In this document: positions 1-64,000 of the stretch, piece by piece
Layout: the number at the start of each line of letters is the position of its first letter
How positions within the stretch are numbered: the stretch's first letter is position 1
DNA from: Pyrenophora tritici-repentis
Taxonomy: Eukaryota; Ascomycota; Dothideomycetes; Pleosporales; Pleosporaceae
Length of the DNA stretch: 64,000 bases
Direction of reading: 5' to 3'
Assembly: GCF_003171515.1 (NCBI RefSeq)
Contig: NC_089396.1
Coordinates: 1 to 64,000 of the forward strand
Notes under the pieces: model-generated
What the model was told of the DNA's origin: nothing
What the model saw: only the letters and a program-made list of their open reading frames with translations
Databases searched by the model: none
Made by a program: the position numbers and the translations under genes

Positions 1-189
1 AATGTATTCCTAATAACTTGCTCTGTCTTCTACTACAATCCTAATCCTTAAATCCTACTTAATTCTATGCTTGATTTCTTTCTTAAACACTATCTAATAT
101 ATACTACAAACTATACCTGTTTTACCTACCTCATCTATCGATTATGAATCTCACCAACTTTATACTCTCTCTTTTCGAATCTTTTTTCT
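1..189. other. unassigned AT-rich leader
   Basis: No gene, terminal repeat or telomere-type repeat is visible here. The composition changes to C/T-rich repeats just after it. Confidence 0.4.
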
Positions 190-3090
190 TTGCTTTATAC
201 CTGCATACTTATTTTTAACATAAATAACTCTTCTTTAAACTTTTGCTCTTACTATACCCTTACTGTGCTTATTACTCTTACTACTGTTACTATCTTTGCC
301 TCTATTATAATTACTCTTGCTTCTACCACGGCTACGGCTGCTATTCTTGTAACTTTTCCTTCTATCGCGACTATCACTCTTACTGTCTATTCAATTACGG
401 TTACGGGTTCTACTATTGCAACTCCCGCTGTTCCTGCCGTCCTTGCTGCTTTTAACATGCTCGTTATTACTCCTACGGCTACTACTACACCTGTGTTTAC
501 TGCCGCTTCTACAAATATCGCCACTGCGGCCCCTACGCTTCCTATTCTTGCTATCCACTCCGTCCTTGCTGCTCTCGCCATTCCAGCTGCTCCTGCTGTC
601 CTCGCTGCTCCTGCTCTCGCTAATTACGCTCCTACTATTTCCGCCCTTACTGCTCTTACTCCTGCAGCTTTTACTCTTAATGCGCCTACTCCTACGGTTA
701 CTGCTCTTATTGCTGCTACTCTTAATGCTCTAGCTCTCACTGCTATTGCTCTCGCTACTCTCGCTATTCTTGCTACTACTACTGTCCCTGCTGTCGCCAA
801 CCTCGCTTCTATCGCTATCCTTACTGCGACCACTCTCCCTGCTCCTATTATTTTCGCTGCTTGTAACACCCTCGTTGCTGCCGCCTTTAAAGCTCCTACC
901 CTTGCTACTCCTGCTATTCTTACTGCTCCTGCTCCTACGGCTCTTACTTCTACGTCCTGCTCTTGCTACTCTTACTCCTACCGCTCTTACTCCTCCGCAT
1001 TCCGCAATCCTCCCTATTACTGCTTCTGCTCTCGCCACTTCCTCTATCTCTACTATCCCCGTCCTTCTTGCTGCTCTCGCTTTCCCGCTGTTCCCGCTGT
1101 CTCTACTGCTCTCTTCTGCCCCTTACCTCCTACGCCTCCTCCACCTGCGGTAACTGCGGTTTCGGCGGCCGCTACCGCTCCTCTTGTCGCTGCTCTTACT
1201 ACCCTCGCTACTTTCGCTTTCCTTGCTGCTCTTAATATCTTCGCTATCAATCCTACGGCTTCTGTTCTCGCTGCTCCTGATACTCTTACTATCTCTACTG
1301 TCCTTACTTTGTCCCTTGTCCTTGTAACTTGCACTGCTCTTAATATTCTTATTACTACTCCTACTACCCCTGCACCTGTTGCCGCTTCTGCCCCTGCTAT
1401 CCTTGCTGCTTATAATATCCTTACTTCTACCTCTTACCTCTTACAGCTTATATACACCTCCGGCTACTGCTATTGCTACTGCTACTCTCCTACTTTCGCT
1501 ATCCTCGCTACTCTTACTGTCCTTACTATCCTCGCTGTTCTTACTATCCTCGCTGTCCTCATTATCCTCGCTGCTTCGCTGTCCTTACAATCCTCGCTGT
1601 CCTCGTTGTCCTCGCTGCTTCCGCTGTCCTTACAATCCTCGCTGTCCTCGTTGTCCTCGCTGCTTCCGCTGTCCTTTCTACCCTTACTGCCCTTACTATC
1701 CTCGCTGTTCCCGCTGTCCTTGCAATCGCTACAATTAACTTAATAGTTAATTCCCTTGCCGTTCGCCCCTTTCTTGCGCTGCCCTTGTTGCTCTTACTGT
1801 CCTCGCAATCATCGCAATCACCTTAATTACCTTAATTGCCTCTATCCTCGCGGCTACACATCCTGCTCTTACTGCTCTTGCTACTCTTACTTCTATCGCG
1901 CCTGCGGCTCCTGCTTTCCTACTCTCGCTATCCTCGCTTCTCTCACAGCTGATCCCGCTATCCCTACTATCCCCGCCGTCCTCGCTGCTCTCGCTGCTAT
2001 CGATATCCTCGCTTCTGCTCCTCACTCCCCACCGCTCCTACTACGCCTGCGGCCGCTATAACTACTTCTGCCCCTGCTCTTGCTTTCCCTACTGCTCTCG
2101 CTGTCCCTGCTGTCCCCCCACTGCTCGCGCTACTCTCGCTGCTTCTCACTTCCTACCGCTGCTACGGCTTTACAACTCCTTTCGCCGCTGCGGCTCCTGC
2201 TCTCGCTGTCCTTACCGTCGTCGCTGCTCTCGCTACTCGCTCTGTTCTCGTTACTCTCGCTATATGCGCGGCTCTCGATGCTCTCGCTGCCAACGGTACC
2301 TATCATGTCGCTGCTCTTATTTCTTCGCCTCTCTCGCTCCCTACGCTCTCGCTTTCTCCTCTCCCTCCCCTCTCTCTCTACTCGCTACTTGCCATCTCGT
2401 TGCTCTCGCCTGCCTCGCCTGCCTCGCTCTCGCTACTTGCCATCTCGTTGCTCTCGCCTGCCTCGCCTGCCTCGCTCTCGTTGCTCTTGCCGCTCTTGCT
2501 GCTCTCGCTCTTGCTGCTCTCGCTATCGGAGCTACTCTCGCCGTCGTCACGACCCTCGCTTTTCCTCCCTGCTCAAGCTGCTATTACTGCTTTCGCTACC
2601 TGCCATCAAGTTGCCCTCGCTGTCCTCGCCATCCTCGCCATCCTCGCCATCCTCGCCGTCGTCGCTGCCCTCGCTATCGCCACTATCGCCACTGTTGCAG
2701 CTATTGCTCTCGCTACCAACGCTGCCTGCGCTCTTACTGCTCTCGCCGCTCTCGTTACCTTCTCTGCCCTCGTCTTTGTCGTTGCTCTCATTGCTCTCGC
2801 TGTTGCCGCTGCTTTCGCTACCTCTAATATCTTTACTACCCTCGCCTTCGTCACTACTCTCGCTGCTCTCGCCTTGATCACTGCTCTCGCTGCCCTCGCC
2901 TTCGTCGCTACTCTTACTGCTGCTACTATCGTCACTGTTGCTGCTATCTCTCTTGCTGCTAACCCTGCCTACGCTCTCGCTGATCTTGCTGCTCTTGCCT
3001 TTATCGCTGCTTACACTATCCGACCTACTCGAGCTGTTGGAGCTACCCTCGTCAACGTTACAACTCTCTATATTTCCTCTACTCGCCTAT
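190..3090. repeat. 2.9-kb polypyrimidine (plus) / polypurine (minus) degenerate tandem-repeat tract
   Basis: The plus strand is almost entirely C and T, built from triplets such as GCT, CTC, TCG and ACT. Local tandem arrays are visible: a 45-bp unit doubled around 1579-1670, a 48-bp unit doubled around 2385-2485, and a 9-bp unit (CGCCATCCT type) repeated around 2618-2660. Long stop-free frames on both strands are a by-product of this composition and give only Leu/Ser or Ala/Arg runs, so I do not call them genes. The tract lies immediately 3' of the helicase gene, whose own acidic Glu/Met run comes from a similar CTC/CAT repeat at about 3715-3845. Such mirror-like purine tracts can form triplex DNA; that is inference. 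Confidence 0.8.
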
Positions 3091-3100
3091 TATCTTGTAA

Positions 3101-5705
3101 TCAACAAAACTCTCCTGCTAAGTTATTGCTCTCAACCGTCTCTAACAATCGCTTTTTTCCTAAAAACTCAAACAACGTCGGCCCTGCTCCTGAATTACTA
3201 ACCCCGAACTCCTCTAACCGCGCCGTCCATCGGTTTCCTACCTCGCTCCGCCCTAATGCTATACTTAATAACCCGCCTATTAATACCCCTCTATACTGGC
3301 AATCCCCGTCTTGGACTCTCTGATATCGCCCAAAACTATTCCTTTCCCACCGATTGCATATCTCCTGCGGCACTCCACACCAAAAACAGCCCGAATAACG
3401 CTCAAACTTAATTGTCTCTTCCATCCTCTTAATCGACTCCTTGATCCGCTGGCTCTCCTGTCGCCAACATTGCCGTACGTCGTGTGCGCTCGATCCTTGC
3501 CCTACCGCCTCGCATAACCCACACCGGTTTATCCATTGCGCCAGCTGCCTACGCAGCCACTCGACGTCGGCGAACTCCTGCTGCCGCTGCTGTATCAATC
3601 TCTGTCGCGGGCCGCCTTGCTCTCGTTGCTGCTGATTAAACGCCTGCCGCGCCTCTTCTTGCTCCCTCTCCAATGTCTCCGCCTCTTCTTCGTTGCTGCT
3701 GCCGCCCTCGGCCACCTCCACCACCTCCATCTCCTCCACCTCCTCCACCTCCTCCACCTCCTCCATCTCTTCCATCTCCTCCTCCATCTCCTCCTCCATC
3801 TCCTCCTCCATCTCCTCCTCCTCCATCTCCTCCTCCTCCATCTCCTCCCCGTCGGCTCTCATGCATACGTCACACCTCTCCTCTCCCTCCTCGCACCGAG
3901 CTCGCTCGGCCTCGCGCCTGTCTAAATACCCGTCCAACATTACCCGTCTACATGTCGCCGCCTCGTCTATGCCTTCGACGTATGCTCGCACCAACCGCTG
4001 CTCCGCCTCCCCCTGCTTGTCATCCGCCGCTCGCTGCTCGCCGTCCTGCACCATCATGATGGCCTCGCTCCGCTCCCCGTCTCGCCCGGCTCGCCCGCTC
4101 TCCTGCGCGTAATCCAACACGCTAAACGGCCAATCCATGTGGACAATGCACCGGATATCGGGCACGTCCACTCCCATGCCCAACGCGCTGGTTGCCACAA
4201 TCACCCGCTGCTTGCCGCCCATGAACTCCTCCAACATGCTTGCCTTGCCAACCGCGTGGTGATGATACGCATGGCACTTGAGCTTCTCGGCTAACCCCTT
4301 GACCTTTGGCACTGAGTTGCCGTACACTACAATCTTGCCGCTCTTATACTTTCGGACCTTCTGCTGTACCATCGCCAACACCGTTGCCTCTACCTCCTGT
4401 CTCTTCCTCTCCTTCTCTACCCTTACCACCCGGTACGCTATGTTGCTCCGTGCTGTTGGTGCCCTAAACATTCTTACCTGCCCACGCTCAAAATGCATTC
4501 GCCGGAATAACTCGTCCTCCTCGCTGGGTGGCAACGTTGCTGTTAACATGACCATCTGCGTCTCTACAGCCACTAGCTTACCTAGCTGCTGCATCTGCTT
4601 GCGGAACGTGTACTGCCGGTTTAACACGATATGGCACTCGTCGATAATAATCCGATCTAGCTGCCGCGTCGCTCGTAGCCGGTTTAAAAACGTTGCAAAT
4701 TCCTCTCCAACTGCCGACTCGGGCGTCACTAACACCACCGCTGCTGCGTCTGGCGGACGCCGACTCTGCCACTCTACGCACGATATCCCTAGCTTCTTGC
4801 ACCGCTGTGCCATGTCGCCACGCAACGCGATCAACGGCACTACCACCACCGTCGTGCCGCCCTGCTCTGCCCACGCCGGCAACATGAACAACAAGCTCTT
4901 GCCTGCCCCCGTCGGCATCACCGCTACTACGGGACTCTCGCCTGCTGTGATGGCTTTGATCGCTGCCTCCTGCACCCCCCGGAACTTGGCCTCCTCGCCC
5001 ATCATGCGCTTCAGCTGCGCTCTCGCGTCCATCTTCCTCAGCCGCTGCCACCGATCCACCCTTGCCTCGTCTGCCTCGCTCTCAAACGGCGCTCTCTTCC
5101 GCTTGCTGCTTCTTCTCTGGTCGTCCAAGCCTGCCTGGAAGCCCAAAAATCTATGCCAATCCGTGCTCGATGCCCGGAACTGCTGCCGCCTATCCGCCAC
5201 GGCCCCTGACTGCTCCATGATCCCTCGCGCGTATACCAGTCCCGCCACGTGCGACGTATGGCCCGCCTGCTCGTCGGCAATCGAATCTCCTGCCTGCTCC
5301 TCAGCCCACTCCTTATTCTCCTCGCCCTCATCTGCCTGGAACGCTGTCGATCCACGCAAAAACCGCCGGCTGATGCCAATCGCCATCTCCCGGTACCCGG
5401 CAAACGTCCACTCCTGGCCCATCGCGATCCGGCTCTCGCGCTTCAACGCCTCCCGCAGCCGATCGGTCGTCCACTTGCGGCCGCTGGGGTCTGCTGGCCA
5501 CATATGCGACGAAACTGCCTCCTTCTCCCACACCAACGCCTCGAGCCGCTGCTGGAACGGCAACACCAGCCACATATACCACACTACCAGCTCGCCCACC
5601 TCGCGCGGCAAATATCGATGGATAATCTTGACGTCGCCGCTGACTTTGTATCCCTTGTGGTACCGTGTCACAAACACCACCATGCCGTCCTCGATGAATA
5701 TATTG
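3101..5705 (-). pseudogene. DUF3505-RecQ helicase, C-terminal helicase segment
   Basis: This is the 3' part of a very large helicase gene running from 13394 to 3101. Counting from the Met at 5683, motif I (MPTGAGKS) is at residues 256-263, motif II is DECH at 348-351, motif III (TATLP) near 381-385, and motifs IV-VI with the RecQ-like signature S-A-L-G-M-G-V-D and Q-E-S-G-R-A-G-R-D near 490-535. After the core come a Cys pair (CDVC), a run of about 45 Glu/Met residues, and further Cys pairs (CGLC, CFWC) that may bind zinc. This arrangement matches the RecQ-like helicases found next to fungal telomeres. The frame is open and in phase with the upstream segments once the Copia element and one copy of its TSD (tattg, 5701-5705) are removed. 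No nonsense change is seen inside the helicase core, so inactivation, if real, is due to the insertions. Confidence 0.85.
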
Positions 5706-5872
5706 TGTCAGCCCTCAGGGGGTGTGTCAACTAGAATGTTCTACTATCGTCACAGCTACGTAACACACTGCTGATCTGGAATGCTCCAGATACTCTACTT
5801 CATGTATATAGTCGCTCTCTGCAACTCTCTCAATAGAACAACCTTCTCTCTCATCTCTCCTCTGATCCAACA
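5706..5872 (+). repeat. 5' LTR of Copia copy 1
   Basis: 167 bp, TG...CA ends, same sequence as 10918-11084. It contains a TATA-like stretch (catgtatatag) around 5800-5812 that could drive transcription. Confidence 0.93.
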
Positions 5873-5883
5873 GTTATGAGCCC
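5873..5883 (+). other. primer-binding site, half-tRNA type (initiator Met tRNA anticodon arm)
   Basis: The 11 bases gttatgagccc directly after the 5' LTR are the reverse complement of gggctcataac. That is the anticodon arm, with anticodon CAT, of eukaryotic initiator tRNA-Met. Priming from an internally cut initiator tRNA is established for Drosophila copia; applying it here is inference from the match. Confidence 0.65.
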
Positions 5884-6032
5884 GGTATCCCCGCAATAAG
5901 CTGCGATATTCAAACGAGATTGTTCACTCCATTCACACAGTTCACGCTGTTGTATACGCTGTTCTTGTGTCTTGTTGTAGCGTTGAAACAAGGTGTCTCA
6001 CGCTCTCTTTTTGAGATCTATTCTCACGTCCT

Positions 6033-8264
6033 TTGAGATCACTTCTCGAAGCTTCTCTGCCGCTTAGCAAGGCAGCTCTTTTGGCCATCATGGCATCCTC
6101 GAGCGCTCGGGACGATCAAGTTGTCAGTCGCGCATCAGTTATCCTCGAGAACCAGAGCGATTGGAAGCTCTGGTACTCCTTGAAGAAGGAGTTCGCCACC
6201 GTCAAAGGTGTGTGGGAATACTGCGATCCTTCCACAAACAAGCTACCTCCAACTGTCGATGACGAGCCATCAGACACTGCTTCAGACAGTGCGTGGAGGA
6301 GGTGGGAGATCAAGACGAATGCTCAGAAGGCTACCCTCAAGGCTATAGGAGAGGTTAACCTTGAAATCACACGGACGGTAGCTCGATCAAAGCTGCATCT
6401 TATTACCAACCTAGATCTGGACGTACGATTACGTCTTAGAACACTTCAGGATCACTTTCGGATCACTAATCAACAGCAAATTCTAGAGCTTTCTTCGCAA
6501 TATGCTGCTATTCAGCAGAAGCGGAGGAACCAGAACGTTGATACGTGGCTAAACGAATATTCTCGAATTGCGTCTCTCTGCCAATCAGAAGATATGGCTG
6601 AGATGAAAGGGACACGTCCACAGTGGGCCTTCATACAGGCTGTTGAAGCCCAAGGAGATGCTGACTGGTCTAACCAGCATTTCACTCTAATGATTGGCTG
6701 TGAGGAGGACAAAAAGGACCCTCCAACACTTGAAGCTTTGATTAACCGATACCGACGATGGATCGCGACGAAGCGTACCCACACGAAGACTCTTGGCAGC
6801 TTTGCAGCCAAGGACAGCACCCAGGCCACCCAGGCTACTCTAGCTATCACCGACACAAGGCCAAACAACCGTCCGCAATGCGTCTGTGGCCTCTATCACA
6901 ATATCTTAGAGTGCTACACTCTAAACGAAACGGCAGAAGGCCGTCCAGAAGGTTTTAGACCAAATCGAACAAGACTCAGCACAGTTCGTACTGCTTTTAA
7001 GGATCGCGAGCTCTTGAAGAAGATCAAGAAGCTCTACAAGGATAACAACGTCCGATGGACGTTCGATACAGCACAAAACTCCGATCGATCTGAGAAGAAG
7101 ACCGAGAATAAGACCGAGAATAAGACCGATAGACCCACTTCAGCATCCAGAGGCCGACGACCTTACGCTGATCGAATCGACGACAATGACTCGAACGGAG
7201 ACTATTACGCAAACAATGCGTTTCACTTGGCTCAGATTACAACACCAAAAGGTGATACTCTGCTCGACAGATGGATCGTTGATCCTGGTTCCAACGTCCA
7301 TATCTGCAACTCGACCTATTTCAACTGGCGTACGACGTCAAATGCCAAATCAACCGACGTTATCTTCGCAGGCGCAACTAGCTATCAGGTTGCTGCCTGG
7401 GGGGAGGTGATCATCAATGTTAATCGAGGCAATCAGAAGAAGGATATACTCCTGACGCATGTCGCGTACGTACCAGGTTTTCTCACGAACCTCTTCGCCC
7501 TTGGACGCTGCCGACGCTCAGGCATCCACTTCGATTCAGGGCGCAACATCCTCTACAAAGAGAGGATCTCCAATGTTGTAGCCAACCTTGAATACAGTCA
7601 TGGCCACTGGCTGCTCGATGCGAAGGAGGCTGATCGCCCTCCTCGCCATGAGCTTCTCAGCATGGCTGCAAGATCGAGCCAGGAGAAGGCTCCTCAAACT
7701 GTCACTGCGATGCGAGCGCATCAACTGCTCGGACACCCAAGCTATCAGGCACTTGAACACCTTCAAGATGCAACTACTGGCCTCAAGATAGGCACAAACG
7801 GAAAAGGAGATCCATGGACAGACGATTGTGTATCGTGTATTCAAGGCAAGATGAAGGAAGACATCAGTCGCCGTCCTCGCGCTGATAAAGCCTGTCGACC
7901 TTTCTATCGCATTTCAATCGACATTATCCAACTTCAGGAACATGGCGCAGTATGTTACAACGGTGACGTATGGGCATTGCATGCAGTGTGTGAGTACACG
8001 AAATTTCATGAGATCTGTACTCTCAGGAGTCGACACAAAGCTACTGTTGTTCCTGCTATTATTCGACTCATCAACAAGATTGAAAGAGTATACGGCTACC
8101 AGGTAGCTATAGTCTTCATGGATGGAGACGTTGGGTATGGCAGAGCTGAGGCACACCTCGGTTCCTCTGCTCAAGAAGAGCTATCATCAGCAGGTATTAA
8201 GGTAGAAATGAGATCACCTGATACTCCAGCACAGCTGGGGGTGCGGAGAGAGCTGGAGCCGTGA
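6033..8264 (+). CDS. Copia copy 1 gag-protease-integrase (5' part of the polyprotein)
   Basis: 743 codons. The Met at 6090 aligns with the start of gag in the second Copia element and may be the true start. A zinc knuckle of form C-x-C-x3-H-x4-C lies near residue 288 and is followed by an Asp-rich linker. The protease site reads W-I-V-D-P-G-S, with Pro where D-[ST]-G is usual. The integrase HHCC zinc site is present (H-x3-H ... C-x2-C near residues 563-605), followed by the first catalytic Asp (S-I-D-I-I) and the second (F-M-D-G-D). The frame ends at 8264 just before the expected catalytic Glu, because one G appears to be missing from a run of Gs near 8236-8240. Confidence 0.88.
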   Translation: MRSLLEASLPLSKAALLAIMASSSARDDQVVSRASVILENQSDWKLWYSLKKEFATVKGVWEYCDPSTNKLPPTVDDEPSDTASDSAWRRWEIKTNAQKATLKAIGEVNLEITRTVARSKLHLITNLDLDVRLRLRTLQDHFRITNQQQILELSSQYAAIQQKRRNQNVDTWLNEYSRIASLCQSEDMAEMKGTRPQWAFIQAVEAQGDADWSNQHFTLMIGCEEDKKDPPTLEALINRYRRWIATKRTHTKTLGSFAAKDSTQATQATLAITDTRPNNRPQCVCGLYHNILECYTLNETAEGRPEGFRPNRTRLSTVRTAFKDRELLKKIKKLYKDNNVRWTFDTAQNSDRSEKKTENKTENKTDRPTSASRGRRPYADRIDDNDSNGDYYANNAFHLAQITTPKGDTLLDRWIVDPGSNVHICNSTYFNWRTTSNAKSTDVIFAGATSYQVAAWGEVIINVNRGNQKKDILLTHVAYVPGFLTNLFALGRCRRSGIHFDSGRNILYKERISNVVANLEYSHGHWLLDAKEADRPPRHELLSMAARSSQEKAPQTVTAMRAHQLLGHPSYQALEHLQDATTGLKIGTNGKGDPWTDDCVSCIQGKMKEDISRRPRADKACRPFYRISIDIIQLQEHGAVCYNGDVWALHAVCEYTKFHEICTLRSRHKATVVPAIIRLINKIERVYGYQVAIVFMDGDVGYGRAEAHLGSSAQEELSSAGIKVEMRSPDTPAQLGVRRELEP

Positions 8265-10852
8265 TTGTTACAGTCGCCAGAGTCATCCGTATCCATGCTG
8301 GTCTACCTAAGGCACTAGCTAATGAGCTAGTCTGTACTGCGGTAAGACTCCTCAACGTCACTCCGACAAAGGCTCTTGAATGGCGTACGCCACAAGAGAT
8401 GGTCACTGGCATTCGACCAGATCTATCACGACTCCATATCATTGGAAGCCGTGGATTCATACTTGACAAGCATCTCCTAAGAGGGGATAAACTGGAGAAG
8501 CGCACCTTTGAAGGATTCCTTATTGGATACGACGCTTCGAACATCTATCGAGTCTGGATACCTACCACGAATCGAGTTATCCGTGTACGAGATGTACGCT
8601 TCATTGATGAGCTTTACAAGGAGAAGCCATCAACAACACCCGTGGAGCCTCGCATTATCGAGACGGTCCACATTCCTGAGGAGGAATACGATGGAGATAC
8701 CATTGTCGTGGCGCAGCCTGTACGACAACGACAGGAAGCAATCACTACGCCTGTCCTACCACTAGATCATGTATCTGAAAAGGAGTATGATAGTGACACT
8801 ATTGCAGTGTATCAGAAGCCTGTTCGCCAACTCCTCTCTCCATCTCCTACACCCGCTTTCGAAGGACAAGATCGAAGTCCTTCTCCTGATCCAGTTGAAC
8901 AACAACTACTGCAGGAGTCCTCTGCTTTGATGGACTCATCTCCACACAGGACACCTGGGGGGTGGAACAACTACGACGACGACGCTGAGATCTACATACC
9001 AGATCGACATCAGAACAATGCTCCGCAACGACGAGACCCGAATCTCTCACAGGACAACATCATCACTGGCAGACGACGTCGCCAAGCGCACTACATCGAG
9101 GCAGCCCCTGACCTTTCTAAGTACTTTGCTTTTTCTGCTACGATTGCGCAAGCAAATGATGCTATCTCAGCTGCATCACAACCAACGCGATCTGATCCTA
9201 CTCGCATTCATCGCGATGATCTTCCGCCTCCACCACGTCACTGGAAAGAACTGAAACGTCACGCTCATGGAAAGCAATTTGAAGCTGCTGCTTACGCAGA
9301 ATTCAACAGCTGCTGGAAGAAAGGCACCTTTGCCAAACCAGACATCACAGCAGACACAACAGATGCTGTACCCTTGATGTGGGTATTCACCTACAAATTT
9401 GATGAAGATGGATATCTTCTCAAATACAAGGCTCGAATTGTCGTCCGAGGAGATCTGCAGGATCAGTACGGCGATACGTACGCAGCTACTCTTGCTGCTC
9501 GCCTCTTCCGAGCTCTTATGGCTCTTGCATGTGCTTTCAACCTTAACGCAATGCAATACGATGTGCCAAACGCGTTCCTTAACGCTACACTTAATCGTCC
9601 TCTACATGTACGAACTCCGGATGGATTCCAGGATAGATACGGCCAGATTCTTCGACTTCTGCGCGCCCTGTATGGCCTGAAGGAAGCTCCACGCTTGTGG
9701 GCTATACACCTCCAAGCTTCACTGCGAAAGCTTGGGCTACACCCTGTTCAAGGGTTCCCATGCCTTTGGATGAACGATCGGATAATCCTGTTCTTCTACG
9801 TGGACGATATCATCATCCTCTATCACCCCGACTACCAAGAAGATTTCGAGAAGCTCGAACGACAGCTTATTAAGCTATATAGCCTGCGCCAAATGGGCAA
9901 CGTTAAATGGTTCCTCGGTATTCGAGTTGAGCGAGTTCTTGCTAGCCGCCAGCTCTACCTAGTCCAGGATGCGTTCATCAACAAGGTCTGCACTGAGTTT
10001 GACCTTATCCGCTCTGATGGAAGATACCCTTCCACGCCTCTCTCCTCTACGTCGAGGCTATTACCCTACGATGGAGTGTCTGATCCTTTGCTTACGAAAA
10101 CCTATCAACGCCTTGTTGGCAACCTAGCGTACATTGAGATCATGACGCGTCCTGACGTCGCTCACGCTCACTCAATCCTTTCACGGTTCCTGATCAATCC
10201 AGGACCAGTTCACCTCTCGGAGATCAAGCACGTGTGGCAATACCTGTACGGTACTAGGTATCTGGCCATCAGTGCTCGAGGGGGTGAGCCTACCCAGACG
10301 TTTGCAACAAAGATCAACTCAACACTGCCTACGTTCTTCGGTGCTGCTGATGCCTCATTCGGAGACGATGTAGAGACTCGTCGATCATCTGCTGGATACG
10401 TTTTTATGCTGTACGGCATGCCTGTTGACTGGAAGGCTACCGTACTTCGATCAGTAACCCGCTCTACTACTGAAGCAGAGCTCTACGCTCTCTCTGCTGC
10501 TGGCGTTGAATCGCAATACTGGGATCGCTTCTGCCGCAACATTGGCTTCACGCTTCACACCAAGAAGGCTCTCTGGTGTGACAACGCTCAGACTGTACGC
10601 CTCGTACAAGGCGATTCTGATCGAATTCAAACCAAGCTTCGTCACGTCGACATTCATCAAATGTGGCTCCGCCAAGAGGTGGAAGCTGAAAGGATCACTG
10701 TTGAGTGGAAGCCTACTGCTGAGATGCCTGCTGACGGCTTCACTAAGCTACTTCCTCGTCAGAAACACGAGAACTTTGTCAGACAGCTGGGCATGAAGGA
10801 CATCCGTCATCTCATCGTCAAGGACGTGCCATGTCCTGTGCCTCATCCATAG
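8261..10852 (+). CDS. Copia copy 1 integrase C-terminus, reverse transcriptase and RNase H
   Basis: 863 codons, in the +1 frame relative to the preceding ORF. The integrase Glu motif (G-A-E-R) is encoded just upstream of the nominal start, so this Met is not a natural start and both ORFs were once a single polyprotein. The reverse transcriptase shows the F-Y-V-D-D-I catalytic motif and the L-Y-G-L-K-E-A motif typical of Copia. RNase H follows with A-D-A-S-F, the S-T-T-E-A-E-L-Y-A-L block and the H-V-D-I-H block. The stop lies 65 bases before the 3' LTR. The 4-base overlap with the upstream ORF is an accident of the frameshift. Confidence 0.9.
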   Translation: MIVTVARVIRIHAGLPKALANELVCTAVRLLNVTPTKALEWRTPQEMVTGIRPDLSRLHIIGSRGFILDKHLLRGDKLEKRTFEGFLIGYDASNIYRVWIPTTNRVIRVRDVRFIDELYKEKPSTTPVEPRIIETVHIPEEEYDGDTIVVAQPVRQRQEAITTPVLPLDHVSEKEYDSDTIAVYQKPVRQLLSPSPTPAFEGQDRSPSPDPVEQQLLQESSALMDSSPHRTPGGWNNYDDDAEIYIPDRHQNNAPQRRDPNLSQDNIITGRRRRQAHYIEAAPDLSKYFAFSATIAQANDAISAASQPTRSDPTRIHRDDLPPPPRHWKELKRHAHGKQFEAAAYAEFNSCWKKGTFAKPDITADTTDAVPLMWVFTYKFDEDGYLLKYKARIVVRGDLQDQYGDTYAATLAARLFRALMALACAFNLNAMQYDVPNAFLNATLNRPLHVRTPDGFQDRYGQILRLLRALYGLKEAPRLWAIHLQASLRKLGLHPVQGFPCLWMNDRIILFFYVDDIIILYHPDYQEDFEKLERQLIKLYSLRQMGNVKWFLGIRVERVLASRQLYLVQDAFINKVCTEFDLIRSDGRYPSTPLSSTSRLLPYDGVSDPLLTKTYQRLVGNLAYIEIMTRPDVAHAHSILSRFLINPGPVHLSEIKHVWQYLYGTRYLAISARGGEPTQTFATKINSTLPTFFGAADASFGDDVETRRSSAGYVFMLYGMPVDWKATVLRSVTRSTTEAELYALSAAGVESQYWDRFCRNIGFTLHTKKALWCDNAQTVRLVQGDSDRIQTKLRHVDIHQMWLRQEVEAERITVEWKPTAEMPADGFTKLLPRQKHENFVRQLGMKDIRHLIVKDVPCPVPHP

Positions 10853-10917
10853 TTTAGTCTGCATCTCTTTCAATTTGTTTTTGAGGTATCCATCTAATAT
10901 GGAAACCTCAGGGGGTG

Positions 10918-11084
10918 TGTCAGCCCTCAGGGGGTGTGTCAACTAGAATGTTCTACTATCGTCACAGCTACGTAACACACTGCTGATCTGGAATGCTCCA
11001 GATACTCTACTTCATGTATATAGTCGCTCTCTGCAACTCTCTCAATAGAACAACCTTCTCTCTCATCTCTCCTCTGATCCAACA
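10918..11084 (+). repeat. 3' LTR of Copia copy 1
   Basis: 167 bp, reads as identical to the 5' LTR and is followed by the target duplication tattg at 11085-11089. Confidence 0.93.
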
Positions 11085-11586
11085 TATTGCGATGCCCCCC
11101 TTGCACTGTGTTGCTATGCCGTACGCTCAGTAGCTCTGGCCCTCGCGCTGGCTGCCCACCCGTTATATGCATTAACACCGCCAGCTTCTCGCGAAATTCT
11201 ACCACCCGGTCCATGTATCGCTCTATTGCCTGTCGGTCTACCCCTGACTGCGTCCCGGGCTTCATGAACCGACTCCGGATGCTGGCGCTCTCGCCTACCC
11301 GCTCAAATAACCACCTCTCGCCGTTGACGGGCATGTTTGTGCGATGATCCTTCAAAAAGTTCCATCCTGGCCGCTCGTCGGTTGGGTTGTCACGTATGCT
11401 CTCCCATGGCACTGCCGGCACCGGCGCTGCCTTGCTGCTAAACATTAACTCCTCTGTTAATAATCGCCGGCTCTCGCTAGCCAGCCCATGTACCATGCCG
11501 CGGAACTGCGCCATGCTAAAATGCAGCTCTTTGTACAGCAGCTCGTCGCCGTTCGTCCACTCTACATGCCCGCGGGTTGTAGTGTT
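11085..11586 (-). pseudogene. DUF3505-RecQ helicase, middle segment
   Basis: This piece links the N-terminal segment to the helicase segment. Its protein contains the stretch A-R-G-P-E-L-L-S-V-R-H, and across the Copia insertion the frame runs on into I-F-I-E-D-G and R-Y-H-K-G-Y, a block I recognise from fungal telomere-associated RecQ proteins. It is bounded by the Copia TSD on one side and the MITE TSD (gtagtgtt, 11579-11586) on the other. Segment lengths 1646, 494 and 2600 bases, each insertion removed with one TSD copy, sum to 4740 bases or 1580 codons including the stop, so the host frame is exactly restored. Confidence 0.85.
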
Positions 11587-11748
11587 TAGACTCCGCAACA
11601 ATCAATTCAATCCGGTCACTCTCCTAGACCCACTTACCTATCTAGGTAGGGCTTAAACTCCTATAGGTAACTACTAGGCTTAAAGCGGTAATCAATCAAT
11701 CCAATCTGAACCTTCTAGGACCCACTTAATTGATTGTTGCGGACTGTG
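11587..11748 (+). mobile_element. 162-bp hAT-type MITE, copy A
   Basis: Starts TAGACTCCGCAACAATCAAT and ends with the inverted version of CACAGTCCGCAACAATCAAT, giving a 21-bp imperfect terminal repeat. The 8-bp TSD gtagtgtt lies on both sides (11579-11586, 11749-11756). It is inserted in an exon of the DUF3505-RecQ gene. The internal sequence matches copies B-F elsewhere in the window. Confidence 0.93.
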
Positions 11749-13394
11749 GTAGTGTTGTAATGGATCTTCAATCCATACGTCCGCAAATCCAACATCCACT
11801 GCATGGGGCTATGGCTGCCGCGCACCATGAACCGGTCCATCATCTTCTGCACTAACTGCAAACACCCCTTGGGACGCCGTCGCTGGCTTGGCCCGCTCTC
11901 GTACGCGCTGTCATCTAAGTCGTCGTCTGTCTCATCGCCGCTATCCTCCTCGGGCCCTGACATTTCTAGTCCCTTCTGCACGACCATAAACCGAGCGATC
12001 TTGATCACCGCCGATAATATCGGCGGGTACTGCTCCGGCCCCTTCCATCCGTCCTCCTTGACGCCCAGCACCGCCAACGCGCACACCAGCGGGCTGTCAT
12101 ACTCTCTACGGGTGATGCGGTGGTTAAGTAATGCAATGCAAAACTCCAAACACGCTTTCTGTATCTTAGACAACTTCTTAGGCTCGGGGCCTTCTCCCTG
12201 ACCTGGCTCTTCCTCAGCTACCTCTATCGCCTCGTCTATGTCGTCCATCATCTCCTCGTCCAGCTCTTCTCTCTCTTCGTCCATATCCTCGGCTTCATCT
12301 TCTTCGTCTCCCTCTATGCTCCGCTTTGCCTGTTCGATTAACACCTCCCATGCCTCTCGCTGCCGGCGCGTAAACCGATACTTGGGGCTCTTCCACCCGT
12401 GCTCTTTCTGTGTGCGTGCAAAAAACATTAACATCTGCTGCCACGGTCGTGTGTGCTTGACAATGGCGTTCTTGTCCATATACGGCTGTAACGGCTGGAA
12501 CCGGGTTTGGTGCATCTCTGTGCGAATTGCCTCCAACCGTATAAACACGCCAATCCGGTCAATAATGGATGCCTGGCTGAACCGCGCCAATCCATCCATG
12601 GCTGCCCAAATCGCTGCTTCCACCGGCTCGGCCTGCTGCTCCTGCCTGGCATCTGGCTCTGCCACGGGCTCCTCGATGCACGCTAACAAATCCGGCCTCT
12701 CCATGCCCACTAGGTACGGCAACCACTGCGTCCGCTCCAGCCATGGGTTCACCTCGTCGCGCTCGCCCTCCTGGATCGTCGTCTGCGCCCGCTTCTCGAT
12801 GTCTGCCCACGCCTTGGCCATCTGCTCGCCCACTCGCGCCCATGCTGCTGCCCCGTCTACGGGCACGATTTCGGGGCCTTCTCCATCCTGGCTGGGTGCC
12901 TGGACCTCAAAGTACTGCGATCCATGCCGGCTGCTGAATAATCGCTGGCAATGGACCAGCCGGTACCCCTTATCCATATGTGCCTGCACGCTCTTCTGCC
13001 TGGTTCGACTTGGCCGCCCTCGCTTCTTCCCTGCTGACCATCCTTGATGGTCCTTACGCCAATGCTTTCGTATAGCCTCCTTACTTCTTGCTACATAATA
13101 GCAGCAGCTGGAGTCAAATTGGCATAACATCCCGTCTGTATACACTGGCAATTGCCGCACAGGCTTTGGAGCACCAGTCGGCACCTCGAGCTCACTAGGG
13201 TACTGGACTAACCCAGCCCAGCTGCGAACCTGCTGTCCAACTGCCTCAGCCTCCTTGTAACTAACCTTATGCTGCTTCTGTAGATGGCCCTCAATCTGAT
13301 CTGGCCATACTGCATATCTGCACTCTCTGCATGCCGCTACGCTGTGCTCAGGCACATGCTCGAAATACTGGCACTCGATGCTAGGTTTAGACAT
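11749..13394 (-). pseudogene. DUF3505 (OrsD-like) N-terminal segment of the RecQ helicase gene
   Basis: Starts at the Met at 13394. A first C2H2-like site is C22-x2-C25 with H37 and H42, and a second Cys/His cluster lies near residues 88-116; this twin-finger start is the DUF3505/OrsD-type region that precedes the helicase in this fungal family. A basic patch (G-R-P-S-R-T-R) and a strongly acidic region of about 40 residues near 365-405 follow. The frame is open to the MITE junction, after which the last few residues of the apparent ORF come from the MITE. The likely role is a chromosome-end or mobile helicase; the family is often subtelomeric. I am sure of the gene's continuity and less sure of its biological role. 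Confidence 0.8.
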
Positions 13395-13944
13395 GTTGAA
13401 ATATCGACGCCTACCTGTTCTACTCGGCTTCTTATATACACGCGCTGTTGATCGCTCTCTCGGTGCTTACTCCGGCGGCGCGCGCGCGGCGGGGTGCCGA
13501 GCCTCGCGACCTCCTGACCCCCCAGACGCGTAACCCTAACCAAGAACACCAAACCCTAAGCTCCTGAACCACATAGTCTGCTGCGCTGTAAATTCGTCAG
13601 ATTGTGCGTCTACGTATGCTGAGTTATATGTCTAAATTTGGAGTAATTTCGACTATAGACTAAAAATGGGATGTACTCCTGAAGTTTAATGGGATAAACC
13701 CCTGGTTCTAGTATATACCCGCCATACGCGTACTTCTCAGCACTAACAAAAAAATGGTATATTATAACGTACCATTGAGCGCCCTGGGTTAGTGCTTCCG
13801 TGAAACCCAAGAATGGCACTGCGCCTAAAACTTGCCCATTGACCGGCGCCTATTTAAAGTGATGGCATGCTCACTGTCCCTTCTATCATCACCTCTCCTA
13901 CTTCTTCTCCCTAGCTTTCTTCTAGTCGCTCGCGTCCTACCGCA
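13395..13944. other. divergent promoter region
   Basis: About 550 bases separate the divergently oriented helicase gene (minus) and the DUF3435 gene (plus), so both promoters should lie here. A GC-rich patch (gcgcgcgcggcg, near 13477) and a C/T-rich stretch before 13945 (tctcctacttcttctcccta) are visible. The latter is typical of fungal core promoters. No gene is evident. Confidence 0.4.
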
Positions 13945-16656
13945 ATGCCGTTCTCCACGAAGCGAATTATTCGAAAAGAGCTAGCCACCTCTACTGGCAT
14001 CAAGAACGCCGCTCTGATGCGAAATCGCTACTTATTGCGTCGATCCAACCCATCTTCAGCTGCCGACTCGTGCTGGGAAGGGCAGTCAGACACTAACTCA
14101 TTCTCCGACACGTACTCGGACCCCGATACTGAGGCGGATACGGATATCAATATCGAGCTAAGTACGGGCGAAGATGCTGGTTTCACCTCTGAGCAGGAGC
14201 TAGACGCGGATCTAGACTCTGAAGCTGAAGAGATACTGAAGGACATTGCTCAATTGAGGGCGGAGGGGCCAGCAAAGCCAAACCATACCCCTCATACGAT
14301 AAAACTTTGGAAGAGGGAAGGCGACTTCTGGGAAAGGTAAGGGCTTGCTATCTATATGCACATAATCTTTATTAACTCTTAACTAACGAAAATTAGATAC
14401 TGCTCCAAGATTATGAAAAAGACTAAGAGGTCCCCAGAAGAACAATTACGCGCATGCGACCCAGAGGCATTCAAAGCGTACCTCCGCTGGCGGAAGAAGA
14501 ATTCCCGGGTCAAGAAAGAGAGCTCAATGCGGAGCTATTGGAAAAGACTCAGCATGTGCTACATGGATCTCACACGCCACACAATGGACGCAGATGTCCT
14601 CACCGACGTTTGTAATGTATGTCCGAATAGACATGTTTATCCCTTGCATCGCGCCGAGCTAATATCATAGTAGTGGATTCCATCCCTAATGCTTGATAAA
14701 TCCGAGAAGGAAAAGCATCAGACTCCGCAACAATCAATCGATCGACATGATTGATTCCTATATAGGTTAAAGAGTTACTTTATTAGGCAGCCTTTAACCT
14801 AGATAGGAATCAATCATGCCGATCCGATTGATTGTTGCGGAGTCTGAAAAGCATGCCATGTACGTCCAGGACCTCTACGCCATCCTTCACGCACTCTGGG
14901 TAGATGACACCAAACCCCTCCATGGTTTTATCCGAGTTCAGATATCGCTGCTTCTACTTCTTAGCGCTGCTACAGCGACGAGACCTGGAGCCATCGTCGA
15001 AAGCGCAAGTGCTAAAGGCAGCAACAAGGCACTCTCGTTTAAGAACATCGAACTTCTAAAGGTTCGCAGCGTTGTAGATCCTAGCCGGAGCACTATTGTG
15101 GCGAACGTTAATCTTGAGAACGTCAAAAATAAGGAAAAGGACGGGAAACCGTAAGTTAGAGAGCAGTTGTCGAGGATAAGAAGTCTCGCTAAGTATTGCA
15201 TTGCAGAAAAAAATTCACCTTCCGCTTAGAAGGGACCCCCGCCTTCTGCATAGTTTCTTACATCCTAAGCATCGGCATCGGTCAAGGAGCATTAAGAGAC
15301 GAATTTTCTAGTGTTCGGGAAATATTTGACCTAAACATACCTGCAGATCGCGACGTACTCCGGATCAAATGGAAGAAGGAGTTGCTGAACCAACCGTTCC
15401 TATGCGATGTAAGGAATACAAGCGAGGGTGTCCGCATATTGAAAGAGAAGGCGTTTCCATACGCGAAATATCGTGACACTTTTGTACGCTTAGGGCGTGT
15501 TGCGGGCTTTGAAGAATCATTAGAGCTGTACCAGCTACGACGGGCTTCTGGAAGGAATATCAACAGTAAGTCTGCCTTAGATCGCGTGTTGCTCTTCTTT
15601 CGTCCAAGCTTATAGGATCTACCAGGCGCTCTTGACCCAGTAGAGCGGAACCAGACAATGGGTCATCTCGGGAGCACATACGAAAAGTACTACACGCCAA
15701 CGCATATTGCTCGCGACTTTCAATCTATCTACTTTGGAAGCCCTTCAGAAGCCCTTCTCATTGAATCTGTTGCACGGATGGGCTTGTCACGGGATCGACG
15801 TGCACCCACGGAGCTGGATGACGAGCAACAGAAGGAACTACGGAACGATCCTGCACTTACAATCCTTCGTAAAGAGCGAGAAGTGTACAAAGAACAGCTT
15901 TATGACCAAGGCTTCTATCCACTCTCGAAGGGCGAAGGGACAGATCTTTACAAGAAATACGAGGAAACCAAGCGAAAGATTGGCAGTACATACCAGAGGT
16001 TGTACAGAGAACGATTAGAATCGGCGGTCCGCGAGTTCCATGAGTCAATCGACACAATTGAGATAGCTAGGCAACTCAGCGGGATGGCCGCAGAGAAAGT
16101 CTTAACGCTACCAGCCGTTGAGTTTGAACTTCGGGAACGAGGCACCATCGCCGGCATGCTCTTCAAGCCAATTCAGGACGAAAAAGCCCGAGTAAGATTT
16201 GTGCGAACCTTGGCTAGATTGTGCCACAAGCAAGAGACACGGCAGCCACAGGCATTTAAGCGAAAGAGGGTGGGTTTGGTCGCATGTGAACCTAATGGCT
16301 CATCTTTCTCGAAAAAACCAAAGAAGGGCACCGATAGTGTCGAGAGGAGCCCGCTAAATCAGGATTGCGAAATGGTAAACGAAAATGTCTTGGAGGCACG
16401 GTCTGACCAGCTGTTTCCAACCGTGGCCCCTCACCCGATATGCCTCATCTGCATAGGGAATGAAGAGTTCTCGGACGAGCGGAGGATGCGCTGTATTCCA
16501 CGGAAGGACGTCCTAAGGAAGCATGTGGAGACGCATTTCCGACTCGCTAAACCTCAATCAGAGTTCCAATGCCGCCATCCTAGATGTTCGGATATATTGG
16601 TGGATATGACGCACTTCAAGAGGCATGCGCTTGACATTCACGGGGTGTCCCATTGA
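13945..16656 (+). pseudogene. DUF3435 (tyrosine-recombinase-like) protein with C-terminal zinc fingers, split by a MITE
   Basis: Five exons can be joined with canonical introns: 13945-14336, 14397-14616, 14674-15150 (containing the MITE), 15207-15565 and 15626-16656. The joined protein shows the DUF3435 landmarks in order: Y-L-R-W-R-K-K-N-S, the N-W-I-P block, A-T-A-T-R-P-G-A with a candidate catalytic Arg, Y-Q-L-R-R-A-S-G, and N-Q-T-M-G-H followed by S-T-Y-E-K-Y-Y. These fit the Arg-Arg-His-Tyr layout of tyrosine recombinases. Two C2H2-like fingers end the protein (C-x2-C...H...H near 16440-16540 and C-x4-C...H...H near 16565-16645). DUF3435 includes the captains of Starship giant transposons but also many stand-alone FluG-like C2H2 proteins; this one resembles the latter. 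The MITE at 14719-14846 breaks exon 3 between a Lys and a His codon. Confidence 0.82.
14719..14846. mobile_element. 128-bp hAT-type MITE, family 2, copy 1
   Basis: Perfect inverted ends of 22 bp starting CAGACTCCGCAACAATCAAT. The 8-bp TSD aaaagcat lies at 14711-14718 and 14847-14854. The terminal repeat is shared with the 162-bp family, but the interior differs. It interrupts exon 3 of the DUF3435 gene. Confidence 0.93.
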
Positions 16657-17547
16657 TATATGCAACTTCAACTCTTCCAGTATGTATTTTGAGGACAGAA
16701 GAATGATGCTAGGGTGTAACAGTTATGTCAGGACCTAAAGGGACCTTGCCGTGTCTTTAGATTTAAACTAGCTGTATGTAAAGACTAAAATATCTGCCTT
16801 TGCCTACCGCGGGCGGCCTTTAGTGCTAAGCCTCTTTGTCTGCCACCCGGATATTCCCAATTACGACGGCATATTGAGGACGAATAGTGAAGGCAGGAGA
16901 TGGAGTGGGGGAGGGGCGGCTCAGGGCAGAATGAGGATGAGGGCGACAGTGAGAAGGAGCTGGCGGGAGGTTTGGGGGCCAGCCTAGGCGCGCGCAACCT
17001 GTGACAGCGCCCGCAAACAACAGCTCCGCAAACAGCGCACGATAGAGGTTAAGAGCAAACTGAGGGAAGACTATTCCCAGGCCACAAAGAATCACATGAC
17101 AGCGCGTGGCTATTTGCTTTTGCGCTCTACAGCCATTACAATCCCAACATCATCAACGACGATCCTGAACCCGGAATTCCGAGCTATTCTAGGCCAAGCT
17201 TCACACGTCTCGAGCCGCCTAAGAGATCCTTAACTCAAGTCTAGCATGTTCAATCGAGACGTTGTCTCACACCGCAATTCTGATCTAAAACATCACGCTC
17301 CCTGCACATCAGCTTTAACAATACCTTGTCCTACCCTGACTAATAGTGGATGAACAGTGCTTGCGACTACACACAATGTTTCCTAGGTTTTCCATTTTTC
17401 GTTTGATTCACAAACCGCTTGTGTTTTTACAAATACAATCCGGGAGAAACTAATCTTAATTTGCTGTAAAGCAGGCAATGTCCGGACTATATCACTGCCC
17501 CAGGTCTTGCGGTAACTGTTTCTCCATCGCATCTAACATTTGGCAAG
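16657..17547. other. intergenic region without recognised gene
   Basis: Between the DUF3435 gene and the ATPase gene. Only weak antisense frames are present, in a GC-rich patch at 16800-17000. No terminal repeats, tRNA or conserved protein pieces are seen. It should hold the ATPase promoter. Confidence 0.4.
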
Positions 17548-19235
17548 ATGGCAAGTTCACTAGAGCTAATCCGCTACCAACCGGTACTACAAGACCGTCG
17601 AAATACCTCTGGCACAGACGAACCCAATGTAATCGATCCAATGGTAGAGGAACTTCGCATGTCACCCCTTGTTTGGTGGAATGTAAAGCAGCACATTGAG
17701 CCACAGCAACAGGTTCAACGTGGCTACGCGGTATTAGGCCATGTTCCAGAGGCTGACAATAGCCCACAAGACGATGCATCCGTCCCTAATGGCGCAACGC
17801 GAACTCCAGTTCTGCTGAATACCGATTCACCTTGGTCTGCCTTCCTCTGTGGTTCTCAAGGTTCTGGAAAATCGCACACTCTGTCGTGTATGCTCGAAAA
17901 TTGTCTTTTAACCGACGAAACGATCCTTCCTCGAGTTGGATTGAATCCTCATCCACTTGCCGGACTGGTGTTTCACTACGATAGGTGCCAGGGCAGCGGA
18001 GTTTGTGAGGCCGCCTATCTCTGCACCAGTGTTCCGACCACTGTTCTTGTAAGCCCGAGCAACTATGGTAGGCTGAAGAGAGCATATGAAGCTATGGCGG
18101 AGAAACTGGGTGCAAAAATCACTGTCAAACAGCTATATGTCTTGCCAAAATATCTTGATACGGAACGGATGAAGACTCTGATGGCTGTGGGGAAAGAGGA
18201 TGAAATGCCGTTGTACATGCAGGCTAGTTCCCCTCTCCTCTCTTAATGAAGATGAGCTTACTTCACTAGACAATACTCATGATCCTCCGCAAAATGGCTA
18301 TCGAGTCACAAGGCCTTGGTGCCTTCGACTACAACACATTCAGGGACGAGTTATCGGCTACCAAGTTTGCTAGCGGCCAGGATGGTCCTATGAAACTCCG
18401 CCTCGACCTGCTGGAATCATTCATGAAACGTTGCAAGTACAGCTCTAGTATTCTGGCGAATAACGAAAACGACTTCCTGGCTGGCACTGCAGGGTCTCTC
18501 ACCATTGTAGACCTGACTGATCCTGTCATCGACGCTGATTCTGCCTGCGTGCTCTTCGACATATGCCTCTCGGTATTCATTCAGCAGACACAGTGCGGAA
18601 AGATTGTCGCCTTAGATGAAGCTCACAACTACATGGCGGAAGGCAGCGGTGCAGCTAAAGCCTTCACAGAGAAGCTGTTGCGGACAGTGCGCGAGCAGCG
18701 ACATCAAGCCGTCAGGGTTGTTATTGCAACTCAGGAACCTAGCATCAACACGCAGCTGTTAGACCTGTGCAGCATCACGATGGTGCACAGATGCACAAGT
18801 CCCGCATGGTTCAACGTGCTCAAGCAACATGTTGCCGCTCTTTACTTGAACTTGCCGACGTCTTCCCAGGCTGGCGTAGGTAGCGATGAGAAGTCAGAAG
18901 TTTCTGAGGATGATAGAGCATTGTTCCATAAGATTGTCCGGCTAAAGCTTGGAGAAAGTCTGCTATTCTGCCCATCAGCTGTGGTTAAGGTTGTTGGAGA
19001 AGGAATTGAAAGGATAGAAGGGAGCTATGTAAGATTTAAGACGAGACAAAGGGTCACAGCGGATGGGGGGAAGAGTAAGCTTGCTGCTGAAGGAACCCAA
19101 GGAACAGGCCCGATGGACGCCACTGTGGAGAGCGGCCTGGAGAGAGTACGAGGCGGGGATTTAGTTGTTAGCGGAACAGGACGGGGACAAGGCCCTCGTC
19201 GCGGGAGGCGGGTATTGCATCGGGGTGGGCTCTAA
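17548..19235 (+). CDS. HerA/FtsK-like P-loop ATPase
   Basis: Two exons: 17548-18222 and 18270-19235. The intron 18223-18269 has a GC 5' end (cag/gctagt), a possible branch site (gcttac) and a TAG 3' end, and it keeps phase 0 exactly; this is a candidate GC-AG intron. The protein of about 546 residues has Walker A (C-G-S-Q-G-S-G-K-S-H-T) near residue 110 and Walker B (I-V-A-L-D-E-A-H-N-Y) near residue 337, followed by R-E-Q-R-H and a sensor-like V-I-A-T-Q-E-P. This order resembles the HerA/DUF87 class of pumping ATPases, and related proteins occur as dispersed families in filamentous ascomycetes. Its substrate is unknown. The last 40 residues (Gly/Arg-rich) look like read-out into non-homologous sequence, because the natural end appears to be copied again downstream. 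Confidence 0.7.
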
Positions 19236-19254
19236 GATCGACTTCAGCCAGACG

Positions 19255-19557
19255 GCGCTGTCGAGAACTGAAGGAAAGGCACGAGGCAAGTCAGAACAGT
19301 TCGGCAGGCAGTTTGGCTCGAGTTTGCCTCTCTGTCCAACGGCTGTAATCGTAGTAGCGGGAGCAGGAATTGGAAGGACGAAAGGAGCCTACGTGAAGTT
19401 CAAGATAAGGCAAAGAATAAAAGTAGATAGACGAAAAATTAGGCTTGCTATTAATCCTAAACTTCATCTATCTCTAGAGCGTGTGAAAATACTAGGATAT
19501 AAGGCTGAATCAATTATACTTACGCTTATGATATGGCGAGTGTACACTCTAACATAA
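19255..19557 (+). pseudogene. duplicated, diverged tail of the ATPase gene
   Basis: The frame 19165-19557 encodes a segment with the pattern S-L-P-L-C-P-T-A-V followed by G-A-Y-V-K-F-K-I-R-Q-R. It parallels S-L-L-F-C-P-S-A-V and G-S-Y-V-R-F-K-T-R-Q-R in the C-terminus of the preceding gene (about 18955-19060). The two copies are some 360 bases apart in direct orientation. It has no start of its own and is probably a decayed partial tandem duplication. Confidence 0.55.
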
Positions 19558-19678
19558 CACTAGGCGTTATAAAGTTGCAGCTAACTTAGCTACCGTTAGT
19601 CTTTAGAGACTTAATTCGAAACTTAGCACGCAAGCATACGCGGAAGCCCAACTCGTAGTGCCTAAAGCGGATGACCTA

Positions 19679-19922
19679 ACGTCCATCCCTATGTAGCAAG
19701 AAACCCGCTATGCCGAGAACGACCAATAAGATCGCAAAGATCGCAAAGATCGCACAGGCGACCTGCAACATGTCTTCTTTCACCGCCTCACAACGCTATT
19801 CTGGAGAATTCAATGCTATCATGAGATTGGTCTTCTATGTACATCGCCATGGGAGTGGATTAAATTTGCGATTTAACTGATTTCTCGGCATGGCGGGTTT
19901 CTCGTTATACAGGGATCGACGT
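19679..19922. mobile_element. Tc1/mariner-type MITE, copy 1 (244 bp)
   Basis: Inverted ends of about 42 bp, imperfect, starting ACGTCCATCCCT and ending AGGGATCGACGT, flanked by TA on both sides (19677-19678, 19923-19924). A TA target duplication points to a Tc1/mariner or pogo-like family. A second copy lies at 58484-58718. A short internal repeat gatcgcaaa occurs three times in this copy and twice in the other. Confidence 0.85.
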
Positions 19923-20133
19923 TAGTAGCCGTATCATCAGCCCCACACCTTCGTTTTCTACCGGGATCAGTTTATTGGTGCGTGTCTTAGACTATTAATT
20001 GTTGTTATCTTGCTGATAACCCAGAAATCTTCACTTTGGTCTTGTTCAACTCTCCATGCTATCGACTCGAACATACCCAGCGGTTGTTACCTAGAAAAAG
20101 AGGAAATCATCGAAAGCAAGTCTACGAAGCATT

Positions 20134-20406
20134 ATGAAGCTTACTGCCCACCAACTTGCACGGAAAAGAGAGTATAACCGAGAGAGTCAGCGAAAGTCGC
20201 GCCAGAAAAAAAGAGACCAGATTAATACTCTTCAACGCCAGGTTCGAAATCCACCGTTTAACAATAGGCTATCTCATTAACGGCTTTAGAATAAAGAGCT
20301 TGAGAAAGACAACGTGTCATTACAGGAGCGGCTACTACACGCATTAGCAACTATAGAAGTGTTGAAAAAGGGTGCGAGTTCGCAACAAATTTCTGTCTTT
20401 AAGTAG
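20134..20406 (+). CDS. small bZIP protein (or 5' remnant of a bZIP transcription factor)
   Basis: Exon 1 is 20134-20241 and exon 2 is 20290-20406, joined by a 48-bp intron with a cattaac branch site and TTTAG end. The 74-residue product has a bZIP basic region with the signature N-R-E-S-Q-R-K-S-R (N-x2-S-Q-x3-R) at residues 15-23. It is followed by a heptad-like region with Leu at regular spacing (L33, L40, L47, L51, L55 approximately). The start M-K-L-T-A-H-Q-L-A-R-K-R is like fungal bZIP proteins. The product stops soon after the zipper, so it could be a truncated copy or a small dimerising protein. MITE copy B lies 54 bp downstream and may have split the original gene. Confidence 0.6.
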
Positions 20407-20460
20407 AAAATGCATATCTAACCTCTATCATAGCTCAGTGTCCAAACGAGGGGATAGTAG

Positions 20461-20622
20461 TAGACTCCGCAACAATCAATTCAATCCGGTCACTCTCCTA
20501 GACCCACTTACCTATCTAGGTAGGGCTTAAACTCCTATAGGTAACTACTAGGCTTAAAGCGGTAATCAATCAATCCAATCTGAACCTTCTAGGACCCACT
20601 TAATTGATTGTTGCGGACTGTG
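20461..20622 (+). mobile_element. 162-bp hAT-type MITE, copy B
   Basis: Same sequence as copy A over its length. The TSD gatagtag lies at 20453-20460 and 20623-20630. It is inserted just downstream of the bZIP exons. Confidence 0.93.
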
Positions 20623-20725
20623 GATAGTAGCAGCTCCTACAGATACCTACTTTCGCTCGCCACCCACTTTCAGTCCATTCCATCATCATTCGTCAACCCG
20701 CGCTCAAAATTTCGTTTTAAACCTC

Positions 20726-20965
20726 GTGGAGCCATCACCAGCGTCGCAGATGGACTATGACTCGTCAACTAGGTATTCCTTGCCACCTTTGACTCCTTTG
20801 CACGACCCCTTTGAGATAAGTGGCCGCCTAGACACAGGCAGTACTTATGAAAGCAAGAATAAGTTAGAAAACAGTTGGGAATACAGTTCCCTATGTTTAT
20901 CACCGGACGTAATTGGGACAGCGGATACCCTGTTTGAAGAGGTTGACACACAGGAGACACAATAA
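20726..20965 (+). CDS. hypothetical 79-residue protein
   Basis: Short frame starting M-E-P-S-P-A-S and rich in Ser, Thr and acidic residues, with no recognised domain. It may be a remnant of the C-terminal part of the bZIP gene on the far side of MITE copy B, or chance. No intron or promoter evidence supports it strongly. Confidence 0.25.
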   Translation: MEPSPASQMDYDSSTRYSLPPLTPLHDPFEISGRLDTGSTYESKNKLENSWEYSSLCLSPDVIGTADTLFEEVDTQETQ

Positions 20966-21529
20966 ATGAGAAGAAGAGGTCTAACAAACTATATAAATGC
21001 GTCTTTATGTCACATAGTATCGAGCTGTTAGACACGGTGTCTAGAACCTAATTATTATCTAAGGAGAAGAAGTTGCAGGATTCGCTAGGAGTACAGTAAG
21101 AGTTGTTTACGATGCGAGCCATGTCATAGACTATTAGAATGTCACGCTTCACTGCCTTGAGCAAGTGTCTACAATACCACACCCATGAAGCCACCCCTGA
21201 AACCCTCGCTCCCCTCATCTCCCCTGTATTTGATGACGTTTCGCTAAAGCCTCAGCGTCTGGAAGATTCTACTAGAACTTCCTGTTTTGCAAGCAATAAA
21301 AGCAGACAAAGAAACTAAGTTACTATCCCTTGTTTCTTACATAGAGAATTGAATGAATTGCAAACGCTACTCAATCCATCTTGTAACCACGTGACTAGAG
21401 TCACATGACATCCTATTGTAGCAGGCACTGCCCGGTGGGCAAGTGCACCTACCTCTGAGCCGAGAGCTCTTGTACAGTACTTTGCAAAACCGCCCTCACC
21501 CTTTACGCAAGCGACGTTTCTGTAGAACC
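20966..21529. other. intergenic, no gene seen
   Basis: No conserved protein, RNA gene or terminal repeat is recognised between the small ORF and the TSD of hAT element 1. Confidence 0.35.
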
Positions 21530-21706
21530 CCTGTTAGCAGAGATGGCAACAAACAAAACAACCAACATTTGAGGCATAGATGTTGATTGACTGGCTCATT
21601 TCTTAGGGCTACAGTTTGTTTGTTTGAGTTGATGAGACTGAAGAGCCAATTTTTGGTTGGTTGATTGATTGAATATTGATAGACTTAAGGTTCTGAAGGG
21701 ACGTTT

Positions 21707-24555
21707 CTATGACAATTCTGCAGGCGGCTCTTCCCACGTTCCTATCGCAAACTCTTCCGTGAGCTCCTCATCAGTATGCTTTGCTGCTGTTGTCGTGCTT
21801 GGTGTTGTAAAACCTGCACGAGTCCACCGTTGCAAGCACACCAAAGCAGCCAGTAACTGCTAGACTCCGCAACAATCAATTCAATCCGGTCACTCTCCTA
21901 GACCCACTTACCTATCTAGGTAGGGCTTAAACTCCTATAGGTAACTACTAGGCTTAAAGCGGTAATCAATCAATCCAATCTGAACCTTCTAGGACCCACT
22001 TAATTGATTGTTGCGGACTGTGGTAACTGCGCGCCAATTTTCCGCCTTTGTGGCTCAATTATATCGCCAGTTCCCGCAAAAACGCGCTCACAATCAGAGC
22101 TGGAGGCGGGTATAGTCAACACGTCGATCGCCAATCGTGAAAGATGTGGATACTTCGGCTTCAACGATAACCAGTACTGTACAGCTGTTGGACCCTCCTT
22201 GTGTTGATCAGACGTCCACATAGGCTCTTTTAACCAGCTATCGTACTCATCCTCCACCTCCAATGTATGCTCGCCGTCCTCATCTAGTATAGCGTCGATA
22301 GCGTCGTCAAAGCTGCTCATGGTAGGTTTTGGCGCAGGGGTTGGTGTTGTGGCAGCAGCGGCAGGCTTGTAGGCAGCCCAAACCCGCAGAAACTTCGCGT
22401 GCGCGGTGCTCAATTGTGTAGGTTTGTCGCGCCAGAAGCGCTTAGAGTATGTTTTATATCGTGGATGTAGTGCCGTAGCTGCGTAGTAAATGGGACTTTG
22501 GAGGATCTTAGTAAAGTAATTGCTCGCTTTTCGCCTCGCGGCTCGCAGGTTGATCGGGATGTGATCTTCGGGCGCCTCAGATGGCTCGTGGTTGACCGAT
22601 TCGTATGGCCGAAGGCGTGCATCCAGCTCAGTTATCACACTCTCAAATACTGGGATGACCTCGTAGAGTGCGCCAAAACGGCCACACTTGCCGCGGCCTT
22701 GGAGGCGATCTGTAGCAAACTTGAGCGGCTGCAGTATCGCCATGTACTCAGTAATCACCGCCCAGTCAGCCGCCGTAAGGCCGTCTGACCTCATCCACCG
22801 CGGCACATCAGGCAGCTTGTTTCCTCTAATAGCTGCCTGTTCGTCAGCCTGTTCAGTCTCGCGAATGTGGTACGTGGCGTATGCGTTGATAGCTTGTTGG
22901 AGCTGAACTCCGCGCTTAAAGCAGTCGTAATAGCTGTTCCAACGTGTAACACACGGCTTAATTGGCTCGCGAGTGCCGCCGCTGGCGCCTGTGGGCATGC
23001 TGTTAACTGCCTCGCGTTGGCAATCTTCAAAAATACTCCACTGCTTCGGCGTGTTGATGTAGTTGATAATATCAAGATACACGCCAAGCGGTCCTTCTTT
23101 CCGCCACTCCTTCATGTAAAAATCCTCCATCTTTGTGTTCTCCAGGGCGTTGTTATACGCGTCAGCATCCCTCCCGAACATAATCGTTTGGCCAACAAGG
23201 TTAAGTATGTGGCAAGCGCAGCGGAGGCGGCGATCGGAGGCAGAAAAGTGGTACATCGCGGCGAGTTTGTTAACAGCGGTGTCGTTATTGTAAGCGTTAT
23301 CGAGCACAAAGTAGCCGAGTTTGCTGCGATTAATGCTGAAGGATTGCAGGATTTTGGTTACAGCGTCAGCTATCGCCTCACCAGTGTGGGCACCCACCAG
23401 CTGCGGCAGCGCGATGGGTAGGTCAACTATCGCGCCCTTACTGTTGGCGTAGTGAGCAACTACAGAAAAGAAGCCACGTTTGCCGCCTTTTGTCGTCCAC
23501 CCATCGAAGCTTATATGTACCTTGCTCTCGGCTTCAGCCAACGCGCGCACCACCTGAGGCCGTAGCCAACTGTACAACCTCATCACGAACGCTGACACGC
23601 TGTTATGAGACCTCCATAACGCCGCCTCTGCCTCAGGATTAGCAAGCCTGATCATCTTGCGAAAAGCCGGCGTCTCAAACTCGCGGAGTGGTCTGTTGTT
23701 GTCGACCAGCCAGAGCGCAGCTGCCTGCCGAAATTCTTGTACGTCGAAGTTTCCTATAGTCTTGTACGCCTCTAGACTAAATTTGACACCGCTTAGAGCT
23801 GCCTGACGAAGTGATTGTTGTCCATGTTTGCGGAGAGGTTTGCTTAGGATTGGACCATCTTTGCTGAGCCGATGACCAGGTTTATCAAGCTGGAGGTGCC
23901 CGTTGGCGGCAGTGGTTGACTTCGTTACTCGGTGTACACCATTAGGTAGCTTATGAATATGACAGTACTTGCACACAAAGTACAACTCATCTGGGTGGTG
24001 AGTACCCTCCTTCCAGACACGCCAGCCGTGTTGAAAAATCCAGCTTGCCTTGCCTCGTGGAGTGCTCAGCGGCGCGACAAACCCCTTTAATCGCGACCAA
24101 TCGACGCCCTCAAAGTCGCGAAAATCGACGCTCACAGCGCTATCCTCCTCCACCGAAGCCTCAGTGGCAGCGCTAGAGAAAGCTAAAGGCTGTACAATAG
24201 AGTCCTCTGGCTTATCAAACATTAACTGCGACTCCCAGGCTGGCTCATCAGTGAGCCGAGAGGCTTGTGAGGCAGCCAAAATAGGCAGTGGTGATGCCCG
24301 CCGAGGGCGCTCCTCGGGTTGTTGTACAGGCTTACATGGCGGTTCAATAGCCCGTGTGGGCGGCTCGATAACTTGTGTAGGCGGCTCTGTAGGCGGATCC
24401 GGCGTACTTTCTGGCAGCTCTATCGGCTGGGTTGGCTGGCTGCCGTCACCCAACAGCGCTTTGAGCGTAGGTTTGCGCGTACGTTGTGCTCGCTTGAAGG
24501 GAGTATCAGCTTCTTCGGCAGCCTCGGGCTTGCGTTTTGCTGGTATAGAGGGCAT
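21707..24555 (-). pseudogene. hAT-family transposase, C-terminus interrupted by MITE copy C
   Basis: The frame runs from the Met at 24555 to 22023, then is cut by MITE copy C and resumes at 21852-21707. Joined with one TSD copy it gives 893 codons in phase. The N-terminus is Pro/Glu-rich with repeats of E-P-P-T. A BED-like zinc finger (C-x2-C ... H) lies near residues 188-212. The catalytic-core landmarks F-D-G-W-T, L-D-N-A-Y-N-N-D and R-R-L-R-C-A-C-H-I-L-N-L follow. The hAT dimerisation block (P-A-S-S-S-D-C-E-R-V-F-A-G) lies near residue 820, and the interrupted C-terminus continues with L-L-A-A-L-V-C-L-Q-R-W after the insertion. Without the resumed part the last residues are MITE-encoded. 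The enzyme would be cut-and-paste, giving 8-bp TSDs as seen. No nonsense change is visible in the rest. Confidence 0.85.
21861..22022 (+). mobile_element. 162-bp hAT-type MITE, copy C (inside the hAT transposase)
   Basis: Same sequence as copy A. The TSD gtaactgc lies at 21853-21860 and 22023-22030. It disrupts the dimerisation end of the hAT 1 transposase. Confidence 0.93.
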
Positions 24556-25022
24556 GGATAAGGCTAAAAGTAAGCCGGAGCCGCGAGAAAGTAAGGTGTT
24601 GTTAAATGTTATAAGCCTGATGTCAGTAGCACTAGGAATAGAACATGTGTGAATCGTGTTGTGTATTGTGCTACAGGAATTGAGATCTATGTCTCTGCCA
24701 GCTAGCGTTGTGGGCGCTAAGCCTCGTACGTACTAGCCTGGAGTGAGTGAGAGATGGGATGGAACCTAGGTCATATAACTTACACGCGAGTAGGCTTAGT
24801 AAGCAAGATCCAACACTAAGAATTCGTCGTTGAGCAGCTATCCCAGAGGCCTCACCTAGGTATCCCCCTCCCTCGCTTACTATCAAACAACACCAATCCT
24901 ATCAACATTTTGTTCTCAAGATTGGTTGATTGATTGACAGAAATACAGTGGCTAACTGTTGGTTAGTTGGTTGGCTCCGAATCAAACAAATCAAACAACA
25001 ATATTGATGAGATATTGATTAC

Positions 25023-25184
25023 TAGACTCCGCAACAATCAATTCAATCCGGTCACTCTCCTAGACCCACTTACCTATCTAGGTAGGGCTTAAACTCCTAT
25101 AGGTAACTACTAGGCTTAAAGCGGTAATCAATCAATCCAATCTGAACCTTCTAGGACCCACTTAATTGATTGTTGCGGACTGTG
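25023..25184 (+). mobile_element. 162-bp hAT-type MITE, copy D (inside hAT element 1)
   Basis: Same sequence as copy A. The TSD ttgattac lies at 25015-25022 and 25185-25192. It lies 11 bp inside the right end of hAT element 1, so it may also disturb transposase binding there. Confidence 0.93.
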
Positions 25185-25295
25185 TTGATTACTGACAACC
25201 TTGCCTGTTAGGCTAGGATACCCCTTGCTAGTCTCAGCCAATTATAGCTCTAAGTAAGCTAGCTCGTAATCTTAAGGCACTCCTGTATGTAAAAC

Positions 25296-25511
25296 TGTCA
25301 GATAATAGCACTGTTGAAGATGAGAGCGTACAGACGCTGGGTTAGACTAGCGCGACCCGGCATCTGAGAGAGCCAATCGGATCACAGGAAGGCTTGGCAC
25401 CCCCCAGGTGTGCCCACAACCGTAGACAGAACCAACACACAATCAACGATCAATATCATCACCATTATTATCTATTTCATCAGTATTCCAGATGAGAGTG
25501 AATATCTGACA
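25296..25511 (+). repeat. solo LTR related to Copia copy 2
   Basis: 216 bp, beginning TGTCAGATAATAG and ending ATATCTGACA, flanked by the 5-bp direct repeat aaaac (25291-25295, 25512-25516). Both ends and the middle (cgtagacagaaccaacacac) resemble the LTR of Copia copy 2, but the length and many bases differ. It is an older relative left after LTR-LTR recombination. Confidence 0.8.
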
Positions 25512-25645
25512 AAAACAGGTCTAATGCAATCCTATACGCTTAACACACAAACAAAAGTATACTGTGTTGTAAGTTGATAGCTAAGTTGTACATGTCGTCT
25601 TCTCTAAGGAGCATCTCTTTAAGCGTACATAAGAAATAAGTCTAC

Positions 25646-25768
25646 TTACTCAGTCTCCCACTCCTCAGACTCCCACTCTTCTAAGGCTGCTAAAGATGAC
25701 TTAAGATCGGGATGACTGGCTTTTAGCACTCGCTGACGCTGCTGCACACACTGCCTCATCAAGACAAT
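25646..25768 (-). pseudogene. NLR1, severed C-terminal exon piece (last TPR region)
   Basis: Read on the minus strand from 25768, this encodes A-I-V-L-M-R-Q-C-V-Q-Q-R followed by S-H-P-D-L-K-S-S-L-A-A-L-E-E-W, the standard end of kinesin-light-chain-like TPR arrays in fungal NLRs. The stop (TAA) is at 25646-25648. It continues exactly, through the TSD attgt (acaat on plus), the frame that is cut at 31012 on the other side of Copia copy 2. The ending parallels that of NLR2 (40580-40700). Confidence 0.85.
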
Positions 25769-25932
25769 TGTCAGATAGCAGGGTTACTCGACGTTGGCAG
25801 CAACCAATCAGCGTAGAGAGGGTCAGTGCGCCCCTCAAGAGGGCCACAAGCGCGGACACACGATAGACAGAACACAATACACACAATCATCAACATCCAT
25901 CACTTTTGTGCAATATCTCATTATATCTGACA
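25769..25932 (+). repeat. 5' LTR of Copia copy 2
   Basis: 164 bp, TG...CA ends, reads as identical to 30848-31011. Confidence 0.93.
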
Positions 25933-25945
25933 ATTAAGAGTCTCA
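25933..25945 (+). other. primer-binding site matching tRNA-Lys(CUU) anticodon arm
   Basis: The 13 bases attaagagtctca directly after the LTR are the reverse complement of tgagactcttaat, which is the anticodon arm of eukaryotic tRNA-Lys with anticodon CTT. As for copy 1, this suggests priming from an internal tRNA position rather than the tRNA 3' end. Confidence 0.6.
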
Positions 25946-25977
25946 CTGCCTCAATAACGAGCGATAAAACCACGAAA

Positions 25978-27311
25978 ATGGCAACAATCCAGACCCAACG
26001 GGACGCGACGGTCATCCTCACCGACTCAAGCAACTGGATCCCTTGGTACCGCCAACTTAAGCTGAAATGCCAGTCGCAAGGCATTTGGCCACTGTTGGAC
26101 CCCGAAGGAGTGCGACTCCAGCGCATCCAACCGGAGGCTCCGCTACCCCAGACATTTCGCAGTATGAACCGTCAAGTAGCCCCTCAGCTGCCTCATCGCA
26201 TACCACCCGAAACGCTAGAGGCAACACGCGAGGATCAGCACAAGACACTACAGAAATGTCGACAACAACCTCACGAATCCCCACTATACCAACGCGAGTG
26301 TCAGAACTCTCAGAGAAAGGACAAGAAGCGTATAAGGAGGATCGCGACGACTACAAGCTGCGCCTTGAGTCATACAAAATACGGGAGAGGGACTATCAAG
26401 AAGAAAGCAACAAAATCTCAAAGATGGTCGAACACATCCTTACAACCGTAACACCCCATTTACAACTTAGCTGTTGCGCCGAGAACGGCACGCCGCGCGA
26501 CTGGATAACCGCCCTCCAAGACACAGTTGGAGTGGATGAAGACGAGGAGAGAGCGCGAGCACGAGAGAGATACCAAGCCGCACTCAAGCCAATGCGTTCA
26601 ACCACAAACTGGGAGACGTGGCTAAATGAATACGATCAGGCTGCAACTCGAGCTGAAACCCTTGAGGTGGCCGAGGTTATGCAAACACAAGCCGTAATAG
26701 ACGACTTCCTAGGCTCCGTATCTAAAATGGCATCAACCTGGACCGCAGGGTTCCAAGGGCCAGGGTACGATAAGAAAGCCATGAATAGGAAAAGGATGAT
26801 GAAACTCTTCCGTGAATATATGAGTCTTCAATATCCATCAAGAGGGAAGCCAAAGAGCGCCTTCGCGGTAGGAGACTTATACGCGGCGAGCGGTGAACCC
26901 GACTCGGACACACTGAGGGACGCCTCTAGTGTGGAATTAAGAGCGCCATCCAACCAAGGCCGGGGAAACCCTAGGCAATCAAACAAACGCAAGATGGATG
27001 GTCAAAGTACCAGAACCAAGCAGATCCCGGAGAGGAATTCAGCGAAAGCTGGAGACATATGTCCTGCCTGTGAACAGCGTCATGAGATATCTGACTGCTA
27101 CTATGTGAACAAAGCCAAGGCACCTGAATGGTTCAAGCCAAATCGAGGCATCGCAAGATTAGTACAGTACAAACTTGAAAATGACACCAACTTACAGAGA
27201 ACGATGCAGGAAATGTCCCCAGAGACTAAACGACCTCGATTCTCGACAACGTCACGATCGATTACACCTCATATCAAGACATCACAAACACCGGACGCAG
27301 TCATTGAATGA
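25978..27311 (+). CDS. Copia copy 2 gag
   Basis: Starts at the Met at 25978 (M-A-T-I-Q...), which aligns with the gag start of copy 1: W-I-P-W-Y here, W-K-L-W-Y there. A one-base loss near 26100 moves the frame into 26067-27311, where the remainder of gag is encoded. It contains an Asp/Glu/Arg coiled-coil-like stretch (E-D-R-D-D-Y-K-L-R-L-E), the W-E-T-W-L-N-E-Y motif shared with copy 1, and a zinc knuckle C-P-A-C-x4-H-x4-C near 27060-27100. The ORF ends in UGA at 27309-27311, immediately before the protease. Confidence 0.82.
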
Positions 27312-27314
27312 CTA
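27309..27314 (+). promoter_or_regulatory. leaky-stop context UGA-CUA at the gag-pol border
   Basis: The gag stop codon is TGA followed directly by CTA and then G. UGA CUA is the context established for efficient stop-codon readthrough in fungi, animals and viruses. The frame stays open after it (L-D-G-R-E...) and runs straight into the protease (I-L-D-S-G-S). Its place between the zinc knuckle and the protease is where gag-pol recoding would be expected. Confidence 0.6.
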
Positions 27315-30300
27315 GATGGACGCGAAATCTCAAGAATTGATGAGGGCACGATGAAAGCGGCATTCAGCGCAAGCCAACAAGGATATCCATTAAAGGATGC
27401 CTTCATCCTGGATTCCGGCTCGACTACGCACATCTGCAACGACCTCTCAAGAATTGAAGACGTACGCCCGTCGACGCCAGGGGACTACATCTGGGCCGGC
27501 AGTTCCAAAGTCTGGATACGAGGATACGGAGCTGTCACATTGACAACAGAGGGATCTCAGGACAAACAAGCCTTGCACATTGTCAACGTTGCGTGGTGTC
27601 CAGACTTCCTCTGCAGCCTAGTATCATTCAGGCTACTCCGACGACAAGGAATATGGTGGGACAATCGGGAAGATCCAACAAGCCTGCGACGATGGGATGG
27701 AACAATTATTGCTATCCTATCGGAACGCCATGGGCAATGGATTATCGAAGACACCACTCCATTCGACTCAGCCTTCCATGTGCGTATGAATCGAACCAAG
27801 CGATCACCACAAAGGGCGACAGCCATGCTATGGCATAAACGACTAGGACATCCAGGGCCATCCGCTATTGAACACCTCATACAGCAATCTGAGGGGTGAG
27901 GATCAAAGGAATCACCACAGTACAATGTGACGCCTGCGGCAGATCAAAGTCGAAGCGCCAAATAAGAAGGGCGCTAAGACTAAATGACGAAGGTCCTGGA
28001 GAAAGAATTGCAATCGACTTCCATGAGTACGAGGCGGACAGCTTCACTAAGGAAAAGAGTCAGATGCTAATAACTTGCCGAAACTCCCGATACGTTTGGG
28101 ATTTCTACTTCAAAGACAATAGGCCAGCACGCTCTATTATTCGCCTATTAGCCCTCTTTATCCAATTTATGAAGAAACAGTTCAACATTACGGTCAAGGT
28201 CATTGAAACAGACAACGAGATCGTCACAGTTAAGCAAGAAGTCGAGAAATGGTGCACGTCCCTATCAATCAGACTCGAGCCTTCCGCTCCAGACACACAA
28301 GCGCAGAACGGAGGAGCCGAACGCTCAGGGGGTGTGATAAAAGAAAAGGCACGCGCAATTCGACTAGATGCGAATCTTCCATGGGAACTCTGGCCAGAGA
28401 TAACCAGAGCGGCGGTATACCTATACAATCGAACGCCAAATTATCCAAACAAGTGGAAATCGCCTTACGAAATATTCTTCACGCGCGCAGCTGCCACAAA
28501 TGGCATAGTCACCGGACCCCGAAGACCAAACCAAGCTCATCTAAGAGCATATGGGTGCAAAGCCTTTGCAATGACAGACGATACCCACCGAGGAAAGTCA
28601 AGGCTGCAACGGCTGGACCCAAAAGCCTGGATTGGGTATCTTGTGGGATATCAGTCAACAAACATCTACCGCATCTGGATCCCATCCATGGCAAAGGTAA
28701 TCAGCACTCGCGACGTAGTGTTTAACGAAGACACAATCTTCAACGGCAAGACTGAGGACCTAATGGACAATCTTATGCACAACACCCTAGAGGAAATCGC
28801 AACTTGGGTAAGAACAGTCGAACTCCCAGGTACTCAGAGCCAACAACCAGAAACCGAGACGTTCTACGAGGACGATACGACGCAGGAAGAGAGCCCGCGC
28901 ACTCAGAAAACCAGATACCACCAAGGAAGGAAGGTGGTAGAGGCATATCTAACCCGCCACCAACTCCTCCACCTGTGGCCTTGCTAGTTCAAGGAGAGGT
29001 GAACAACGAGGATATGACGAACATGTCCAACCAATCAACATCAATGACCAATCCATGGGCAGCCGCATTCATGGCCGGCACCGAATCAGGACACATTGGT
29101 CAACACGAAGGAAAGCCAATCGACAAGGCTCAGGTGAAGAGACTGCTATCCAAGGGAATCAAGCCCCATCGCAACCAGCTACCGCCACTCCCAACAGCAT
29201 ACTCAAAGCTGGAAGACCATCCACTATACGAAATGTTCAAGGAAGCAGAAAAGACACACCTTCAGAGTCACCAACAAATGAAGTCATGGACTGAGGTCCA
29301 AGCATCACCAGTCAAACGAGCAGGGCACCAGATCCTAGACTGTATGTGGGTATACACCTACAAACTCGACAAGCATCACCGCCTCATCAAATGTAAGGCA
29401 AGATTGGTGGTAAGAGGAGACCAACAACGCAACATCACCTCCCAAGACACATACGCAGCAACATTGGCAGGACGCTCATTCAGAATGCTCATGGCAATCG
29501 CCGCCAAATACGATCTTGAGCTAAAGCAATACGACGTCACTAATGCTTTTGTGCATGCTGCAATCGACAGAGAAATATACATGAGGATGCCAAAAGGGTA
29601 TCAGAAGCCTGGCACTCTACTCAAAGTGCGAAAGGCACTGTATGGGCTCCGGATCTCACCATTACTGTGGCAGAAAGAATTCACTGCAACTCTTGCTTCG
29701 ATAGGGTTTCAACAAATACCACAGGAGCCATGCTGCATGATCAAAGACGGAGTTATCATCTTCTTCTATGTGGACGACATCATCGTTGCGTACCATTCAA
29801 AGCAAGAATCAGAGGCCATGAAGGCCATCAACCGGATCCAAGAAAAATACGCTTGTACGGGAGGAGATAACTTACAGTGGTTTCTCGGCGTAGAGGTCAT
29901 GCGCAATCGCAAGCAGAAGACCATACAGCTATCTCAAGCCGCATACGCAGACAAAATCAGCCAACTAGCAAGCCGACAAGACATCAGACATGACACGCCG
30001 ATGTCAGGCATGGAACTCAGACCCAGGAGTGACCTAGCAGAGCCGTCCGAGATCAACCGCTACCAGCGCAAGATTGGCTCGCTTCTATTCGCTGCAGTCA
30101 CAACAAGACCCGACATAGCCTTTGCAACATCACGACTTGCTCGCTTCCTAGTCAATCCAAGTACAGAACACCAGGACGCTGCAGACCGTGTGCTCCTGTA
30201 CCTCAAGAAAACAGAATCCCTAGCCCTCGAACTCGGTAGAGGCGATGGCCTTGAGGTAGCAAGTGACGCATCGTTTGCAGACAACACACTAGACAGGAAA

Positions 30301-30792
30301 AGCTCGCAGGGATACGCAATTAAGCTGTTCGGAGGACTCATCGCTTGGAGAGCAAGTAAGCAAGATACTGTGACAACATCAACAACAGAAGCAGAGCTGC
30401 TTGCCCTATCACAAGTTGCTAAGGAGGCAATCTTTACGTCGCGGTTGTTGAAGGAGCTTCAGGTAAACCTAAGCAATCCAATTATCACAATCAAGTGCGA
30501 CAATACCCAGACAATCCGTCTAGTAAATGAAGACGTTGCCAAATTGCAAACAAAGCTTCGGCACGTTGACATACACAATCATTGGCTACGACAAGAAGTT
30601 ACCCGAAAGACGATCAAGGTAGAGTATGTTCCGTCTGACAACATGATCGCAGACGGATTCACCAAGTCACTGCCAGCCAATAAATGGGCCAGTTTCCTTG
30701 ATCAGTTGGGACTTGTTAAACGCAAAGAATCCCCGTTGAAAGAAGCTGAGCTTGAGAAGTTGCAGGAGCATCTGGAAGGCCTCTATATGTAG
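27312..30792 (+). CDS. Copia copy 2 pol: protease, integrase, reverse transcriptase, RNase H (frame-broken)
   Basis: Three overlapping frames together make one pol. Frame 27312-27899 carries the protease active site D-S-G-S and the first half of the integrase zinc site (H-K-R-L-G-H). Frame 27896-28987 starts with C-D-A-C and carries the integrase core, with I-D-F-H (Asp), E-T-D-N (Asp) and G-G-A-E-R-S (Glu). Frame 28804-30792 carries the reverse transcriptase (F-Y-V-D-D-I) and RNase H (S-T-T-E-A-E-L, H-V-D-I-H). Each frame change corresponds to one missing base, and each can be explained by one G lost before a TG. The catalytic residues are otherwise intact. Confidence 0.85.
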
Positions 30793-30847
30793 GATCGATT
30801 AACCAGTTTACGCAGCTTGCAATCAGGGCTTCCAAGCTGAGGGGGTG

Positions 30848-31011
30848 TGTCAGATAGCAGGGTTACTCGACGTTGGCAGCAACCAATCAGCGTAGAGAGG
30901 GTCAGTGCGCCCCTCAAGAGGGCCACAAGCGCGGACACACGATAGACAGAACACAATACACACAATCATCAACATCCATCACTTTTGTGCAATATCTCAT
31001 TATATCTGACA
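30848..31011 (+). repeat. 3' LTR of Copia copy 2
   Basis: 164 bp, reads as identical to the 5' LTR, followed by the TSD acaat at 31012-31016. Confidence 0.93.
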
Positions 31012-33016
31012 ACAATAGCCTCCGCACTCCGACCTTGTGCTTCCCACATGAAGGCTAGATTGGCCATGCTGGTCACCGTGTCTGGATGGTCCGCTCCCAG
31101 CTTCTTCTTGCGAGTCTCCATCACTTGCACGTCTAGCTCTTCTGCTGCATCCCACCGCCCTTGATTCCGGTAAGTCGAGGCTAGATTGGCCATGCTGGTC
31201 AGCGTGGAAGGATGGTCAGCTCCCAGCTTCTTCTTGCGAGTCTCCATCACTTGCACCTCCAGCTTCTCAGCGTCGTCCCATCGGCCTCCGAGCTTGTACG
31301 CTAACCCAACCATGGCTACGCTCCACAGCGTGTCCTCGTGCTCTTGCCCTAACACCTTCTTCCGCGCTTTCATTGCCTTCGTAGTTAGCATCTCAGCATC
31401 AGCAATGTTTCCTATCCTCTCTGCAAACCACGCTGCACGGTAGAGCACCGTCGCCCACTCTGCTATCGACGACTCGTCTTTAGGTTGCTGCCCTATAGCG
31501 GCCTTGGCATGCGCATTGAGTGCCCGACATGCTACCCAATTCTCGTATTCCCCAGTTGGAAACGCTGCACAAAGATTGCTAATAAACTGCTCCTTCCATT
31601 GCTCAAGCTTGCTGTTTGCCTCAAGCCACATGCGTGTCGCTAGCTGCACTAGCGCGTGCATCTCAAAGCTTGTGCCACTAGTGTCGACAGAAATGAAGCA
31701 GAAGTTACGCAGTGCTACTATGTCGCCTTCAAACTGGTTGTCGCCCACGCTGGACTGCGATGCATTGTCTTCTTCATCGCTCTCCCAGACATCTTGTTCA
31801 GGCTCTTTCTGGCTTGTCTGGGCGCCTCCCTGCAAGGTTTGTCTGTGAAGCAGGGCTTCTGGAATCCCTTGCCGGTCAAAGAAGCTCATCAGCGAGAGCA
31901 GGTCTGCTGCTGATGACCGTGTCTGCTGTATATACTCAAACGAGATCTGCCACGTGACAATGATGGAGTTCTTTGCCTCCCAGTCGCGACGAAGGTGTTC
32001 TTTGTCGTAGTTGAGAAGGCTCGTCTGCTTGCGCTCGCTCTTCCTGTACTCGTCTAGATACTTGGCTACGGAGCATCGCGGGGCTCTCTCCAATATATAC
32101 GCAGCAGCCTGCACGATAGCGAGCGGCATGTACTCAAGCGCCACTGCGAGCTCAGCAATATCGCTGTTATCTCCCTGCGATCCTAACTTCTTCTTAAACA
32201 GCGCCAGGCCCTCTGCCTCGTCCATTGGCTCTACACGAACAATGTCGCGCTGCTCGACCAACTTCAGGGCGGCTTCCTCGTTTCGCGTTGTGACAAGGAT
32301 AGAGCCGCGCTCACAGCGGGGAAGATACTCGCGCAGCGGTTTCCGAATGACCTGTGCGTTGGTGTTTTGGCCTTGACTGTCGCTGTTTGCCTGACCGCTA
32401 AGAAGAAAGCGAGCATCGTCAATGTTGTCCAGCACAATAAGCCAACGCTGCGTACAGCTGCATAGCCAGTCATGCACCAGCTTGAAAATGTCGGCCTGCG
32501 GGTCTCGCCGCCCAAAGATCTTGACGCGGTCGGCAATGTCGCGATAGCTCTGCTCGAAGCGGGCGACATTGCTGGCATGCACCCAGAACACCCACGTCTC
32601 AGCCAACTGCTCTCGCGTGCGATAGGCATGCTCAATAGCAAGCTGCGACTTGCTTCTCTACCGTTAGCGTGTGCTGCCGTTGATGGGGATGCGAACAACT
32701 ACTCACCCAACGCCGCCTAGACCAACAAGCGCCGCACGCGAGCCTGTCGCAGCGCATCTTTGGCGAACCCGTTCGAGTATTGTCCCTCGCTCAACAAAGT
32801 CGTCGTCGCGGGCAAAAGGTATCACGATCGATGGGTGCGGTGGAGTCTCTGGTCGCTCTTGAAGCGGGGTCTGTTAGCGCTGGCTCGGGCCCTCTAGAGC
32901 TAAAGGCAGTCCCACAACTCACCAGGTGACAGGTAGAACGTAGCATCCACGTTGCCGGTAATGATGCCAGCCTGGAAGCCGGCATTCGCATTGCCAAACG
33001 AGATGGTAGAGGCCAT
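31012..33016 (-). pseudogene. NLR1: amyloid-motif NB-ARC-TPR receptor, 5' part, cut by Copia copy 2
   Basis: Exons on the minus strand are 33016-32923, 32857-32707 and 32652-31012, then, beyond Copia copy 2, 25763-25646. Together they give 668 codons in phase. The first 25 residues carry the motif S-F-G-N-A-N-A-G-F-Q-A-G, matching NLR2 and the PNP protein C-terminus. A short Pro-rich linker leads to F-A-R-D-D-D-F-V-E-R and the NB-ARC domain: Walker A G-L-G-G-V-G-K-S-Q (split by intron 2 as in NLR2), Walker B L-I-V-L-D-N-I-D-D, G-S-I-L-V-T-T-R, and M-P-L-A-I-V. Two to three TPR units of 42 residues follow. It is a STAND receptor of the fungal NLR type, expected to oligomerise on ligand binding. 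The Copia insertion removes the last TPR region; otherwise no nonsense change is seen. Confidence 0.85.
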
Positions 33017-33713
33017 GGGAATGTGATAGTAGTGTAGTGCGTTGGTCGGCGCTGGTCTTTGTGGTGAACCCTCAGCTGGGCTTCAGCCTGACAGGCTTGG
33101 TTGGACGTGGCCGTCTGATGTTCGGAAAGGTTGTCTTTCCAGCCACCTCCGTCACTGCCTCCGGACTCGCTTTTACTCTCTAAACACCTAGACCGGAACT
33201 CGAAGCAACGGCTCTATACCCGCTTCGACACAGTTTAAAATGACGACAAACAAAACCGACAATAGTAAAGTCATTAGACTAGGCAAGCGTTCTGCACTGC
33301 GAGCGTCGAGGCTGGTGCTCATCGTCTAGACATCACGGCGAACGTGTGCGAACGGCACGAAAAGACATAGGACGATGTTTTGAAGGTGCGAAGAATTTCT
33401 AGGTCACAGATCTGCTTCTCACTACGTAGTAGGAGCTCAACTCTGCCCAAGTCCAAGTAATGTGAGTCGCTTCAGCCACAGCTCGGAGCACAGTCTAACA
33501 ACACGCAGTTTCGCGTCCGCTAAGACCTACCTTAACGCCTCTCTAAGGCTTCGAGAAGAGATAGAAAGCTAGCTAAGGATCCCTCCAACGTTGTTCGACA
33601 GGATGCATGTTTAGTCTAATGGCTTCGCTGGACATAACCTCTAGCTTAACAACAACGACAAAGTAAAATGTTACAGCAAGTAAATCCAGCACTAAGCAGC
33701 ATCCAAACGACTA
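33017..33713. other. NLR1 upstream region, no gene seen
   Basis: About 700 bases upstream of NLR1 with no recognisable protein, terminal repeat or RNA. It should contain the NLR1 promoter (minus strand). A 5' part of the following CorA-like pseudogene may decay into it. Confidence 0.35.
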
Positions 33714-34830
33714 ATGATAGGCTGTGCGCTAGGCTTCTGGTCTCGCTTTACCATTAAGCAGACGTACGACGAGCTTAGGCCAAAGAGAACGTTCACGCCA
33801 CATGTCTCTAATTACAGGGCAAAACCTAACGAGTGGAATGCTGAAATTTCCGTACATGGTCCGCAGAGCATGCATCATGGATGGGAATGGTACGAAATGG
33901 GGTTCTTCGCTTCCTGGGATCCGTCGGGACATGTCACGCTCATGTGCTTCGATGTGTCTGCTGCGTCGCAATCGACCATCTACACGACATTATGTTTACA
34001 GGATGTAGACCCCTCCCTTCTATACAGCTCTTTCACACACATATTAGATGAGTTGCTTCGGCTGTACGATAACTCGGTGTAGTTGATTAGGAACTATATT
34101 AGCCGGTGGGAAGCTATAAGTTATAAGTAGAAATGTCTAGCAGCTAACAGCATCAGCGCTTACGCAAAGACAGAGGAGAACGCAAGAAACCGATTATGTC
34201 CTCTTGCACGAGATCGCAAGACACGGCATGCATGTCAACAAGACATTAAAGGTGGCGGCACGATCGCTCAGCTCGATTCGACAGCATCATAAAAGATCTA
34301 GAGTAGAGATCGACCTTGTTGGCAGCAAGAATAAGCGTAGAAGCTGGGACACGGTCGGAGAACATCTCGAGTTCCAGCTGCGGTTTCTAGAGGGTCTGGC
34401 TGAACGGTCTCAAGCGAACAATGCTCGCATTCAGAATGAGATTACTCTCGTAAGTTTATGGGGTTATATCTGCCTTGGTTCATAGCTTAAACTACAGGCT
34501 TTCAATGCGGCAGCCCAAAGAGACAGCAAAATTCAGGTAAGAATAGGAGAACAAGCGATGAACGAAGCTTCGGCGATAAGAGCGATTGCCGTAGTCACGA
34601 TAACCTTTCTGCCAGCTACCTTTGTTTCTGTGAGTTACTCGTGTTAACGCAACACCGGCCCTGACTAACGGCATGATCGAAGACGCTTTTCGGGATGAAC
34701 TTCTTTTCTTTTGAGCCTAGTGGAGACGCAGAAAGTTCGTCGTTTATCGTGTCCCGCCACTTCTAGGTCTACTGGGCCCTGTCAGTCCCTATGACTATTA
34801 CGACGCTTGTCGTATGGTTCTAGTGGAATC
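33714..34830 (+). pseudogene. CorA-like membrane protein, decayed
   Basis: Pieces on the plus strand together match the fungal CorA-like (Mg transporter-like) family. Segment 33714-34082 has M-H-H-G-W-E-W-Y-E-M-G-F-F and D-E-L-L-R-L-Y-D. Segment 34204-34448 has L-H-E-I-A-R-H and the helical E-F-Q-L-R-F-L-E-G-L block, and after an intron the A-F-N-A-A-A-Q-R-D segment follows. The T-F-L-P-A-T-F-V-S membrane-helix start, another intron, and the signature T-L-F-G-M-N-F-F (the GMN motif) come next. In-frame TAG stops occur at 34080-34082, 34764-34766 and 34821-34823, each where Trp (TGG) is expected. TGG to TAG is the outcome of CpA to TpA change on the other strand, the RIP signature. The N-terminal part is not recognisable. 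Confidence 0.65.
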
Positions 34831-34839
34831 GATGGGCAA

Positions 34840-36182
34840 GACTGTTGTCTATGTCACAGTCGAGAACCAACGGTGTGTAGTCATGTTACGGGAGTAACTT
34901 GCCGGATGCATGAACGGATGGAAGATGTGATCCCGGCGGCATTGCAATCTAACTCGCTACGTGTCCTTTTTCCACAAACGCCGTATTCACCAGCATTGAT
35001 AGCGGACGTAGGCACGTGACAGACCTACTGCAATACGTCTACGATACGGCTCAACTTCGTCGCAAGCAGCCTGTCTGGGGGACTGCCAACAAGGCTTCGC
35101 GCTGCTTTCTGTCTGCATTGCTGTCTGTGATCCTTCACACTAACTTGCTCCTAGCGGAACAGGAGACTTTGCACTTCTTGTTATGACCACTATTAGAAGG
35201 CACCTGGTGACACGTCCATAAATCGACGTCGCACTATCGGGCGCTTGTCTCCTCTACCTCTAGAGTATCCGCAAGAAGACGTTAGCCCCCAGAACATATT
35301 ATGTATTGATAGCTGAGTAGTATAGCCATGGCAAGCAATGAGGCGCGGCACATAGTTGCTTCTACCAGGGGCTGCTTTGCCTATAGAGGCACAGCCCTTG
35401 AAATGCAATGTACAGCCCACACTAGTGCGTCTAATCGGTCAAGCCGAGTTTCACCGCCAAAACACGTCTCGCGCGTAGCTAGATGATGTGGGGGATAGTG
35501 GGTGCTGGAAGAATTGAAGGATTGAACTGAGGTTGTATTGTCTGAGTCTACAAACTGTATATGTAGGTGGGTGACCGTCAACAGCGCTAGTCCCAGATAG
35601 GCATTGGTCCATTACAATGGTAAGTTGCGACTACAGGAGCAGAGCAGGAGAGACCCCAAACCGTGACAGATGAAGTTGCATCTACAAGTGAAACTACAAT
35701 CTCATAATGCGATCTTTTACTTTGCTCTAATCTCCAATCAAAGTCGCTCCGAATCTCTCGCAAGTGACAATGACGCTAGATATCCAAGTGCACCGATAAG
35801 GTGCGTGCACTGCGGTGGCTGAGTTAGCGCCCCCAAGGCAGCAATGAGGCTGTGCCACTATACCGGTGCGGAACTGCTCCTTGCTTAATCACATTGCACT
35901 GTACTCGTGTGCCAGACATTTGGTTATCGGCCGTCCAGACCTTTGCTAGCATATCAACGCTTCCTTTGTTCTCGCTCAAGACCTTCTTATTAAACCTGAT
36001 GGAAGACATGAGTGGCATGCTTGATGTTATATTAGAAGGCGCGTGAGAGCCTGTATGAGGCTCACAGAGGCTGCCAAGGCACTAGCTACGCGCGATCACG
36101 TGAGAGGTATCAGTGGACCATTGGCTCTGTCCAACAAAACCCACTCGCTCAAGAGCTGTGATTTCAGCCTCTCGCTCGCACA
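34840..36182. other. intergenic, no gene seen
   Basis: About 1.3 kb without a supported gene on either strand. It contains short chance frames only. The end of the stretch should hold the promoter of the PNP_UDP gene. Confidence 0.4.
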
Positions 36183-37289
36183 ATGAATCCCTCAGACTAC
36201 ACCGTAGGCTGGATCGCGCCGCTTTCACTGGAGCTCACAGCGGCGAGACATATGCTCGATGTCGAGCACAATGAAGTAACCGATAACGAACATCGCTATA
36301 TCGCAGGCAACATTGGAGACCACAACGTTGTCATCGGCATCCAATCGAAGATGGGTACTAGCGCTGCGGCGGATCTGGCCGCGCGGATGCGTCGCGCCTG
36401 CCCGAACATCAAGTTCTTTCTCGTAGTCGGGATCGGCGGCGGAGTACCGAGCTACGGCCCAGCAGGCGACGTCAACACGATCGTCTTGGGAGACGTAGTA
36501 GTCTCCTCCCCGCGAGGCAACCACGGGGGCGTGTTTACGTACGACACCGGCGCATGGGTCGAGGACGGCCAGCTGAGCAACGCGGGACATCTCAACGGCC
36601 CGCCGTCAGAGCTCAGCGCAGCTGTCGGCAGCTTGCGGTCACGACACGATGGGAGCCATGGAACAAAGATCCCGCAGTATCTCGCGCAGATGCGAAGCAA
36701 GCTAAATGAAAAAGTCCGTGCCAGGTTCGACGATCAAGGCGCCGACAACGATCGACTGTATCAGAGCTACTTCCCTCACCCGCACGATGAACCAAACGAG
36801 CTTTGCGACAACTGCTGCGACTTTAGCTTTTGCACGCAGCGGAGCAAGCGTGGCGAGGGTGCAGTCAGAGCCGTCGACACCCCTAAGGTTCACTACGGCA
36901 ACATCGCATCGAGCAATCAACTGCAGGTCTCCGCCACCATGCGAGACAGGATTGCAGCAGAGCATCAGGCTGTCTGCTTTGAGATGGAAGGCGCCGGTGT
37001 TATACAGAGCCATCCCTGCCTGGTGATTCGAGGCATCTGCGACTATTCCGACTCGCACAAGAACAAGCGCTGGCAGTCTTATGCAGCAGCTACAGCAGCT
37101 GCATTCGCGAAGGAACTGCTACTGTCGATGGCGCCGGCTGCTGTCGCAGGGAAGGCGGAGCCTCTTAGACCACTCTCGGCTGAGGAGAGCGGCCAGGTAC
37201 AGCACATCACGTTTGGGTCCAACAACCAGGGCTTTCAGTCTGGGAACGTCTACGGTGGTGTCAGCAGTCTCACGTTTGGGAGGAAGTAG
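36183..37289 (+). CDS. PNP_UDP-fold protein with C-terminal amyloid-type motif (putative NLR effector)
   Basis: One exon, 368 residues. The start Y-T-V-G-W-I-A-P-L-S-L-E-L is typical of fungal phosphorylase-superfamily (PNP_UDP_1) proteins linked to NLRs. Further landmarks are V-V-G-I-G-G-G-V-P-S near residue 81, L-G-D-V-V-V-S near residue 102, the F-E-M-E-G-A-G-V substrate-site block near residue 268, and I-R-G-I-C-D-Y-S-D-S-H followed by the A-A-A-T-A-A-A-F-A-K helix. A Cys-rich insertion (C-D-N-C-C) lies near residue 207. The domain usually cleaves the N-glycosidic bond of nucleosides. The last 28 residues form a separate motif, I-T-F-G-S-N-N-Q-G-F-Q-S-G, after a short Pro/Ala/Glu linker. 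The motif matches the N-termini of NLR1 and NLR2. NLR2 starts 770 bases downstream on the same strand. Confidence 0.85.
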   Translation: MNPSDYTVGWIAPLSLELTAARHMLDVEHNEVTDNEHRYIAGNIGDHNVVIGIQSKMGTSAAADLAARMRRACPNIKFFLVVGIGGGVPSYGPAGDVNTIVLGDVVVSSPRGNHGGVFTYDTGAWVEDGQLSNAGHLNGPPSELSAAVGSLRSRHDGSHGTKIPQYLAQMRSKLNEKVRARFDDQGADNDRLYQSYFPHPHDEPNELCDNCCDFSFCTQRSKRGEGAVRAVDTPKVHYGNIASSNQLQVSATMRDRIAAEHQAVCFEMEGAGVIQSHPCLVIRGICDYSDSHKNKRWQSYAAATAAAFAKELLLSMAPAAVAGKAEPLRPLSAEESGQVQHITFGSNNQGFQSGNVYGGVSSLTFGRK

Positions 37290-37370
37290 TTACAACAGGA
37301 ACATGTACTGTCTCAACGAATTACACTTAGACATCTTGATCGCTTGTACATAGCTGCAACTAACATGGTG

Positions 37371-37899
37371 TTAACTATAGTTGCCTACAGATAAGTCCTC
37401 CAATTCCTCGATAGCCCACCTAGAGTGCCTAAAGTGACCTCTTGCGCTTTGTTTCCTGCTGCCGACCTGATCGACACACCACTCTAGGAACACGTCGAAC
37501 CCTTACGCTGTGTCCTCTTCGTACGTGCTCCAGCTGCGCTTGATGAACGCCTTTCTTCGACCAGCCAGCAGACTTCAATGTCCGGCTAATTGTAGAAGTC
37601 GGTATAATTGTCCCAAACTCGTCCCACAGGAAGACGGAAATCTCGTCGAGGTATTGATCGGGCTTTTCGAGAAGGTACTCCCGGAGAGCCTCGAGCACTA
37701 TCGGTGTTACAGATCGAGGGCGTCCGCCACCGTTCCATGGCGCTTCGACAGATCCAAAGGCGCGGAGGTTGGAGCGGATATACTTGACGGCGCGAACACT
37801 GCAGCCAGCTGCGTCAGCCATCTGCGCAGCAGTAAGCCCGTTACTTAAGATCATGTCGTGAATCATCCGGCGCTGTGAAATTGCCAGATTTGGAGCCAT
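37371..37899 (-). mobile_element. Tc1/IS630-type transposase remnant with the catalytic core deleted
   Basis: The frame 37899-37429 begins with a helix-turn-helix (M-A-D-A-A-G-C-S-V-R-A-V) and continues through G-G-G-R-P-R-S-V and a second HTH half (T-S-T-I-S-R-T-L-K) to W-S-K-K-G-V-H, as in fungal Tc1/IS630 transposases. A one-frame shift then leads into G-F-D-V-F-L-E-W-C-V-D-Q and A-R-G-H-F-R-H, the usual C-terminal end, with the stop at 37371-37373. The DDE region between is missing. Terminal repeats were not found. It lies between the PNP gene and NLR2 in opposite orientation. Confidence 0.65.
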
Positions 37900-38059
37900 C
37901 TTTGGTAGACCGTGGGCTTAATTAGAGCAGCTGGTGGTGGTGATGTCAGAGTGATTAGGTGGCTGAGAGGCCTGCAAGCCAACTGCGCGAACCGCCAGAC
38001 TGAGCCCAGCTGGCACTTGATCGCAGATACCACTGATTTAACGTTACTACTAGAGTATC

Positions 38060-40730
38060 ATGAGCCCCTCTATTTCTTTCGGTGACGCAAACGCTGGCTT
38101 CCAAGCCGGCATCATTAACGGCAACGTGGATGCTGCGTTCTACCTGCCACCTGGTGAGTTGTGGGACTGCCTTTAGCTCTAGAGGGCCCGAGCCAGCGCT
38201 AACAGACCCCGCTTCAAGAGCGACCAGAGACTCCACCGCACCCATCGATCGTGATACCCTTCGCCCGCGACCCCGACTTTGTCGAGCGAGGCACGACACT
38301 CGATCAGGTCGACCAACTATGCGCTACGCCGGACACGCGGGCTGCACTCGTCGGCCTAGGCGGCGTAGGGTAAGCAGAAGACCACTCAACCAGCACTACA
38401 TGTATGCTAACTGCAGAGAAAGCAAGTCGCAGCTTGCTATAGAGCATGCCTACCGCACACGCGAGCAATCGCCAGAGACGTGGGTGTTCTGGGTGCATGC
38501 CAGCAACGCCGCCCGGTTCGAGCAAAGCTACCGCGACATCGCTGACCGGGTCAAGATCGCTGGGCGGCGAGATCCGCAGGCGAACATCTTCAAGCTAGTG
38601 CACGACTGGCTGTGCGACTGCAAGCAGCGGTGGCTTCTTGTGCTGGACAACGTTGACGACGCTGGCTTTCTTAGTGGCCAGGCAAACAGCGACAGTCAAG
38701 GCCAAAACATCAACGCGCAAGTCATTCGGAAACCGCTGCGCGAGTACCTCCCCCACTGCGAGCGCGGCTCCATCCTCGTAACGACGCGAAGTAAGGAAGC
38801 GGCGCTAAAGTTGGTTGAGCAGCGTGACATTGTTAATGTGGAGCCGATGGACGAGACGCAGGCGCTGGCGCTATTTAAGAAGAAGCTAGGAACAGAGGGA
38901 GACAACGGCGATATTGTCGAGCTTGCAGCAGCGCTCGAATACATGCCGCTCGCTGTTGTGCAAGCCGCTGCATACATCTGGCGAAGCGCGCCTCGTTGCT
39001 CAGTGGCACAATACCTAGAAGAATTCAGGCACAGCGACAGCGAAAAGACAAGCCTGTTAAACCACGAAGCAGGACAGCTTCGAAGAGACCGAGAGGCTAA
39101 GAACTCGATTATTATTACATGGCAGATATCATTCCAGCACTTGCGGCGAAATAAACCGTCGGCGGCCGACCTGCTATCACTGATGAGCTTCTTTGACCGA
39201 CAGGGAATTCCTGAAGCACTTATCCACGACGCCCAGGGAGTGAAACGGGGAAGTACAGCTTCAGACAGCAGGGGAAGGTCACTGAGGCGGCGTTTCAGGC
39301 TATTCCTGAGTCATACTAAGAGTAGGCCTGGGGCCCAGCGAGAGCACAAAGAAAGCGATAGCGATGGTGTGAAGTTTAAGAACGACGTGGTGGCGCTGTG
39401 CGATCTCTGCTTAATCTCTAGTAGCGCAGACGGCGCCACTTTCGAAATGCACAGTCTTGTGCAGCTTGCAACACGGAGATGGCTTATTGCAAACAGCGAG
39501 CTTGAGCTGTGGAGGCAGCATTTTATTAGTAATCTCCACGCAGCATTTCCAACTGGAGAATACGAGAACTGGGCAGCATGTCAGAGATTATTCGCGCACG
39601 CTGAGGCAGCAGCTAGCCACAAACCAGAAGCGGCATCTTCGCTAACAGAATGGGCTACGCTACTATATCGTGCGGCGTGGTATGCGGAGACGAAAGGAAG
39701 CGCAGGTGAAGCAGAAATGCTGGCGATAAAGTCAATGAAGGTGCGAGAGAGTATCTTAGGGCCAAAGCATCAGGACACGATACGGAGCATCGCAATGGTG
39801 GCAGATGCCTATTCACTTGGTGGACAATGGGACAAAGCTGAAAAACTAAGGAAGCAAGTGATGAAGACTCGCAAGAAGAAGCTGGGAGCGGACCATCCAG
39901 ACACGCTGACCAGCATGGCCAATCTAGCCTCGACTTACCAGGATCAAGGGCGGTGGGATGCAGCAGAAGAGCTGTTTGTGCAAGTGATGGAGACTCGCAA
40001 GAAGAAGCTGGGAGCGGACCATCCTTCCACGCTGACCAGCATGGCCAATCTAGCCTCGACTTACCAGGATCAAGGGCGGTGGGATGCAGCAGAAGAGCTG
40101 GAGGTGCAAGTGATGGAGACTCGCAAGAAGAAGCTGGGAGCGGACCATCCAGACACGGTGACCAGCATGGCCAATCTAGCCTCGACTTACGGGAATCAAG
40201 GGCGGTGGGATGCAGCAGAAGAGCTGGAGGTGCAAGTGATGGAGACTCGCAAGAAGAAGCTGGGAGCGGACCATCCTTCCACGCTGACCAGCATGGCCAA
40301 TCTAGCCTCGACTCTTTGGAATCAAGGGCGGTGGGATGCAGCAGAAGAGCTGGAGGTGCAAGTGATGGAGACTCGCAAGAAGAAGCTGGGAGCGGACCAT
40401 CCAGACACGCTGACCAGCATGGCCAATCTAGCCTCGACTTACCAGGATCAAGGGCGGTGGGATGCAGCAGAAGAGCTGTTTGTGCAAGTGATAGAGACGA
40501 GCAAGAAGAAGCTGGGAGCGGACCATCCAGACACGCTGACCAGCATGAACAATCTCACCTACACACAGAAATCACTTGGTCGAGAGGTAGAGGCTATAGA
40601 ACTAATGAGGGAATGCGTACAGCTTTGCCAGCAGAGGTTCAGACCTAATCATCCTAATTTGCTGTCTTCCTTAGCAGCGTTAGCTCAGTGGGAAGCAGAG
40701 GATGTAGTTGAAAATTTAGAGATTTTGTAG
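38060..40730 (+). CDS. NLR2: amyloid-motif NB-ARC-TPR receptor
   Basis: Exons 38060-38153, 38219-38369 and 38423-40730 give 850 residues. The intron positions and lengths match those of NLR1. The N-terminus M-S-P-S-I-S-F-G-D-A-N-A-G-F-Q-A-G carries the amyloid-type motif at residues 4-25. A Pro-rich linker and F-A-R-D-P-D-F-V-E-R lead into NB-ARC: Walker A G-L-G-G-V-G-K-S-Q at about 76-85, Walker B L-L-V-L-D-N-V-D-D, G-S-I-L-V-T-T-R, and M-P-L-A-V-V-Q. A region that scores NLR1 as its closest relative follows, then six 42-residue TPR units at about 560-800 and a final V-E-A-I-E-L-M-R-E-C-V cap. The upstream frame that begins at 38082 is not coding; it reads through both introns. It is expected to be a cytosolic receptor that oligomerises and seeds amyloid folding of its partner, probably the PNP protein just upstream. 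Confidence 0.87.
39870..40560 (+). repeat. 126-bp tandem TPR-coding repeats of NLR2
   Basis: Six units of 126 bp, each coding one kinesin-light-chain-type TPR of 42 residues with the core A-D-H-P-x-T-x-T-S-M-A-N-L. Neighbouring units differ at only a few bases. The same unit, nearly unchanged, occurs in NLR1 (31050-31290). High identity of repeats is typical of fungal NLRs whose sensor arrays are reshuffled by recombination. Confidence 0.9.
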
Positions 40731-41143
40731 TTAATTGCAAAGAAACTTAAGTTAAAGGCAATCTAATTACGTTTTTAAGTTGCCGTTAGTAAGCAATGTG
40801 TAAGGCACTAGCTTAGAAGCCACAGACTAGCTGTTTCAGGATTTTGGTTACCGACAGGATGGGCATTGGTCAAGCTCGGGCAGGGCTATCCTAGTGCGAC
40901 AGGGATTCTGTCAAAGCTGAGAGTGCGCAAAGGGTGAGGCCGGTTTTGCAAGAAGCTGTACACATACATCACAACACGACAACAGATAGCAATACAATTG
41001 TTGATACACAGCCTCCAACTGACACTGCTCACGCAGTTACACATCTCCTATCGGTTTAGACTTAAATAACTAACAGCTTTTCATAGAGAAGCCGTTTTAA
41101 TCACTTATCATACCCTCCTAACGTCTTCCCTCCCCAAATATTC

Positions 41144-41931
41144 TCACGAAAAGCTTCGTGGCCAGCCAAGCGCATAGGTGCCATCTTTTTTGAAGTGTGC
41201 ATCCTCCTCAGGAACATCTGACCTGCAAGTCGGGCATGCTCTCTTCCCTTTCTCATCGAACCACTTAGTAATGTGAGGCTTGCAGAATGGATGGCCTACA
41301 TGCTAAGCTTGGGTCTGATGTGAATGTTGCGGTCACTTACCACAAGACAGATACACGCGTTCAGGGCTCAACGAGCCTTCCAAGGTACAGATAGAACATA
41401 CAGTACCGTAACACTCTACTGCGCCAGGAATCTGTAGGTGTTCTCGTCTCTTACATACTAATAGGTTTATTGAGGATGTGGGTAGTTTCATCCCATAGTT
41501 GGTAGAAGCGTGGACCAGATCGATCGCAGCACGGCCGAGGGCGCTCTTGAGATGGAGGAGTTCATCCAGAATGGACTGAACGACACATCTACCACAGTGA
41601 AGCTTGTAGAGTTAGTAAATGTACCTTTCGGCTTCTATGGACACTCACACAACCGCAGAATGGAAGAAAGTACACCTTGCCATCAGCTTTGAATGCCTCG
41701 TTGCATGTGGAACAAGAGAAAGATGATCCAGCCTCGGTAGCTGATTCTGTGGTTATAATTAATATCAATAGCTCTGTGGTAGAATGTGGAGTTCATGCCT
41801 AGCCGTCTTCTTTTGGGCCTCCGAGAGGCCAATTCCGTGATGGGCATCACTCTCGACTCAGAGTCAGAGTTGGAGCTAGAGTCAGAATCCGAGGAGGAGA
41901 TGTATTCTATGTTATCCATACTAATGGGCAT
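41144..41931 (-). CDS. RING-type zinc-finger protein
   Basis: Three or more exons on the minus strand. Exon 41295-41144 carries G-H-P-F-C-K-P-H-I-T-K-W and C-P-T-C with the stop at 41144-41146. Exon 41602-41341 carries L-H-C-G-R-C-V and C-S-I-C. An exon ending at 41649 carries C-S-T-C and F-C-G-C. Introns 41648-41603 and 41340-41296 have GT-AG ends and keep phase. The C-S-I-C ... S-C-G-H-P-F-C-x2-H ... C-P-T-C order is a RING-H2-like zinc site, with a further Cys cluster before it, so E3 ubiquitin-ligase activity is plausible. The 5' exon is uncertain: an acidic Ser/Asp-rich frame from 41931 with a nuclear-type basic patch (R-R-P-K-R-R-R) probably belongs to it, but I could not find a splice that keeps phase. 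Confidence 0.6.
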
Positions 41932-42420
41932 CGTTCCAAGGATATGGAAAGGCGCAGTAAGATATGGAAAAAATGTAGATGCCAGCGGGAGGAGTGGGAC
42001 AGTTCAAATCGACGATATTGAAGCTTCGGGCGCTCTTTTCCTCGTTCTATAGGCAGTCGGGGAAGAAGATATCGCTGTCAGAATCTGTCATCAATCGTGA
42101 CGGCTATTAGGATATCAAATACCGCCAGCCTGTCGTGGCTTATATACCCGCTGCCATGCTCAACAGTGCTAGGGAGAAGCTTTCTTTTAGCTACGGACCT
42201 TAATGTCGCCTCCGCCAATCGACTGTCACTCGTCTGCCGCGGATGCAGAGCACAGCACCATTGTCCCGAGCTGCGCCTCGCCGTTGTTACACTACCAGGT
42301 TTCTGTCAGTGCCCACAGTCTCGAGAGCGTGGTAATATGCATGTCGCCGCAGATAGAGTCTCGCGCGATCATGCCTGCCTGTTTCAAGTGGCGGCTTTAC
42401 GACTACGATGCGGCTAGTAG
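41932..42420. other. intergenic up to MITE copy E
   Basis: Only short chance frames are seen. It ends at the TSD of MITE copy E (42413-42420). Confidence 0.35.
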
Positions 42421-42582
42421 CACAGTCCGCAACAATCAATTAAGTGGGTCCTAGAAGGTTCAGATTGGATTGATTGATTACCGCTTTAAGCCTAGTAGTT
42501 ACCTATAGGAGTTTAAGCCCTACCTAGATAGGTAAGTGGGTCTAGGAGAGTGACCGGATTGAATTGATTGTTGCGGAGTCTA
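42421..42582 (-). mobile_element. 162-bp hAT-type MITE, copy E
   Basis: Inverted orientation of copy A, same sequence. The TSD gctagtag lies at 42413-42420 and 42583-42590. Confidence 0.93.
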
Positions 42583-42686
42583 GCTAGTAGATCCCACAAC
42601 AGCTCAAGAGGGTTTAAGAATGAAAGTCTGCCTTGCTTAGAGCAGTCGCTAGGAAGCTAAAGTCGACAAAATACTAGGCAACGAAG

Positions 42687-45575
42687 CAGTGATCGGAATG
42701 GTCTGGTCTGACTTGGTCTTGGTCTGGTCTAGACCGCCAAGACTTGGTCTGGTCTGGCGATTTTTTGAGACCGTGGTCGGACCGGTCTAGATGATCGGAC
42801 CGGTCCGGCTATAAATAGGTCCACGTGACTAGATCTTAGACTAATCTAGCCAGAAAATTTAGCACAATATGAGTCATTAAGATCAAGGTAAGTCTTCTAC
42901 TTACATAGAACAATCAAGTCCTTAACAGCCTACTTATATACTATTGTTATGGAGCCTTCAACACCAACCTCACCGTCCCCATCGAATATTATAAGACTAG
43001 ATTTAACGTCTCTTACTCCATCTCCTATCCCCACGTCATCACCCACCCCTATACTATCACCCACTCCTATTCAATATCACGAATCTCCAGATGAGTTCGT
43101 GCAGGGCGGTATCACGTACGTGAAACGTGCAATAATTGCAAGGAAGGATTTCCGTCAAGGTACATCACACATCTGGAAGTACGGACTCCAATACATTCGA
43201 GATAGCGATAAGAAAGAGGTGTATTACTGCCATGAGTGCAGGGTTGGGAAGAGCAAGCAAGAGTTGTTTGTCATCAATGGCACTTCTAGGATCCGGAATC
43301 ACCTGGAACAGAAGCACCAGATTGATCCCCAGAGTGGCATCAAGTGAAAGGGTTCTGTACGGAAGTCTATAATCGACCAGCAAAAGGATGGGGCTGCTTC
43401 CAGCACCTTTTTCTAGAAGGAGTCAGTAGAGAAGTTTAAAGAGCTTCTAATTCGTTGGATTGTGTACTGCCATATCGCCTTCTTTCAATTAGAGAACCAG
43501 TACTTTCGTGAACTACTCCTCTTTTTAAATCCGGCACTACTCAACCACCTCCCGAAGGCTGCGAAGACTATCCGAAGCTGGGTAATAAATGCATTCATAT
43601 CGAAGAAGCAACAGCTTAGGGAGGACCTACACCATTCACGGAGTAGGATCTCTATCTCCTTTGATCTCTGGACTTCACCAAACCCTTACGCTATCCTAGG
43701 CGTCGTCGCTATGTGGATTAATACTACCGGCATGCGACGTGTTACCGCTTTAGGTATGCGACGTATATACGGCGAACATACTAGAGAGAATCTTGGATCG
43801 GTGGTCCTTGAATTGCTGGAAGAATACGACATTAGCGGAGATCAGATTGGATACTTTATGCTGGATAATGCCTCGGCAAATGATACCGCTGTTGAGTTTA
43901 TACTCAAGGATCTCTGCCCATGGATGAAGTCAAAACAACGTCGTCATCGCCGGCTGCGTTGCTTGGGCCATGTCATCAACCTCTGTTGCCAGGCGTTCCT
44001 TATGGGGCGAAACTGTGAGAAGTATCTTGCGAAGCTGGAGAAGCATCATCAACGTGGCGACTATACGAAGGTGGAAGAGCTCTGGAAGAAGTTCGGATGT
44101 TTGGGTCGTCTTCACAACCTGGTGCGATACATCAGGCTTACTCCACAACGGCGTAAGGAGTTTGCTACAATTATTATCGGCGGAGATCTTTCGCAATTCG
44201 ACGGGCTTGAGCTTATCCAGAACAACTCGACCCGCTGGAACTCATGGTTTTATTCGATTACACGTGCATTAAATGTTCGAGAACGTTTAGAGCTCTTCTG
44301 TAACGGTTTGGGACTTGCCAAGACCGACTTGGGTGAGAGTTGGGTACGGCCATCGCTACCACACTTTCTCATCACACACACCTATATAGCTGCAGTTCCT
44401 CCATAGCTACACAATGCAACGCAGTCCTCCTCCTCTCCTCACACCGTTACATCTTCTCGGCTCGTCATGTACCTGGAAAGGGCTCCGTAGGGATCGCGAA
44501 CTTTAAGCTTGATGGACAGCACTGGTTTGAGCTTAAAAAGATTGAACTCGCTCTCAAAGACTTCTATGCTGCAACTTTGCTTTCTGAAGGTAAGAAGACG
44601 TCACTTGCGGACTGGTTTTCAACTTTGGACTGCCTTCTCCGGGAGATAAGCGAGACGAAGGATCACTACCACGACATCCAGACTGAGGACGATAACAACT
44701 TTACATGGAAGTACCTTCAAGGCTGCGCTGATGCTGCTTAGTTAAAGTGCGTTGAGTACTATAACAATCAGCAGCTGAATTGGCAAAATCGATTCCCTGA
44801 AGATACTGACCTTCCACCGGCATATTATGCGGCTCAAATCCTTAATCCATATCGCAAGTGGGGATGGTTCAGGCAAGAGTGGGTTCTTCATGGCGACGAA
44901 GAGAAGAAGAGGTGGTTTGAAAACGCACAATTAGCGGTGAAGCATCTCTGGGAGACAGAGTATAAGGGAAGGTACCCTGTCGAGATGCTGCCACCACCAG
45001 CCAGGAAGGAGAGAGATCCTGACCCAGCATTTGATCGCCAGCGGGAACATAAGCGCATTCGAATAGACGCTCCAGTTTCTACAACTGATTTGTATGAACA
45101 ATACATCTCTACTGACCGGCTTCATAACGAAGAGGCAGGTTGCAATGAGGCTATTGCGTACTGGCTATCTCGCTACGACTCCCAACGAGATCTCGCTCGC
45201 TTCGCTCTAGACATGTTTGCGATCTCGCCTATGTCGGATGAATGCGAACGTCTTTTTAGTAGCGCGAAGCTTACTATCGTCGATCGCCGTGGTAGGCTGA
45301 AGGCAGATATTATAGAAGCGTGCGAGTGTCTCCGGGCCTGGTATGGAAAGCCCCAAGCTGAGGGGAACAGCGATATCGAGGATAGTGAGAACGAAGACTA
45401 CTAGATTGACAGTCAGTAGTAAAACACATTTCCTCGGCTTCCTTCTTTGCTTCAGCCTCATTCTTGGCGGTCTTGTTGGTCGGACCGGTCTGGTCGGACC
45501 GGTCCTTATGTAAGCACCTGGTCTGGTCTGGTCTGAGGGTACAGACCAGACCAGACCAGACCATTCCGATCACTG
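42687..45575 (+). mobile_element. hAT transposon 2 (degenerate)
   Basis: 2889 bp with 24-bp terminal repeats CAGTGATCGGAATGGTCTGG... and their inverted copy, flanked by the 8-bp TSD caacgaag (42679-42686, 45576-45583). Both ends carry many subterminal GGTCTGGTCT / GGACCGGTC motifs, as hAT transposases require for binding. It is inserted inside a dispersed repeat (see 45581-45794). The transposase gene has in-frame stops, so the element is non-autonomous today. Confidence 0.9.
42949..45404 (+). pseudogene. hAT-family transposase of element 2, with nonsense changes
   Basis: Exons 42949-44332 and 44491-45404 (intron 44333-44490, phase-consistent) would give about 766 codons. The N-terminus is Pro/Ser/Thr-rich, followed by a BED-like finger (Y-Y-C-H-E-C ... 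H-L-E-Q-K-H). The core contains S-F-D-L-W-T-S, L-D-N-A-S-A-N-D and R-R-L-R-C-L-G-H-V-I-N-L. The C-terminal dimerisation block is F-A-I-S-P-M-S-D-E-C-E-R-L-F-S. Three in-frame stops are present: TGA at 43345-43347, TAG at 43414-43416 and TAG at 44739-44741. These fit C-to-T changes at Arg or Gln codons. It is a different subfamily from hAT 1. Confidence 0.82.
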
Positions 45576-45580
45576 CAACG

Positions 45581-45794
45581 AAGCTTCCTGCACCTTTGCA
45601 GGCCTCGTGCGGGGAGTTATCCATTAATCTTGCCAATAGACGTTATGACCTGAAATAGAAAAAGCAACGATGATATAGTATATACATTTTACATGAGAGG
45701 GTGAATGAGCGCTATAGAGATGTGCTGTGCCGGGGAAAGGTCGTATTGAACCCCTGCTTAGATGTTGTGGGCGGAGGAAGTATTCGATTCTACA
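45581..45794 (+). repeat. dispersed repeat R1, copy 1
   Basis: Begins aagcttcctgcacc and ends near tattcgatt. It is about 80 percent similar by eye to 47551-47768. The hAT 2 element sits at its left border, and the sequence left of hAT 2 (42650-42686) appears to continue the repeat. No coding capacity is seen. Confidence 0.65.
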
Positions 45795-46114
45795 TCATTA
45801 GCTGTTGTAGGCGACCGATGACAGAGACCCCAAAGCGCACAGAAATCCGCATCCGCAAGCGGCTCTCGCTCCCTTGTAGCATCGTTATCGCTCGGTCTTC
45901 TGCATGCATTCAATGCAACTTCTTAACCGGAAGCCTTACCTATGACTTTAACGTATCAATGGCCTCGTATAAGTTACATTAAATCCATTTTCGCGGGCGG
46001 AGAGTGTTTTGCCAGCTTTGGGAGTGCGTGCAGGAAAATTACAATAACCAGTTGATTCACTAATATCTTCACAGATTAGGGAATTGCGAGGAATATACAC
46101 GCGTGCAAAGTATA

Positions 46115-46673
46115 TTAATTTCCACGTGCTCTTTTCCTGGGGCGGTGTGTATCGTCATTAGGGCCGTGGGCGCTGGCACTATCCGCCCATCTAACGAGTT
46201 TGCCGCCCTTGGGCAAGCTCCTATGAGTGGGTTGTTTGAGTGCTTCTTGGAGACGAGAGACCACGTCGTCTACCATACTTGAAATGTGTTTTTGCCGCCC
46301 CATCAAGTCATTCAGTTCGTCCAAAAGATCTGCTACTTCGGTACCATTCTCCTGGGGCTGGTTTCCTACATGGTTTCTCAGTACTGGTCGATGCATAGGG
46401 AGGATAATCTTACTAGCGTTGATGTATGAGGCTGTCCCTCTTGTCTCACGCGACGCGCATTCGCCAAGCTGCTCATTATTTTTCTTATCACCAGACTGCT
46501 TGCTTGCACGTGCTGGTTCTGCTGGTTCTGAAGCTGGATAAACGGTATCATCTCTGACTACTGGACAGTTTTGATACCCCTGCGATGATCAGTAATAGCC
46601 GCCAATCGTGCAACATTTATACATACCTGATACAATGTATTGTCTGGAATGGTTTCTTGAGAACTCATCATTC
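46115..46673 (-). CDS. hypothetical 169-residue protein with a central coiled-coil-like helix
   Basis: Exon 46673-46629 (M-M-S-S-Q-E-T...L-Y-Q) and exon 46579-46115 are joined by a 49-bp intron with GTATGT and CATCGCAG ends, phase 0, giving 170 codons. The middle (A-D-L-L-D-E-L-N-D-L-M-G-R-Q ... V-S-R-L-Q-E-A-L) looks helical with heptad spacing. The C-terminus is basic (R-P-R-K-R-A-R), which suggests a nuclear signal. No known domain is recognised. The neat intron and clean frame favour a real gene. Confidence 0.5.
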
Positions 46674-47550
46674 TCTTGGCTTCTCGAGAATGCACCGGTT
46701 GTAAGGTAGAAGAGGGATGACATTTTCAGAAGCATTGAAAGCTCATTTATATACCAGTGATCTTGACTAGACTAGCTGGGTCGTTGTATGCGCTACGCAA
46801 TGACATCTCAAGTCCTCACAGGGGTTAATAGTCCCATGCAGCATGGCGCACATCATCTGCACGTTAATAGGCATGTGAACACACACAGTCGGTGGAGCGA
46901 AATAAATAAAGGCTAGGCTTCCAGTCCACCAGGCGTTGTTGTGGGCATGATTAAGATGATGCCAGATTTATAGGATAGTCTCTGAACTGTAATGCGGGAG
47001 CGGCTGAATAATGTGGTTGTAGAGGCATCCAGTTGAGCTGAAATGACATGGGGGTGCGAGAGAGGTGAAGAAGTGGGAGAACGTGAGTGGTGGGTCATTC
47101 TTTCTTACCCAATAGTGAGAGCATGGAGGCTAGGAAACCGCGTAGTCGGCGCTTCGAATAGGCTTTGCTCGTGCCCTCGATCGTATGTGTCGCCCGCTGG
47201 GAACTAAGCCGAGCACACGGAATCATTCAGCCCAATCTGAGAAGGCAGCAGGGGAACATGATAAGTATACAGCCTATCGTCATTCTTTACCGACATTGCC
47301 CTTCCTCCTCCCTTTCTCATCTGTGCCCGTCACCCTTACCGCCCATTCTCATCATCGGTCTCGACCTCTGCATCGGGCTCGACTGCTGCATTGATTGTTC
47401 GATTGGAGATAATCATCATCATCATTGTCATCAGATGATCTCCGCTTCATCGTTCGCAACATGTGTATAATCTGAGGGCAAGGTTAAGACGCAAGTTGTT
47501 AAGTATTATTATGTTGACGTACGGCGGAGAGCTAAAACCTTGGCACGTCC
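46674..47550. other. intergenic, no gene supported
   Basis: Weak frames only, such as a His-rich one near 47410-47440 caused by a CAT repeat. No terminal repeat or RNA gene is recognised. Confidence 0.35.
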
Positions 47551-47768
47551 AAGCTTCCTGCACCGTTGCAAGCCTCGTGCGGTGAGTCATACATCACCCT
47601 TGCCATTAGACGTTGTGACTCAAGATAGAAAAGCGACGATGATAGTTACAGTAAATACATTATATATTAGATAGAGAATGAGCGCTCTAGAGACGTGCTG
47701 TGCTAGGGAAAGGCCGTATCGAACCCCCACTTAGCTCTTGTAAGCAGAGGAAATATTCGATTATATAA
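47551..47768 (+). repeat. dispersed repeat R1, copy 2
   Basis: Similar to 45581-45794, starting with the same aagcttcctgcacc. It lacks the hAT 2 insertion and so shows the empty form of that region. Confidence 0.65.
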
Positions 47769-47851
47769 TGCTGAGGCACGTGCGTAGCACTAGCGGTGCT
47801 AGTGGTATCTGATCCAGGTTGAAACTATAACTGATCGCCAGACAGCATGTT

Positions 47852-48013
47852 CACAGTCCGCAACAATCAATTAAGTGGGTCCTAGAAGGTTCAGATTGGA
47901 TTGATTGATTACCGCTTTAAGCCTAGTAGTTACCTATAGGAGTTTAAGCCCTACCTAGATAGGTAAGTGGGTCTAGGAGAGTGACCGGATTGAATTGATT
48001 GTTGCGGAGTCTA
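47852..48013 (-). mobile_element. 162-bp hAT-type MITE, copy F
   Basis: Inverted orientation, same sequence as copy E. The TSD agcatgtt lies at 47844-47851 and 48014-48021. Confidence 0.93.
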
Positions 48014-48289
48014 AGCATGTTAATGAGGGTCAGTAGCTTTTGGCAAGCACCGATCTCTAGGTATATAAACCGTTTGAGGGAATCATAGGCTATCATCGGG
48101 CCTTAGGCTTTGCATAAGATGGAACGAACAACGCAAAGGTAGGCCTAACGATGCTATACTTGTTCAAAGCTAACCCTCCTAAGTACCGACATCCTCGATT
48201 TTAACCCTGCCTCTCCAAATATTCGGGCGCTTCGGACCTCTTTACGCTCTATACCATCTGAAAATGACAAATATCAAGCGTGCATAGCC

Positions 48290-49063
48290 ATGCAGAACGA
48301 AATGCATTCCCAGCGAAGACAATCTGATTGGCTATTCAGGAAACTTAGGGAAGTTATGATAGAAGAGTGCTATCAGTATAGGAATAGCGAGCAGCCGCAG
48401 CTAGATGCCGTCTTCAATGCGAAGCAATGGGAGCAGTTTGTCAACATGGCACAATCCAAGATCAGGATAAGTAAGCAGTGCCTCGCTTCGCTTGTTAGGA
48501 CAGCTGAGTATTGGGGAATGAACAAGGTCCAGTACTATGAGTGGGCGTCAATGGGCGTCAAGTACTGCGATGTGCTGGTCACTGCTGCTTCTCAAAATCC
48601 TGTCTGGGAGGAGGCCCGCGTCAAACTAAATCAGCTGCTGTTGAGAAGGATCGCCGAAGGGCGTTTTCTAAGGACGACTGCAAATCCCATTTACCTACTC
48701 GATCTAGAGCACCTTATAGCCTGGACAGACAAGACCAACTTTGAGAAGAGAGGCCGCAGAGCGTACACTTTAAAGTATGAGCCGATTACCGAATCCGATC
48801 TACCAGTTGGTTATGGGCTTGACCAATTCGGGCTTATTGTAACTGTAGCATCTCAATCAGCCCTATCAGCATGCACAACGACGGAAGTAGAAGCACCAAA
48901 TCATCTGCACAAAGGCGAGAATGAATTCACGACAACTACAACAGCCCCATCTGACAGTTGTCCTTCTCAACAATGTTCTCGTAGCTGGCAAGCCTTGCAG
49001 ATTGCGACGTTACTAGGATTTTGTTTGTTGGCGGAATTTTTCTGGTGGCATAGGCAGACATAA
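48290..49063 (+). CDS. hypothetical tail-anchored protein, 257 residues
   Basis: Single frame from M-Q-N-E-M-H. The first 190 residues are mixed and charged with several Trp and Tyr, without a domain I recognise. A Thr/Ser-rich, lysine-poor stretch follows (about 190-230), then a single hydrophobic segment near residues 234-252 (A-L-Q-I-A-T-L-L-G-F-C-L-L-A-E-F-F) ends the protein with W-W-H-R-Q-T. That is the layout of a tail-anchored membrane protein. An in-frame stop lies a few codons upstream of the Met, so this start is likely. Function unknown. Confidence 0.5.
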   Translation: MQNEMHSQRRQSDWLFRKLREVMIEECYQYRNSEQPQLDAVFNAKQWEQFVNMAQSKIRISKQCLASLVRTAEYWGMNKVQYYEWASMGVKYCDVLVTAASQNPVWEEARVKLNQLLLRRIAEGRFLRTTANPIYLLDLEHLIAWTDKTNFEKRGRRAYTLKYEPITESDLPVGYGLDQFGLIVTVASQSALSACTTTEVEAPNHLHKGENEFTTTTTAPSDSCPSQQCSRSWQALQIATLLGFCLLAEFFWWHRQT

Positions 49064-49229
49064 CTTAGATAACTGAACAGTGCCATATAAGTTAGACTCT
49101 GTTTATTCACAAGCGCATGAGAAGCAGTTCTGAAACTATAACTCCCTCTAAGTTAACTTACTCTTACTTCGACATCGCTATTTGTGTGCGTGCCATCCAT
49201 AACTTTAACCAGGCTGTCTTTCTTTGTAC

Positions 49230-49367
49230 CAGAGATGGCAACAAACAAATCAAACAAACAAATTATTTGATAACTGACCTCTCTGCGGTACGTACACGCT
49301 CGCATGGACCAGAATGTGATCAGTTATCAAACAATTTGTTTGTTTGATTTGTTTGTTGCCATCTCTA
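49230..49367. mobile_element. 138-bp hAT-type MITE related to hAT element 1
   Basis: Near-perfect inverted ends of about 34 bp starting CAGAGATGGCAACAAACAAA, flanked by the 8-bp TSD ctttgtac (49222-49229, 49368-49375). The same terminal sequence starts hAT element 1 at 21538. Confidence 0.88.
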
Positions 49368-49375
49368 CTTTGTAC

Positions 49376-50044
49376 CCTAGTCTCACGTATGTGATATGGA
49401 AGAAGAGATGAAGGACTGAGTTGATTGTATAGCTATGAACGAGGGAAGCTATATATATGTGAGGAATGAGAGAGTGTAGGGATAGCCCTGCTAGCGTGCA
49501 ACACCTAGCGATCCCCATGTATCTTTGCTTATCCTCAAATGAGTCTATGTTGCAGTACAATGCAGTCAATTAAAGTGTAACCGCGCGAGGCAGTCATCAG
49601 AGTATATTGTGTTTTGTTGTTCTTGTGCTGTCATGGCCACCTTATATGTAGCCATAATCAGGGTCTATTTACATGACGTATCTCTGATGCTGGTGAGGGG
49701 AGAAGGTGCTCATGGAGGGGAGGGAGGAGCGCCAGGACAACGCACGTGACATGCGCAATACCCTTGCCTCACAAACCGCAACAGTCTAGCTCATCAATGT
49801 AGCTTCCCACCAATCTATACCCGCATCTCACACGGCAGAATCATCAAGGCAAGAATACCAAGTAACTTAAAGGCTAGAGTAGTGCGAATGAGCAAAGCGC
49901 GGGTTGAGGACGATAAGAGGATACCAGAATCATGGAGAGCACTAGTGGCGAAAATATGGTAGTGGAGAACAAGAACTTAGTATTGGAGTGCTAACTACAC
50001 GCATAATTATTATCTTTAAGGCGTTCTCATTCTGCAATGATTGG
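49376..50044. other. intergenic with a diverged dispersed repeat
   Basis: The stretch about 49577-49700 (gcgaggcagtcatc ... catgacgtatctctgat) resembles 58187-58372, where similar blocks occur in the same order with an extra 60-80 bases. It may be an old LTR or MITE family; no boundaries could be set. No gene is seen. Confidence 0.35.
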
Positions 50045-50775
50045 CTAGGATCGTGGCCAGTGGTGTTGCATGTGGTGATTTAGAGCATCCATGTGCTGAT
50101 TGACAGACAGCTGGGCGTGGAATTTCTTATCACAGGTCTCGCATTCGAACTAAGACTCTCTGTGTCCCTTATCGTCCATGTGCTGGTCTGCCGCGTGCTG
50201 GGTATTGAATCGCTTGTCGCAGGTCTCGCATTTGAACTGAGGCTCTCTGTGTCCCTTGTCGTCCATGTGCTGGTCTGCCGCGTGCTGGGTATTGAATCGC
50301 TTGTCACAGGTCTCGCATTTGAACTGAGGCTCTCTGTGTCCCTTGTCGTCCATGTGCTGGTCTGCCGCGTGCTGGGTATTGAATCGCTTGTCGCAGGTCT
50401 CGCATTTGAACTGAGGCTCTCTGTGTCCCTTGTCGTCCATGTGTTGGTCTGCCGCGTGCTGGGTGTTGAATCGCTTGTCGCAGGTCTCGCATTCGAACTG
50501 AGGCTCTCTGTGTCCCTTGTCGTCCATGTGTTGGTCTGCCGCGTGCTGGGTGTTGAATCGCTTGTCGCAGGTCTCGCATTCGAACTGAGGCTCTCTGTGT
50601 CCCTTGTCGTCCATGTGCTGATCTGCCGAGCCTTTATTGTTGTTTACTTTCCGTTTCTCTGACGTAATCGAAGGTTCTAGCTGCGCTGTTGTTTGTTCCT
50701 GTGGCTTAGTAAGCGACCTGAGTAAACGGGCATCTGGCGAATCGCCGTTCAGACTACTATCTCTCTACCGGGCCC
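50045..50775 (-). pseudogene. C2H2 zinc-finger array protein with near-identical 87-bp repeats
   Basis: On the minus strand, an open frame from about 50775 leads into fingers of the form F-E-C-E-T-C-D-K-R-F-N-T-Q-H-A-A-D-Q-H-x5-H, repeated every 29 residues (87 bp). Five fingers with almost the same sequence span 50614-50165. A sixth, more diverged finger (C-E-T-C-D-K-K-F-H-A-Q-L) lies beyond an in-frame TAG where the repeats have CAG, followed by a stop at 50045-50047. The first Met in frame is only at 50614; upstream sequence stays open to a stop near 50777, so an upstream exon is likely missing from my model. CAG to TAG is a CpA to TpA change. C2H2 arrays usually bind nucleic acid. Confidence 0.6.
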
Positions 50776-50936
50776 AGCAATCGTTAACTGATAGTTTATG
50801 GTCATCTTCTTTGCTGACAACCACGAGCAATAAAGATATCTCCGTAATTTGGGGAGAAAGACGAATTCGGATCTTAGCAGCAACTGCTCCACGGTGTTTA
50901 GTGAATGAGGAGCTATTGTGTTTGTAGAGCAATTCA

Positions 50937-51401
50937 ATGTCTCCTGGACTGCTCGTTGTACCCAAAACATATGCAGAAGCGAAACTGAAAGAATTCGAAC
51001 CACCAACATGTTTTAATCCTCCTCACTCGCAGCCGGCGTGTAATCCAGCTTCTAGCAATGCTCCTACTCCCCAGTCGTGGCTCCCTCGATCACGCGGTCA
51101 TTTAAATATCGAAACTGATGCCATCATCGGGACACAGATTCAAATCTATGTGGAGGACAAAGTAGTGCACGAAATAGAGAAGATGGCACCGCAGGCCTCG
51201 GGTAGTGCGCCTTCTGGCACGAAGTGGGACGGGACAGACTGGCGTTCAACTGGAAATCCTGACTATGTCTGGGTCAATAATGCGTGGAACCACAAGCCAG
51301 CTGGCATGCGCTGGGATGGGACAGACTGGCGGTCAACTGGCAATCCTGACTACGTTTGGGTCGCCAGTCAATGGGTCTCCAAAAAAGCTTCAGGACGATG
51401 A
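50937..51401 (+). CDS. hypothetical protein with duplicated Trp-rich 29-residue repeat
   Basis: The frame 50937-51401 (154 codons) ends with two copies of W-D-G-T-D-W-R-S-T-G-N-P-D-Y-V-W-V, separated by about 12 residues. A start at 51183 (M-A-P-Q-A-S...) would give a compact 73-residue protein of linker plus both repeats. The repeats are nearly the same at DNA level, so they are a recent duplication. No domain is recognised. Confidence 0.4.
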   Translation: MSPGLLVVPKTYAEAKLKEFEPPTCFNPPHSQPACNPASSNAPTPQSWLPRSRGHLNIETDAIIGTQIQIYVEDKVVHEIEKMAPQASGSAPSGTKWDGTDWRSTGNPDYVWVNNAWNHKPAGMRWDGTDWRSTGNPDYVWVASQWVSKKASGR

Positions 51402-52380
51402 GGAGGACATTTATAATGAGGTACTGTAAAGTAGCTTGAGTGATGAATGGCAATGGAAAGCACTTAAGTTAGAAGTGCTCGTGTTAGTTACGCTAGCCTT
51501 TTTTCAGAGTAGGGCGTTTAGAAGAGACCTTTGCCCCTCACAATCCATCAGCTACATTTGACGAAATGCTGGTGACGGTCACATGCTAGCCATTTTCTAG
51601 AGTAGGGTATTTGAGGACACTGGTTAGAAGAGAGTTTACTGCCAGTAATCACTACAGATAGCACATGCTTAATATATGGCATCAAGCGGCACGCACAAGA
51701 ATATGAAGAGCAGCTAGACGACACCAACTAAAGCCTCAAGAGCAACATCGAACGACCCTAAGCATCCTCTCAGACTATGAGCATATTGCCCACCTCGAAG
51801 ATGCGCAACCTGGAGTCGCTACTAATCGAGATGCCTTCGCCATCTAGACTGCCATATTGGTCGGCTTGGAGCGCACTGTCAACCTTTAGTAGGAGGCTAG
51901 TGTCAAAAACACCGGCGCTACAATTCTTCAAAGCTGACTCAACCCACCACCTCTGCGCTGCACGAGCTCGCTATCCTGGAACATTAACGATACTTTTTCC
52001 TTACAGTAACTGTAACGCTCCATCTACGTCTGTGAGACAAGGATCAGTTCCAGCTCACGACAGTTTTTCGTCCTTACACCCCGCAATTTTCTGCCTGTGT
52101 TTGCAGCCGTGTGCAGGGATGATGCCGCATACGCTAGTGACTGCACTAATCTATATAAGAAGTTAAGAGTTGTCATGTTGTGTTCATGCCACAAATGCGA
52201 AATCTGCTTCTCTAAAACGCCATGCGCTTCATACATCTTGTAAGTTTAGTAGTAATAGTAATACTATTTCTAACATGCAACAGGAGATAAATCACGATGG
52301 GCCACTTCTAGATCAGATCCAGGCTGGAATGAGAGAAGAAGAGGCACGATGACTAGTCCTACCAAGATTCTGCTAACTCT
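51402..52380 (+). other. decayed sequence upstream of family A copy 1
   Basis: No intact gene. One frame carries fragments interrupted by several TAG/TAA stops, including a possible zinc-finger piece (C-H-K-C-E-I-C-F near 52187, and L-K-R-H-A-L-H in the next frame). It could be the ruined 5' part of the family A gene. Confidence 0.3.
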
Positions 52381-54064
52381 TGGCAGTTTATCTCGACAGC
52401 GAAAGCTTTTCTGTCCTTACTTGCAAGGGCAGAGCCCGAGTATCTAGAATATGTGCGGCCAAAGCTCCTACCACACAGGCTGTCTTTTGATCGCGGCTCG
52501 AATTTCTCTACACAAGCTGCACAGTGTGAGAGCCCATCGCATCTAGCCATGGTTGATATCCAACCGTCCGCTACTTTCCTTCCTACCGGCAGCTCCCAAC
52601 TAGAAACGGACACTGCATTTGAAGAACACCCCTTATTCCATAGGTCTGCCAGTGTCGATACTGTGATGACGGACCATCGTGTTGAGAACACCGGCGAGGC
52701 ACTAATAGAACGCTGCAGCGCCTTCAATAATGCAACGCTTCCAGTGTCTATCAGTTCGAGCGAAGGGCTAAACATAATGCCTATAGCTTGCGACCCAACA
52801 ACGGCATCAAACCATAACATGGACAATATAGCGGAGACTCGAGATACTGCAATGCCTCATGGATACCTGTTTCAACCAGACCCTGCTGACGACGCCCGGT
52901 CATGCAGCACCTACTATAGTTGTATTTCACCTTGCCGCATATCCAGCAACGCTCAAAATGGACATAAATTAGGACAAAGTATGATTATATAAGCGCACAA
53001 TGTTGATGTACTAACTAGCGCTACAGCATTTTCAAGCTCTATATACAGAGATGAAACACTGGACATTTCTGTAGCCCATGACTTAGATGGCCAAGCAGAC
53101 GCTTCTATGAGCGTTTCAAACCCGTTCCTTTTACCTTCTTACATAAGTTCTGCTTCGACATCGCCGTCACCATCCACCTCTGCCCCTAGCGTATTAGCGG
53201 AGCAGCGACTAGGTTATCTTCACCCTAACGTCCAGGATCACAAAGCAAGCATTATTAAGCTTGGCGACAACTTTCTTCGGGAAGACGTGGTGACGTTCTT
53301 GAGATCGTTTTGCCGCAGATGGAGCCAGACAGACCTCGGCTATCGCCCCGGCCCAAATAGCTTCGCTGGCGACGATTCCATAATGCAAAGCATGTTTAGG
53401 CATTATTACCACGCTGAAGCATTCGGGCGTCGTTCGGATATAGATCGTGTCAAATATCGATTCTCGAGGATCTTACTTTACCACGATTTCGAGGAACTCT
53501 GCATCAATATACAGAATAATTTAGAGAGATATAGACCTCTTTCCCGTGGCCAGGATGCAGCCACTATTGCTACAGACAAATTCATCGACGGGCTTGGTAA
53601 GGCTTCCGGGGAGGATGTCCTCACACGAACAGAATATCAGCTGCGAGAGAGCTTTCGAAAACACAAGGTGATCGGCAGAAGGTGGTCTATTGTAGCATCA
53701 CACTTTGGCCTTGGTATCTTCTTAACCTGCAGCCCTAAATTAGAGGCTAAAATGTATGATTCCTATGAGTCTTAATATATCTTTTTCTGACATACCTAGT
53801 AATGACCGCAACTTTCCTGAACAAAGGTTCCCAGCTCTCCTTACATACATAACCAATGTATATCCTAGGGGAAGTCAGCTAAGCCGGGAACTTGACCCCT
53901 TCGTTTTCTCAATAATTCAAGGAGTTTCGCAGCCCTTATGGCCAACAGCAGCATCTTTAAACTTTGTTAGCTCCTATAGGCAAGAGGACGAGAGCAGCGA
54001 CGCCGATCTTTCTAAAGAGTGGCTACGAGTCGAAGTACACGATGAGTTTTATCGTATTTTGTAG
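52381..54064 (+). pseudogene. family A gene, copy 1 (unrecognised fungal family), one nonsense stop
   Basis: One frame runs from about 52398 (F-I-S-T-A-K-A-F-L-S-L-L-A) through 53753, broken only by TAA at 52990-52992. An intron 53754-53799 (gtatga ... ctgac ... ctag) then joins to an exon ending at 54064. Landmarks are R-P-K-L-L-P-H-R-L-S-F-D near the start, L-G-D-N-F-L-R-E-D-V-V-T-F-L-R-S-F-C-R-R-W-S, S-R-I-L-L-Y-H-D-F-E-E, and G-R-R-W-S-I-V-A-S-H-F-G-L-G-I. All reappear in copy 2 on the opposite strand at 55396-56967. I do not recognise the family; there is no signal peptide or membrane segment. A 3' splice (ggcag/ttt) probably precedes the region, so the true start lies upstream. Confidence 0.55.
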
Positions 54065-54121
54065 GATACACATAATGGATTTCGATCAAGCCGATCTGGC
54101 TGTTAAGCATAGGTAGATAGA

Positions 54122-54424
54122 ATGATATTGCAGGAGAGTTGCAGAAGGCTACTTCCTAAAGCTCTAGTGATTGGTGCACCTGCCTCTATCGTTGCTATAC
54201 TGCCTATTCGACTCTCCAAACGTCTGCTACTGGTGGCGATACCTGCTCTTAGCTGCGAGTGCAGGCGCATGTTCAGCGAGCTTGGCGACCTCCTTGAGCC
54301 GACGGCAGCAGATCTCACCTCAGTTACTAGCTGCTATACAGTGCTTACGGCAGTGGTATAGGGCTGGTTTTGATCAGGGTAGTAGTATTGCCACAGCAAC
54401 TCTGACTGATGTTGAGATGGATGC
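54122..54424 (+). pseudogene. hAT transposase C-terminal remnant
   Basis: Contains P-A-L-S-C-E-C-R-R-M-F-S-E-L-G-D-L-L-E-P, the hAT dimerisation block, and after a one-base frame slip near 54303, Q-L-L-A-A-I-Q-C-L-R-Q-W. The rest of the transposase is missing or unreadable. MITE 54425-54585 is inserted at its end. Confidence 0.6.
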
Positions 54425-54585
54425 CAGACTTGTCAACAATCAATTAAGTGTGGCTTAGTGATCTCAGATTGAATTGATTGACTTCCTATTTAGGGCTAGC
54501 AACTGTTTATATAGGTTTAACTCTTACCTTGTAGGGTTAGCGGCTGGTATTAAGCTTCGGATTGAATTGATTGTTGACAACTGTG
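54425..54585. mobile_element. 161-bp hAT-type MITE, family 3
   Basis: Ends CAGACTTGTCAACAATCAAT and the inverse of CACAGTTGTCAACAATCAAT, with the 8-bp TSD atggatgc (54417-54424, 54586-54593). The ends differ from the 162-bp family mainly by GTTGTC/CTTGTC versus GTCCGC/CTCCGC, so the families are related. A short palindrome at about 54648-54699 (aaacaagccaatcaatcaagg) looks like a fourth, smaller relative. Confidence 0.85.
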
Positions 54586-54709
54586 ATGGATGCTATATAC
54601 GGATAGTTCTATTGGAATCGCGAGAATGAGTCGTTGGTGTACGCAAACTGTAAACAAGCCAATCAATCAAGGCTTAATCGGCTTGATTATTGACAAGTCT
54701 GCTAGAAGC

Positions 54710-55180
54710 AGTAGGAGCAGCAGTAGGTTTCGAGCAGAGCGCTTCTAGGAGCAGAGCGTTTCTAGGAGCAGTAGGTTTCTAGGAGCAGTAGGTTTCTAGG
54801 AGCAGTAGGTTTCTAGGAGCAGTAGGTTTCTAGGAGCAGTAGGTTTCTAGGAGCAGTAGGTTTCTAGGAGCAGAGCGTTTCTAGGAGCAGTAGGTTTCTA
54901 GGAGCAGTAGGTTTTTAGGAGCAGAGGGTTTTCAGTAGCAGTAGGTTTCTAGGAGCAGTAGATTTTCAGTAGCAGTAGGTTTCTAGGAGTAGAGTGTTTT
55001 TAGGAGCAGGGCGTTTACGGGAGCAGGGCATTTTCAGAAACGCTCTGCTCCTAGAAACCTACTGCTCCTAAAAACACTCTACTCCTAGAAACACTGCGCT
55101 CCTGAAAACGCTCTGCTCCTAGAAACGCCCTGCTTCTGTAAATCTGCTGCTTCTAAAAATACTCTAGTCCTAAAAACACT
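54710..55180. repeat. inverted 17-bp minisatellite
   Basis: From 54710 to about 55034 the unit ggagcagtaggtttcta repeats about 18 times with variants (gtag/gagc/gagg). From about 55035 to 55180 the same unit runs in the opposite orientation (tagaaacctactgctcc). The block is flanked by ctagaagc on both sides (54702-54709, 55181-55188), which may be an 8-bp TSD. It lies between the convergent 3' ends of the two family A copies. It could fold into a long imperfect hairpin. Confidence 0.85.
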
Positions 55181-55395
55181 CTAGAAGCCGCGATCTATAT
55201 TCAGATCAACATAATCCTCGCAATAACGTTAGGTTAGTTATAGGTCTGATAGTGTCTGACTTCAATAAACACCTCAGAAATCAAGCTAGCCAGTCAGGTG
55301 ACATTGATGATTAATATCAGGTTTGATAGTGTCTGACTTCTGTAAACCCCGCAGAAATTAGGCCAGCCAGCTACTTTGTTAACCTATCTGGGTGC

Positions 55396-56967
55396 TTAAA
55401 AGGAAATTACTGGAACAAAACGTCCCATGTCTAATGGCTGCCAGTCGTGCTGGAGCTGAAGGTGAAACCTCTCATCCTCTTGTTTATATTTATTGACTTC
55501 ACTCGCTGTAGTAGCTACCATCAAATGAGGGTACAGGACAACCCCCTTCAGTACTGATACGACTAGAGGATCTACTAGTCGACTGATTCGGACGCCTTCC
55601 GGGTATCCGTAAAACAAGTACGTCACAAGAATCTCTAAGCCCTTATCCGATAATAACTTAGGACTAGTACTAGAGGCTTCGTTAGCGGGTTAAATAGCAT
55701 GAAAAGTGTATCTTACACATGAGTTGCTAGTTCATGACTACAAGTTAGAATGATCCCAACCCCGAGATGAGAAGCGACAAAAGACCACCTCTTTCCAACT
55801 CTTTTATGCCATGTAAACCTACTTACTCGCTTTCGTTTCGCCTCTTCGCTAGTGCTTTGATTATGGCAACCGTATATTTCCTCTAAGATCATATCATTGG
55901 CCACGCTAGCTATACCTGTACCCTGAGAAAGGTAGCTTGATATCCTTGGGTCTTTACTCAAATCGATGCACTTCTGCTTATAGTGGTGGTAGAGAAGGAT
56001 TCTCGCCATTCTAAGCTTTGCAGGATCAATGGCAGACTCGAATTCGATCTTCTCCGCACAATAGAGACTCTTGAGTATTCTCTCCGTCAACGAGCCTTTG
56101 GAAGTTGGATTCTCTTCTGAAAGACGAGACCAGGGATTTTCTAAACTCCACCTACAGCAGAAAAGATCTATGAATTCTTTTGCATCCTTTCGGAAAGATT
56201 TATCGCCAATCTCGGCAATACCCTTTAGCAGACTCCGCAACAATCAATCGATTGACATGATTGATTCCTATATAGGTTAAAGAATTACTTCATTAGGCAG
56301 CCTTTAACCTAGATAGGAATCAATCATGCCGATCCGATTGATTGTTGCGGAGTCTGCCCTTTAGTCTATCAAAATTTTCCCCGTAGAGATTGCATAACTG
56401 AGCATAAGAATGAACCCAATGCGTGACTGTTGCTTCCTCCGGCACTGTGAATTTCGTTTTCATTACTGGACTTTCATGCCGTTCTGAAGAGAACAGAGAG
56501 GGTGACAAGGAACCGAATCTTGTCTGAAATGACATGAGTGAAGATCTATTGTCCATAGTGTCGATCGCTTGCGGAATCGCTTTCTCGGAAGCCTCCAAAA
56601 AGTCTCCCGCTCTCGAATCCGAGCTTGCCATGGGTTCGCGCGTCTCCCCTTGGACTTCTCGTAACGTAGATCCATGATGAGCTAAATGGCTGGTCGCAGG
56701 ACGGTCACGCAAATCGTAAATATTCGATGTCGATGACTGCACTGCCACACTCTCGCGATGAGATCTGTAGTTGCGCATGTCCAGGTGAGTGCTGCATGGT
56801 CGAAGGCCAGTGTCTACAATCGAAAGACTATTGGAACCGTCGAACGACAGCTTGTGTGGTAGGAGCTTTGTTTGGATGGAGCCGAGACACTCACCCTCTA
56901 CAGATGCAAGAAGAGACAGAAAAGCTTTGCCTGTGTACACAAACTGTCTGGAATCAGCAGGTTTCAT
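55396..56967 (-). pseudogene. family A gene, copy 2, split by a MITE
   Basis: Minus-strand counterpart of 52381-54064. It begins near 56967 (a Met is present, but homology starts at F-V-Y-T-G-K-A-F-L-S-L-L-A, so this too may be a second exon). The Ser-rich N-terminal half runs to L-Y-G-E-N-F-D-R-L-K-G, where the 128-bp MITE is inserted. It continues I-A-E-I-G-D-K-S-F-R-K-D-A-K-E-F-I-D-L-F-C-C-R-W-S and G-K-R-W-S-F-V-A-S-H-L-G-V-G-I to an intron starting near 55716 (gtaaga). The last exon ends at 55396 (V-T-Y-L-F-Y-G-Y-P). Removing the MITE with one TSD copy restores the frame. The two copies are well diverged at DNA level, so the duplication is old. Confidence 0.6.
56229..56356. mobile_element. 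128-bp hAT-type MITE, family 2, copy 2
   Basis: Same structure as 14719-14846, differing at a few bases. The TSD ccctttag lies at 56221-56228 and 56357-56364. It interrupts family A copy 2. Confidence 0.93.
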
Positions 56968-57596
56968 ATTAGTGATGTTAACCTACGTCTTCTTCCGATT
57001 CCCTCATCCTAGCCCACGCATAAGCTAGAAGTGGTTCTTCATCGGTGCATCTCTAATCTGTGTTAGAAATAGTATCCTTGTGAGGCTATAACTGTACATG
57101 CCAGGAGTAAAGAGCGCATAACGAGCGGGGCGACAGTTCCGCAGCGATAACAGAGACTAGAAAAGGGCGAGCGCAGCTGAATAAGTACTAAAAAAGCGCG
57201 CAGAAAATTGCGGGGTGTATAAAAGGCTCCTCATATTGGCTAAAAAAGATAGTCGGCCAACCCAGCCGATACTGTACATATCGTACTACAGACATTTTCA
57301 AGCTTCTGCAAAGGGGCAAGGATTAGCGCCGCGACCCACTTGCTTACTACTCTTGGTATTGAAACCAAAGGTAAATTTCAAGCTATACAGTCGGTTGGCT
57401 TGATTCTAATGTGAGTCATCTTGTGAATTTCCGCCTATAAATAATGTTAGCATCTACACCTACTTAGGAGTAGCGCGTTTCATCATTGATTATGTAACAA
57501 GAGGATATATATTCGCTTTCTACGATAGTCTCTATCAATAACTAACTTCTTCCTTATTCTCTTTACCTACTTGTTTACATATAAGCGTGTGTCAGC
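56968..57596. other. intergenic, no gene seen
   Basis: About 630 bases upstream of family A copy 2. It probably contains that gene's promoter or first exon, but nothing is recognised. Confidence 0.3.
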
Positions 57597-58010
57597 GTGT
57601 GGAGCAAACTTAGCGTAATTCTTCAAGACTCACCGCTACAATTTCGAGTACTTATAGCCAGCCTGCGCTTACCTGATTATAATATGCCTGTGGACTGGAG
57701 ACCAGATAAGCCTCTCCGAGATTTTATCAAAGAAAACAGCCATTCTCGCCAGACGGAGCGGCAGGAGAGGTATCAAGGCAGATTATTCAATGGCAAGAGT
57801 CATATCGGGGAACAGACGATCAGAAACAATCAGGGCGATATATACGAAATTGAGGGAAGCCTAGAAGTGCAAAGACTGCTATTCTTAAAACTAGCAGAGC
57901 TAGAAAATTGGATGATAGAAAAGGCTGAAAACAGGAGCACATCCTCTATCGAATGTCTTGAGAGCTTAAAGACGGACACAGTTCAAGCAATACAAAAGAC
58001 TTGGAACTAA
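57597..58010 (+). CDS. hypothetical 137-residue protein
   Basis: Single frame, hydrophilic, ending in a likely helical region (L-F-L-K-L-A-E-L-E-N-W-M-I-E-K-A). No signal peptide or known domain. A TATA-like stretch (acatataagcg) lies upstream near 57580. It could be real or chance; the composition is coding-like. Confidence 0.35.
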   Translation: MWSKLSVILQDSPLQFRVLIASLRLPDYNMPVDWRPDKPLRDFIKENSHSRQTERQERYQGRLFNGKSHIGEQTIRNNQGDIYEIEGSLEVQRLLFLKLAELENWMIEKAENRSTSSIECLESLKTDTVQAIQKTWN

Positions 58011-58483
58011 AGCAGCAAACCTACCGCTAAAAAACGATTGTTATATCCGTTGCTGTAATATAAGCAAAATTGTATCATAACTAAACTTTCTATGCACAAA
58101 TCTAAATATCGAATGCTTTAATTTAGATCCTGTCATCTATGATCCTATCTCCTCTTCTTCTTTGCCCTTAGTTGGTCTCCATACGCGAGGCAGTAATCGG
58201 AGTAAGTTATATTTTGTAAAGGTTAAGATAGCTACTATTCAAGGAAGCAGAAGGTTAATCTTTTGCTCCGCAACATATTTTGTATATCTTTCTGTTCGTG
58301 TTCTGTGTGCTGTCGTGCTCGCCTCTTATAAGGTCGCAGGCAGGGTCTGTTTTCATGACGTATCTATGATACAGTTAAGGGAAGAGACGCTGTTTATCCT
58401 AGAGTAAGTAGCACCAGACTACCGCCGCATGGCACACATGATCTGCTTCTCCTAATAACCGCCACAGAAGAAGGCATGCACTA
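58011..58483. other. intergenic with diverged dispersed repeat
   Basis: 58187-58372 contains blocks also present at 49577-49700 (cgcgaggcagtaatcgg; catgacgtatctatgat). No gene is seen. Confidence 0.35.
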
Positions 58484-58718
58484 ACGTCCATCCCTGTGTA
58501 GCGAGAAACCCGCTGTGCCGAGAACGACTAATAAGATCGCAAAGATCGCACAGGCGACCTACAACATGTCTTCTTTCACCGTCTCACAACTCTATTCTGG
58601 AGAATTCAATGCTATCATGAGATTGGTGTCCTATGTACATCGCCATGGGAATGGATTAAATTCGCGATTTAACTGATTTCTCGGCATGGCGGGTTTCTCG
58701 CTATACAGGGATCGACGT
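58484..58718. mobile_element. Tc1/mariner-type MITE, copy 2 (235 bp)
   Basis: Same element as 19679-19922, with TA on both sides (58482-58483, 58719-58720) and one fewer internal gatcgcaaa unit. Scattered transitions separate the copies. Confidence 0.85.
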
Positions 58719-58913
58719 TACTGTAAGCATAACTACACTCAAACAGATTGTTTGCATAGATACAGCTCTAGCTCAATTTGGTGGACTGGCTCGGCACAGG
58801 TTCGAGTCTCTCATAATACCATAGAGGCGTCTAGAAGCCTCAGCAACACGAGTGAAATTTTGGCCTACGCCTCTAATAGACGTCAGCTGCATCCCGTTAT
58901 ATGACATGACATC

Positions 58914-59225
58914 TTACGATCTTTCTTCTGCCAAGACTTGAAGTCTGCGAATGATTTCTGCGTCTTCGGGGTGTTCTTCCATTATGCCGAGTGGAGGAGA
59001 TGCCGCTAAGGTCCATACTGCCTTGGCCCTCGTCCAATCACTCGTGGTACGCTTCAAGGACAATTTTCCGTCAGTCGTTGTATCCGCTGCTGCAACCGGT
59101 TGGTTGAACTCGGTCCTGAAACTTGGGGGTATCGTAGAATCGCGCAAGTACACTATCCAATCGTCTGGCTTTCTGAGGGTAACTAACGTTCTTGCCACCC
59201 GCGGTTCTTGCTCTTTAGTAGTCAT
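58914..59225 (-). CDS. hypothetical 103-residue protein
   Basis: Frame M-T-T-K-E-Q-E ... A-E-E-R-S with L-R-K-P-D-D-W-I-V-Y-L-R near residue 17. A Trp in such a setting recalls the start of retrotransposon gag proteins, but nothing else supports that. It may be a gag-like remnant or an unrelated small gene. Confidence 0.3.
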   Translation of the reverse strand: MTTKEQEPRVARTLVTLRKPDDWIVYLRDSTIPPSFRTEFNQPVAAADTTTDGKLSLKRTTSDWTRAKAVWTLAASPPLGIMEEHPEDAEIIRRLQVLAEERS

Positions 59226-59719
59226 AGTTCCCTACTTAGCAGAATCTACTTGCTAATGTTGATCAACAACTTGTCGTGTCAGCTGTATATTGAGTAGATA
59301 CAGTGATTAATTGGAGGCTTCCGAGCACATAACTGTAACGAAGTGAGGTGAAGAAAAGGATTGCGTTGAACTGGCGATCTGAGCTAGGCTGGGCTACATG
59401 TATATATGACCTTACTTGAGCTATCCCCAACTTGTACTAGAGTAGCTCCGGCTAAGGCCTTCGACTGTTACAACTCATTATGTGGCTCTTCCCTCCACTT
59501 TTCTCTGCAACCCGACAGGCCAGTGGCACAGACAACTGTACGCTTAATCGAAAAGGAATTTTAATCATTAATAAAGGGAGAAGATAGGTGACTGATTAAA
59601 GAGGACTAGTGAGATATACGTAGAGAGAATAATGACTGTTGCTTGCTACGCTAGTCCCAGTCCTTTACTAGCTGAATAGTAATAGAAACCATGTCTTGCT
59701 ATGACCTAAAGATGCCCAC

Positions 59720-60154
59720 TCAGAGTATCAGGGCCATAGAGAGTATAGAAACAGTCATCATGAACAGAACTTTGTACACTAGTGTCTCGTGGTTGTTATC
59801 TCTCAAACTCGACGTGGCGGAGAAAGGAACACTAGGCTCGGTAGGCGCGGAGAAAGGAACGCTAGGCTTGGTAGGCGCGGAGAAAGGAACGCTAGGTTCG
59901 GTAGGCGCGGAGAAATTTCGGGTTGAATTGGTTCCGTTATCCCATGAGGATAAAGGCAAACGGAGAGATGGGCTGGTGGGGAATAGATGGAATTGCGAAC
60001 CTGTCGCATCCGTTGCAACCAGGACAATTGTAGAAGTCGTAGTGGTTGTTCCAACGCAGGCCTCGCTGGCAATGTTATTTGTAACATTACTCTCTCGCCG
60101 CTGGAACAACGCATCTGAAAATCCAACAAGCACTAAAAAGTACAAGGCTCTCAT
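59720..60154 (-). CDS. putative GPI-anchored or membrane-anchored secreted protein with Pro/Thr repeats
   Basis: Starting at the Met at 60154, the product (about 144 residues) has an N-terminal hydrophobic segment (M-R-A-L-Y-F-L-V-L-V-G-F-S-D-A) followed by a Kex2-like R-R. Next come a Thr-rich region, Asn-x-Ser/Thr sites (N-V-T, N-G-T, N-S-T), three tandem 10-residue repeats of S-A-P-T-E-P-S-V-P-F type, and a hydrophobic C-terminus (K-V-L-F-M-M-T-V-S-I-L-S-M-A-L-I-L). That is the layout of a small GPI-anchored cell-wall protein. An overlapping plus-strand frame with V-G-A-E-K-G-T-L-G repeats is its shadow. Four Met or Leu starts upstream are possible, but the basic extension would spoil the signal peptide. 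Confidence 0.45.
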   Translation of the reverse strand: MRALYFLVLVGFSDALFQRRESNVTNNIASEACVGTTTTTSTIVLVATDATGSQFHLFPTSPSLRLPLSSWDNGTNSTRNFSAPTEPSVPFSAPTKPSVPFSAPTEPSVPFSATSSLRDNNHETLVYKVLFMMTVSILSMALIL

Positions 60155-60390
60155 CGGGGAAGGTTTACTCTTCAACTGTGATACGAGGACTCGTCTTCTC
60201 ATATGTGTTGGATAAGTGGACTAGTTAAGTGGATAGTTATCCCAATTTATGCAGGATGCTTTTGTTGAGGCCAGCAGAAAGGTGGTGGTCTCTAAATTCT
60301 CCACGCGTACTTACCGTACCTACAAATACGACTATATCCATGTATCACAGAAGGACCATTAGAACAGTAACCTTCTCATAGAGCACTAAT

Positions 60391-60600
60391 TTGGAGTCAA
60401 TCGTCTCCAAAATGCACGTCGAACTCGTCGACCTTGCAGCGACTTATGCAGACGCTAGGTATAAAAGTGTTACGCTTAGTCTAATTTCCGACTTCCAGCG
60501 TGCCATATTCACCGTACTCAATAAGAGTGTTCGTATTAAGGACTTTGAACAGTCTGAGGAGCTTAGGGACGAAATGGTCCAGCTGTTCGAGGATGAATAA
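60391..60600 (+). CDS. hypothetical 69-residue acidic protein
   Basis: Short frame, mostly helical in character (D-L-A-A-T-Y-A-D-A-R ... E-E-L-R-D-E-M-V-Q-L-F-E-D-E). A second Met eight codons in may be the start. No family is recognised; weakly supported. Confidence 0.25.
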   Translation: MESIVSKMHVELVDLAATYADARYKSVTLSLISDFQRAIFTVLNKSVRIKDFEQSEELRDEMVQLFEDE

Positions 60601-60842
60601 CCAACGAAACCTGCATGGCCATACCTAAACCAATTGGATAAGCAGGATAGGTGTTTTGCTAAGCTATGCTGTAGATTTAAGCATAGAGCAGCGCTCTACA
60701 AGTCTCCTTTATGCGAAGAACACTTCGTGTGCAAGAATCACCAGTGCATCATAGCATATAGTTAAGTCATCCTTATACTGTATAGTGTGGCATCTAAATG
60801 AACTTTACAATGTGCAGCTATCAGTCATACGATAAAGTTGTC

Positions 60843-63350
60843 TTACTTATTAATCTGCTTACACTCCGCTCGCCAGTTAGTCAGCGTGTTAAGAGACGAC
60901 TGCGTATCAGGATGTTGCTCGCCAAGAACCTGCTCGCGTAGCTGACAGCATCTTTCCATTAATGCGAAAGCCTCCCTACTACGATTTTGTGAGTGCAGCG
61001 TGAAGGCAAGGTTGGCCATGCTGGACAGTGTGTCGGGATGGTCCGCTCCCAGCTTCGTCTTGCGAGTCTCCATCACTTGCATCTCTAGCTTCTCAGCATC
61101 GTCCCATCGGCCTTGGTTCCTGTATGTCGACGCTAGGTTGGCCATGCTAGTCAGCGTGTCGGGATGGTCCGCTCCTAGCCTCGTCTTGCTTGTCTCCATC
61201 ACTTGCACCTCTAGCTTCTCAGCGTCGTTCCATCGGCCTTGGTTCCTGTATGTCGACGCTAGGTTGGCCATGCTAGTCAGCGTGTCGGGGTGGTCCGCTC
61301 CTAGCTTCGTTTTGCGAGTCTCCATCACTTGCACAAACAGCTCCTTAGCTTCCTCGTATCGTCCGTCACTATACAAAGTCGTTGCACATTTCCACGCAAG
61401 ATCCAGTCTCTGTTCGTCGTCATCATCCGCTAGAACGTGCGACAGAGCATACTGGGCATGCGGAAGCAGTCGTCTCCACTTGCTTCTGTTACTGTGTTCG
61501 TTGTCAGGGAACACCCGGAGCAGCTGTGTGATAGTGTGTTGAGTCCACTGTCTAAGCTGTCCCCGAAGTTGTAGCCACTTGCGCAGGGCTTGGTGTACCA
61601 GTCGATGAAGATCGAGCGCAGACTCAGCCGGTCGCCTAGTGACGAGCGCATACTTGTCAAGTACTTTGATAGCATCTTCTCTTGCTTGCGGTGAGGCTGC
61701 TTCTAGAAGCTCGAGCGAAATATCTTTTCGATCTACGCATGCAGCGAGAAAAAGATAATCTGCAGCGAGTGCATTATCATGGCGGACGTGGCTCATGGAG
61801 AAGAAAAGTGTAGCAGCGGCGGGATCTGCCACGCCAGGGCCGCTTAGCATACCCTCAGACGAGTCACCGCTATACTCGAGAGCTAGTTCTTCGTGCTCGT
61901 CTAGTTGTGTTCGGTACTTCTGTACTGTCATGCCGCTAGTATTCATGCACGCTGCTGCTTGTGCGATGGCAAGAGGCAGATACAGCAACTTCCTTAGCAA
62001 GTACTTAGCTTCTTGCTGCTCAGTGTTCGCGAGTGGCCTTGCTAAGCGGGTTTGCAGCATTTTTAGCGCAGTGTCTGGTGTTAGCTCTTGCAGCGCTATG
62101 ACGTTTTGTGAAGCAAGCGCTTGAGCTGTGTTACTGTTTGTTGTAGTAAAGATGACAGAACAAAGCTTAGACTGCGGCAGACAGTCAGCTAAATCTGTAG
62201 CTCCTGTTGTGAACGAACGACTAGATTGTAGAGTAGTGTCTTCAGTGTTGTCGAAGATGAGCAAGCAGTGTCGCGTACTAATCTCTACCACACAGCGTTC
62301 TATGATCTGCTTCATGTCCGCCAGGTCATCATCCGACCCTAGGATACTAAGCTTCTGCGCTACACTTGCATACGACTGGTAGAGACTGTCTTTGTCGCTT
62401 ACGTCCATCCAAAAGACTGAACAGTTCTTGTTGTTATGCCTTGTTCTGTGTGCAGCCTCGAGCGCGAGCTGCGACTTGCCTGTTCCGCCAGGTCCAACGA
62501 TCGCTATCGTGGTCGTGGTTTGTTCGTTGCTGAAGAGCTTCGCTTCTAGCTTGGCAAGCTGTGACTCTCGACCGACAAAGCGAGGGTTTTGTGAAAACGG
62601 GATAATCGATGGTGCGTCACCAGCTGCCTCTACTTCCGCCTGCAGTCTGCGTTGTGCACTCTCCTGTCCTTCGCCATACGCGGTGGGCATAGAGACACCA
62701 AGAATCCCAAGCAGGCAGTATACTATGTCTTCCTCTTCCGTTGTTCTCCGATTTTCGGCCCATCGCTTCCGTTCTGATGTAGGAAACCCGTTTAAAGGAG
62801 AGTTGCGTAGTGCTGCGAGCGGAATGCCGGTGATGTTGTGTATTAGCTGATCAAGCGATGCTCTGTCGCCTATGTGATGTCTTTCACACGAGAAGAAATC
62901 GACTAACACTGGCACAATTAGCTCTTGGAGCGTCCACCCCCGAGTGAACCAATCGCTCGCACGGAATGATGCCTCCCAGTCGCTCTGTTGGACCGGCTCT
63001 GTCTTAATCGACACTGATACGTCTGACAAGAAGACGTAGCATCGTATCGCATCCTTGTACCACTGGAACATCGAGTTAATCGCTTTCGAGCGCTCGCACA
63101 AATCCCATCTGTCGATGCAGCAAGTGTCGATCCAGAAGTACTGCAGCTCGTCCTGCGCTGCTTGATTAGCACAGAACTCGAGCTTACGATAGCCTTCTTC
63201 CTTCTCCTTGTAGGTTCCGTTCAATATGTCTTCGATAAGGATCTCGGAGTCGCTCCATCTGTGCGACAGAATAGCGTAGGGCGGGATTGTTTTGCCGCGG
63301 AAATCTGTCAAGACAGGCCTTCCCAGGGCGTTATAGTGGAGAAGCCGCAT
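60843..63350 (-). CDS. NLR3: HET-NB-ARC-TPR heterokaryon-incompatibility-type receptor
   Basis: One exon, 835 residues, start M-R-L-L-H-Y-N. The HET domain covers about residues 1-230: A-I-L-S-H-R-W at 26-32, Y-F-W-I-D-T-C-C-I-D at 71-80, and S-D-W-F-T-R-G-W-T-L-Q-E-L at 132-144, followed by I-V-Y-C-L-L-G-I-L-G-V and A-Y-G-E-G. The NB-ARC domain has Walker A I-V-G-P-G-G-T-G-K-S at 284-293 and Walker B C-L-L-I-F-D-N-T-E-D, then the S-V-I-F-T-T-T-N block and L-P-L-A-I-A. Three 42-residue kinesin-light-chain TPR units and a cap end the protein. HET domains trigger cell death when non-self partners meet in fused fungal cells. Here the effector domain is fused to the receptor, unlike NLR1 and NLR2, which carry only a short motif. 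The gene appears intact. Confidence 0.9.
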   Translation of the reverse strand: MRLLHYNALGRPVLTDFRGKTIPPYAILSHRWSDSEILIEDILNGTYKEKEEGYRKLEFCANQAAQDELQYFWIDTCCIDRWDLCERSKAINSMFQWYKDAIRCYVFLSDVSVSIKTEPVQQSDWEASFRASDWFTRGWTLQELIVPVLVDFFSCERHHIGDRASLDQLIHNITGIPLAALRNSPLNGFPTSERKRWAENRRTTEEEDIVYCLLGILGVSMPTAYGEGQESAQRRLQAEVEAAGDAPSIIPFSQNPRFVGRESQLAKLEAKLFSNEQTTTTIAIVGPGGTGKSQLALEAAHRTRHNNKNCSVFWMDVSDKDSLYQSYASVAQKLSILGSDDDLADMKQIIERCVVEISTRHCLLIFDNTEDTTLQSSRSFTTGATDLADCLPQSKLCSVIFTTTNSNTAQALASQNVIALQELTPDTALKMLQTRLARPLANTEQQEAKYLLRKLLYLPLAIAQAAACMNTSGMTVQKYRTQLDEHEELALEYSGDSSEGMLSGPGVADPAAATLFFSMSHVRHDNALAADYLFLAACVDRKDISLELLEAASPQAREDAIKVLDKYALVTRRPAESALDLHRLVHQALRKWLQLRGQLRQWTQHTITQLLRVFPDNEHSNRSKWRRLLPHAQYALSHVLADDDDEQRLDLAWKCATTLYSDGRYEEAKELFVQVMETRKTKLGADHPDTLTSMANLASTYRNQGRWNDAEKLEVQVMETSKTRLGADHPDTLTSMANLASTYRNQGRWDDAEKLEMQVMETRKTKLGADHPDTLSSMANLAFTLHSQNRSREAFALMERCCQLREQVLGEQHPDTQSSLNTLTNWRAECKQINK

Positions 63351-64000
63351 AACGTTTGTAGTTTTGGCTTAGCCTAGGAAAGGCGAGGCGCGAACAACTT
63401 TAGTGGTGTCGAGAGTAGAAAGGCATAGTCGCGACAGAGCGAAGCAGGCAGAAGAAGCTTACGCCAGGCTGCTGTGAAGGCTGCCTGTGGAGGCAGTGCA
63501 TGCGACCAGGCTGAGCGGATGCTGGGCACATCGAGCATCCTGCGCCGCCCCGCATCACAACTTGCGCTGGCCAGCGTTCGCTATGCAAAATCGGGAATAA
63601 GAGCTGCCTAGGTCGGAGTACTTGAAACTGCAGTTCTTCGCCACAGCGCGCGGCGCAGATGTGTAGATATCTCAGCACGCAGCTGCAGGTTGCCGCGTGC
63701 CAAGGAGCTGCTAGTTGCGCACCGGCAGTCAGACATATTCTACGACCTTGCTGTTCGCGCGGAGGAACTGCTGGGGATCCTTACTCCTTACCCTAAATCG
63801 ACCTTTCGAGGCTGTAGTCTTAATATTTACCATCGTGGCTTTCTTTGCAGCCCACCGAGCTCTACATAGATATGTCCTGTAGCGAACGAACAGGGGCGTG
63901 CTAACGTGTCTGTGCGCGTGATGCCCATAATCGCGTGCCGCACACCCCGCAACATCAACACCAATCCACCCTTACCACTTCAACCACCCATAACTCCACA
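63351..64000. other. NLR3 upstream region, no gene supported
   Basis: GC-rich sequence with only chance frames on the minus strand. It should hold the NLR3 promoter. No telomere-type repeat is seen at the window end. Confidence 0.35.

Follow-up and report, generated by a model that had tools for sequence, protein, structure and literature searches.

Gene organization at the locus

The window (the whole 64,000-nucleotide stretch that was analyzed) is the start of contig C7 in the 40.9-Mb, 41-contig genome of the wheat pathogen Pyrenophora tritici-repentis, and it contains a PNP_UDP gene, encoding protein P0001, with an NLR gene on either side (Table 1). The limits of the PNP gene and the start of NLR2 are as given in a preliminary description of this DNA; the NLR2 ATG at 38060 lies 771 bases beyond the PNP stop. 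The gaps of 0.8 kb (PNP to NLR2) and 3.2 kb (PNP to NLR1) fall within the 20-kb closeness criterion of PMC9815663.

Table 1. Positions of the genes, exons and sequence features at the locus
Feature	Position	Strand	Remarks
NLR1	33016-30969	-	Flanks PNP opposite NLR2 and points away; exon structure as NLR2
NLR1 exon 1, with motif (33004-32948)	32923..33016	-	NLR profile 57.7 bits
NLR1 exon 2	32707..32857	-	Same exon layout as NLR2
NLR1 exon 3	30969..32652	-	Nucleotide-binding domain and short TPR stretch; 69% identity to NLR2
PNP_UDP gene, P0001	36183..37289	+	Single exon, 368 aa
PNP_UDP body	residues 1-322		MTA/SAH-nucleosidase-like; low-confidence tail is 323-368
PP-like motif, PNP C-terminus	37206..37265	+	Residues 342-361; NLR profile 16.8 bits; PF17046 E 0.14 (below cut-off)
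Helix-turn-helix ORF between PNP and NLR2	37432..37899	-	PF13565 E 2.9e-4, below cut-off
NLR2	38060-40730	+	Three exons, 850 aa (splice model with two introns)
NLR2 exon 1, nearly all motif (38072-38128)	38060..38153	+	PNP-tail profile 37.2 bits; PF17046 E 0.0044, below cut-off
NLR2 exon 2	38219..38369	+	Linker up to P-loop; splice model, backed by P0122
NLR2 exon 3	38423..40730	+	NACHT/NB-ARC, DUF7779, TPR (Pfam)
NLR2 TPR array	39854..40555	+	126-bp unit, 5.6 copies, 93% matches

The body of P0001 matches PF01048 (PNP_UDP_1; Pfam, E 1.2e-8), and structure searches with its predicted fold rank MTA/SAH nucleosidases first, with the catalytic residues conserved; it also matches the PADLOC family “Effector, PN-superfamily” (E 1.6e-10). 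The protein is therefore probably an enzyme that cleaves nucleosides or nucleotides and, since the closest solved folds are nucleosidases, hydrolysis is likelier than phosphorolysis, a correction to the phosphorylase fold named in the preliminary description; on the modeled fold, P0001 may also be a member of the superfamily other than an MTA/SAH nucleosidase. From residue 323 onward the tail is predicted to be unfolded (pLDDT <50), and the protein ends in ITFGSNNQGFQSGNVYGGV.

NLR2 begins with ISFGDANAGFQAGIINGNV and NLR1 with ISFGNANAGFQAGIITGNV. The motif of NLR2 occupies residues 5–23, the NACHT match begins at residue 74, and no further N-terminal family appeared among the 25 of 27 Pfam matches listed; the P-loop of NLR2 is intact. 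NLR2 equals in length P0122, a P. tritici-repentis protein from which it differs at 3 of 850 residues, while NLR1 shows 97% identity to P0123 of the same species and 69% identity to NLR2 across 656 residues. Two features of the locus count against reading the three genes as a signaling unit: the TPR stretch of NLR1 is short and terminates at a copia-like element (judged by eye), and the open reading frame between PNP and NLR2 is perhaps a transposase relic, outside any such system.

A motif common to the enzyme tail and the receptor heads

The PNP tail and the NLR2 head are identical at 10 of 19 residues, and the NLR1 and NLR2 motifs at 17 of 19. Because a pattern fitted to only two sequences was to be avoided, we built a profile from other NLR homologs, using 59 of 65 N-termini; of the six set aside, four came from Pyrenophora and two lacked the motif at their beginning. 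Searched against the 1194 open reading frames of at least 30 aa in the window, it scored 64.4 bits for exon 1 of NLR2, 57.7 for exon 1 of NLR1 and 16.8 (E 2.5e-4) for the PNP tail, the next-best reading frame reaching 6.8 bits; shuffled controls gave at best 11.8 bits among 6050 tails and 9.5 among 2420 whole proteins.

The converse profile was built from 28 of the 35 PP-class tails outside the nearest relatives P0001–P0010, seven truncated or irregular tails being omitted by eye. It scored 38.3 bits for the PNP tail, 37.2 for NLR2 (E 1.1e-10) and 34.5 for NLR1 (E 7.6e-10), against 9.3 for the next-best window reading frame beyond the trio and 6.5 for the best of 3250 shuffled NLR heads. Both profiles, built from other fungi, thus pick the same three reading frames among 1194, and compared with each other they match with a probability of 98.4 (E 9.5e-15). 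The pattern noticed in the preliminary description for the PNP and NLR2 ends is accordingly real, as judged by profiles and shuffles in both directions; that description paired the enzyme with NLR2 alone, and NLR1 turns out to carry the motif as well. At DNA level the pattern NxGFQxG occurs at 10 places in the genome (7 with the reversed control), four of which are the three motifs of the window and a stray exon on contig C2.

Conservation in homologs

The preliminary description would be refuted if orthologues of either gene lacked the motif or failed to align in it; checked in homologs, this did not occur, and the motif is kept on both sides. The PNP-tail profile matches 63 of 65 NLR homologs, starting at or before residue 12 (E <0.01); in P0171 the motif lies at 107–128, and in P0186 this profile finds none. 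On the enzyme side the set comprised P0001 and the best 120 of 4910 homologs. The NLR profile, at an E setting of 1, matches 56 of these 121, every match ending at most 19 residues from the C-terminus and 38 scoring above the best shuffled sequence; the 65 of this set that give no match to the NLR profile count against a signaling unit. In 45 tails assigned to PP by pattern (including P0023, reassigned to IQGNN for the tail-class tree below), mean conservation is 0.79 in the body, 0.44 in the linker, 0.70 in the motif and 0.61 in the last seven residues. A search with residues 322–368 of P0013 for more tails or other effectors gave two among 15 candidates, P0013 itself and P0033.

The class of the motif

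The Pfam family PF17046, termed “PP (misnamed SesB)” in the text available of PMC12261475, matches eight of 10 NLR heads, including NLR1 (E 1.6e-4; 21.9 bits, cut-off 23.2) and NLR2 (E 0.0044), with none of the 10 reaching the curated cut-off. Among PNP homologs, 23 of 110 match at E 0.1 or better. Genome-wide, PF17046 finds 54 places, with the NLR1 exon scoring highest, followed by 52 equal-scoring repeat reading frames at 16.6 bits with which NLR2 is level. Four observations weigh against the signaling reading: NLR1 and NLR2 score below the PF17046 cut-off, the match to the PNP tail is weak and under the cut-off (E 0.14), this tail is absent from the 54 genome-wide places, and of the published PP core, NxGxQxGxN (PMC9815663, as excerpted), NxGxQxG is present while the last N is replaced by V or I. 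From these scores and the incomplete core, the best-fitting class appears to be the published PP (RHIM-like) amyloid signaling motif, and the sequences are best called PP-like, scoring below threshold.

Membership of two other classes was considered and rejected. The sigma family PF17106 gave no match in P0001 (E 1) or in the 10 NLR heads (E 10), in searches whose speed filters may drop weak matches, and the PUASM pattern FxGxGxQxxGxGxF, read off the sequences, occurs neither in the PNP tail nor in the NLR heads. The preliminary description had likened the pair to HET-s and sigma systems; the principle of matched motifs stands, and the class is PP-like instead.

That so short a motif should match by chance in G/N-rich ends might be argued from the repeat reading frame, whose 52 copies reach 16.6 bits with PF17046; given the two-way scans of 1194 reading frames with their shuffles, and the conservation of the motif across many species, we consider a chance likeness extremely improbable. 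A more serious alternative is a functional motif that is not amyloid, a short tag for docking or co-assembly that joins the NLRs to the enzyme: the PP profile scores lie below the cut-off, and sequence data do not separate amyloid from other homotypic contact. However, the G/N/Q-rich GxQxG core and its placement at an effector end and a receptor head are those of prion-forming PP motifs (PMC7885112, in the part available), and a sigma motif occupies the same place in relatives of the enzyme, so that we regard a docking tag as unlikely.

Exchange of tail classes among PNP relatives

Two of the 110 PNP homologs carry the sigma motif (PF17106) instead of PP, as expected if amyloid addresses are exchangeable. 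We calculated a quick tree from 75 PNP bodies, the 35 of 110 without a recognized tail being removed. Six tail classes, assigned by eye and pattern, require 16 changes on this tree, which leaves 37 of its 72 inner branches unresolved; at least 5 would be needed in any case, and shuffles average 29.3. P0010, with a GGK tail, falls inside the P0001 clade (support 99), and the sigma-tailed P0086 and P0104 group with two PP-tailed proteins (support 97). GVQ and SIQ tails may be variants of PP.

Judging from these sequences, tail classes appear to have been exchanged repeatedly on one enzyme body. Possible, if on balance somewhat doubtful, is the wider reading that a PP address wires the nucleosidase to two receptors here while the family has swapped PP, GVQ/SIQ, sigma, GGK and IQGNN on a single body. 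Were this so, an exchangeable amyloid code would set which NLRs trigger nucleotide depletion, and GGK and IQGNN would be possible motif classes in their own right. Repeated swaps would in any case provide natural material on how amyloid motifs set signaling specificity.

Other NLRs of the genome and linkage in other fungi

NLR3 of the window (63350–60843) and three further NLRs start with a HET domain (Pfam). By eye, others resemble these HET-headed ones. On contigs C5 (two copies) and C3, a PNP reading frame is followed after 136 and 218 bases by an NLR-like one, which on C3 was recognized by eye. The motif profile gave no match in these C5 and C3 loci (L051–L053) or in NLR3; in the pieces examined, NLRs of this genome that carry HET or immediately follow a PNP reading frame are without a match, and the motif therefore occurs where the effector domain is missing. 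Three loci do not fit this distribution. In a C5 NLR at 1.48 Mb, the part examined contains no motif and no effector domain, which speaks against a signaling unit; the motif of an NLR on C9 is interrupted by a stop, and C2 holds the motif exon alone. The HeLo-like family PF17111 has 10 matches in the genome, and in the pieces of about 3 kb examined the motif profile at E 0.5 finds none; a motif-bearing protein of this family may yet lie elsewhere.

The direct succession of PNP and NLR reading frames on C5 and C3 would suit an origin of the motif as the leftover linker of a split ancestral PNP-NLR fusion, carrying no signal of its own. Such an origin is quite unlikely: those very loci give no match to the motif profile, the motif is better conserved than the linker that precedes it, and tail classes have apparently changed repeatedly on one enzyme body. 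Still less probable is that the trio is a former signaling unit now decaying in this fungus. Mobile-element sequence surrounds the genes, the TPR stretch of NLR1 is short, and the copies on C9, C2 and C5 (1.48 Mb) are degraded or partial; yet PNP and NLR2 are open, with P-loop and catalytic residues intact, and the P0122 and P0123 clusters represent 14 and 12 member sequences.

For linkage in other fungi we surveyed seven named species common, by eye, to both homolog lists (the PNP list again being the best 120 of 4910). In all three species with a PP-class PNP tail, Lentithecium fluviatile (contig size 361,779), Dendryphion nanum (1,355,670) and Pyrenochaeta sp. (2,710,459), a motif-bearing NLR lies on a contig of equal size, taken to be the same contig; in none of the four species with other tails (Alternaria alternata, Ophiobolus disseminans, Paraphaeosphaeria sporulosa, Corynespora cassiicola) is there a motif-bearing NLR on an equal-sized contig, the counts being small (3 + 4 species) and two of the shared contigs larger than 1 Mb.

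A proposed signaling unit

We consider it likely that NLR1, PNP and NLR2 form a PP-type (RHIM-like) amyloid signaling unit in which the NLRs activate a nucleosidase by templating. Each NLR would carry its PP-like motif in place of the fused effector domain of other NLRs. On binding a ligand the NLR would oligomerize and bring its N-terminal motifs together; these would nucleate amyloid and convert the matching motif on the flexible PNP C-terminus, so that the converted tails would draw the nucleosidase domains together in active form. The resulting assembly would arrest or kill the cell by hydrolyzing an adenine nucleoside or an adenine nucleotide, perhaps ATP. All five elements of this scheme, oligomerization, templating, activation, substrate and outcome, are inferred. 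The gene structures, the two-sided homology and conservation of the motif, the predicted domain folds and the conserved catalytic residues are observed.

Arguments for such a unit are the matches that profiles built on other fungi give in both directions, above shuffled sequences, the conservation of the motif in homologs on both sides, the PF17046 matches in NLR heads and PNP homologs, and the sigma motif that a few PNP homologs bear instead. To this are added an unfolded tail whose motif is more conserved than its linker, a nucleosidase fold with a conserved active site, and the distribution of the motif, which in the pieces examined was found neither in HET-headed NLRs nor in those that immediately follow a PNP reading frame and which follows the three-of-three versus none-of-four pattern of same-contig linkage.

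The unit would be compact and testable, consisting of a soluble enzyme and a pair of receptors that share a single motif of 20 residues; amyloid templating in the trio should activate an enzyme instead of a membrane pore, and the enzyme can be assayed directly, in the presence or absence of seeds. The interpretation of the preliminary description is partly supported, plausible in outline and less new than supposed.

Comparison with known systems

The papers compared here are cited for the portions of their text available to us. The kind of system is already known: PMC9815663 ties PNP_UDP effectors to NLRs through HRAM3, PUASM and PF01048_015, so that a PNP effector wired by an amyloid motif, put forward in the preliminary description as a notable variation, was already in print. 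That paper also associates PP and sigma with pore-forming as well as enzymatic effectors, and PNP_UDP is among the fungal NLR domains in PMC12881547 and PMC12258605. In the literature available we found no paper on this locus and no explicit pairing of PP with PNP_UDP, which the supplementary tables of PMC9815663 might list, as they might this fungus. On its sequences, the trio of P. tritici-repentis would be a new case of PNP_UDP-NLR pairing by an amyloid motif.

As with the PP-like motif here, the PP signalosomes HELLP/PNT1 of Podospora anserina and CgHELLP/CgSBP/CgPNT1 of Chaetomium globosum have a PP-type motif at the effector C-terminus and again where a neighboring NB-ARC/TPR NLR begins (PMC7885112). 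They employ a HeLo-like pore former and a putative lipase as effectors, whereas here an MTAN-like enzyme stands beside two NLRs and the PP scores are below the Pfam cut-off. PP prions activate HELLP and cross-seed partly with human RHIM (PMC7885112).

In PUASM pairs, too, a C-terminal amyloid motif of a PNP_UDP effector is matched at an NLR N-terminus (PMC9815663), and the PUASM tail gives foci and prion behavior in Podospora (PMC9815663); the motif there is FxGxGxQxxGxGxF and the NLRs are NACHT or NACHT-WD40, in contrast to the different motif and the TPR NLRs of this locus. The sigma system of Nectria haematococca (sesA, sesB, het-eN) likewise has one amyloid motif common to effectors and an NLR (PMC5485727, which also foresees several NLRs serving one effector), while PNP and the NLR heads of the window lack a sigma match. 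The matched motifs at an enzyme C-terminus and at an NLR N-terminus with no other N-terminal domain, to which the preliminary description drew attention, are therefore as in known amyloid-signaling pairs. The PNP-domain ATP nucleosidases of bacterial immunity, under which name a PNP-domain protein appears in the review PMC10197012, belong to the same enzyme superfamily as P0001; here enzyme and receptor would be connected by the motif common to both, and the substrate is putative.

Related loci in the genome and other features of the window

Elsewhere in the genome, contig C5 carries an 8.75-kb stretch in two inverted copies which are 99.5% identical, and in each copy a PNP ORF comes first, with an NB-ARC/TPR ORF behind it. 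A lone copy of the NLR motif exon lies on contig C2, and no further NLR exons were found within the 9.9 kb examined there. When the whole genome was searched with the Pfam PP profile PF17046, 52 places proved to be copies of one repeat ORF, each scoring 16.6 bits, the same score as the motif of the window receptor NLR2; the match is probably a chance one, inside a mobile element. A motif profile search of the window ORFs showed the third NLR to be without the PP-like motif. At the contig start (window 1-5700), the first 4 kb have a strong strand skew (GC skew -0.49 and -0.46), adjoined by a helicase-like ORF.

Locations of the features discussed
Feature	Location	Strand
Lone NLR motif exon	L048 about 5430-5639 (C2:1436947-1437036)	minus
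PNP + NLR stretch, copy one	L052 = C5:84000-93900	
PNP + NLR stretch, copy two	L053 = C5:3175000-3184900	
Repeat ORF, example copy	C1:7407904-7407969	
Third window NLR (HET domain + NB-ARC + TPR)	60843-63350	minus
Helicase-like ORF (judged by eye)	window 5683-3101	minus

Other tails on the same enzyme body

Among the listed homologues of the window PNP protein (best 120 of 4910), two more conserved C-terminal tail types are found on the same enzyme body: GGK (P0010, P0079, P0081, P0095, P0099, P0101, P0109, P0115) and IQGNN (P0019, P0023). In the Pfam tally of PNP homologues (n=110), PF17046 and PF17106 (sigma) are the only amyloid-motif families. The GGK and IQGNN tails may represent further amyloid motifs; they could correspond to PF01048_015 or HRAM3, two published motifs that are tied to PNP_UDP effectors.
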